Part shown: positions 1-43,491 of the stretch, in pieces
Layout of the letters: the number at the start of each line of letters is the position of its first letter
How positions within the stretch are numbered: the first letter of the stretch is position 1
Origin: an uncultured Pseudomonadota bacterium
Lineage (GTDB): Bacteria > Desulfobacterota > Binatia > Binatales > Binataceae
Direction: 5' to 3'
NCBI GenBank assembly: GCA_937889395.1
Contig: CALAOW010000070.1
Span: forward strand, 1 to 43,491
DNA: 43,491 nucleotides
Position numbers and translations under genes: made by a program
The notes under the pieces: model-generated
Databases searched by the model: none
What the model was told of the DNA's origin: nothing
The model's input: the letters and a program-made list of their open reading frames with translations, nothing else

Positions 1-3000
1 AAAATCGCGCCGCTTGCCGGTCGCCCCGTGCTCTCCCTGACGGCCCGCACATAGAACCTGATCTGCGCGCGATATTCGTCGAGCCGCGACGCTACCTCTA
101 CATCAGTCTTGAAATCGACCACCGTCCAAACCGCGCCATCGTTGGTGATCTCGGCGAACGCGAGATCCGCGATACCTTCGACTGCGGTGCCGTCTTCGAG
201 CCGGATCATCAGCGGACATTCGCGCATTACCGTATCGGCAGCTTTCGCACGATTCATCAGCGGAGACTTGAGCGCAGCTTTTACGCAATCCACTGCCGCG
301 GCGACCTCCTCCTGCGGCGCGCCGATCATCTTGGCCGCGCTCGCCGCGATCTTGCCGATCTCGCGCGCGTCCGCGTCGAGCGGCGCACGCAGCATCGTAA
401 GATGCACCAGCGTGCCGAATCGCTTGCCATGCGGCCGGCCGCGATCGCGACTCGTCTCTTCGATCGCGATCGCTTCCGCGTGCTCCGGTCCGGCCGCCGG
501 CGCTGCAAGCGCAAGCTCGGTCGCCGTCGCGACGTTTATCCTCGGCACCATTCCCGCCGTCAGCATCGCCGCCCTGTTCGCGCTCCAATCCTCGCGCAGC
601 TTGATCCCGCGATCTGATACGAGTTTATTTTCGTCGGCCTGCAGCAGCTTGTCCTGCCGAAGCCCCATCTTCTCCTCGACGTTGAGGATCAGCAGCCGCG
701 GATCCCACCAAACTATCCGATGCGCTCCCTGCTGCGCTCGATGTAATCCCGGCGCCACCGATTTTATTTTGCCCGGAGCTTTCGCGGGGCGGGTCAGGAT
801 ACTGTCGTCGCCGAATTCGGGGCATCCCGGCGGATGTTGCGACGCCGGCGCGCGCCGATCTGTCTGCGCCGGATAGATGACGGGATTCAGCCGCGCGAGC
901 CAGCCGTCGCACTCTTCGTCGCCAACCGCCGGCACCACTATTAGATCGCGCGCGCGCGTCGCCGCCACGTACAGCAGGCGGATTGCTTCCTCTTCGTCGC
1001 GGTCATGCTCCTTCGCCGCATGCTCCTGCAGTTCGCGCGGTGCGCATCCCGCAAGTTCCATCGCGGCCAGCTTCGACGCGGGTTCGATATATCGCGACGC
1101 GTCGGCGCGAGTTTCGTTGCAGGTGATATCGGCCAGGATGACGACCGGAAACTCGAGGCCCTTCGCGCGATGCACCGTCATGATCCGCACGCCCTCGGTG
1201 CCTTCCTCGACGATCGGCGTTTCGCTCGCCTCGTCGCGATCGGCGCGCGCTTCGAGCTCATCGACGAACGCCCGAAACGAGGTCGTCCCGCCGCGCGCTT
1301 CGTAACGCCGCGCCTGGTCCATGATTCGCATGATATTCGCCAGCGCCTGCTCGCCCGTCGGCCAAATGGCGAATCCCGCATGCGCGCGCGTCTTCGCCAG
1401 CAGGGCAGCCAGCGTCTCCGCGATCGGCCTTCGATTCCGCCCGCGATGCAATCCCTTGATCACGTCGAGCGCGCCTTTCACTTCCTTGAGACTGTCCGGC
1501 AAGTCGTCGGGCAGCTTGCGAAACGGATGCAGGCTGCCGAGCGTCATGCGAAATTCGAGCAGCGCCGCATCCGAAAGCGCGAACACCGGCCCTCGAAGGG
1601 CGGCGAACACCGTCAACTCGTCATCGGGCCGCTCGATTGCGCCCAGGAGGTTGCGCACCGCGATCACTTCTTCGCGCTCGTTGAACGATCCGCCCTTGAC
1701 CAGGACGTGCGGGAGATGCCGCGCTTCGAGCGCGCGCAAATACGGCCTCGTTACGTCGCGCCCAAATGAATTCATGCGGCGAAACAGGATGCAGATATGG
1801 CGGGGACGGATCGGCACGCGCACATCGGGCGCCTCGCGCTCGGTCACCGTCCACCCGCTCTCGTGAACCAGCCATCGCGCGTACGCGGCAATCGCCTCGG
1901 GAATCGACTGGTCAATTTTGAAATTGACGACCCGGCCATAGTCGCCGTACGGCTCCGGCACCGGCAGCACGACGATCGAAGGCTGCGTCCCCGGCTCGGC
2001 GCGATACGGCGTCAGCGGCGCGTAGGCCGGCTGAGTCCGCGATTCCTCGCTCATCAGCGGCGCGAACGCGGCATTGACCATCGTTTGAATCGCGGGAGTC
2101 GCGCGAAAACTCACCGTCAGATACTCGAGCTCGGCGCCATGCATCAGCAGTAACTGTTTGACGCCCTGGTAGAGCGAAACGTCCGCGCGGCGGAAGCGGT
2201 AAATCGATTGTTTTGGATCGCCGACGATAAATAGTTTCCCGGCGATCGGCTTGACCTTCAGCCAGTTCGACTCGGCGGGATCGGCGCACGAAAGCAGCAG
2301 CAGGATTTCCGCCTGCAGCGGATCGGTGTCCTGGAATTCATCGATGAAAATATGCGTGAAGCGCTTTTGCAGCTCGGCGCGCACCGCCGGATTGTCGCGA
2401 ACCAGGTTGCGCGCGACCAACAGCAGATCGAGGAAGTCCAGCCGTCCCGCGCGGCGCTTCAGGTCTTCGTAGATACCGACTACAGGCCACAGCTCGTCGC
2501 GCAGAAGAGGCGCGAGATTCGCGCCCGCGTCGTCGCGAAACTTCTTCAGCCGCGCGTGCAGGTCGGCGCGCCGCTGAAAAACTTCTTCGCGCTTTGCCTC
2601 GCCAAAGCCGCCGCCGTACCCCTTCCAATCCCAGCGCCGCCCGCCGCCAAGCGCGACCAACACCGATTCGAGCGCGTCGTAGTCGCGCCCGCGCACCGCC
2701 TCCAGCCGCGTCGCCTCGGCAACCGGCCGCGCGATCGCGCCGACACCCTTCGCCAGCCAGTCGTCCTCCTCGCCGAGTTCGGCAAGTTTGCCGAGCGCTT
2801 CGACCTCCGCGATGATCGCGTCGATCTCAGCGTCACGCTCCAGCGGCGAATGGCGCCACGGCGAATCGAAGTCGCGCCAGTCCAGCAGCTCGAGCGCCGC
2901 GCGGCGCGCGATCGCGCGCGGTCCCGTGCGCTCCGACAGATCGCGCCGCCGCAGCAGCCGGCGCATCCCGTCGCCCGGATTGTCCAGAACCGTCTCGAAC

Positions 3001-3443
3001 CATCGCTCGAATGCGGCGTCAAACATCTCGCCCGCAACGTCCTCCGGCGCGACTTCGAACATCGGATCGACCCGCGCTTCCACCGGCCGCTCGCGCAGCA
3101 GGTCGGCGCAAAACGAATGAATCGTTCCGATTCGTGCCTCTTCCAGTTGCTTGAGCGCCTCGTCGAACCGCAACCGCGCTTCGCTCAAGAGCTCGGTGTT
3201 ATGGCGCGCGCGTTCGATTTCGGCGCGCAGCCGCAGCTTCAGCTCGCCGGCCGCCTTCTCGGTGAACGTCACCGCGACGATCCGCGCCAGCTCGCCGCGC
3301 CCCGACCCGATCACCGACACGATTCGATTCACCAGCGCCGTGGTCTTGCCCGTACCCGCCGCGGCCTCGATCAGGAGCGTGACGCCGAGGTCGTCGCGAA
3401 TCCGATCGCGCACCGCCTGGTCGGATATGATTGTTGGATTCAC
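1..3443 (-). CDS. addA: UvrD/RecB-like ATP-dependent helicase/exonuclease, AddA-type (partial, C-terminus beyond left edge)
   Basis: Reverse-strand reading from GTG at 3443 gives VNPTIISDQAVRDRIRDDLGVTLLIEAAAGTGKTTALVNRIVSVIGSGRGELARIVAVTFTEKAAGELKLRLR: Walker A plus the UvrD-family TFTEKAA motif. It is absent from the ORF track because it has no stop in the window. It overlaps the end of the AddB-like gene. Confidence 0.85.
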   Translation of the reverse strand, partial: MNPTIISDQAVRDRIRDDLGVTLLIEAAAGTGKTTALVNRIVSVIGSGRGELARIVAVTFTEKAAGELKLRLRAEIERARHNTELLSEARLRFDEALKQLEEARIGTIHSFCADLLRERPVEARVDPMFEVAPEDVAGEMFDAAFERWFETVLDNPGDGMRRLLRRRDLSERTGPRAIARRAALELLDWRDFDSPWRHSPLERDAEIDAIIAEVEALGKLAELGEEDDWLAKGVGAIARPVAEATRLEAVRGRDYDALESVLVALGGGRRWDWKGYGGGFGEAKREEVFQRRADLHARLKKFRDDAGANLAPLLRDELWPVVGIYEDLKRRAGRLDFLDLLLVARNLVRDNPAVRAELQKRFTHIFIDEFQDTDPLQAEILLLLSCADPAESNWLKVKPIAGKLFIVGDPKQSIYRFRRADVSLYQGVKQLLLMHGAELEYLTVSFRATPAIQTMVNAAFAPLMSEESRTQPAYAPLTPYRAEPGTQPSIVVLPVPEPYGDYGRVVNFKIDQSIPEAIAAYARWLVHESGWTVTEREAPDVRVPIRPRHICILFRRMNSFGRDVTRPYLRALEARHLPHVLVKGGSFNEREEVIAVRNLLGAIERPDDELTVFAALRGPVFALSDAALLEFRMTLGSLHPFRKLPDDLPDSLKEVKGALDVIKGLHRGRNRRPIAETLAALLAKTRAHAGFAIWPTGEQALANIMRIMDQARRYEARGGTTSFRAFVDELEARADRDEASETPIVEEGTEGVRIMTVHRAKGLEFPVVILADITCNETRADASRYIEPASKLAAMELAGCAPRELQEHAAKEHDRDEEEAIRLLYVAATRARDLIVVPAVGDEECDGWLARLNPVIYPAQTDRRAPASQHPPGCPEFGDDSILTRPAKAPGKIKSVAPGLHRAQQGAHRIVWWDPRLLILNVEEKMGLRQDKLLQADENKLVSDRGIKLREDWSANRAAMLTAGMVPRINVATATELALAAPAAGPEHAEAIAIEETSRDRGRPHGKRFGTLVHLTMLRAPLDADAREIGKIAASAAKMIGAPQEEVAAAVDCVKAALKSPLMNRAKAADTVMRECPLMIRLEDGTAVEGIADLAFAEITNDGAVWTVVDFKTDVEVASRLDEYRAQIRFYVRAVRESTGRPASGAI

Positions 3444-3447
3444 GGTG

Positions 3448-6400
3448 TCAGTGCATCCCGCGCAGCCGATGAAGCCGATTGAGCCGCTCTTTCGGTTTGA
3501 TTCGTGAGCGCCGCTCCTCGTACGGGCCGCACACCCGCTTGTAGTCGCACCATTCGCATTCGCGATCGTCCGGTGCGGCCGGCAAAAACCCCGCTTCGAG
3601 CGACTCCTTGATGATTGAGACGAATTCGCGCGCCGCGCGCCGCGCCTCGTCGTTGATTTCGACCACTCGCTCCTCGTAGCCGCCGGCCGCGGTGCAGTAG
3701 TAAAGCCGCCCAGCGTAAATCTTCTCGCCCAGCACGCGTTCTGCGGCAAGCGCGTACAGGACCGGCTGCAGCGTCTTGCCGCCGCCGATTACGAAGTCCT
3801 TGGCGGCGCGCACTTTCCCGGTCTTGTGATCGGTCACGCGAATTCGCCCGTCCGGATGGCGCTCGAGCAGGTCGATCGACCCGCGCAGGCTCAGCCCGCC
3901 CTCGATTGCGACCGGTGCCGGCGAGCTATGCGGATCCGCCTGCGCGCGATCGCGCAGCCCGAAGCCGAGTTCGAACCATTCGGGCCGCCAGTGTTCCGGA
4001 TCTTCGGCCGCGCGCCGCATCCATTCGCGCAAGTCGGCGCGGATACCGTCGATTCCGTCGCGCCACACGCGCTCGATCGCCGGCGCGAGATCCTCATGCC
4101 ATCGCGCGGCAACTTCGTCGAGCCGCTCGTCGAGCAGCGCGGACGCGTCCTCCAGGTCTTCCGGCGTGACCGGCAGCACGTCGAGCTCTCTGAGCGCCGA
4201 CAGGATTTCGTATTGGACCTCCGCAAACAGACTGCCGCGGGTGAGCGGATCGAGCGTCTCGATCGCCTCGGGTTCCTCGCGCGGCTCCAGGCGATGGATC
4301 GCTTGCAGAAAAAAACGATACGGGCATGCCGCGAAATTCTGCAGCGCGGTCGGCGAGTATGAACGCGCGGACAACTGATGCCTGCCCAACGCCGCCAGCG
4401 CCGCCGCGTCCGGATCGACCAGCCCGTCCGCCGGCGTCCATCGCTTGAGCCAGCGCCGCGCCCGCGCGCGCAGCGCTCGCCCAAGATGCACATTGGCGCC
4501 GAGCAGATAGTTCGCGGCGCCGATCGTCGTCTGGGGATCGGCGTCCACCAGCTTGTCCAGCACCGCCAGATCGAATTCCGCGTCATCGATCGCGTCGGCG
4601 GGATTCGCCGGCGCCGGCCATGAGAGCCGCGTCGGCTGCGACGCCGTGCGACTGGCCAGCTCATCGAAGCCGGGCAGGCGGCCCTCCGCGGCGCGCAGAA
4701 TTTCAAGCGCGTAGAACGACGGCACTCGCGGACGGCCCTGGTCAAGATCGACTCGCGGATAGGAAAACATCGCGCGCTCGCGCGCCGCGCCCGCCGCAAT
4801 TCTCAATGCGAGCCGCTCCGCGTCGCGCCGCTGCTCATTGCGCGCCAGATGCGGACTCAGCCGCGCACGCGCCGAATCGGAAAGGATCGGATCTTCGGTC
4901 AGCTTGCGCGGAAACATGCGCTCGGCAAGACCCGGGACGATGACGACGTCGAACTCCATGCCGCGCGCGCGATTGGGCGGCGCGACGAACACCGCGCCGT
5001 AGCGGCGAACGCGGCGCGGAGCTTCCAGCCGCCCGAGCCGATCGTTGAGCACCAAACGCACCTCGTCGAGTCCGACCGGACCGACCGGCGCCATCGGTTC
5101 AAGCTCCGCCAGCGCGGCGAGAACCGGTTCGCGATCTCGAATCGCCAGGTCAACCAGCCCGCGAAGAAATTTGAGCCAGTCGCCCCACGTCGCATCGCGC
5201 GGCGCCGTTTCGTTGTCGAGCATCGAAAGAATCGGCATCGCCACCTCGCCGAGATGCGCGAGGTCGAGAATTCGCCGCTCCAGACCCGCCGCGCGCGCGT
5301 CGTCGTCGGCAATTTCCGCGCGCCGCGCTTTCAGCTCGTTGCCCAACCCCGCCAGCCGTTTCTTCCATCTCTGCGCGCTGCCGATCACCGCCGCATCGAC
5401 GAGCAGCCGTTCCCATCGCCACGGCGCCCGCGCCGTTCCATCGAGGACCGGAACGGGATCGGAGGCGTCGATGTTGTCAACTAAAGTGGCGGTGCCTTCA
5501 ACTTCAAGATCCGACTCCAGCGAGGCCGGCACGAGTTCCGCGTCCGCGCTGATTGTCGGCTCATCCTCACGCGGGCTGCCAGGGTCGGGCACCTGAGCCA
5601 GCGAGAGATATTCCGCGAAGCGGCGCGCCGAAAGATTTTCCGCGGCGCACGCGAGCAGCGCGAGCAGGGCGCGTCCTCCCGGCTCAGGCCGCCGCGTACC
5701 TCGCGCGAAGTAAGCCGGGATGCCCGCGCGGGCGAGCGCTTCCTGCAAGTACGGCGCGTAGCGGACCGGGTCATGCAGCAGCACGGCGATTCGATCGAAC
5801 GGTACGCCGCGCCGCGCCTCGGCGGCGATTCGCCGCGCGATCTCGACACACTCGTGCATCTCGCCGGGGGCCGAAACCACCGTCACGGTTTCGTCCACGT
5901 CGCGCTCGGGCGGTGCGGTGTCGGCAAACAAATGTGCCTGCAGACGCTCGAGCGAGGGCGCGATGTCTTCGTTCACTGTCGGCGACAATGCAGTTGCGCG
6001 CACGCCGAGCGCATCTTCAAGGAGCATTTGAACGGGCGCGTCGCCGGCGGGAGTCGTCGCGAGAATCGACGGCGAACGCGCGGCAAGGGCCGCAATAAAG
6101 TCGCGGTCGAGCGCGCTGTCCACAGATGGATCGAGCAGCAGAACCGGCAGTCCAACGAAGCGCGGCGGCTGACTCGCGAGCACGGCGCGGGTCGCAACTT
6201 TCAGCATCCCGGCGCGATCGATCAGCTTGGCATCGGCCAACTCGGCGTCGAATTGCGCCAGCGTCGCGGCAATCGCCTCGCCCGCGCCGCCGAGCGCACG
6301 CAACTCGTCAACGGCGATGTCGTTCCATCGAAGCTCGATCAGCGTCCGCGCCAACGCGCGTGAAAAACCGGGACGATTCAAGACCGGTTCGAAATACGCG

Positions 6401-6720
6401 AGCGCTCCCGACGGCACCAGGCGGAAGACCGCGCGCGCTGCGACTGCCTCGGCCGCGAGTCCGTCCGCGGGCGCGAGATCGGCATGCGCCAGCTCCTCGG
6501 CGGCGAGCAACCCGACCAGCCGGTTCAGCGTCAAGCGATGCACCCCGAGCATCGCGCCGCGCGAAACCGCGAACGCGCGCACCAGGTCGTCGGCGGCCTC
6601 CTTTACCGACGCGATCACGAGAACTTCGCAGGGATATGGCTGCGACTCCAGCCACGCGCGGGCGGCGGCGATTCGGCCGGCGGCGCGCTCCGAGATTATG
6701 ATTTCACGAGAAGCTGGCAT
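3448..6720 (-). CDS. addB: PD-(D/E)XK nuclease family protein, AddB-type helicase-nuclease subunit
   Basis: C-terminal nuclease motif ITDHKTGK-like (VTDHKTGKVRAAK...LQPVLYALAAE) and Fe-S type cysteines (NFAACPYRFF ... CEWCDYKRVC); inactive-helicase-like N-terminal region; adjacent to AddA. Confidence 0.85.
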   Translation of the reverse strand: MPASREIIISERAAGRIAAARAWLESQPYPCEVLVIASVKEAADDLVRAFAVSRGAMLGVHRLTLNRLVGLLAAEELAHADLAPADGLAAEAVAARAVFRLVPSGALAYFEPVLNRPGFSRALARTLIELRWNDIAVDELRALGGAGEAIAATLAQFDAELADAKLIDRAGMLKVATRAVLASQPPRFVGLPVLLLDPSVDSALDRDFIAALAARSPSILATTPAGDAPVQMLLEDALGVRATALSPTVNEDIAPSLERLQAHLFADTAPPERDVDETVTVVSAPGEMHECVEIARRIAAEARRGVPFDRIAVLLHDPVRYAPYLQEALARAGIPAYFARGTRRPEPGGRALLALLACAAENLSARRFAEYLSLAQVPDPGSPREDEPTISADAELVPASLESDLEVEGTATLVDNIDASDPVPVLDGTARAPWRWERLLVDAAVIGSAQRWKKRLAGLGNELKARRAEIADDDARAAGLERRILDLAHLGEVAMPILSMLDNETAPRDATWGDWLKFLRGLVDLAIRDREPVLAALAELEPMAPVGPVGLDEVRLVLNDRLGRLEAPRRVRRYGAVFVAPPNRARGMEFDVVIVPGLAERMFPRKLTEDPILSDSARARLSPHLARNEQRRDAERLALRIAAGAARERAMFSYPRVDLDQGRPRVPSFYALEILRAAEGRLPGFDELASRTASQPTRLSWPAPANPADAIDDAEFDLAVLDKLVDADPQTTIGAANYLLGANVHLGRALRARARRWLKRWTPADGLVDPDAAALAALGRHQLSARSYSPTALQNFAACPYRFFLQAIHRLEPREEPEAIETLDPLTRGSLFAEVQYEILSALRELDVLPVTPEDLEDASALLDERLDEVAARWHEDLAPAIERVWRDGIDGIRADLREWMRRAAEDPEHWRPEWFELGFGLRDRAQADPHSSPAPVAIEGGLSLRGSIDLLERHPDGRIRVTDHKTGKVRAAKDFVIGGGKTLQPVLYALAAERVLGEKIYAGRLYYCTAAGGYEERVVEINDEARRAAREFVSIIKESLEAGFLPAAPDDRECEWCDYKRVCGPYEERRSRIKPKERLNRLHRLRGMH

Positions 6721-6934
6721 CGACGCGGCGCGACTCGATGCCGCGCCACGACACTATCGTCTTCCCCGCCGATCGGATCTCGCAAGAGGCCGCGCGGCGT
6801 TGTTTCCACAGCCGTTGCGACGGCGGCGCAGTATAAAGACGCGCTCCGTTGTCGCGCGACCGTTGCGACGGCAGCGCAGCGTCGGGGAGAGGGGAAAGAA
6901 AGACGGGTTACGCGAGGCCCTCCTGTCAGGGGAA

Positions 6935-7780
6935 TTATTGAGCCAGGCACACCGGATCGCCGACGCGGACCCGGCCCGGGGCGCCAATCGACGCGAATAC
7001 ACCGACGTTGGCGCGATGATGGAACGCGGCCGTGCGCAGGATCGTGTAGTCGCGCGGGAGGTCTTCCTGCGGATGCGTCGTCATCACGCAGCGCAGCGCA
7101 GGCCGCATCGCGACAATCCTGACGCTGTCGCCGACTTCGAGCGTACCGCCTATCCACTCGTCCTCGATGAACGCATCGTCGCGCTCGCCGGTGTCGACGA
7201 AAATCGTCGGACGGAAGCGGCGCGGGTCGAAATCCGAACCGGGCGCGGCGAGTTTCGCCATATGCCGCAGCGTGCCACTGGCGATCACGTGCATCACTGC
7301 GGAGTCGAAAAAACTTTCCTTCTCGAGTGCGAAATGGTCGGGCAGCGTGTCAGCGGTAAGCCCGGGAAAAACTTTCTCGACCGGCACGTCGGCGAAAAGG
7401 GTCGCCGGGTCGATTCCGGCGTGCTCGCCGCGCGCGGTCGTGGCGCGCTCGAGGCTTACTTTGCGTCCGAGCGCCGCGGAAATCAGTTCGGATGCGTCTG
7501 CGTCCTCGGCGTGAATCATCCGCCCGTCAGGTAACTCGATTGTCACGGGCGAGGTGCGTCCCGCCGCGGGCGCAGAATCGCAGGTTGCCCGAAATTCGAA
7601 AAGCCGCGGGAACTTCTTCGCGCTGGCGATCTGTCGCGTCGCCAGCTCTCTGAGCGCGTACGCGCGATCGCCGATCGCGCCGCGCTCGGTGAAATGAAGC
7701 TCGCCGAGCTGCTCACCGAGCATCGACTTAACCGGGTAGCGCGCGAGCGCGCTGACCTTGCCAATCATTCGCCGCGCCAT
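6935..7780 (-). CDS. MOSC domain-containing protein
   Basis: MARRMIGKVSALARYPVKSMLGEQLGELHFTERGAIGDRAYALRE is a typical MOSC N-terminal beta-barrel; C-terminal LEVGDSVRIVAMRPALRCVMTTHPQEDLPRD. Start chosen at the internal Met at 7780. Confidence 0.85.
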   Translation of the reverse strand: MARRMIGKVSALARYPVKSMLGEQLGELHFTERGAIGDRAYALRELATRQIASAKKFPRLFEFRATCDSAPAAGRTSPVTIELPDGRMIHAEDADASELISAALGRKVSLERATTARGEHAGIDPATLFADVPVEKVFPGLTADTLPDHFALEKESFFDSAVMHVIASGTLRHMAKLAAPGSDFDPRRFRPTIFVDTGERDDAFIEDEWIGGTLEVGDSVRIVAMRPALRCVMTTHPQEDLPRDYTILRTAAFHHRANVGVFASIGAPGRVRVGDPVCLAQ

Positions 7781-7808
7781 CTCGGGCCTTCTACTTGCTT
7801 CGATTCCA

Positions 7809-8522
7809 TCACATCCTGACTCCACCGCTCGGCGTGGCCGAGGGCTGAGCGGTCGGAATCGAGGCCGGCGTGTTGCCCGGCTTTGGCGATTCCATCGGTG
7901 TGGATGCTGACGCTGTGGGAATCACCAGCGGCGAGGTCGACGCCGGCATCGGCGAGGTCGATGTCGCAATCGAAGTCGGCACGGACACCATCGGAATCGG
8001 TCCCGAGGAACCGGGCACCGGCGAAGGAATCGCGGCTTGCGACGGAACTGGGGCGGCCGCCATCAGGGCAGTGCCTGTGCCGTAATCGTACACGAGCACA
8101 CCGCCGAGATGCCCCGCGTAACCCAGCGTCACAATCGCCACGACGGCGACGATGAGATAGATCGCGCGCGATCCCGCCACGAAGCTGAACCCCTGAATCA
8201 GGATTCGCCACAGCGCGAGGATGCCGAAGGTAATCGCCAGATACTCGCCCAGCTCCGCGTGCGTCTTCAGGACGTCCAGGGCCGCCGGACCCAGCGCCTT
8301 CCAGATGCGGTCGAACTCCATGTCGCCAGTGAAGTACGAACCTCCGGCCGCAAGCGCGCCAAGGATCGTCAGGGTCAGGGCGGTGTAGGCAAGCCAGATG
8401 CGAGTCGGAGCGGCGCTCGCGACGAGATCGATCAGCACGGCGACGATCAGCAGCCCGATCGTGAAATGATCGACGACGGGATGCAGATGCCAGGGTTGGA
8501 GAAATTTCACCACAGAGTCCAT
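7809..8522 (-). CDS. DUF2231-like membrane protein with Pro/Ser/Thr-rich tail
   Basis: MDSVVKFLQPWHLHPVVDHFTIGLLIVAVLIDLVA (LHPxxDHFxxG motif), four predicted TM segments, low-complexity C-terminus. Start chosen at 8522. Confidence 0.7.
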   Translation of the reverse strand: MDSVVKFLQPWHLHPVVDHFTIGLLIVAVLIDLVASAAPTRIWLAYTALTLTILGALAAGGSYFTGDMEFDRIWKALGPAALDVLKTHAELGEYLAITFGILALWRILIQGFSFVAGSRAIYLIVAVVAIVTLGYAGHLGGVLVYDYGTGTALMAAAPVPSQAAIPSPVPGSSGPIPMVSVPTSIATSTSPMPASTSPLVIPTASASTPMESPKPGNTPASIPTAQPSATPSGGVRM

Positions 8523-8722
8523 CGGTGCTCCTTGAATTGGACGGGATCCGAGCACGCGCAGGCGCCGAACGCGGGAAATTGCGCGGCGCGATGCGCGGTC
8601 TGTGCAGTTTATCGCAAAGCGGCGCGCCGCGCGCAAATCTGCGGCACCCGCGCGCGGAAATCGACGGGGCGAAGAATTCACGAAGTCAGCGCACCGGCGC
8701 GCCTCCGGTGCGAATCACAATT

Positions 8723-10404
8723 CTATTTGTCCTCGATCTCGCCTCTCGATCCGGCTGACGGCGTGCTGTCAGGCCGCGGTATCGCGATCTCGAGGTCGCG
8801 TATCTCGACGTCGCTCCACGCGCGTTGCGTGAGCAAATAACGGATCGCGCCGGCGATAGTCAGTGTGCCGAAATCCGGCGTCCACCACTCCTCGAATCCA
8901 ATCTGCGGTGCGTCAGGGTTGCCCGCGAGCGCGCCGCTTTGCGTCTTGCCGATTGTCACGACGATGTTCGCGGCCGCGGGCGAATCCGTCAGCGCAAAAT
9001 CGCGCAGATACCATCGCACCTGCGGCGTTTCGTTGTCGTCAGGGATCATGGCGCTCGCGCCGGCCGGCGAAACCGCATTTCTCGCCCGCTTACATTCCCT
9101 GACCGTCTGAATCGATGTCGTCGGATCGGACCAGAACAACAGCGCGTGCCGACGCCACGGCGCCTCACTCGTGTCGGGGGCAGGATGGACGAAATTGACG
9201 GCGAACTGAACGTAGAGCGTGAGCGCGACGCCCGCCGCAACCGCATAACGAATCGAGTTCCATCGCTCCGACCGATGCATCCAATCCAATCCGCAGGCAC
9301 CGAGGATGGTCAACGGCAGAAGAATCGCGATTACTGCGTCAGATCGATTTGCTCCCACCGTCGCAAGCATCAGCAGGCTGACGATCGCCCACACCACCGA
9401 CCACGCCGCAACGCGGGCGCCGATCCGCCGTGAGACGATCGCGAACGCTCCAACAATCGCGAAAATCGTGAGAAGGAATTCGTAAGCCACCAGAATCGGG
9501 ATCGATCTGCGAACTGCGCGGCCGAAGGCAATCGACGGCCGGGCAAATGCGGCGCGCAAGTCGTATTCGAGTACTGTCGCGAGAGATCGGGTAAAAAAGC
9601 TGTCGTCAGGAAGACCCACAGGCCGGCGGCGACGAGCGCGCAGACGATCACGAGCGCGCGCCGCCGCTCCCACCATACGCGCAAGCGCAAGCGCCGATGA
9701 TCGATCCGCACGGCGTCGCCGAGACCGACGACGATCAAGGATACGATCATCGCCGCGGCGGTCGCGTAGCCAATCGGATCCGCCGAGAGCCACAGCGCGA
9801 TCGCGACGCCCAATCCCGCCGCGCGGATCACGCCCGGTTGCCGGCGCATGCTTTGAGCGATTGCGATCGCGATCATCATGAAGGTCAGCGACGCTATCGC
9901 CGTCGAACCGCCACGCGAAAAATAAGTCACGCTCGGCGAAATCGCGATCAAAGCGGCGAAGGCAAGCGCTCCCGCGCGCCCGATGAACGGACGCATCGCA
10001 AATCCGCTCGCGACCATCAGCAGACCGCATAGCATCACGACAATTCGCGAGGTGGCGTCCGTCGCGCCGGCAGCCGCGAAGATCCAAGCCTGGAGTATCG
10101 CGACCCACGAGGCGTGAAGACCGGCGCCCGACGCGAGCGCCGCAAGCGCATCGCGCGCCTGCGTCGCATCCAGCGGACGCGCTCCCAGAGCGATCGCGCG
10201 CGTGACGAGCGCATAGAGGGCGATCAGGTACCATCCAAGATGCTCCGCCGTGACGACGTAAACTGCTCGCGTGAGCCGTTCGTGGCTCAGGTTGACGGCG
10301 GTCTCCGTCGTCGGCGGCGCGAGTCGCGGCTCATGCTCGGCGCGCTCGATGGATTTATCGTCCAGCCGCCACTGGTCGTCTGGAATTCTGTCAGCGCCCG
10401 CCAT
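8723..10404 (-). CDS. Polytopic membrane protein resembling glycosyltransferase/Agl23 (TIGR03663)-type proteins, split over two frames by a -1 shift near 9592-9598
   Basis: ORF 9370..10404 supplies the N-terminal half (DATQARDALAALASGAGLHASWVAILQAWIFAAAG...AISPSVTYFSRGGS). ORF 8723..10234 supplies the C-terminal half (SFFTRSLATVLEYDLRAAFARPSIAFGRAVRRSIPILVAYEF...). Hydrophobicity and coding character switch frames at the GCT TTT TTA CCC run. Confidence 0.6.
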
Positions 10405-10550
10405 TATTATTATCCGCTCTTGCGATTTCGCTATTGCGCGGACCGCGCGTTGTCAACGCCGGCGCGCCGAAAATTAATGCGTCCGAAATGCAGTTTGCAC
10501 TTGAGCGCAACGCCGGCGCGGCTATGCTGAGAGTTTCGGGTCACGGGAAA

Positions 10551-12278
10551 ATGTTCGGCATTAAAATAAATACGCGCCGTTTGATCAACGGATCGCTGTC
10601 GTTCCTCGCGCTTGCCGCGATTATCGCCCTGTTCTTCGCGTATCGCAGCCACGCTCAACATCTTATTGCGCACAACGTCCCCGTCTCGCTCGAACATCTT
10701 CCATATTACGCGTTCTGCTCGTTTTACCGGATGCTCGCCGCATACATCATCGCGCTGATTTTTTCGATCATTTACGGAATGGCGGCGGCGCGCGGCGGGC
10801 TCTACGAGCGCATCCTGATTCCCGCCATCGACATCGCGCAGTCGGTGCCAGTGGTCGGTTTTTTCCCCGCCGCGGTCTATTTCTTCGTCGCGCTCGCGCA
10901 CGGCAGCCGGCTCGGGGTCGAGATGGCCGCCATCTTTCTCATCTTCACCAGCCAGGCGTGGAACATGGCGCTGGGCGTTTACGAAGCCGTCAAAACGATT
11001 CCCGACGACTCGCGGGACGCGCTCGAGTCGTTCGGCGCGCGGGGATGGCTCAAGTTCAAGCGTCTGCTGATGCCAGCCAGCGTGCCCAAGCTGGTGTACA
11101 ACTCGATCCTGTCGTGGGTCGCGGGATGGTACTTCCTCATCGCGTGCGAAATCATCACAGTCGGTCCCGCCAGCTACCGGCTGCCGGGGCTGGGCAGTTT
11201 CCTGTGGGAGGCCGCCGAAAATGGACGCAATTTCGATCTCGCCGCGGGACTTCTCACCTTGCTCGCGATCATCGTGTTGATGGACATGATCGTGTGGCAG
11301 CCGCTGTCCGCGTGGGCGGAGAAGTTTCGCTACGAATTTGCGGCGTCGTCGGGCGCCGCGCAATCGCTGGGGATGTTAGACGCGCTGGCGGGCGTCGGCC
11401 CGGCAATCACGCGTGCGATCCGCTCGATCCTGCTGCCTCCCATGAGGCTGATCGCCAGCGCGCTGAACGCGATGCCGCGCGGTCCGCAGCTATCGCCGGA
11501 ACAAAGCAGGCGCGCAGGCCGGATGGTGCGGACGCTGGTGATCGGCGCGATCGTGATCTTCACCGCGTGGGCGTTGGGGCGCGGCTTTTTCGCCTTGATC
11601 AGAACGCTCTCGCAGCCGTGGCCGTCGGACGCGAAGCAGATTCCGGCCGCAATCCTTGCCTCCACAATTCGCATGACGGTCGCCTACGCGATCTCGCTGG
11701 CATGGACGGTGCCGTGCGCGCTGGCCGCCAGCGAGAGTCCGCGCTTCAACCGAATCCTCTCGCCGATCGCGGAAATTGTCGGCTCGATGCCCGCGACGGC
11801 GCTGTTTCCGGTCATCGTCATCTTCGTCATCCAGGTCACCGGCGGGATGAATCTTGCTTCGATCCTGCTAATCCTGACCGGGATGCAATGGTATCTGCTC
11901 TTCAACCTGCTCGCGGGCGTAAACCAGGTGCCCGAGGACTTGAAGGAAGCCGCGCGAGCGTTCGGGCTCTCCCGCTACGCGCGATGGCGCAAGCTGATCC
12001 TTCCCGCGGTGATGCCGTCGCTGATCACCGGCAGCATCACCGCCTGGGGGGGAGGATGGAACGCGCTCATCCTGTCGGAGTACTTCGTTTACAAAAGTCA
12101 GACCTACCAGGTAATCGGAATCGGCGCGCTGCTGGACGCTGCCACCTATAAGACCGGCAACGGGGTGATGATCCTGCTGAGCCTCCTATCAATGATACTG
12201 GTGGTGCTATTATTGAACCGTCTGATGTGGCGGCCCTTGTACAACCTGGCCACGGAGCGATACAGGCTGGACTACTGA
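10551..12278 (+). CDS. ABC transporter permease, NitT/TauT type, two permease domains fused in one polypeptide
   Basis: Two tandem BPD_transp_1-type halves with EAA-loop-like segments (SRDALESFGARGWLKFKRLLMPASVPKLVYNSI and PEDLKEAARAFGLSRYARWRKLILPAVMPSLITGSI). Start at the Met at 10551. Confidence 0.85.
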   Translation: MFGIKINTRRLINGSLSFLALAAIIALFFAYRSHAQHLIAHNVPVSLEHLPYYAFCSFYRMLAAYIIALIFSIIYGMAAARGGLYERILIPAIDIAQSVPVVGFFPAAVYFFVALAHGSRLGVEMAAIFLIFTSQAWNMALGVYEAVKTIPDDSRDALESFGARGWLKFKRLLMPASVPKLVYNSILSWVAGWYFLIACEIITVGPASYRLPGLGSFLWEAAENGRNFDLAAGLLTLLAIIVLMDMIVWQPLSAWAEKFRYEFAASSGAAQSLGMLDALAGVGPAITRAIRSILLPPMRLIASALNAMPRGPQLSPEQSRRAGRMVRTLVIGAIVIFTAWALGRGFFALIRTLSQPWPSDAKQIPAAILASTIRMTVAYAISLAWTVPCALAASESPRFNRILSPIAEIVGSMPATALFPVIVIFVIQVTGGMNLASILLILTGMQWYLLFNLLAGVNQVPEDLKEAARAFGLSRYARWRKLILPAVMPSLITGSITAWGGGWNALILSEYFVYKSQTYQVIGIGALLDAATYKTGNGVMILLSLLSMILVVLLLNRLMWRPLYNLATERYRLDY

Positions 12279-12317
12279 CACGTCCCTGACTATGTGCGAT
12301 TCGGACTCATCTGACCC

Positions 12318-13076
12318 ATGGCCCTCCTTGAGATCAAACACATCTCGAAAAATTTCGCGCACGCCAAGGGCACGTTGCAGGTGCTCGACGACATCAGCTT
12401 CGACGTGGATGTGGGCGAGTTCGTCGCGATCGTCGGCCCCTCGGGATGCGGGAAGTCAACCCTCCTGCGCATCATCAACGGTATCGTGCCGATGACTTCC
12501 GGACAGGTGCTGTACCGCGGCCGCCAGGTCGATGGGATTAATCTCGAATGCGCACTGGTGTTCCAATCGTTTGCGCTGCTGCCATGGCTGTCGGTCAAAG
12601 CCAACGTCGAGCTCGGCCTCGAAGCGCAGGGATTGCCGCTGGCTGAGCGCGAAAAGCGCGCCGGAATCTATATCGACAAGGTGGGACTCGACGGTTTCGA
12701 GGAGGCCTACCCGCGCGAGCTGTCGGGCGGAATGAAGCAGCGCGTCGGTTTCGCCCGCGCGCTGGCCGTCGAGCCCAAGGTGCTTCTGATGGACGAGCCG
12801 TTCTCCGCGCTGGATGCGCTGACCGCGATCACGCTGCGCGAGGAAATGCTCGACATCTGGCAGGCACCCGACATGCCGGTAAAAAATATCGTGCTCGTTA
12901 CCCACATCATCGAGGAGGCAATCGAACTCGCCGATCGCGTGATCGTGATGTCGGCGGGCCCCGGACGCATTGTCAAGGATCTCAAAGTCGAATTGCCAAG
13001 ACCGCGCGACCGCCGCGCTGAAACTTTCAACGCCCTCACCGACAAGGTGTTCTCGCTGATCGAGGAGCGGGGCTGA
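12318..13076 (+). CDS. ABC transporter ATP-binding protein (NitT/TauT family)
   Basis: Walker A GPSGCGKSTLLR, signature LSGGMKQRVGFARAL, Walker B VLLMDEPFSALD, H-loop VTHIIEEA. Confidence 0.92.
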   Translation: MALLEIKHISKNFAHAKGTLQVLDDISFDVDVGEFVAIVGPSGCGKSTLLRIINGIVPMTSGQVLYRGRQVDGINLECALVFQSFALLPWLSVKANVELGLEAQGLPLAEREKRAGIYIDKVGLDGFEEAYPRELSGGMKQRVGFARALAVEPKVLLMDEPFSALDALTAITLREEMLDIWQAPDMPVKNIVLVTHIIEEAIELADRVIVMSAGPGRIVKDLKVELPRPRDRRAETFNALTDKVFSLIEERG

Positions 13077-13564
13077 TGGTTGCGGGGTCCATATATCCGC
13101 TTCCCGATTGCGCGCTGACTCCTGTCTTCGGCCTGCTGGAATTGCTCGAGGATCGCGGCGGACGCGAGGACGGCTACAAAATCGCGCGCGATCTCAATTT
13201 CAGATTCGGCGATTTGCTGAAGGTGATGAAGGCCGCGGAAATCCTCGGCTTCGTCTCAACTCCGGCCGGCGACGTGGTGCTCGAGCCGCTGGGCAAACAA
13301 TTCCTCGACGCGAAGGTCAACGAGCGCAAGCTGCTCGTGCGCGGGCAGTTGAAGGGACATAGCCTGTTCAGCTACTTCATCCGCCTCCTTCATGGCACTG
13401 AGGACAAGTCTCTAACCAAAGAAGTCGTGCTCCAACACCTCGCGATGCTCCTGCCGAGCGAAAAGCCCGAGCGCCAGTTTTCGACGATGGTTAACTGGGG
13501 GCGTCACGCCGAGCTGTTCGGCTATAGTAAGGACGACGACCGCTTTTATCTCGACAACGAATAG
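13076..13564 (+). CDS. AAA-associated domain protein (detached ABC ATPase C-terminal domain)
   Basis: PLPDCALTPVFGLLELLEDRGGREDGYKIARDLNFRFGDLLKVMKAAEILGF resembles the AAA-associated C-terminal domain. Start overlaps the ATPase stop (TGATG). Confidence 0.75.
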   Translation: MVAGSIYPLPDCALTPVFGLLELLEDRGGREDGYKIARDLNFRFGDLLKVMKAAEILGFVSTPAGDVVLEPLGKQFLDAKVNERKLLVRGQLKGHSLFSYFIRLLHGTEDKSLTKEVVLQHLAMLLPSEKPERQFSTMVNWGRHAELFGYSKDDDRFYLDNE

Positions 13565-13590
13565 GCGCTTGCGCCAGGGGAGAAATCACT

Positions 13591-13965
13591 ATGGCAACGG
13601 ATGCTGAAAAAGTCGTGACCGAATTCTGCAACGCGTGGCCGCGCAAGAATATCGACGAACTGCTCGGCTTCTTCACCGACGACGCCGTCTATCACAACAT
13701 CCCGTTCGAACCGGCCCGCGGCAAGGAGGCCATCCGCGCCGCCATCAACACCTTTCTGCCGATGGCCAAGTCGCTTCATTTCAAAGTCCTGAAAACCGCC
13801 AGCGCCGGCAACGTCGTCTTCAACGAGCGCGTCGACATCTTCGACCTGGGCGGCGGCAAGACGATTTCGCTGCCTGTCGCAGGCGTGTTCGAGGTCAGCG
13901 GCACCAAGATCAGCGCATGGCGCGACTACTTCGACATGGCGATGTACACCAAGCAGATGCAATAG
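13591..13965 (+). CDS. Limonene-1,2-epoxide hydrolase / SnoaL-like (NTF2 fold) protein
   Basis: 124 aa, VVTEFCNAWPRKNIDELLGFFTDDAVYHNIPFEPARGKEAIR ... NERVDIF ... PVAGVFEVSGTKISAWRDYFDM. Confidence 0.8.
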   Translation: MATDAEKVVTEFCNAWPRKNIDELLGFFTDDAVYHNIPFEPARGKEAIRAAINTFLPMAKSLHFKVLKTASAGNVVFNERVDIFDLGGGKTISLPVAGVFEVSGTKISAWRDYFDMAMYTKQMQ

Positions 13966-13974
13966 CTTCTCCGT

Positions 13975-14012
13975 CTTTCCGTCATCCAGAGCGCAGCCGA
14001 GGGACCCCGGAT
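13975..14012 (+). repeat. Dispersed intergenic repeat of the type that encodes 'RHPERSRGTPD' when translated
   Basis: tccgtcatccagagcgcagccgagggaccccggatccg; matches the widespread GTCATCC(T)GAGCGCAGCGAAGGACC-type intergenic repeat seen in many bacterial genomes. Only one copy noticed here. Confidence 0.4.
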
Positions 14013-14078
14013 CCGTTCCCGCATCCGCACCAATCTCACTTCGCCACCCTCTCCCCGCGGTGTAACATCCACCCCACG

Positions 14079-16010
14079 ATGGCCTCGCCCGTCACCCACG
14101 CCATCATCGGCACCGCCGGCCACATCGATCACGGCAAGACCGCGCTCATCAAGGCGCTCACCGGCCAGGATACCGATCGACTGAAGGAGGAAAAGGAGCG
14201 CGGAATTTCGATCGACCTCGGCTTCGCCTACTTCACGCTGCCCGACGGCTCTCGCGCCGGCATCGTCGACGTCCCCGGCCATGAGCGCTTCATCCGCAAC
14301 ATGCTCGCCGGCGCCCACGGCATCGATCTCGTGCTGTTCGCCGTGGCGGCCGACGACGGCGTGATGCCCCAGACCGAAGAGCATCTCGACATTCTCCATC
14401 TGCTCGGCGCGCGGCGCGGCATCTTCGTGATCACCAAGGCCGACCTCGCCGACCCCGCCCGCCTGCGCGACGTGCGCGACGAGATCGAGCTGCTCGCCGA
14501 GGGCACCACGCTCGCCGGCGCGCCGATAATCGAAGTCTCGTCGATCACCGGCCTCGGCCTGGATAAATTGCGCGCCGAAATCGTCCGCCAGCTCGACGGC
14601 TTTCAGGCGCGCTGCGCAACCGGCGTCTTCCGGCTTCCTCTCGATCGCGCTTTCGTCATCAAGGGACACGGCATCGTCGTCACCGGCACTGCGATGGGCG
14701 CCGAGGTCAGGGTCGGGGATAAGCTCCGCGTGCTGCCATCGGGAAACGAGGTCCGCGTGCGCTCGATCCAGGTGCATTCGGATTCCGTCGAGAGCGCCGG
14801 CCTATGCCAGCGCGTCGCGCTGAATCTCACCGGCGCCGAAAAGCTTGGCCTCGCCCGCGGCGACGTGCTAGCCGACGAGCGGCTGGAATCCGCAACTGCG
14901 CGTTTCGACGCGTGGTTGGAAATTCGTCCCGCCGCCAAACGCGCGCTCAAGAGCAACACGCGCGTGCGGCTGTTCATCGGCACCGCCGAAACGATCGCCC
15001 GCGCGATCGTTCTCGACGACGCAGGTGCGATCGCGCCCAAAGCCGCCGGCTTCGCGCAGCTCGTGACCGAGGATCCCGTCGTGGCACTCTCGGGCGACCG
15101 CTTCGTCATCCGCGACGAAACCAATTCACGCACGCTCGGCGGCGGCGTCGTGCTCAACCCGATGGGCCGGCGCGTCCGCAAACCGATCGAGGCCTATCGC
15201 GCCAATCTCCGCTTGCTCAAGGATTCGTCCGGAGCCGATGCGCTCGAAGTGCTGATCAATTTGCAGGAAAGTTTCGCGCTCGGCACGACCAGCATCGCAA
15301 TCCTCATGAACATTCCGATCGCCGAGGCCGAAGCGGCGCTCCTCGAAGCGGCGCGCTTCGTCAAGCTGTCAGTTGGCGACGAAGAAGCTTTCACCACGCG
15401 GACCAAGTGGGAGGCCCTCAAACGCTTCGCGCTCGATGCGCTCGAGGATCATCACAAGACCGAGCCACTGTCGCCGGGCCTCGAGATGGAAGCGCTGCGC
15501 ACGCGGCTGCCTTACGAGATCGGCGCGCGCGCGTTTCGTCCGATCGTCGATCGCCTCAGCCGCGAATCTGAAATCGTGCGCGAGGAAAGTGTGCTCCGGC
15601 TGAAAAGCCATCGCGTGCAACTCGGCGGCGACGCCGAAACGCTCGGCGCGAGCATCGAAGCCGCGCTCACCCGCGCGCACTTCCAGCCGCCGGAGCTCAA
15701 ACAGTTGGCCGACGCGCTGAAAATTCCCGCCGGCCAGTTCCAGCATCTAAGAACCGTGATGCTCGCGATGGAACGCCAGGGCCGCGTCGTCAAGATAGCC
15801 ACCGATCTCTACTTCAGCCGCGCCGCCGCCGACGCCGCCCGCGATCGCCTGATCAAATATCTTCAGGCTCACTCCGAAATCACAGCCGCGGTCTTTCGCG
15901 ATCTGCTCGGCGCTTCACGCAAGTTCGCAATCGCGCTGCTCGATCATTTCGACCACACCGGCCTAACCACCCGCGTCGGCGACACCCGCCGCCTCCGAAT
16001 CCCCACTTAG
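14079..16010 (+). CDS. selB: Selenocysteine-specific translation elongation factor SelB
   Basis: [52 protein letters not shown]...[17 protein letters not shown]-terminal winged-helix region. The track's ORF start at 13635 reads through upstream sequence; the true start is at 14079. Confidence 0.95.
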
Positions 16011-16060
16011 CCTCTGCCGCGCGGCTGACTTCGCCGCCGCGATGCGCGACAATGGGCGCG

Positions 16061-17134
16061 ATGTCCAAACCAAAGGACAACAATCCCTCGCGGGGCGACC
16101 TCATTCGCCTGACTGCGCGGTGCAAGGCTGCGGGTTGAGCCGGTAAGCTCGGTCCGGCGGACCTCTCCGCAGTCCTCGCGCGGCTCGATTTGCCGAGCCA
16201 CCCTGATTTGCTCGTCGGAATCTCGACGGGCGACGACGCCGGAGTGTTCCGTCTTTCCGACGATCTCGCAATCGTGAACACCGTCGATTTTTTCACGCCC
16301 GTGGTGGACGATCCTTTCACTTACGGACAGATCTCCGCCGCCAACGCGCTGTCGGACGTCTATGCGATGGGCGGAGTGCCGCGCACCGCGCTCAACATCG
16401 TATGCTGGCCGCAAACCGGATTGCCCGGCGAGATGCTCGCCGACATTCTGCGCGGCGCTGCCGAGAAGGCGCGCGAGGCCGGCGTCGTAATAGTTGGCGG
16501 TCACACCGTCGCCGACGAAGAAGTGAAATTCGGGATGGCTATCACGGGAGTGATCGATCCGCACCGAATCGTGCGCAATGTCGGCGCGCAAGCCGGCGAC
16601 GCGCTCGTGCTCACCAAGGCGCTCGGCACGGGAATCCTGATGACCGCATTCAAGCGCGACGCGCTGGCCGACGAACCATATCAGGCCGCGGTCCGCTCGA
16701 TGACGCAGCTCAACGCCGCGGCCGCCTCCGCGATGCTTAAGTACGACGTTCACGCCGCCACCGACATCACGGGCTTCGGTCTCGTCGGTCATGCGCTGAA
16801 GATGGCCGAGGGCAGCGCCGTTACGATCGTGTTCGAGGAATCCGACTTGCCGCTGTTGCCCGGAGTGCTCGAGCAATGCCGCGCCGGAATGATTCCCGGC
16901 GGCGGCGAACGCAATCGCGAGTACTACGCGCCGAGCGTCCGCATCTCCGAGGAAGTTTCCGACGAGATCGCCGCGATTGTCTTCGATCCGCAGACCTCGG
17001 GCGGATTGCTGATCGCGATCCCCGACAAGCAGTCCCTTGCCCTGCTCGCGGAGCTTCACAACTGCGGGCATCGCGACGCCGCGATCGTCGGCCGCGTCAC
17101 GCCTCGCCGCGAACACCCGATCGAATTAGTCTGA
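16061..17134 (+). CDS. selD: Selenide, water dikinase SelD with probable in-frame UGA selenocysteine at 16136..16138
   Basis: ATG at 16061 gives MSKPKDNNPSRGDLIRLTARCKAAG-U-AGKLGPADLSAVLARLDLPSHPDLLVGISTGDDAGVFRLSD..., the SelD catalytic N-terminus with TGA at the active-site Cys/Sec position. The track lists only the post-UGA part (16190..17134). Confidence 0.92.
16151..16163 (+). promoter_or_regulatory. Candidate bacterial SECIS apical hairpin in selD
   Basis: GGTCC-GGC-GGACC, a perfect 5-bp stem with GGC loop. The apical loop begins 17 nt after the TGA at 16136..16138. Confidence 0.6.
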
Positions 17135-17264
17135 GCAGGGGCCGACCCGCTTCATCAGCCGGCTCGCCTCGGTCGCATGCCGCCGCAACGGCTCGCACAC
17201 GTCGTGCGCCGGGTCATCGGCGGTCGAACTCTCCCCCTTCTCCGGAGATCTCCTCGCGCGCGCC

Positions 17265-17465
17265 CTATCCGCGGTTGACGTTTGAGGCCTGCAATCCCTT
17301 GGGCCCCTGCGCGACCTCGAAGTCGACGCGCTCCCCCTGCTCGAGCGAGCGGAAACCTGCTCCATCGATGGCGCTATAATGAACGAACACTTCCTGCCCG
17401 TCCTCCATCGTGATGAAGCCGTAGCCCTTCTTCGGGCTGAACCACTTAACAGTCCCGTTAGCCAT
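17265..17465 (-). CDS. Cold-shock protein (CspA family)
   Basis: MANGTVKWFSPKKGYGFITMEDGQEVFVHYSAIDGAGFRSLEQGERVDFEVAQGPKGLQASNVNRG with RNP1 KGYGFI and RNP2 VFVHY. Confidence 0.95.
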   Translation of the reverse strand: MANGTVKWFSPKKGYGFITMEDGQEVFVHYSAIDGAGFRSLEQGERVDFEVAQGPKGLQASNVNRG

Positions 17466-17658
17466 TTTCCCCCATACCTCCTGAAGGGAACCAGCCGGAG
17501 CGCCCCCCTCAGGGCCTTCTCCCGCCGGCGACGCGCTTCCCCAAGCAACGCGCGTAACGGCGCGCATATAGCACAAGATGCGATGCTTATCAAATAGGTA
17601 AAACACCCAAAACCGCGCCGTAATATGTCTGGGGATCGAGAACGGGGCGGTGCAGCAG

Positions 17659-17952
17659 CTAATATTGCCAGCGGCGAATTGGGCGGGCATGCATGTGGCA
17701 GTGATCGGGAATCTGGCGCATCACGTCGTCGATGCCGAATTTGTCGGCGCCATACTTCGCGCGCGCGACCAGTGACAGCGCCTCGATCATGAATTCGCGT
17801 TCCTGGTCGGTGGGCACCGCGCGATGGTCTCCCAGGACGGCCATGGGAGTGTCGCACGAATCGCACTCCAGGATCGTAAATTTGAAGGGGTGAACGAAGT
17901 CGGCGTAGCGCTGCGTGTAATCACGCAGCTCGCACAGTTCGCATTTCGGCAT
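17659..17952 (-). CDS. Small conserved-looking zinc-ribbon-like protein, function unknown
   Basis: 97 aa with two CxxC pairs: MPKCELCELRDYTQRYADFVHPFKFTILECDSCDTPMAVLGDHR...DHCHMHARP. Confidence 0.65.
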   Translation of the reverse strand: MPKCELCELRDYTQRYADFVHPFKFTILECDSCDTPMAVLGDHRAVPTDQEREFMIEALSLVARAKYGADKFGIDDVMRQIPDHCHMHARPIRRWQY

Positions 17953-18038
17953 CGACTAAGCCGTCGTCGATTCGCGCGGAGTATGCAACCGACGCATCGC
18001 GAGCCATGACGGCCCGCGACGCATCGAGGCGCAAATTC

Positions 18039-18368
18039 CTACTTCGTCGCTGGAGAAGCTGCCGCTGCCGGCGAAGAGGCTGCCTTCGCGGGCGCCGCCG
18101 GTACCTCTCTGCCACTCTTGGCCTGCACCGACGACTTGGTGACGGCCTTGGCCGCGAGCTTCGCCTTCCGCTTGCAGCGAGAGACGCTCGAGGTCGAGAT
18201 TTTGAGGTCTGCGGCGATATCCTTGTTATGCTTGCCGCTGTTGACTTCGTTCATCACGGCGTCGCAATCGACCTTGTTGGCGTAGGCCGGTCGTGCACTG
18301 GCCACAAACGCAACGATTGTCACGAGCATCGCCGAGGCCGCCACAAGCGCAAACTTCTTCATCAGCAT
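18039..18368 (-). CDS. Small exported protein with HTH-like core
   Basis: Signal peptide (MLMKKFALVAASAMLVTIVAFVASARPAYA), then KVDCDAVMNEVNSGKHNKDIAADLKISTSSVSRCKRKAK, then a Lys/Ala/Pro-rich tail. Confidence 0.65.
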   Translation of the reverse strand: MLMKKFALVAASAMLVTIVAFVASARPAYANKVDCDAVMNEVNSGKHNKDIAADLKISTSSVSRCKRKAKLAAKAVTKSSVQAKSGREVPAAPAKAASSPAAAASPATK

Positions 18369-18516
18369 TTTCTTCCCCGCTCAGGTTAGGGTTGTTTCAA
18401 ACGATGTAGAGTATTTCAAAATGCACGTCTCATCAACAGAGGTCCGAAATCCTTTTCCAAGGGCGCCTTCGCGGGCCCGGGAGCGGGATAAACGGTCCTT
18501 TGGGGCTTGGCGCCGC

Positions 18517-19326
18517 CTAGCGCTTGGGCTTGGCGAATCCCGGGAAGGACGGTTGGCGTTTTTCCTGCAAGGCGGCGACGCCCTCGGTCAAATCGGCGCC
18601 GAAAAATCCCATCATCTCGAGCGCCAGCGATGCGTCGAACGCAGGGCCGGCCACCCGCAGCCAATTGTTGAGCGAGCGTTTAGTGAATCTCACCGCCTGT
18701 TGCGGACCGCGCGCGAGCTTGCGCGCGACTTCCATCGCCTTGTCCATCAGCTGGTCGGCGGGAACGCACAGGCTCACCAGCCCGATGCGCTCGGCCTCCT
18801 TGCCGTCGATGAACTCCGCCGTCATCAGGTAGTACTTCGCCTTGGCCATGCCGCACAGCAGCGGCCAGATGATCACCGCATGATCTCCGGCCGCGACGCC
18901 AAGGCGCAAATGTCCGTCGGTGATGCGCATCGCCTCCGACGCGATGCTGATGTCCGCCATGAACGCGACCGCCAATCCCGCGCCGACGGCGACGCCGTTG
19001 ATGGCGGAGATGATTGGCTTGTCGAGATTGATCATGTTGTAGACGATGTCGCCGGCTTCCTTCCAGGCCTTGCCTACGTTGGCCGCGCTCGCCGTCATCT
19101 GCTGAATCATGTCGAGGTCGCCGCCCGCTGAAAACGCGCGCCCTGCGCCGGTAACCACTACGACGTTGGTTTCGTCGTCGTCGGCAACGTCGAGCCACAC
19201 GCGGCTCAACTCGAAGTGGAGGCGGCTGTTGGTGGCGTTGAGAACCTCGGGACGATTGATCGTGATGAGCAGGATGCCGTCGTCGTTGCGCTCGAACAGA
19301 AGATGCCGGTACTCGCTGTACTTCAT
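18517..19326 (-). CDS. Enoyl-CoA hydratase/isomerase family protein
   Basis: Crotonase motifs: TINRPEVLNATN, GAGRAFSAGGDLDMI, KPIISAINGVAVGAGLAVAFMADISIAS. Confidence 0.93.
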   Translation of the reverse strand: MKYSEYRHLLFERNDDGILLITINRPEVLNATNSRLHFELSRVWLDVADDDETNVVVVTGAGRAFSAGGDLDMIQQMTASAANVGKAWKEAGDIVYNMINLDKPIISAINGVAVGAGLAVAFMADISIASEAMRITDGHLRLGVAAGDHAVIIWPLLCGMAKAKYYLMTAEFIDGKEAERIGLVSLCVPADQLMDKAMEVARKLARGPQQAVRFTKRSLNNWLRVAGPAFDASLALEMMGFFGADLTEGVAALQEKRQPSFPGFAKPKR

Positions 19327-19366
19327 TTTTTCACTTTTTCACTTTCTCACTTTCTCACTTTTTCAC
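19327..19366 (-). repeat. Tandem octamer repeat, 5 units of TTTYTCAC on the + strand (GTGARAAA on the mRNA strand)
   Basis: TTTTTCAC TTTTTCAC TTTCTCAC TTTCTCAC TTTTTCAC, directly abutting the start codon at 19326. Confidence 0.9.
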
Positions 19367-19398
19367 TGGCACCGTCACGCGCCTGGACGGCTGCCTGA

Positions 19399-20313
19399 TC
19401 AGCTTTTGTAAATGTCGATGACCTTGCCGAGCAGCGCGATCGCTTCGGGCTTCGGACGCTGAAAGCTGTTGCGGCCGATGATCGAGCCGTAACCGCCGCC
19501 GGCGTGAATCCCGCGCACGGTATTGAGCAGCGTCTCGTCGGTCTCCTTGGCGCCGCCCGAGAAAATCACGATGCGCCGGCCGTCGAAGGCCGACTGGATG
19601 ACGTGCTTGATTCGCGCCGAGAACGGCTCGAGCGGAACCTTGTTGGCGTCGTACGCTTTTTTGGCCTCGGCCAGTTCGATAAAAGCGGTGGGCGGCTTGA
19701 CCTTGATCATATTCGCACCGAGTTGCGCCGCGATTTGCGCCGCGTACGCGACCACGTCGATCGCGGTCTCGCCCTGCTTGCTGACGCCGGAGCCGCGCGG
19801 GTACGACCATAGGACCAGCGGCAGTCCATTGGCCCTGGCCTCTTCGCCGATTTCGCGCGCCTCCTGGTACATCGACTTCTCCTGCGTCGAGCCCGGATAG
19901 ATCGTGAGTCCAATCGCGGCGCATCCCAGGCGCAGAGCGTCCTTCACGCTGGCGGTCACAGCGAGCGCGGGATCTTTTTCCTCGTTGAGAACGTCGTGAT
20001 TGTTGGCCTTCAGGATGAGCGGAATCTCGCCGGCGTACTCGGCCGCGCCCGCCTCGAGAAATCCGAGCGGCGCCGCGTATGCATTGCATCCCGCATCGAT
20101 GGCGAGCTGAAAGTGATAGCGCGGGTCATAGGCGGGCGGATTGACCGCGAAGCTTCGCGCCGGGCCATGCTCGAAGCCCTGGTCCACGGGCAGGATTACG
20201 AATTTGCCTGTGCCCGCGAGCTTGCCATGGTTGAGCATCCGGGCCAGGTTGCTGCGCACGCCGGCGTTTTCGGAATCGTAATAGCCAAGAATCTCTCTAA
20301 CTCGCTTGGTCAT
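19399..20313 (-). CDS. Class I fructose-bisphosphate aldolase (DhnA/FbaB type)
   Basis: GKFVILPVDQGFEHGPARSF, LILKANNHD, VLWSYPRGSGV, MIKVKPPTAF, VIFSGGAKETDE, GGYGSIIGRNSFQRP. Confidence 0.9.
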   Translation of the reverse strand: MTKRVREILGYYDSENAGVRSNLARMLNHGKLAGTGKFVILPVDQGFEHGPARSFAVNPPAYDPRYHFQLAIDAGCNAYAAPLGFLEAGAAEYAGEIPLILKANNHDVLNEEKDPALAVTASVKDALRLGCAAIGLTIYPGSTQEKSMYQEAREIGEEARANGLPLVLWSYPRGSGVSKQGETAIDVVAYAAQIAAQLGANMIKVKPPTAFIELAEAKKAYDANKVPLEPFSARIKHVIQSAFDGRRIVIFSGGAKETDETLLNTVRGIHAGGGYGSIIGRNSFQRPKPEAIALLGKVIDIYKS

Positions 20314-20361
20314 ATACCTCTGTCTCCGATCGGGATTGTCATTGCAGATTGCATTCCTATA

Positions 20362-21348
20362 TCACAACATCGCGGCCGCATAGTGGGCCGCGCCGAGCAG
20401 GCCAACGGCTGGATTCAGCGATACGCGGACTTCGATCCGTTTCAGGATCTCGTTCAGCCGGCCTTTGGACAAGAATCCTCGCACGAACGCGCCATCGGTG
20501 AGCATCGGCAAAATTTTCGGCGCGATCCCACCGCCCAGAAAGACACCGCCCAGCGCCAGGACTTTGAGCGCCAAATTGGCGGCCTCGGAACCATAAATAT
20601 CGCAAAACATGGCCAGCGCGTGAACGCAAACCGGGTCGCGTCGCGCAAGCGCCGCCTCGCTTACCGCAGCGGAAGGATCGCCCGCGGCGATTTGCCCGCT
20701 CAGCCACGCGGGCTCTTCGGCCCGGCTCTCACGCCTTAGGAAACGATAGATATTCCAGAGTCCCGGACCCGAGAGGACGCGCTCGTAGCTGGCGTGTCCG
20801 AATTCGCCCGCGACGAACCGCAGCAGCTCGATCTGTTCCGCGCCGTGCGGCCCGAAATCGCAGTGCCCGCCTTCGGATGCGACCGCGTAGTATTTGTCAT
20901 CCTCCCAAACCAGCGCCGATTCGCCCAGACCGGTTCCCGCAGCAAGCACCGCGATATTGCCGTGTTCGGGCGGATTTTCCGCGCGATGCAGAACCGCAAA
21001 CTCGACGGGTTTCAGATGAACCATGCCGTAGGCCATCGCCGTCAGATCGTTAATCAAGCGAACCGGGACGCCGTTTAGCGCGCGCGACAGTGAGACGCTG
21101 GAGAGTTGCCATGCAACGTTGGTGGCGTGGGCGCGGCCGTCGATTATTGGACCCGGCACGCCGAGGCAGACGGCATTCGCCGCCGCGGTTGGGCCGAGGA
21201 AATCCGCGCAGGCCGCCTCGAGGCTGTCGAACTGCGAGGTCGGGTAGCGGCGCTCGCGCACAATTTCGAGTGTTCCTGCGGATTGGTTGAAGAGACCGAG
21301 ATGGGTTTTGGTTCCACCGACATCGCCGGCCAGGATGAGGCCATCCAT
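20362..21348 (-). CDS. glk: Glucokinase
   Basis: MDGLILAGDVGGTKTHLGLF, RLINDLTAMAYGM, VLAAGTGLGES, EGGHCDFGP, VLGGVFLGGGIAPKILP. Confidence 0.92.
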   Translation of the reverse strand: MDGLILAGDVGGTKTHLGLFNQSAGTLEIVRERRYPTSQFDSLEAACADFLGPTAAANAVCLGVPGPIIDGRAHATNVAWQLSSVSLSRALNGVPVRLINDLTAMAYGMVHLKPVEFAVLHRAENPPEHGNIAVLAAGTGLGESALVWEDDKYYAVASEGGHCDFGPHGAEQIELLRFVAGEFGHASYERVLSGPGLWNIYRFLRRESRAEEPAWLSGQIAAGDPSAAVSEAALARRDPVCVHALAMFCDIYGSEAANLALKVLALGGVFLGGGIAPKILPMLTDGAFVRGFLSKGRLNEILKRIEVRVSLNPAVGLLGAAHYAAAML

Positions 21349-21366
21349 AGGAACCCCGATCCGGTT

Positions 21367-22362
21367 CTAGCCTTCGACGTTGAACGACTCGGCGAGCGCG
21401 ACTTCCTCGGCGCTGCCGATATAAATCGGATGCCGCTCGTGGATCGCGGTGGCAGCGATGTCGAGGATTCGCTGCTTGCCGGTCGAGCCGCGGCCGCCGG
21501 CCTGCTCCGCGAGCATCGAGAGCGGCGCGAGCTCATACATCAGGCGCAGTTTCCCCCTGGCCTTGCCGCCTTCAGCAACCTCGGCGGGATACATAAATAT
21601 TCCGCCCTCGAGCAGGCATCGATGGAAATCGGCGGCGAATGCACCGCAATATCGAAGTGAGTAGCTAGTGCGTTTGTCTTTGCGACTGGTAATATGCGCG
21701 ACGAACTTGCGCGCTCCGTCGTGCCACTTCCCCACGTTGCCCTGATTGACCGCATAGGTAGTCCCGTGCGGTGGCATCTTCACGTTCTCTTTCCAGAGAA
21801 TGAACTCACCGAGAGTTCGATCGAGCGTGAAGATATCGACGCCGGCGCCGGCGCTATACACAAGCTGCGCGGCCGGCCCGTACAGGATGTATCCCGCGAT
21901 GACCTGGTGACTTCCGGGGACGAGGATGTCGTCGATTCCGGTCCCGTGCCCGGGCGCGCGTTTCTTGACGGCGAAGATAGTGCCGAGCGAACCGTTTACG
22001 TCGGTATTAGATGACCCATCGATAGGATCGTAGAGTACGCAGTAGCTATTCTCGCGGCAATTGGATGAGTAATGATGCGGCTCGTCCATTTCCTCGGATA
22101 TGAGACTACATACCGGGTCTCCATGCTCGAATGCGTCGAGGAAAACTTGGTTGCCCCACTCGTCGAGCTTCTTGACCTTTTCGCCGTGCACGTTGGTTTC
22201 GCCGGTGTAGCCGAGCCCGCCGTGGCTCGCGAGCGCCAGCTCCCGCGTGATGCGCGTGGCGATGACCTCGATGCGCTCCATTATGAGAGCGAGGTCCGCG
22301 ACCGGCAGCGCAGTCGCGCTTTTGGTCTTGATATGACGCGCGAGAGTAATGCCGGCGCTCAT
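21367..22362 (-). CDS. fbp: Class I fructose-1,6-bisphosphatase
   Basis: DPVCSLISEEMDEPHHY, YCVLYDPIDGSSNTDVNGSLGTIFAV, LEGGIFMYPAEVAEGGKARGKLRLMYELAPLSMLAEQAGG. Start at the internal Met at 22362. Confidence 0.92.
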   Translation of the reverse strand: MSAGITLARHIKTKSATALPVADLALIMERIEVIATRITRELALASHGGLGYTGETNVHGEKVKKLDEWGNQVFLDAFEHGDPVCSLISEEMDEPHHYSSNCRENSYCVLYDPIDGSSNTDVNGSLGTIFAVKKRAPGHGTGIDDILVPGSHQVIAGYILYGPAAQLVYSAGAGVDIFTLDRTLGEFILWKENVKMPPHGTTYAVNQGNVGKWHDGARKFVAHITSRKDKRTSYSLRYCGAFAADFHRCLLEGGIFMYPAEVAEGGKARGKLRLMYELAPLSMLAEQAGGRGSTGKQRILDIAATAIHERHPIYIGSAEEVALAESFNVEG

Positions 22363-22409
22363 CTGCAATCCCTTCTCGACAAATTGCACACGTTGATGGG
22401 GTTCTCCTG

Positions 22410-23942
22410 CTAGAGCGTTCGCCAAGTGCGCCCGTCAGCCGCGATCATCAGGGCGGCCTCGAGCGGGCCCCACGAACCCGCAGCGTAGATTGGGGGATCC
22501 ATGGGCGACTGGCCCCAGGCATACAGCACCGGTTGCACAAACGTCCACGCTTCTTTGACCGTATCCCGCCGCATGAAGAGCGTCTGGTCGCCAACGATCA
22601 CGTCGTTGAGCAGGGTCTCGTACGCTTCCGGCGTGGAAGTCACGTAGTGAAAATCAACTTTGACCTGCTGGAGGCGGGTCTGCGAGCCGGGCACCTTCGA
22701 CATGATATGGAGCGCGAGGCCTTCGTCGGGTTGAATCCTGATGGTCAGCATATTGGGCGCCAATGGAGCGCGTGGGTTTGAGTTATACAGGATTCGGGGC
22801 ACGCTGTTGAAGTAGATCGCGATTTCGCTCGAGCGCTTGGGCATCCGTTTGCCGGTGCGCAGGTAGAACGGCACGCCGGCCCATCGCCAGTTATCGATCC
22901 AGCATCGCAGCGCGACAAAGGTCTCGACTTGCGAATCCGGCGCGACCTGCTCCTCGGCGCGGTAGGCCGCGACCGGCATGCCGCCGATCAGGCCCTCGCC
23001 GTATTGGCCGCGCACGACCCATTTTTCGATATCCTCGTCGCCGAGCGGGCGCAGCGCGCGCAGTACGTCGAGCTTTGCGTCGCGCATCGACTCGGCGCCG
23101 GTGGTGTTGGGCGGCTCGGTCGCGATCATGCAAAGCGTTTGCAGCAGATGGCTCTGCACCATGTCGCGCAGCGCCCCGGCGCGATCGTAGTAGGCGGCGC
23201 GCGTGCCGACGCCCTCGGCCTCGGCGACGGTAATCTGGACATGGTCAACGAATCGCGCCGTCCATATGGGTTCGAGGATCGCGTTGGCGAAGCGCAACAC
23301 CATCAGGTTCTCGACGGTTTCCTTGCCGAGGTAATGGTCGATTCTGAAAATCTGGCTTTCGTCGAAATGGCGCGCGAGCTCGGCGTTGATCTCCGACGCG
23401 CTGGCGAGATCGGAGCCGATCGGTTTTTCGACTACCACGCGCGTGAACGGATGCCCCTTCTCATGCGGATGAATCATTCCCGGGGCGGTCAATCCCTCCG
23501 AACAGGTGTCGATGAAAGCCGGCGGAATCGCAAAGTAGAAGACACGATTGCCTTCGGTACCGAACTCGGCATCCAGCGCCTCGCATCGCTTGTGCAGGTT
23601 CTGATAATCGGCGGCTTCGCTGAACGAGCCACGATTGAAATGGAGCAAGGGGGCGAACTTCGCCCAGTGTTCGTTCTCGACCGGGCGGCGCGAGAATTGT
23701 TCGATGCCGCTGAGCGCGAACGCGCGATACTTCTCGTCGTCGAGATCCTCCATCGAGAAACCGAGGATCGCGAACTTGTCGGGCAATTCGCCGTCGAGCG
23801 AGAGATTGTATAATGCGGGAATCAGCTTGCGATGGCTCAAGTCGCCGGCGCCGCCGAAGATCACCAGGATGCATGGATCGTAGTGATGGCGTTCCTTGAC
23901 GGGGTGATTGAGATCGACGGCCCTGTTCGCAGGCGCGGCCAT
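22410..23942 (-). CDS. zwf: Glucose-6-phosphate 1-dehydrogenase
   Basis: CILVIFGGAGDLSHRKLIPALYNL, RVVVEKPIGSDLASA, RIDHYLGKETVENLMVLRFAN, GKRMPKRSSEIAIYF. Confidence 0.95.
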   Translation of the reverse strand: MAAPANRAVDLNHPVKERHHYDPCILVIFGGAGDLSHRKLIPALYNLSLDGELPDKFAILGFSMEDLDDEKYRAFALSGIEQFSRRPVENEHWAKFAPLLHFNRGSFSEAADYQNLHKRCEALDAEFGTEGNRVFYFAIPPAFIDTCSEGLTAPGMIHPHEKGHPFTRVVVEKPIGSDLASASEINAELARHFDESQIFRIDHYLGKETVENLMVLRFANAILEPIWTARFVDHVQITVAEAEGVGTRAAYYDRAGALRDMVQSHLLQTLCMIATEPPNTTGAESMRDAKLDVLRALRPLGDEDIEKWVVRGQYGEGLIGGMPVAAYRAEEQVAPDSQVETFVALRCWIDNWRWAGVPFYLRTGKRMPKRSSEIAIYFNSVPRILYNSNPRAPLAPNMLTIRIQPDEGLALHIMSKVPGSQTRLQQVKVDFHYVTSTPEAYETLLNDVIVGDQTLFMRRDTVKEAWTFVQPVLYAWGQSPMDPPIYAAGSWGPLEAALMIAADGRTWRTL

Positions 23943-23965
23943 AAATAGCTTAACCCTCTCGCGCT

Positions 23966-24871
23966 CTACTCCTTGACGACGCCGTGTCCGCCAAACTCGT
24001 CGCGCAGCGCGGCGAGCAATTTCTCGCCGAAGGTGCCTTCGCCCTTGTCAGCGCGCGAGCGGAAGCGCGTGAACAGCGCCATGGTGATTATCGGCATCGA
24101 GATGTTCTTGTCGATTGCGTCCTGCACCGCCCAGCGGCCCTCGCCCGAATCCTCGACGTAGCCCCTGATTTGCTCGAGGCCCGGATCCTTTCGCAGCGCG
24201 TCGGCCGTAAGCTCCAGCAGCCATGATCGCACGACGCTGCCCTGTCCCCACAGGTTTGCGATCTTGGGCAAGTCGAGCTTGTACTCCGACTTGTGCATCG
24301 CCTCGAAACCCTCCGCGTACGCCTGCATCAGGCCGTACTCGATGCCGTTGTGGACCATCTTCACGTAATGGCCTGCGCCGTGGCCGCCGACGTGGTCGTA
24401 GCCACCGGGAGGAGCCAGCGTTTTGAAAATCGGTTCGTAGCGCCTGAAGATGTCAACTTCGCCGCCGATCATCAGGCAGTAGCCAAGCTTGAGTCCCCAG
24501 ATGCCGCCGCTGGTGCCGGCATCCACGTGATGCAGCTTCATGCCGGCGAGTACGGCAGCGCGGCGGATGTCATCGTGAAAGTTGGTGTTGCCGCCATCGA
24601 TGATCGCGTCGCCCGGCTCGAGCAATTCGGCCAGTTGGTTAATCGTGCTGTCGGTGGGATCGCCAGCCGGCACCATCACCCACACGCCCCGCGGCGGCGC
24701 GAGCTTGGCGACCATATCTTTGAGCGAATTGACGCCGTCGGCGCCGAACGTTGAAACTTCTTTGAGTTTCGCATCGTCGAGATCGAAGGCGACAATCTGG
24801 TGGTTGTCGCGCCGCAGCCGCTCGACCATGTTCATGCCCATTTTGCCGAGACCAACGAATCCGATTTCCAT
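23966..24871 (-). CDS. gnd: 6-phosphogluconate dehydrogenase, decarboxylating (short type)
   Basis: MEIGFVGLGKMGMNMVERLRRDNHQIVAFD, IIDGGNTNFHDDIRRA, DAGTSGGIWGLKLGYCLMIGG, GHYVKMVHNGIEYGLMQAYAEG. Start at 24871. Confidence 0.93.
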   Translation of the reverse strand: MEIGFVGLGKMGMNMVERLRRDNHQIVAFDLDDAKLKEVSTFGADGVNSLKDMVAKLAPPRGVWVMVPAGDPTDSTINQLAELLEPGDAIIDGGNTNFHDDIRRAAVLAGMKLHHVDAGTSGGIWGLKLGYCLMIGGEVDIFRRYEPIFKTLAPPGGYDHVGGHGAGHYVKMVHNGIEYGLMQAYAEGFEAMHKSEYKLDLPKIANLWGQGSVVRSWLLELTADALRKDPGLEQIRGYVEDSGEGRWAVQDAIDKNISMPIITMALFTRFRSRADKGEGTFGEKLLAALRDEFGGHGVVKE

Positions 24872-25037
24872 CGTGCTTCCTCTTGGCAGATGACGATGCG
24901 ATCCGGATTTGCGGTCGGGCGGCGAGAACCGAAAAGGATTTCCCCGCGCACGCCTCGGCATTTGACTATCCGGCGCTCGACCTAAGCTATTCCAACCCCG
25001 GCGATTGTTCAAAGACCGCGCCTCGAACCGCGCGCCC

Positions 25038-25080
25038 AACGGGATTTGATGTCGTCTTCGAGCCTCAGATTGCGCAAGTC
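25038..25080. repeat. 43-bp direct repeat, copy 1
   Basis: aacgggatttgatgtcgtcttcgagcCtcagattgcgcaagtc; identical to 26832..26874 except one base. Confidence 0.97.
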
Positions 25081-25141
25081 AAAGTCGGTTGCGCACCAGA
25101 CAGCCGTTGATGCTCCTATTAAACTAGTGTTATGGTTATTT

Positions 25142-25462
25142 ATGGATTTTGTGGCGACCTCTCTCAAACTTGCCAGCCTGGGCCACGAACAACGTCTGCG
25201 GATATTCCACCAGCTCGTCCGAGCGGGTCGTGGCGGGATGACCATCGGACAGATTCGGGATGCGCTGGATCGGCCGATGTCCACGGTTGCGTTTCACCTT
25301 CGCGAACTGGTGGAGGCGGGCATGGTGACCCAGGAAAAGGAAGGCCGCTCGGTATGCTGCCGAGCCAGTTTCGAGGCGCTGAACGAAATGCTGGAATTCA
25401 TTTCAAATGAGTGCTGCCGGGGCGTTTCGTTGCCGGCCTTCTCCAGGCGACGAAGCGCCTAA
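25142..25462 (+). CDS. ArsR-family HTH transcriptional regulator
   Basis: MDFVATSLKLASLGHEQRLRIFHQLVRAGRGGMTIGQIRDALDRPMSTVAFHLRELVEAGMVTQEKEGRSVCCRASFEALNEMLEFISNECCRG; ArsR-like wHTH with a C-terminal NECC motif. Start at 25142. Confidence 0.88.
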   Translation: MDFVATSLKLASLGHEQRLRIFHQLVRAGRGGMTIGQIRDALDRPMSTVAFHLRELVEAGMVTQEKEGRSVCCRASFEALNEMLEFISNECCRGVSLPAFSRRRSA

Positions 25463-25528
25463 ACCGGGTCTGCCCGAAGGAGATTTACGCGCCGTGTTCA
25501 GACAGATCGAGATTAACGGGATTTTCCC

Positions 25529-26833
25529 ATGACCAATGCGCCCGCATCCTCGACGCGCGATCGGCTCACGCTGGAGGGCCGGCTCAATCAGGAATGTTTT
25601 TGTATCGATGTCGATCCGGCGCGTGTCTGGCGCGCCGTGGAGCAAACAACGGCGGGCATCGTCCCCGGCGAGGTATTGGCCCGGGACCGCGCTCATCTCT
25701 TCTCCAACGCGCCGGTCTTCCTCTCGCAGGCGGATCTGATCGCGATGGGCGAGGTCGCGCAGGCCGTCGAAGCGGTCGGCGAGCTCAAAACGTTCCAGGC
25801 CGAAGTACTGGCGTGGGCGCCAGAAATTGCAAGGATCGATTTTGGGCCGCGTGGCGCGTTCATGGGCTACGACTTTCACCTGACGCCGAACGGACCCAAG
25901 CTTATCGAGGTGAACACCAACGCTGGCGGAGCCTTCCTGAACGCGATCCTTGCGCAGGCCTGGGTCGCTTGCTGCCCCGAGGTGCAAGCGCTCGCGCCGC
26001 AGCCGCCGGCCGGGTTCGAAGACGCGGTCTGGAACATGTTCGAAGCGGAGTGGCGCCTCCAACGCCGCGCCGGTCGCCCGCGCGTAATCGCAATCGTTGA
26101 CGATGCGCCCCAACACCAGTTCCTCTACCCGGAGTTCCTGCTGGCGCAGGCCTTCTTCCAGCGCCACGGCGTGGAAGCGGTGATCGCTGATCCGAACAGT
26201 CTGCGGTATTGGCGGGGCCGTCTCATGCTCGGCGAGCTGCCGATCGATCTGGTTTACAATCGGCTGGTGGACTTTGGGTTCGAAAGCCCGGCGGTCGGAT
26301 CGATCCGGGAGGCCTATCTGGCCGACGCGGTGGTCGTGACGCCTAACCCGCGCAACCACGCGCTCCTGGCGGACAAGCGCAATCTGGCCCTGTTGTCCGA
26401 TCCTGCGTGGCTCGAAGCGCTCGGCGTCGAACAAGGACTACGCGACACGCTCGCGCGCCTTCCGCGCGCCAGGCTTGTCACGCCCGACAACGCCGCGGCG
26501 CTCTGGGCCGAGCGCAAATCGCTCTTCTTCAAGCCGGCGGCGGGACATGCCGGCAAGGCCGTCTACCGCGGAGACAAGCTCACACGAACCGTCTGGGCGG
26601 ACATCTTGCAGGGTGATTACGTCGCCCAAGCCTTCGCCGCCCCGAGCGAGCGGCGGGTTCAAGTCGAGGGCGATCCGCAGGTCCGCAAGATGGATGTGCG
26701 ACTTTACACCTATGCAGCCTCCACGATCCTGGTGGCGGCGCGCCTGTACCAGGGCCAAACCACCAACTTCCGCACGCCAGGCGGGGGATTCGCCCCGGTC
26801 ATCATCCTTGGCGGACCTGAGGTCAGCGCCTAA
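25529..26833 (+). CDS. ATP-grasp-like protein of unknown function
   Basis: 434 aa; GPRGAFMGYDFHLTPNGPKLIEVNTNAGGAFLN (metal/ATP-binding-like LIEVNTNAGG), AERKSLFFKPAAGHAGKAVYRGDK, VEGDPQVRKMDVRLYTYAAS. No specific substrate is inferable from sequence alone. Confidence 0.7.
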   Translation: MTNAPASSTRDRLTLEGRLNQECFCIDVDPARVWRAVEQTTAGIVPGEVLARDRAHLFSNAPVFLSQADLIAMGEVAQAVEAVGELKTFQAEVLAWAPEIARIDFGPRGAFMGYDFHLTPNGPKLIEVNTNAGGAFLNAILAQAWVACCPEVQALAPQPPAGFEDAVWNMFEAEWRLQRRAGRPRVIAIVDDAPQHQFLYPEFLLAQAFFQRHGVEAVIADPNSLRYWRGRLMLGELPIDLVYNRLVDFGFESPAVGSIREAYLADAVVVTPNPRNHALLADKRNLALLSDPAWLEALGVEQGLRDTLARLPRARLVTPDNAAALWAERKSLFFKPAAGHAGKAVYRGDKLTRTVWADILQGDYVAQAFAAPSERRVQVEGDPQVRKMDVRLYTYAASTILVAARLYQGQTTNFRTPGGGFAPVIILGGPEVSA

Positions 26834-27585
26834 CGGGATTTGATGTCGTCTTCGAGCATCAGATTGCGCAAGTCCTGGCGCTGGAAGATCGCCGCCACCG
26901 AGCGCGTCAGCGCGACCGACAATACCTGCCCCGGCTCGTCGTAGATGCCCGCTTCGTCCTCGGAACCGAGACCGAACGAGCCGACCGGCGGGTCGTAGTA
27001 GGTTTCGTCAGCGCTCCCGGTCCAGAACGGGACGCTGAACGGCGGCTTGTAGATCGAGACGTCGAGAGCCAAATCGGCTGTAGTCCGCCAGACAGGGCCG
27101 TACTGGCCGTTGGCGCCGCGGTACTTTTTTACCCAGCATCGCCGAATCTTGCTCTCGAGCACATACTCGGCGGTGTTCTTGACTCCCGGTTTGTAGGCGA
27201 CATCAGTGGACGACGACGCGCTCAAACCCGCCTCATCGGCCGCGCGCCCGATCGCTTGCTGCAGGATCGGGCCGAGCGGGGGGCTGTACAGGCGCTGCGT
27301 AATGTTGCCGGATTGATCGGTGATGACTCCTATCGCCGGATTGCCATTGAGCGGCGCGCTGTCGCCGGTCCCGTCGCGCGCGTCGGCCGACATCAGGATC
27401 AGGATGGTCTTTCTGGGATAACTGTTTTGGTATCCCTTGACCTGGTACGGGTAGTACTCGAGCGTCTGGACCGAGGTCGTAGCGGGCGCACCGCCGCCGA
27501 CGGTCGCACATCCCGAGAGCATCGAGGTGAAGGTCGAAACGATCGTGACGAGAAGCGCGATTCGGCAGGTGTGGATGCTCGCCAC
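26830..27585 (-). CDS. Predicted lipoprotein, terminal gene of the kinase/FHA locus
   Basis: Signal/lipobox region ALLVTIVSTFTSMLSGC; then YYPYQVKGYQNSYPRKTILILMSADARDGTG... Likely GTG start near 27585, just after the FHA gene stop. Confidence 0.7.
   Translation of the reverse strand: MASIHTCRIALLVTIVSTFTSMLSGCATVGGGAPATTSVQTLEYYPYQVKGYQNSYPRKTILILMSADARDGTGDSAPLNGNPAIGVITDQSGNITQRLYSPPLGPILQQAIGRAADEAGLSASSSTDVAYKPGVKNTAEYVLESKIRRCWVKKYRGANGQYGPVWRTTADLALDVSIYKPPFSVPFWTGSADETYYDPPVGSFGLGSEDEAGIYDEPGQVLSVALTRSVAAIFQRQDLRNLMLEDDIKSR
26832..26874. repeat. 43-bp direct repeat, copy 2
   Basis: aacgggatttgatgtcgtcttcgagcAtcagattgcgcaagtc; encodes the C-terminus (DLRNLMLEDDIKSR*) of the lipoprotein on the minus strand. 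Confidence 0.97.
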
Positions 27586-27601
27586 GATCAGGCTTCGCCT
27601 C

Positions 27602-28471
27602 TTATCGATTCGCCGCCTGGGCCCGATCGCGGAAGAGAAACAGCGTGCCACCCACCTCGAGACGATCGCCGCTCTTGAGCGCATAGCGGCCCGCCACCGA
27701 CTGTCGATTGACGAATATCTGCCCGCCGGTCGGATTGATGATGAAATTCTTGCCCTCGCGCCGGATGATCGCATGATTGCCGAGCACCGTCTGATCGCCG
27801 AACAGTCCGATGTCGCTTTCCTCGGCGCGGCCGATAATCGTCACGCCCTTGAGCAGGGGATATTCGCGGCCCTCGCGCGCGTTGCGGCTCTGGCTGCGCA
27901 CGACCATCAGCCAGCCGCGCTTGAGCAACTCTCCGACCAGTCCGATGAAGAATCCGATCAGCGCGCCGAGGATGATGATCGCGATCGCTCGTCCGAACGC
28001 TTGCGGAAACGTGCTCGTCAGGCTCTGGTAAAAGAATCCGCCGAGCGCGCCGCCGAGCAAGCCGCCTATCGCGCCATTGCGCCGCCGCGCCGCCGATCCC
28101 GACGCCGATCCAACGCCGAGTCCGACCGCGATTCCGAGCACGCTCCATCCCAGAATTCGGCCGTTGAGGCCGCCCAGAATGTCGAACGCAAATTCGCCGA
28201 CGATCAATCCCAGCGCTCCGCCCGCCGCGCCGATAGCTCCACCGACCACGAATCTGCGCGCCGCCTGACGCAACTGGCCTACGCTGAGCGTTTCGATCGA
28301 GGCGAGAAACGCGCTGATCAGTGCGCCGATCAACGCACCGAACAGGATATCGCGGCCATAAACCCAGCGGATGCCGAGAATTGGCTCCGAGAGCCCCCAC
28401 GCGGCGAAGCCGCCAAGCGCGCCGGCGGCCGCATAGAAGAGAAGTTTTTCGCGGGAAACGTTACTCGCCAT
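27602..28471 (-). CDS. Multi-TM glycine-rich membrane protein with C-terminal FHA-like domain
   Basis: Several Gly/Ala-rich TM segments, then YPLLKGVTIIGRAEESDIGLFGDQTVLGNHAIIRREGKNFIINPTGGQIFVNRQSV (FHA-like). Confidence 0.8.
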   Translation of the reverse strand: MASNVSREKLLFYAAAGALGGFAAWGLSEPILGIRWVYGRDILFGALIGALISAFLASIETLSVGQLRQAARRFVVGGAIGAAGGALGLIVGEFAFDILGGLNGRILGWSVLGIAVGLGVGSASGSAARRRNGAIGGLLGGALGGFFYQSLTSTFPQAFGRAIAIIILGALIGFFIGLVGELLKRGWLMVVRSQSRNAREGREYPLLKGVTIIGRAEESDIGLFGDQTVLGNHAIIRREGKNFIINPTGGQIFVNRQSVAGRYALKSGDRLEVGGTLFLFRDRAQAANR

Positions 28472-28614
28472 GATGCACTCCCAGCATTGCGCGTGCTTGG
28501 GTCAGGTTCAAGCGCAAATCCGCCAAAGCGCTGTTTATCGCATCGAGAACAACGCCCTTTCCGCCCCTAACCCTTCTAAGAGGGCGAAGCCCGCATCTTT
28601 TCTTAGCATCGGGT

Positions 28615-28631
28615 GCAGGGGTCACCCCTGC
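28615..28631. repeat. Intergenic hairpin repeat GCAGGGG-TCA-CCCCTGC
   Basis: 7-bp perfect stem preceded by GGGT; one of four related copies in the window. Confidence 0.75.
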
Positions 28632-31013
28632 TCAATTCGCCTGGGCGGTCCAGGTGCCGCGCTCTCCCGACGGCGTCGATTCGAAAGTGCCGCTGATCTG
28701 ATCGCTGCGGCGCGCGCCTTCGAAGTAATACGTCTCGGTGCCGTATGGGACCTGGAACTGCAGATGGTTGCCGCGGACGAATCCTTCGATCGGCGTCATT
28801 CCATAGCCTGACTGATGGATCACGAGCTCGCCGTGCAGGAAGCCGTTGGGCTGCGGACGCAGTCTAAGCTCCATCCCGGGATTGCCGCCGCTGCGAAGAC
28901 CGCTGATAGTGCCGGTGGCGACCGTCGGCCCGAGCATGCTGCCCGACGGCATCGAGCTGCCACCGATCGAGCTGCCGATCGCGCCGCTGCCGCCTGGATA
29001 GGTCGCGTATGGTCCGCCGGCGTCGGCGAGCACTTCGAATCTCTTCGCATCGAAAAATTGGCCGTTCAAATAAAAATTAACCGTGTAGGTGCCCGGCAGA
29101 AACGCGCCGCCGTGCGAGTTGCCGACGCGTCCGCTGAACGTCACCGTCTTCATACTGGGCGAGACGGGCTGATAATCGTTGACCGCGCCCAGCGTGCGAC
29201 CGTCCGGGCCGATATACGCCGCATCGACGCGGTACTGGCCGGGCTCGAGCTTGTAGAGCCGGTTCTCGAAGCTGACCTCCCAGCCGACGAACAACACCTT
29301 CGATACCGCGAAAGAGCTGGTCGCTCGCGAGAGCGCGGTCCCGGTCTTGGTCGTGTTGAGAAAGCTGATGCTGCGAAGCTGCAAGGGCTTGGCGCGGCGC
29401 TCATCGATCATCGCGAGCTTGCGCGCTTCTTCGTCGCGCTTGCGCTGCTCCGCCTTTGCCGCCGCCGCAGCCGCCGCCTCGCTCGCCGCCGCCGCGTTCC
29501 TTGCGCTCACGTCCTGGTTAACGATGAAGCCTTCCTGCGCGAGCATCTTGTCGTCCGAGTAGAGCGCCACCTTGTACGTGCCGGCGGGCTTGTCGGTCAT
29601 CGTCGGCATCAACGCCACGCCGCTGAAGTCGGCGGTCTTCTGCGCCGGCCCGACAAAAATATTCGTGTTGCTGGACGCGATCTGAAGTCCGTTGGGATCG
29701 TAAAAGCGCGCCTCGACCTTTTCGTCACGCCCTTCCAGTCCCGCGAGCAGGTTCTTGAAGGTTGCGGTCCACTTCAGGTAGCGCGCGTTGGTCAGATCGG
29801 TATCGTTGAACTTCGCCTGCGGCGGCGCCAGCGCAGTGCCCTCGCGCGTCGAGAGCGCCAGCGTCATCTGCGAGAATTCGAGCGGATGCTCGCGGGCCTT
29901 GGCCAGCAGCTCCTCATGCTTCCACGGCAGTCCGTCGAACAGCGGCTTGAGTCCGAGCCGCAGCTGTAGTTCCGGGCTTGAATATATGTACGTCCCGCCG
30001 AACGCCGCTCCCGCCAGCACCATCAGGAAAATCGCAAGACTGATCGAACGGCTCAGCCGGCTGCGCGGCTTGCGATAAACAACCGGCTCGTCCTCGAACT
30101 CGAGTTGCTCCTGGTACTGCGACAGCCCGCCGGTTCCGCCCGTCGAGCTCACACTCCCGCCCTCGTGCGCGAGGCCGCGCCCGTAGAGCATCATGTCGCG
30201 GAATTCCTGGACGCGCCCGGGCCGCCCGTTTACTTCGTATGCAAGCGCCGCGTCGACGGCGCCCGCCAGGTTGCTCGACACGGCCGGGCGCAGCTCGTGA
30301 ATCGGCGGGAAACTGAAGGGCGGAAACTTTTCAGGATCGCGGCCGGTCAGCACGTAATGCAACGTCGCGCCCAGCGAGTAGATGTCGCTGCGCGGATCGA
30401 CCAGGCCCTGGTACTGCTCCGGCGGTGCGAAGCCAAGCGTGCCGATCATCGTGCCCTTGCGCGCAGCCTTGAACAGCCGCGCGATTCCAAAGTCCACCAA
30501 CACGACCCGCCCGTTCGGATTGAGCATCACGTTGGACGGCTTCATGTCGCGGTAGACTATCGGCGGCTCCAGCCCGTGCAGATACGCGAGCACGTCGCAC
30601 AACTGGCGCGCGATATCGATCACCAGCCCCTCGGGCAGCGGCTCGCCGCGTGCGGCGAGTTCCTCCTCGAGGTTGCGTCCCTCGACGTACTCCATCACCA
30701 GGTAATGGCGGTTGGCGAGTTCGAAGCGGTCGGTGATCGCGGGAATCGCCTGATGCTTCAGTTGCGCGAGCGTGTCGGCCTCGCGCGCGAAATATTCGTT
30801 GGCCTCGATCCGCTGCGCCGGATCGATAAAGTGATCGACCATCTCTTTGATCGCGCACGGGCGATTGGCCAGGCGCTGGTCGCGCGCCAGATAGACCATC
30901 CCCATCCCGCCGCCGCCGAGCAGCCGCTCGATTGCGTAGCGGCCCTGCAGCACGGTGCCGGGCTCGAGCGGTCCGGTATTCGGCTGCGATGAATCTTTTG
31001 GCGAGGTGGACAT
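28632..31013 (-). CDS. Membrane-anchored Ser/Thr protein kinase with extracytoplasmic sensor-like region
   Basis: LLGGGGMGMVYLARD, AIKEMV, IVYRDMKPSNVML, LVDFGIARLF, GTLGFAPPEQY; single TM (SISLAIFLMVLAGAAFGGTYIY); about 450-aa C-terminal region with two similar Ig-like segments. Confidence 0.92.
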   Translation of the reverse strand: MSTSPKDSSQPNTGPLEPGTVLQGRYAIERLLGGGGMGMVYLARDQRLANRPCAIKEMVDHFIDPAQRIEANEYFAREADTLAQLKHQAIPAITDRFELANRHYLVMEYVEGRNLEEELAARGEPLPEGLVIDIARQLCDVLAYLHGLEPPIVYRDMKPSNVMLNPNGRVVLVDFGIARLFKAARKGTMIGTLGFAPPEQYQGLVDPRSDIYSLGATLHYVLTGRDPEKFPPFSFPPIHELRPAVSSNLAGAVDAALAYEVNGRPGRVQEFRDMMLYGRGLAHEGGSVSSTGGTGGLSQYQEQLEFEDEPVVYRKPRSRLSRSISLAIFLMVLAGAAFGGTYIYSSPELQLRLGLKPLFDGLPWKHEELLAKAREHPLEFSQMTLALSTREGTALAPPQAKFNDTDLTNARYLKWTATFKNLLAGLEGRDEKVEARFYDPNGLQIASSNTNIFVGPAQKTADFSGVALMPTMTDKPAGTYKVALYSDDKMLAQEGFIVNQDVSARNAAAASEAAAAAAAKAEQRKRDEEARKLAMIDERRAKPLQLRSISFLNTTKTGTALSRATSSFAVSKVLFVGWEVSFENRLYKLEPGQYRVDAAYIGPDGRTLGAVNDYQPVSPSMKTVTFSGRVGNSHGGAFLPGTYTVNFYLNGQFFDAKRFEVLADAGGPYATYPGGSGAIGSSIGGSSMPSGSMLGPTVATGTISGLRSGGNPGMELRLRPQPNGFLHGELVIHQSGYGMTPIEGFVRGNHLQFQVPYGTETYYFEGARRSDQISGTFESTPSGERGTWTAQAN

Positions 31014-31040
31014 CGTTAATCGCCGGCGCGTGGTTCGCGC

Positions 31041-33095
31041 CTAGCTTGCATAGACTACGATCATGGAAATGTTGTCGGTACCGCCGCCGGCGTTGGCCGC
31101 GACGATCAATTCGCGCGCCGCGTCGAAGGGATCGGGGTTACGCTCCAGAATGTCGTGGATCTGACGGTCATCGACGTGCGCCGTCAACCCGTCGCTGCAG
31201 AGCATCAGCTTGTCCCCGCGTTTGAGCTTGAGCGAGACCGCCTCCGCCCCCGCCGGTCCGCTCTGGCGCGCACCGAGCGAGCGCGTGATCACATTTTTGT
31301 GCTCGTGCGTGTGCGCTTCCTCGGCAGTTATCTGCCCGATTTCGACCAGCCGCTGCACCAGTGAGTGGTCCTTTGTGACCTGGCGAAGCGTCGCGCCTTC
31401 CATCAGATATCCGCGGCTGTCTCCGACCCAGGCCACGGCCGCATCCGGTGGCGCGACCAGCGCGCATACGCCCGTGGAACCCATTCCGCGAGACTCCGGA
31501 TGGCTCGCCACGTATTCGATAATCCTGGAATTTGCTTCTTCGAGCGCGGCTGTCAGCAGTTCCGCGCCGTTGGTAACATCTCCACGCGCGCCCTCGAGCC
31601 GCGTTTCAATGTAACTCCGGATCGTTTGTACGGCAATTGCAGAAGCGACTTCGCCCGCCTCCGCGCCGCCCATCCCGTCGGCAACGACGTACAAATGGCT
31701 CTGCGCCGGATCGATCATCGACTCGCGCGTGTACTCGACCGCCAGCACCGAGTCTTCGTTATGCTCGCGCACGCGGCCTACGTCGGTCATCGCGGCCGCG
31801 CGCAGCCGGATCGCGCCGCCCAGCGCGATCAGCTCGGCCTTGAACTCGTCGATGGTCGGCCAGCGGTCGGCGGGGCTGAAAGCGATCGCACGGCGGATCG
31901 CATTCTCCAGCCGCGGTGTAACGACATGCGGCGGATAGAACTGAACCGGGCCCGCCTCTTCGCGCCAGCTCTCGCTCGGAATCCTTGCGCCCGTGAGGCA
32001 CGTGTAGAGGATCGCGCCGGCGGAAAAAATATCCGCGCGCTTGTCCACCTTTTTGCCGCGATAAATCTCCGGCGCCGTGTAGCCGTCGTTGAAAATCGGC
32101 TCGCCCTGAAGCTCATTGTCGTTGCTGACGTAGTCCAGGCCCGTGAGCTTGAGCCGGCCGTCGGGGGCAACGGAAACCGATTCGGGGCAGATGTCGTTCA
32201 GCCGCAGCGCCCGGCGATGCGCAAACGAAATCGCCTGGCAGATCTGAACGGCTGCCGCGATCGCTTCCGTCTCGGTCATTTTCCCGGATCCGCGACGAAG
32301 TCCCTCGAGTTCCTCGTCGGCGTAAACCAGGTACACGCGCCCGTTTTCAGCGAATCCTCCGGTCGCGCGCTGAAAGGCGGGATGGTTGATCGTCTGTGAC
32401 AGGGCGAGCACGCGCCCGAAGACTTCACCGAGATCTTCGCCGCCCGGCGCCGCCGCATCCTCGTGCGCCCCGTCGTCGGTCTCGGGATTGGCCTGAGTTT
32501 CGGCCACGACCGCTGCTTCCACCGCTTCGCTGGATTCATCCGGAGATGCGTTCTCCGCAACCTCGGCCATCACGGCAGGATTAGCTTCAGCCTCGACCGC
32601 CGACTGGACGCCTTCCCCCGATGCGTTCGCGCTCGCCGACCCGCCCACCTGCGAACTCGAGGCGTGCAGCTGCGGCGCCGCCGCGGTCCCGTTGGTCTGC
32701 GCAACCGCCGGCCTGAGTTCCGCGGTCTTGGCACTCGGGCTGTTGGGATCCTCGGGACGCGGCGCGGGCGGCGCGGGCGCCGCCGGATGCGGCGCTTCAT
32801 CGACCATTTCTGCCAATTCTGCCGACGGTTGCGGGCCGAGGCGCTCACGCAATGCGATCGATTCCGTTTTGCCGTCTCGGATGCGGTTTGCGCGATAGTG
32901 ATTTTCGATCGACGTCTGACCCGTCAGCGCAACTATCTCGATCCCGCCCTTCAAAGACGTTCCCGCCGTCAGCGGCGTCGGCCGCGTCGGCGACTGCGAT
33001 GCGGATGCGGCCGCCTTGGACAGCCCCTGGCCGCATCGATTGCAGAACTTGGCGTCGTCCGATGCCTCTTGGCCGCATTCAGGACAGGTGATCAT
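31041..33095 (-). CDS. Zinc-ribbon / degenerate kinase (pseudokinase) / PP2C phosphatase fusion
   Basis: MITCPECGQEASDDAKFCNRCGQG; kinase-like segment LNDICPESVSVAPDGRLKLTGLDYV...GYTAPEIYRGKKVDKRADIFSAGAILYTCLTG; PP2C motifs TDVGRVREHNEDS, VADGMGGAEAGEVAS, VAWVGDSRGYLM, LCSDGLTAHV, GGTDNISMIVV. Confidence 0.9.
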   Translation of the reverse strand: MITCPECGQEASDDAKFCNRCGQGLSKAAASASQSPTRPTPLTAGTSLKGGIEIVALTGQTSIENHYRANRIRDGKTESIALRERLGPQPSAELAEMVDEAPHPAAPAPPAPRPEDPNSPSAKTAELRPAVAQTNGTAAAPQLHASSSQVGGSASANASGEGVQSAVEAEANPAVMAEVAENASPDESSEAVEAAVVAETQANPETDDGAHEDAAAPGGEDLGEVFGRVLALSQTINHPAFQRATGGFAENGRVYLVYADEELEGLRRGSGKMTETEAIAAAVQICQAISFAHRRALRLNDICPESVSVAPDGRLKLTGLDYVSNDNELQGEPIFNDGYTAPEIYRGKKVDKRADIFSAGAILYTCLTGARIPSESWREEAGPVQFYPPHVVTPRLENAIRRAIAFSPADRWPTIDEFKAELIALGGAIRLRAAAMTDVGRVREHNEDSVLAVEYTRESMIDPAQSHLYVVADGMGGAEAGEVASAIAVQTIRSYIETRLEGARGDVTNGAELLTAALEEANSRIIEYVASHPESRGMGSTGVCALVAPPDAAVAWVGDSRGYLMEGATLRQVTKDHSLVQRLVEIGQITAEEAHTHEHKNVITRSLGARQSGPAGAEAVSLKLKRGDKLMLCSDGLTAHVDDRQIHDILERNPDPFDAARELIVAANAGGGTDNISMIVVYAS

Positions 33096-34825
33096 GAGCC
33101 TCTCCGAAACTGCAATATAGCACCACCAAGCACCACCTGGTCGCGATCTTTTAACTTGTAGAGCTGGTCACGCCCCAACTTGCCGCGCCCCGCGATGTAG
33201 GTGCCGTTAAGGCTGCCGAGATCGCGGATGAAGTAGTCTGCGCCGCGCAGGACTATCTCGGCATGGCGCCGCGAGACGCGATCCCTGCCGTGCGCGAGCT
33301 TCTTCAGATCGATGTCGAGCTTGTCGGCGGCGTCCTGCGACCGCCCAATCAAAGTGCGCATCCCGAAAATGCCGAATTCGATTTCATCGCCGCGCGAGAC
33401 GAGCTTCGCCGGCGCGGCGGATACATCGGCGCCGTTGGCATTATGCTCTCCGAACAATCCGCCGGAACCCGGGCCGGTCGAAATTGGCGGCGAATAATTG
33501 CGCGACGAAGACGCGCGCGACCCGGTCCGCGATTTCGTGTCAGCCGGCTCCGATTCGCCCGTCGCGCCTGCCCGCGACGGGTACGACGACGCAACCGCAG
33601 GCGGGTTCAATTCCCTGGTCTTGGCCGTCGATGACGGGCTCGGCGCAGCACTCGGCGCAATCGCGGACCGTCGCGCCTTGAGCCGCCGCTCGATCAGGCT
33701 GCGCGCCTTGCCGGTGAGTTCGATCGCTTTTTTGATCTGTGGCGCGACGATCTTTGCCGCGGCGCCAGTGGCAATCCCGCCGCTCCTGATTTTTTCCGCG
33801 ACCGGCTCGTTCAGCACGATCGTCGGCATCGTGGACGCCGGCGCACCGGAACGTGGTCCGGAAGATCGCCACGGGGTCGCGCGCGACGCCGGCGCATTCG
33901 AATTCGAATTGTTCAGCACGACGGTTGATAGCTGGGAACTCCGGCTCAGCGCGCCCGCGCCGGTGGCGACCGCCAGTCCCCCGCTCGCATCCAATCGCCC
34001 CGACCTGCTCTCGGGTGGCGGCTCGGGCAGCGCACGCCGCATCTCCTTTGCCGACGCGTGCCGCTTGGTCAGGCCCTGATCGAGCGCACGCATCACGGCG
34101 TCCGCGGTCCTGACCGAAACTTCCGGCGCGAGTGAACGCAGGGGAGGAAAGCTGAACGGCGGCTCGAGCTGCGGATCGCGGCCGGTCAACAGATGATGCA
34201 TCGTGGCGGCCAGCGAGTAGAGGTCCGAGCGCGGCTCGACCTTGCCCATGTACTGCTCGGGCGGCGCGTAGCCTATCGAGCCGATTTGCGTGCCGCGTCC
34301 GCCGGGTGGCAGGAAGCGCGCGATTCCGAAATCGATCAGCATCGCGCGGCCGTCCTTGTCGATCATGATATTGCCCGGCTTCAGGTCGCGATAAATTATC
34401 GGCGGTTTCTGCGAGTGCAGAAACTCGAGCACGTCGAGCATCTGCCGCGCCCACCGCAGCACCTTGTCCTCGGCGACTTTGCCCTTGGGGCCCAGCTTGT
34501 CGAGCACGTGCTGCAAATCGCCGCCGGCGACAAATTCCATCACCAGGTAATGGCGCGAATTCTCGGCGAAGTGATCGATCAGCGTGGGAATCCCCGGATG
34601 CGACAGGCGCGCGAGCACGTTGGCCTCGCGCGTGAAGTCCTCGATCGCTTTTTTCTCCCGGATTCCGTCGCCGACGACCATCTCCTTGACCGCGACCGGC
34701 CGGTTCGCCAGGCGCGTGTCGTTGGACAGGTACACGCGTCCCATCCCGCCGACGCCGAGCACCTTCTTGACGCGATAACGACCGTCGAGAAGATGGCCCT
34801 CGGGGAGTGCCTCACCCGCATTCAT
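33092..34825 (-). CDS. Ser/Thr protein kinase with C-terminal FHA domain
   Basis: VLGVGGMGRVYLSNDTRLANRPVAVKEMV, IIYRDLKPGNIMI, LIDFGIARFL, GSIGYAPPEQY; C-terminal RTLIGRSQDAADKLDIDLKKLAHGRDRVSRRHAEIVLRGADYFIRDLGSLNGTYI. Confidence 0.93.
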   Translation of the reverse strand: MNAGEALPEGHLLDGRYRVKKVLGVGGMGRVYLSNDTRLANRPVAVKEMVVGDGIREKKAIEDFTREANVLARLSHPGIPTLIDHFAENSRHYLVMEFVAGGDLQHVLDKLGPKGKVAEDKVLRWARQMLDVLEFLHSQKPPIIYRDLKPGNIMIDKDGRAMLIDFGIARFLPPGGRGTQIGSIGYAPPEQYMGKVEPRSDLYSLAATMHHLLTGRDPQLEPPFSFPPLRSLAPEVSVRTADAVMRALDQGLTKRHASAKEMRRALPEPPPESRSGRLDASGGLAVATGAGALSRSSQLSTVVLNNSNSNAPASRATPWRSSGPRSGAPASTMPTIVLNEPVAEKIRSGGIATGAAAKIVAPQIKKAIELTGKARSLIERRLKARRSAIAPSAAPSPSSTAKTRELNPPAVASSYPSRAGATGESEPADTKSRTGSRASSSRNYSPPISTGPGSGGLFGEHNANGADVSAAPAKLVSRGDEIEFGIFGMRTLIGRSQDAADKLDIDLKKLAHGRDRVSRRHAEIVLRGADYFIRDLGSLNGTYIAGRGKLGRDQLYKLKDRDQVVLGGAILQFRRGS

Positions 34826-34897
34826 GGCGATTGTCTATGACCCTCCTCAACTTCCGCGCACGCGGCGTACGTCCGGGCGCGACTGGAGGGATGGTGG

Positions 34898-35578
34898 TCA
34901 AGATATCGTTTCAACCACCAGCTTGAGGAACGTTTTCCCGATGATCACCTCGTCGCCAGACTTGATCTCGGCGGGACTGCCCGGTGCGAGACGCGGCTGA
35001 CGATTGACGTAGGTGCCGTTGAGACTGCCGATGTCCTCGATCGTGATCTTGCCAGCGTCGATTCGAATCAACGCGTGCTTGCGCGAGATCTTGGCTTCGG
35101 GATCGTCGGCGTCGAGATCCACTTCCGGAAACGATCCCGTCTCGGGATCCCATCTGCCGACCAGGTTGTTGCCCTCTTCGAGCGGGAATTCCTGGCCCTT
35201 GCGTCCACCGCGAACGACAGACAGCTTCGCCTTGAACGGCGCGCCTGCGGCAGCCGCGGTTGGAGCTGACGGCGCGCTCTCGGGCGCGGCCTCCGGCTTG
35301 ATCTCACCGGTGGGCGCTTCCGACTTGGGCGCTTCGGCAGTCGGCGTTTCACCGTCAGGCTTCGCATCAGCCGCCGCCGCAGGGATCTCCGCCGGAACAC
35401 TGCTGACAGAAGTTGGTGCGATACCCGCGGAGTCGCCGCCAGCTTTAACTTCGCCGGCTGGTTTGGATTCTGCGGCAGGAGCCGGCGCGGCGGCGCCGAC
35501 GGCGAGCTTCGCGCCGCATCCGTCGCAGTAATCGAGTCCGTCCATGTTTTCGTAGCCGCATTCGCCGCATTTGATCAT
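34898..35578 (-). CDS. Zinc-ribbon plus FHA domain protein
   Basis: MIKCGECGYENMDGLDYCDGCGAKL, Ala/Pro/Glu linker, NLVGRWDPETGSFPEVDLDADDPEAKISRKHALIRIDAGKITIEDIGSLNGTYVN. Confidence 0.92.
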   Translation of the reverse strand: MIKCGECGYENMDGLDYCDGCGAKLAVGAAAPAPAAESKPAGEVKAGGDSAGIAPTSVSSVPAEIPAAAADAKPDGETPTAEAPKSEAPTGEIKPEAAPESAPSAPTAAAAGAPFKAKLSVVRGGRKGQEFPLEEGNNLVGRWDPETGSFPEVDLDADDPEAKISRKHALIRIDAGKITIEDIGSLNGTYVNRQPRLAPGSPAEIKSGDEVIIGKTFLKLVVETIS

Positions 35579-35649
35579 AGTCTAAGCCCTCGCAGGTGAG
35601 TTCGAAGTATCGGTCCCGTGCCGTTCACCAAATTTCACTTTTCGATACA

Positions 35650-36945
35650 CTAATCGGACTTCTGGAAATCCTTCAACGCTTCCGGATCGAGCATCTGGGT
35701 CTTGCGCACCACCGCCTGCGCTTGCAGGAGGGTGGTCTTGGCCGCCTTGGTCTGCAGCGTCTGGGTCTTCTTGATCTGATCGAGCAGGCCCGCGAGCGCC
35801 TGCGTCGCCTTGACGTTGCCCAACCGCTGCGTGCCTTGCAGCGCGTTGCCGAGCAGGCGAGTCGCGCGATCGACGTTGCCCGCCTTGAGTTCCTCTTCAG
35901 CCTTGGCCTGCAGCTTGGCAATCGAGACCTGGTCCACCAGGTTCATCACGCGGCCGTTGCGCTTGCTGGTCAGCGTGCGATCGAGCGTGTAATCGACGGT
36001 GAGATCGCAGGCGACGGTGGATTCGGCGCCGCCCGGCACTTCGTAATGGAACGTACTCTGCAAAATTCTGACCTGCCCCGGCTTGCGCGGCGGCAGCACC
36101 AGCGTCAGCAGCACGGAACCGGGCACGCCGGCCTGCAAGTCGCCTATCTCGTAGCCGATTTTGCGATCCTCGCCGACCAGCGGCGTGCCGAGCATGTAAA
36201 TCTCCGGCGATGCGCGAAATGCCTCGCGCACCTGCACGCCCTGCGACAGCGTCACCTCGATTCGCCCGTTGCGCAGGCTCACCGAGCGCAGTCCCTGCAG
36301 CTCGTCTTCGAAAATATTGGGAATCTCGGCCGGGTCGCCGATGAAATGATATTTGCCGTTGGAGTCCTGCGACACGCGCTGCAGGAGTTTCTCGTTGAAC
36401 TCGACACCCACGCCCATCGTCGAGAACGAAATCTGCTCGCGGTTTTTCTCGACCAGATCGATGCACGCGGTCTCTTCGTAGGTCTGGCCGTCGGTGAGCA
36501 CCAGCACGCGATTGAGGCGATCGGGGCTGAGATTTTTCTTGACCTCGTCGATCGCCGCGCGCATCCCGAGCGCCATCTGCGTGCCGCCGCCGATTTCGAG
36601 CAGGTCGATATCGTCGATCGCGCGTTTGATTGCGCTCTTGTCCCGCGCCGCCTCGGGCGTGATTATCACCTTCGCCTTGTCGGCGAACGCGACTATCGAG
36701 ACCTTGTCGTCGGCGCTCAGGTTGTCGGCCAGGAACTTGACTGCCTCGACGACGAATTCCAGCCGCCGCTCGTCGTACATCGAGCCCGAGCGATCTATTA
36801 CCACGCCAAGGTTGAGCGGTACCCGCCCGCCGCCGCCCGCGCCGCGGGCGACAGCCTCGAGCAGCACGTAGAGAACGAAGTTTTCCGCGCTGGACAGAAC
36901 ATGTTCGCTGCTCGCCAGCGCCTCGAAGCTAAGCGGATCGGCCAT
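35650..36945 (-). CDS. von Willebrand factor A domain protein
   Basis: MIDAS motif LGVVIDRSGSM, VLVLTDGQT; C-terminal helical Thr-rich tail KKTQTLQTKAAKTTLLQAQAVVRKTQMLDPEALKDFQ. Confidence 0.92.
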   Translation of the reverse strand: MADPLSFEALASSEHVLSSAENFVLYVLLEAVARGAGGGGRVPLNLGVVIDRSGSMYDERRLEFVVEAVKFLADNLSADDKVSIVAFADKAKVIITPEAARDKSAIKRAIDDIDLLEIGGGTQMALGMRAAIDEVKKNLSPDRLNRVLVLTDGQTYEETACIDLVEKNREQISFSTMGVGVEFNEKLLQRVSQDSNGKYHFIGDPAEIPNIFEDELQGLRSVSLRNGRIEVTLSQGVQVREAFRASPEIYMLGTPLVGEDRKIGYEIGDLQAGVPGSVLLTLVLPPRKPGQVRILQSTFHYEVPGGAESTVACDLTVDYTLDRTLTSKRNGRVMNLVDQVSIAKLQAKAEEELKAGNVDRATRLLGNALQGTQRLGNVKATQALAGLLDQIKKTQTLQTKAAKTTLLQAQAVVRKTQMLDPEALKDFQKSD

Positions 36946-37128
36946 TCGTCAATCTCCCGAAACTAATTGTAGATTCAAGCTGCGAGCCTTGGCAACCGAC
37001 CTATTAGAATACGAACCGGCTGCGGATAAACCAACCCCCTCGGCAGCGATACCGTAATTGTTAGGACGTTGCCCGGTTAATCCCGATACAACGTTTGCCT
37101 ATTGCGCCATCGAGAGAACTTAATTGTA

Positions 37129-37153
37129 TGCGGAACCCACCCCGGGTTCCGCA
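37129..37153. repeat. Perfect 10-bp inverted repeat TGCGGAACCC-ACCCC-GGGTTCCGCA
   Basis: Direct sequence inspection; intergenic, between divergently oriented vWA and thiolase genes. Confidence 0.85.
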
Positions 37154-37162
37154 CCTCCTCGG

Positions 37163-37182
37163 GCAGGGGCTGCGGCCCCTGC
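37163..37182. repeat. Intergenic hairpin repeat GCAGGGGC-TGCG-GCCCCTGC (inverted copy of the GGGTGCAGGGGC family)
   Basis: 8-bp perfect stem; followed by ACCC. Confidence 0.75.
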
Positions 37183-37333
37183 ACCCGCAGTGAGAAGACG
37201 CGAAAATCTGCGCAGCGCATCTTTTCGCGACTACACGATGGCACGGTGACCCCTGGCCGTGGCGACGGCAGCGCAGTATCAAGCCGTTGGCAGGGGCCGC
37301 GCGCGACAACGGAGCGTGGCCTTAATACCGGGT

Positions 37334-37350
37334 GCAGGGCTCAGCCCTGC
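37334..37350. repeat. Intergenic hairpin repeat GCAGGGC-TCA-GCCCTGC
   Basis: 7-bp perfect stem preceded by CCGGGT. Confidence 0.75.
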
Positions 37351-37392
37351 CGCTGGATGCCCTCCTCGAAAAGGCGTAAGAGACTAGGCGCT

Positions 37393-38565
37393 ATGTCTTT
37401 AAGAGCTAAATGCGCGATCGCCGGGCTCGGCCAGACCCGGATGGGTAAAAACTTCGATCATCCCGGACCGATCGGCTTCGCTGCCGAGGCCGTCAATCTC
37501 GCCCTCGACGACGCTGGCCTCCAACGCGCCGACCTCGACGGCCTGCTCGTCAACCCCGGAATCACCTGGTTGAACAATCCGATGGCTTCGTCGTCGCTCC
37601 AGCATGCGATGGGCCTGGGGGATTTGCGCCTGACCGCGACGATGAACCTCGGTGGCGGGACGGCGGCCGCGATGATCATGCACGCCGCGCAGGCCATCGA
37701 CGCCGGCATGGCCGAAGTCGTCGCGTGCGTATTCGCCGACGCTCCCCTGCGTGCGCCCTCGCCCAACAAGGGCGGCGATGGCGGCGGCTCGGCCGCTTTC
37801 TACGGCTTCGCCCAGGGTCTCGACGCGCACTACGGCCTGTTCGGTGTCAACGCCCATTATGCCTTCGTCGCCCAGCGCCATATGTATCGCTACGGGACCA
37901 GCAACGATCATCTCGGCGCGGTCGCGGTATCCGAGCGCAAGTGGGCCAACCTGAATCCGGCCGCTCAGTTTCACGACACTCCCATGTCGATGGCCGATTA
38001 TCATGCCTCGCGATGGGTGGTCGAGCCGTTCCATCTGTACGATTGCTGCCTGGTTTCCAACGGCGGTCTGGCGGTTATCGTAACCTCGGCCGAGCGCGCG
38101 AAGAATTTGAAGCGCCCGCCCGTCTATATATTAGGGATGGGGCAGGGTCATCCCGGCCACAATCCCCTCGATACACTGGTCTCCGGCGCGCCGATCGCCA
38201 AAGAAACCGCCTTCAAGATGGCGGGAATCAAGCTCACCGACGTCAATTTTTGCGAATTGTACGACTGCTACACTTTCACGGTGCTAGTCACGCTCGAGGA
38301 TTACGGTTTTTGCAAAAAAGGCGAGGGCGGCCCGTTCGTTGCCAGCGGCGCCATCGGCCCCGGCGGCTCGCTCCCCGTCAATACCGGCGGCGGTCAGCTC
38401 AGCTCCTTCTATATGTGGGGGATGACCCCGGTCGGAGAGGCAATCGTGCAGATACGTGGTGATGGAGGGCGGCGGCAGGCGCCAAAACACGAGGTTGGAC
38501 TCGTTTCCGGCAACGGCGGTATACTTGCCACTCATTCCACCCTCGTGCTGGGTTCGCAGCCGTAG
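37393..38565 (+). CDS. Thiolase family protein (lipid-transfer/SCP2-type acetyl-CoA acetyltransferase)
   Basis: KCAIAGLGQTRMGKNFDHPGPIGFAAEAVNLALDDAGLQRADLDGLLV, NLGGGTAAAMIMHAAQAIDAGMAEVVACV, GGGQLSSFYMWGMTPVGEAIVQIRGDGG. Start at 37393. Confidence 0.88.
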   Translation: MSLRAKCAIAGLGQTRMGKNFDHPGPIGFAAEAVNLALDDAGLQRADLDGLLVNPGITWLNNPMASSSLQHAMGLGDLRLTATMNLGGGTAAAMIMHAAQAIDAGMAEVVACVFADAPLRAPSPNKGGDGGGSAAFYGFAQGLDAHYGLFGVNAHYAFVAQRHMYRYGTSNDHLGAVAVSERKWANLNPAAQFHDTPMSMADYHASRWVVEPFHLYDCCLVSNGGLAVIVTSAERAKNLKRPPVYILGMGQGHPGHNPLDTLVSGAPIAKETAFKMAGIKLTDVNFCELYDCYTFTVLVTLEDYGFCKKGEGGPFVASGAIGPGGSLPVNTGGGQLSSFYMWGMTPVGEAIVQIRGDGGRRQAPKHEVGLVSGNGGILATHSTLVLGSQP

Positions 38566-38666
38566 CATTAGTCGCGAATCGCGCTATCGCTGCCTGTGCT
38601 GCGACGCAGCGTCTTTCAATCAGTCCAAACGCTAATTCGTCTAAACTATATATAAGCCAAACTGCA

Positions 38667-39083
38667 ATGCCAGAATTCAGCAAACCCATCCCCGCTATCA
38701 CCCCCGAGATGCGCGAGTTTTTCGACGGCGCGCGCGCCGGGCGCCTGATGGTCCAAAAATGCGACGGTTGCGGGAAGCTCCGGTTCCCAGCCGACGATCT
38801 TTGCTCGAAGTGCAACTCGACCGCCTCGCGATGGGTCCCGGTCAGCGGACGCGGTGAAATCTTCAGCTTCAATATCATGCATCAGGTCTATCACCCGGCT
38901 TTCGCCGGCCAGGTTCCCTACGCCGTCGTCGTCGTGGAGCTCGAGGAGGGATGCAAATTCGTGTCGAACCTGCTCGGCGTCAAGCCGCATGACATCAAGT
39001 GCGGGATGCAGGTCGAGGTGACGTTCGAAAAGCTCAGCGATGAAGTATCGATGCCTAAATTCCGGCTCCGCGCCGCGAAATAA
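38667..39083 (+). CDS. Zn-ribbon/OB-fold (DUF35) protein
   Basis: LMVQKCDGCGKLRFPADDLCSKCNSTASRWVPVSGRGEIFSFNIMHQVYHPAFAGQVPYAVVVVELEEG. Confidence 0.92.
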   Translation: MPEFSKPIPAITPEMREFFDGARAGRLMVQKCDGCGKLRFPADDLCSKCNSTASRWVPVSGRGEIFSFNIMHQVYHPAFAGQVPYAVVVVELEEGCKFVSNLLGVKPHDIKCGMQVEVTFEKLSDEVSMPKFRLRAAK

Positions 39084-39118
39084 TCCGGCCCGGCTGAATT
39101 CATCAAGGAATCAATAAG

Positions 39119-40306
39119 TTGCCGCTCGATCAAAAATATTTCCAGCGTCTCATCGAGAGCTCGCCGGACATCATAATTGCCGTCGATAAAGACGGCACCG
39201 TGAACTATTACAACGACGGCGCGCGAACCAGTCTCGGCTACAGCTCGCAGGAGATCATCGGCCAGAACTGCACCCGCATCTATCCGTCGATCGAAGAAGC
39301 GCGCCGCGTGATGAAGGCGCTGCGCGAGTCGACCGAGACGGGCCGAATCGCCGGCTTCGAGACCGAGTTCCGCAACAAGGCCGGCGAACTCATCCCGGTC
39401 ATGATCTCCGGCGCGCTCATCTACGACGCGAAGGGCCGCGAAGTCGGAACGATCGGCTTCGCCCGCGACATTCGGCGCATGCGCCGCGCGCAGCAACTCG
39501 CGACCGCCGGCGAAATCGCGGTCAGCCTCGCCCACGAGATCAACAATCCGCTCGAATCGATCACCAACAATATCGAACTGCTCTCGCAATGCCTCGAGAC
39601 GCGGCTCAGCGAGAGCGAAAAAGTTGTCGAGAACGAACGCCTCAACTCGATTCGAAATTCCATCGAACGCGTGCAGGCCATCGTGCACCGCCTCGACGAG
39701 ATGACCCGCAAGGGCGAGTACGAGACGCGCGACTACCTGGCCGGCAAGCGGATGGCCGATCTGGCGCCGCGCGAAGATGGCAAGGGGCAGACGCGCCCCG
39801 ATGACGCGCCGCATCTGACTGAACAATCTCCCCTGGCCGGGATGTCGATCCTGGTGCTCGACGACGATAGCGCCGTCGTCAATTCGCTCGCCGACCTGCT
39901 GCGCGCCGAAAAATGTATCGTGCATTGCGCCACGCGGCCGTCGGCCGCCTTGGGAATCCTGCGCAACGTCAAGCTCGACGCGGTTATCTCCGACGTCGTG
40001 ATGCCCGAGATGGACGGCTACGATTTCTATCTCAAGGTCAAGGAAGAGATGCCGCAGTTGCCGGTAATCCTCATGACCGCCTACTACTACGACAAGGATC
40101 ACATCCTGAAGCGCTCGCGGCTGCGCGGTCTCGAGGGCGCGCTGTTCAAGAAGCCGGTCAATCCCGGCATGTTGCGCGCGATGCTCACGCAGTTGCGGCA
40201 GAAGGCGGCTCAGGAGAAAGCGCAAGCGAAAGCCGCATCGATCGCTGCCAAAGCCGCCGCCGCATCCGCGCCCGCGGCCACCCCCAAGCCCATCCCCCAA
40301 TCCTGA
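39119..40306 (+). CDS. PAS - HisKA - receiver (REC) protein lacking a HATPase domain
   Basis: TTG start; PAS (FQRLIESSPDIIIAVDKDGTVNYYNDGARTSLGY), HisKA H-box (SLAHEINNPLESITNNIELL), REC (SILVLDDDSAV...VISDVVMPEMDG...VILMTAYYY...FKKPVN). No N/G1/F/G2 boxes between them. Confidence 0.85.
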   Translation: MPLDQKYFQRLIESSPDIIIAVDKDGTVNYYNDGARTSLGYSSQEIIGQNCTRIYPSIEEARRVMKALRESTETGRIAGFETEFRNKAGELIPVMISGALIYDAKGREVGTIGFARDIRRMRRAQQLATAGEIAVSLAHEINNPLESITNNIELLSQCLETRLSESEKVVENERLNSIRNSIERVQAIVHRLDEMTRKGEYETRDYLAGKRMADLAPREDGKGQTRPDDAPHLTEQSPLAGMSILVLDDDSAVVNSLADLLRAEKCIVHCATRPSAALGILRNVKLDAVISDVVMPEMDGYDFYLKVKEEMPQLPVILMTAYYYDKDHILKRSRLRGLEGALFKKPVNPGMLRAMLTQLRQKAAQEKAQAKAASIAAKAAAASAPAATPKPIPQS

Positions 40307-40336
40307 TCAAGTCAGGATGTTGCGTTGCGCGCGACT

Positions 40337-40356
40337 TCTCCCCCCTTTGGGGGAGA
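40337..40356. terminator. GC-rich hairpin downstream of the PAS-HisKA-REC gene (possible terminator)
   Basis: TCTCCCCC-CTTT-GGGGGAGA; no strong T tract follows. Confidence 0.4.
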
Positions 40357-40456
40357 CCAGTGAAAAACCCGCCTCGCCCGTTTTGTTGCGTGAGGTGTCA
40401 CAGACACACGGCCGCGCCCCTGGCGCGGGTGAGGGTTCTGTTGATTCGAGCCCGCG

Positions 40457-41704
40457 TCACTGCGCCAGCGCGATCCCGAACGGACCACTGCTGGCATTAT
40501 GCGGATTCTCGGTCGATACCGTCGGACCCAGGCATAGCGAGCTCGCGCACGAGCCATTGATAGTTGACCGCGAGACGGTGCCGTCGAAATTGTCCGCGGT
40601 GTAAACGAACACTTTCTGCGGATCTACCACCAACCCCGCGGGCCCGTTGTAGGGTGATGCGACGGTCGGCGGCGTGACCACGGTCGTTCCGCTCGCTTGG
40701 AACGACGACACCGAGCCGGCCAACCCGCCCGACTTCCCCTGGTTGGCCGTGAACAGGTACTCGACGCCGGCGTTTACCGCCATTGCGACTCCGATCGGCA
40801 CGTCGTTAACGTTGCTGTTCTGGAACGTGAACGCGGGTGTAAGGCAACCAGCCTGTCCGCACGTCGCGCCGGTGAGATCGATCGAAAACGACGAGACCTC
40901 GCCGAGCACCTGATCGGCGATGAACAGCGAATCGCCCGCCGAATCGATCGCGATCGCGGCCGGCGTATTCGCGTTCACGTCCGTACTATGAGCCGCCGTA
41001 AAGTTCTTCGTGAGCGCCCCGGTGCTGGTGTCATACGACATCGGCCAGATAAGCCCGGTGGAGGTGTCCGACACGTATAGAACCGCCAGCGTTGGATGCA
41101 GCGTGATACCGAATGGAGTGTTGAATCCTGAGATCGAGCCGGCCGACGTGATCCGTCCCGTGGTGGTGTCAACCGTGTAGCTCGTAACCGTCCCTGCCGC
41201 GCCCGTCACCCACAGCAATGTCCCCGCGGAATTGATCGCAAGTTCGTCGGGTTCGGTTCCACTGCCGTTGCTCACGTACGCCGGCGACAGCGCCGTCAGC
41301 GTGCCGTTGGTCGAATTGATCGAGTACTCGTAGATTCTGTCGTCGTTGATATTCGCGACGTACAGATGGCTGCCGCCGGGCGACGCGACCACCCCGCGCG
41401 GCCCTTTTTTCGCGCCCGCACTTACCTGCCCGGTATGCGTGAGCGCGCCGGTCGAAATTTTGCGCGTGAACGACGACACCATGCCGTCGTTGTAGTTGGT
41501 CACGAACGCGAGCGCGCCAGTAGCCGTCGTCGGAGTGGCAGTCGGTGTAACGGAATTGCTGACCGGTGACAGCAGTCCAGAGCTTCCGCACGACAGCGTA
41601 AAAAGCGTCGCCGCGATAATCACAACCGCGGGAATCAGCCGGACGATGTTCTTAAGCGCAGTTCGCCCGGAGAACGCTAGTCGGATGCCTTGCTCTGTCG
41701 CCAT
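40457..41704 (-). CDS. Beta-propeller lactonase-family-like lipoprotein
   Basis: Lipobox FTLSCGSS; repeats of the type SPGGSHLYVANINDDRIYEYSINSTNGTLTALSP, HPTLAVLYVSDTSTGLIWPMSYDTSTGAL. Start 41704 preceded by GGAGAGGAG. Confidence 0.8.
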   Translation of the reverse strand: MATEQGIRLAFSGRTALKNIVRLIPAVVIIAATLFTLSCGSSGLLSPVSNSVTPTATPTTATGALAFVTNYNDGMVSSFTRKISTGALTHTGQVSAGAKKGPRGVVASPGGSHLYVANINDDRIYEYSINSTNGTLTALSPAYVSNGSGTEPDELAINSAGTLLWVTGAAGTVTSYTVDTTTGRITSAGSISGFNTPFGITLHPTLAVLYVSDTSTGLIWPMSYDTSTGALTKNFTAAHSTDVNANTPAAIAIDSAGDSLFIADQVLGEVSSFSIDLTGATCGQAGCLTPAFTFQNSNVNDVPIGVAMAVNAGVEYLFTANQGKSGGLAGSVSSFQASGTTVVTPPTVASPYNGPAGLVVDPQKVFVYTADNFDGTVSRSTINGSCASSLCLGPTVSTENPHNASSGPFGIALAQ

Positions 41705-41763
41705 TCGAACTCCTCTCCGGCGGTCCGGTCCAAAATACACGAGTACTGTGTTGAATAGCACAA

Positions 41764-41769
41764 ATTATA
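41764..41769 (-). promoter_or_regulatory. Candidate -10 element TATAAT for the beta-propeller lipoprotein gene
   Basis: attata on the + strand, 60 bp upstream of the start codon at 41704 on the minus strand. Confidence 0.35.
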
Positions 41770-41964
41770 CGCTGGCTCGAATCGAAAGGTTTCGGGATCG
41801 CGCTCAATTCGGCGGAAATCTACGACCCGGCCACCGACGCCTTCAGCCCGATCGCATCCGTTCCGGGATGCTCGACGCCGGGAACGATATGCGCCGGCGC
41901 GCTTCCTTCGACTTGCCCCGCAGCTCCAACTGTTATTACGTCGGCAACTGAAGGCGGAACAACT

Positions 41965-43083
41965 GTGACAATCACCGCCACGGCGAATCCGCCTGGCCTG
42001 ATCGTTGGTGACAACGTTTCAGTCAGCAGCGTAAGCATTGCGTCAGTCATAGGCGCTGCGGGATACAACGGAACCTTCACTGTGACCGGTCCGGGTGCCA
42101 CAGGCACCGTTGTTACCGGCACCACGTTTACCTACACGGCCGCCGTCTCAGGATTGGGGGCAGGCTCAGGTGGAACGGCATCAGCCGACACGACGCAGTG
42201 CGGCATGGTGGACCAAGGCGCAGCACTGATCCCGAATGACAAAGGCAGGGTGCTGATGGCAGGCGGAGACTTGGTGGCGTTCCTTGGCGAGTCGTCGCCC
42301 CTGTCGTTCATCTTCGACCCGACTCAAACTCTAACTCCGGGGCAGTACTGGACGGAGACCGGGCTGCTGGGTACCCCGCGCGAACTGTTCGCGCTGAATG
42401 CGATGGATCCGACCGTGGTCACCGGCTCGCTGTCCGGCGAGGTGGTGGCGTTCGGCGGCGTCGAGGCTAATAGCTCCGTCTGCCACAACGGACAGATCGT
42501 CGTGACCACGCTCAATACGGCGGAAGTGTTCGACCCGAGCACTGGGACCTGGAGCCCGGCGGCCAACACCATGGGAGCGAAGCGCGCGGGATACGCGACC
42601 CAGTTCGACAACGTCACCGACACTCTGGCGGGCTACGTGATCCTGGCCGGCGGCGTGGACGTAGAAGCAGGCACGTTGTCTTCGACCTGCGTGAACACGA
42701 CCGCAAGCCTTAAGCAGGCGGCGACGGCTGAGACTGACCTGTACGATCCTATGGCGGGAACGGGCGGCACCTTCACCGCGACCGGCTCGCTCACTCAGGC
42801 GCGTGAAGGGCAGGTCCAGGCCGAGCTCGGAGGAACGGGCCCCAACCCGTTTGACATAATCGCGATTGGCGGCGCCTGCACCAAACCCACCCCGAACCTG
42901 TCCTCATGGGTGATTGGAACCTCTGCGGCCGCGGGGATCCTCGCATGCAACAGCGCCAACGCGGGTACGACCGGCTATTACTCGGAGCTGTACAGCCAGT
43001 CGAGCAAGACCTGGACAAAGGGCCCGCTCCTCCTGGGCACGGCCACTCCGACCAACGCCGCGGCGTCGGCGGTGCTGCCGTAG
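41965..43083 (+). CDS. Kelch-repeat-like protein, apparently missing its N-terminus
   Basis: AEVFDPSTGTWSPAANTMGAKRAGYAT, ETDLYDPMAGTGGTFTATGSLTQAREGQVQAEL, YSELYSQSSKTWTKGPLLL. The same frame remains open upstream to 41755 with kelch-like GFGIALNSAEIYDPATDAFSP but no start codon before an in-frame stop at 41752..41754. Confidence 0.6.
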   Translation: MTITATANPPGLIVGDNVSVSSVSIASVIGAAGYNGTFTVTGPGATGTVVTGTTFTYTAAVSGLGAGSGGTASADTTQCGMVDQGAALIPNDKGRVLMAGGDLVAFLGESSPLSFIFDPTQTLTPGQYWTETGLLGTPRELFALNAMDPTVVTGSLSGEVVAFGGVEANSSVCHNGQIVVTTLNTAEVFDPSTGTWSPAANTMGAKRAGYATQFDNVTDTLAGYVILAGGVDVEAGTLSSTCVNTTASLKQAATAETDLYDPMAGTGGTFTATGSLTQAREGQVQAELGGTGPNPFDIIAIGGACTKPTPNLSSWVIGTSAAAGILACNSANAGTTGYYSELYSQSSKTWTKGPLLLGTATPTNAAASAVLP

Positions 43084-43113
43084 CTGGGGCAGATCCAAAC
43101 AGACTGACGTAAC

Positions 43114-43151
43114 CGGCAACGCCGGCCCCCAACAGGGGGCCGGCGTTGCCG
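43114..43151. terminator. Very strong hairpin downstream of the kelch-like gene
   Basis: CGGCAACGCCGGCCCCC-AACA-GGGGGCCGGCGTTGCCG, a 17-bp perfect stem; no immediate T tract. Confidence 0.7.
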
Positions 43152-43246
43152 TGGGAAGCGGCTTCTCTTTTTCGTCGCGCTCCCCGAGCGACAGATACGA
43201 AGATTCATCCTCATCCCCGACCGCGCCTCCCCTTCCTCATTCAGGT

Positions 43247-43264
43247 GCAGGGGCTGGCCCCTGC
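43247..43264. repeat. Intergenic hairpin repeat GCAGGGGC-TG-GCCCCTGC
   Basis: 8-nt perfect arms preceded by GGT; fourth copy of the family. Confidence 0.75.
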
Positions 43265-43430
43265 CCTTGACAGCGCGCCACCTTCGGGCGGAGACCCACG
43301 GTAGTGGCTTCGCGGATTACCTTGCAGCACAGCGTCTCGATCCGCCGCGCGACGGCCGCCGATGCGGCTAAAATCGCGACGGTGTATGGACGCCATGAAT
43401 GACCGCAATTTCCGCCAAGGAGCTGGTACG

Positions 43431-43491
43431 ATGGCCAAGATCGATCTCAACAAGGTTCCCCGCTTCTCCGAACTCCCGATCAAACCCGACA
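43431..43491 (+). CDS. Start of a CDS running off the right edge; product uncertain (possibly a cyclase-family protein)
   Basis: MAKIDLNKVPRFSELPIKPD...; too short for a firm call. Confidence 0.35.
   Translation, partial: MAKIDLNKVPRFSELPIKPD

Follow-up and report, generated by a model that had tools for sequence, protein, structure and literature searches.

The window, a 43,491-nucleotide stretch of DNA from an uncultured soil member of the Binataceae (Binatota), carries a gene on its minus strand whose product combines a zinc ribbon, a predicted pseudokinase and a PP2C phosphatase. The open reading frame occupies exactly positions 31041–33095 and encodes 684 amino acids, and every motif quoted in the initial annotation of this locus is found in its translation. 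The fusion proposed there is borne out by Pfam and NCBIfam searches and by an alignment of 30 Binataceae orthologues. All three domains exceed their curated Pfam cut-offs: Zn_Ribbon_1 (PF13240) at residues 4–23 (27.9 bits against 25), Pkinase at residues 232–374 (50.5 bits against 31.7, E 2.5e-13) and PP2C_2 at residues 461–645 (57.6 bits against 24). The zinc ribbon takes up residues 1–25 (33021–33095), with cysteines at positions 4, 7, 18 and 21 that are all invariant in 33 aligned sequences. The kinase-like domain spans approximately residues 44–428 and is divided into an N-lobe segment, strands β1–β3 (residues 44–90; 32826–32966), a disordered, alanine-rich insert (residues 93–218; 32442–32819), and helix αC with the C-lobe (residues 221–428; 31812–32435); the PP2C domain follows at residues 432–683 (31047–31802). 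The closest homologue in a named genome is from Candidatus Binatus soli UBA7539, with 96% identity over the domain, and the close relatives belong to the same genus.

The fusion gene lies in an operon of Ser/Thr phosphorylation genes, all on the minus strand, which in Binataceae run in the order VWA, zinc ribbon-FHA, STPK-FHA, pseudokinase-PP2C, STPK and membrane FHA. The domain search identified the first as a VWA-domain protein (35650–36945). In the second (34898–35578) a GarA/OdhI-like FHA domain scores above its cut-off, and zinc ribbon models fall below theirs with CxxC pairs visible. STPK-FHA (33092–34825, 577 amino acids) joins an FHA domain to an active-looking kinase with VAVK, RDLKPGN and DFG present, and the end of its reading frame shares 4 bases with the beginning of the fusion gene. 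Beyond the fusion gene come another active-looking Ser/Thr kinase, STPK793 (28632–31013), with a single hydrophobic segment near residue 323, and a membrane protein with a C-terminal degenerate FHA domain (27602–28471, domain search). Pfam recognizes three FHA proteins within the operon; judged from the translations, the FHA domains of STPK-FHA and the zinc ribbon-FHA protein retain GR, SR-H and NG. In the membrane FHA protein the SR and NG residues with which FHA domains bind phosphopeptides are gone (LGNHA, GGQI), and it may be a pseudo-FHA. After the cassette comes a lipoprotein-like open reading frame with an SGCA box (26830–27774), which is conserved in Binataceae, at about 39–48% identity in distant members. 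The order with VWA, FHA and STPK genes is conserved in nine Binataceae contexts and in five loci of a second Binatia family (f5), where the cassette is that of Binataceae minus STPK-FHA. A role in anti-phage defence was considered and set aside, the PADLOC matches reflecting generic kinase and PP2C domains and giving no evidence of defence.

Its losses mark the kinase domain as a pseudokinase: the β3 lysine, the αC glutamate, the lysine of HRDxK, the following asparagine, the DFG aspartate and the glycine-rich loop are all missing. The β3 lysine is replaced by R83 in 30/30 aligned Binataceae orthologues, as the initial annotation had proposed from the VAIK motif, and ENxY stands in place of the glycine-rich loop in an alignment with the operon STPKs. 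The αC glutamate position, which was assigned from that alignment only, is valine or isoleucine in the same orthologues (n = 30). In LNDICPES (residues 299–306; 32178–32201), the degenerate HRDxKPxN loop, N300 and D301 are present in every one of the 30, as is C303 in place of the lysine; S306 replaces the asparagine in 28/30, the position overall being serine or alanine. The previously noted conversion of DFG to GLD (residues 319–321; 32133–32141) holds equally: G319 is found in 27/30 with serine in the remainder, L320 in 30/30 and D/E321 in 30/30, giving the variants GLD, SLD and GLE. Both sites rest on concordant evidence, since an independent alignment of a 37-homologue profile with PknB (E 9.7e-28) matched HRDVKPAN with vNDICPES and DFG with GLD, in agreement with the alignment to the two operon kinases. 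These comparisons uphold the change of lysine to cysteine and of asparagine to serine; the HRD aspartate, however, which the initial annotation had missed, is recovered as D301 and was not lost. It is the sole survivor of the residue set of an active Ser/Thr kinase (β3 Lys, αC Glu, HRD Asp, Asn and DFG Asp). Nor does the N-lobe contain a well-conserved lysine elsewhere, the best position, 49, being lysine in 57% of orthologues.

The fold is nevertheless that of a protein kinase. An AlphaFold model of the kinase domain has pLDDT of at least 90 for 197 of 398 residues, with most of the low values falling within the insert, and its first three strands fall at residues 52–60, 65–73 and 76–86. The domain was modelled alone for Foldseek, the top 50 matches of the whole protein being PP2C throughout; its best match is PknB (2fum; E 9.7e-13, TM-score by target 0.75). 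The APE motif, correctly cited earlier as a surviving fold landmark, keeps its glutamate (E343) in 30/30 Binataceae orthologues, and so does the F-helix its aspartate (D355). Identity among these orthologues is 0.68 for the C-lobe and 0.70 for the PP2C domain; because the two are about equally conserved, the dead domain must be under selection. The same catalytic states recur in 30 genomes, which rules out sequencing error or frameshift as the source of the degeneracy, and the presence of orthologues across Binataceae and f5 excludes an oddity of one genome. On this comparison, the degeneracy is an old and conserved state and no quirk of a single genome.

The phosphatase domain, by contrast with the kinase domain, looks intact. 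It exceeds the NCBIfam cut-off for the Stp1/IreP PP2C model NF033484 (240.9 bits against 230), and does not reach that of the NF011149/PRK14559 serine/threonine phosphatase model (141.7 bits against 374). Its best fold match is PstP (1txo; Foldseek E 1.9e-21). Five aspartates, D448, D473, D559, D635 and D674, match the metal ligands D18, D34, D119, D193 and D231 of tPphA (numbers counted from the alignment) and are invariant in all 33 aligned sequences, in keeping with the intact metal-binding motifs already described; R443, taken as the phosphate-site arginine, is likewise invariant among the aligned sequences. With its ligands intact, the domain should be catalytically competent. Another PP2C gene of the same genome is of ordinary type, has no pseudokinase and is situated beside an STPK gene on contig C84 (6066–8011).

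The insert that separates β3 from αC accords with the Ala-rich stretch of about 120 residues that was originally seen to split the N-lobe. It comprises 126 residues, 33 of them alanine, and is placed within the N-lobe by the AlphaFold model, where pLDDT is below 50 nearly throughout between β3 (76–86) and αC (223–235). Sequence identity across it is low, with one exception, the motif AKTAEL at residues 122–127 (32715–32732), which is its sole conserved element: mean pairwise identity among the 30 orthologues is 0.873 in this core but 0.147 over the remainder of the insert, and the next best non-overlapping window of six residues reaches 0.216. The form AKTx[ED]L is exact in 29 of the 30 Binataceae fusion proteins, the exception being APTQEL (locus L030), and T124 and L127 are each present in all 30. 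The same motif, as AKTREL (33608–33625, minus strand), occurs in the linker of STPK-FHA. Among the 23 loci where our search found that linker, 22 have AKT and one ART (ARTQDL); the remaining seven of the 30 gave no FHA match, some probably through the locus ending or the linker lying outside coverage. Back-translated, the motif has five DNA matches in the genome, compared with three for a reversed control. Two of the five are the fusion insert and the STPK-FHA linker, and the others are AKTAEL in a UvrC-like protein, AKTREL in an open frame of 89 codons, and AKTDDF. The five f5 loci examined contain neither the insert nor the STPK-FHA gene, and a search of Deinococcus and cyanobacterial cassettes for a shared linker motif gave chance-like matches only. 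Derivation of the motif by duplication of αC was suggested by ARTAELKHPAF in that helix of one f5 member (L033) and was judged a coincidence, other f5 members being different.

Of the genomes listed, 39 of the 41 Binataceae (f1) and 11 of the 16 in f5 carry the fusion. Two Binataceae gave no match, and in one of them (G016) there is a gene fragment; a search of the class gave no match in other families at E 1e-30. Outside the class, zinc ribbon-pseudokinase-PP2C proteins are present in Acidobacteriota (in Chloracidobacterium, Blastocatellia and three further genomes), where an FHA or kinase gene adjoins the fusion in some cases. In f5 and Acidobacteriota the kinase-like domain recurs without the insert, and the β3 residue is arginine, alanine or glutamate. 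The HRD loop becomes VD, VE or IE in f5, with glutamate mostly replacing the aspartate, and YNG or HNG in Acidobacteriota, so catalysis is unlikely to be a conserved function of the kinase domain across these relatives. Profile comparisons relate the N-terminal regions of cyanobacterial (E 3.2e-7) and Deinococcus (E 1.2e-13) proteins to the Binatia pseudokinase, although the Pfam kinase signal there is weak in Tolypothrix and nil in Deinococcus, and the HRD-site loop is unrelated in cyanobacteria. In three cyanobacterial members (L179, L188 and L189) the kinase C-lobe is also preceded by variable sequence, roughly at the site of the Binataceae insert, but we found no motif that these proteins have in common with the kinase encoded next door. 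Across Binatia, Acidobacteriota, cyanobacteria and Deinococcus the domain order of the fusion is kept.

Cassettes resembling that of Binatia are carried on plasmids in both of the more distant groups, with VWA, FHA, PP2C and STPK genes in cyanobacteria, and VWA, STPK, FHA and PP2C genes with a further kinase-containing protein in Deinococcus. There, the gene after the pseudokinase-PP2C is annotated as a beta-helix repeat protein but starts with an STPK domain (L181, 5932–8988; L187, 7835–10852), a second kinase concealed by its annotation. The f5 cassettes are followed by a protein that appears to combine a VWA domain, a hydrophobic segment and an FHA domain and was not seen in the window (L033, 13519–15138; L034, 3934–5583; L035, 13482–15131). 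In a PP2C tree, Binatia and Acidobacteriota group together, and cyanobacteria and Deinococcus fall elsewhere; constraining all pseudokinase-PP2C proteins to a single clade gave p-AU 0.039, in a tree with long branches. A single origin of them all is thus unsupported, and the two positions imply that the design arose either once, with loss in between, or twice. Several other candidates were discarded: matches in Nitrospira, Deltaproteobacteria and Chloroflexus translate as ordinary kinases with at most PP2C genes nearby and no fusion, and a long extension N-terminal to a PP2C (L046) was artefactual, the reading frame having been followed past the start of the gene. The Deinococcus radiodurans homologue is DRA0334, an assignment made by matching gene order and annotation and not by accession. 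DRA0331 (VWA), DRA0333 (zinc finger-FHA) and DRA0334 (PP2C) have values of 3.7 to 4.3 in a table of genes changed in an oxyR mutant (PMC2225504).

Phosphatases of the Stp1/IreP type consist of a PP2C domain alone or with a membrane tail. The fusion resembles these proteins (PrpC, PstP) in its NCBIfam score, intact ligands and fold match to PstP, yet they have neither pseudokinase nor zinc ribbon. The TerY-P triad unites a TerY-type vWA protein with a PP2C and an STPK. Actinobacterial triads link zinc ribbon-kinase, PP2C and vWA genes (PMC7159879) and so share the kinase-PP2C-vWA linkage with Binatota, but their zinc ribbon kinase is active, the PP2C is separate and no pseudokinase has been described. 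Kinase and PP2C are joined in one protein in the Pseudomonas fusions reported in 2005, which differ in domain order, the PP2C being N-terminal, and in kinase state, the kinase being treated as functional; that report lists D. radiodurans with a similar organisation and set aside sequences without the catalytic aspartate (PMC1262709). Among known pseudokinases, ActPs2 combines a Lys-to-Arg replacement with a disordered 32-residue insert between β3 and αC (PMC12599244), as the fusion does with its own R83 and insert. However, ActPs2 has HRD Asp replaced by Asn, a DFG deletion, a 250-residue activation-loop insert and a membrane segment (PMC12599244), whereas the fusion keeps the aspartate and has GLD, no long activation loop and no hydrophobic segment (maximum KD19 1.26). 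The membrane-associated DYD pseudokinases, which have DYD in place of DFG and keep the first aspartate of their motif, similarly share Lys-to-Arg and absence of the αC glutamate (PMC12599244); the fusion differs in having GLD, SLD or GLE and no membrane segment. MviN (ActPs3) of Mycobacterium tuberculosis, in which a phosphorylated segment of a pseudokinase recruits the FHA protein FhaA (PMC12599244), is a precedent for the recruitment proposed below, though it is a membrane protein without a phosphatase and its phosphosite is C-terminal, while the candidate site of the fusion lies in the β3–αC insert. Our search for prior descriptions covered the open-access literature, in which a 2025 review of bacterial pseudokinase families mentions PP2C nowhere (PMC12599244).

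We suggest that the fusion protein is the phosphatase arm of the cassette formed with the VWA, zinc ribbon-FHA, STPK-FHA, membrane STPK and membrane FHA proteins. Its kinase domain would no longer phosphorylate, and normal ATP binding has probably gone. Instead, the pseudokinase may act through protein binding or allostery, positioning the PP2C on the active kinases of the cassette or on a shared substrate, or gating it there. Threonine with a strict leucine at +3 is what pT+3-class FHA domains recognise, and AKTx[ED]L, once phosphorylated on its threonine, could serve an FHA domain as a pT-x-x-L ligand, joining phosphatase and kinase in one complex which the phosphatase could itself dissolve. 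The architecture, lost residues, conservation, operon and shared motif behind this proposal were all read from sequence. A docking or allosteric role agrees with the active-looking kinases and FHA proteins that are conserved as genomic neighbours, and the motif shared with STPK-FHA makes it more specific; taken whole, with docking or gating by the dead kinase and AKTxEL as FHA ligand, we regard the explanation as reasonably probable. The survival of the HRD aspartate in Binataceae counts against it. Since AKTxEL is confined to Binataceae, the FHA-ligand step cannot represent the ancestral role.

AKTx[ED]L lies within disordered sequence in a kinase and also in the enzyme that probably opposes it, and with an acidic residue at +2 and a hydrophobic one at +3 it might be a docking site for a kinase, the phosphatase or the VWA protein, or an activating phosphosite, with the pseudokinase still tethering the phosphatase; set against the strict Thr and Leu +3 (30/30), as read by the pT+3 class, and three FHA proteins in the operon, this seems rather unlikely. 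A nucleotide- or energy-sensing kinase domain that gates the PP2C, with Arg83 paired to the acid in third place of GLD so as to hold ATP without phosphotransfer, is favoured by R83 and D/E321, each found in 30/30 Binataceae orthologues alongside V/I at the αC position, and it can draw on the Arg-Asp pairing and predicted ATP binding of DYD pseudokinases and on ATP binding by other Lys-to-Arg pseudokinases (PMC12599244). We think it improbable, however, given the loss of the glycine loop, DFG Asp and Asn, an N-lobe with no well-conserved lysine that could have migrated, and an Arg-acid pairing that is not kept in f5 and Acidobacteriota.

Invariant N300, D301 and C303 in Binataceae, and the other activities found in the pseudokinases SelO and SidJ (PMC12599244), could be taken to indicate atypical catalysis, such as AMPylation, glutamylation or unusual phosphotransfer, through D301 and its neighbours; but the divergent loops of f5, Acidobacteriota and cyanobacteria leave no family-wide active site, which makes this very improbable. 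Hardest of all to credit is a kinase domain that is a passive remnant beside a free-standing housekeeping phosphatase. PP2C domains do act alone in most bacteria, but here the C-lobe is conserved as much as the PP2C domain and is kept in several phyla, and the genome already has an ordinary PP2C beside an STPK (contig C84).

If the docking and gating account is right, then in Binatota and at least three other phyla a dead kinase probably steers a phosphatase. More tentatively, these proteins may form a hitherto undescribed cross-phylum class of phosphatases, each controlled by a pseudokinase of its own and central to a VWA-FHA-STPK cassette, to which Binataceae have added an AKTxEL phosphothreonine switch common to kinase and phosphatase, such that one FHA code couples opposing enzymes. 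Little work has been done on bacterial pseudokinases, and none of the families covered by the 2025 review is joined to a phosphatase; the fusion supplies a conserved pseudokinase family with a clear partner enzyme and active-looking sister kinases adjoining. The shared AKTx[ED]L motif offers a single-residue experiment, and the homologue DRA0334 in a genetically tractable bacterium makes the role of the dead kinase directly testable.
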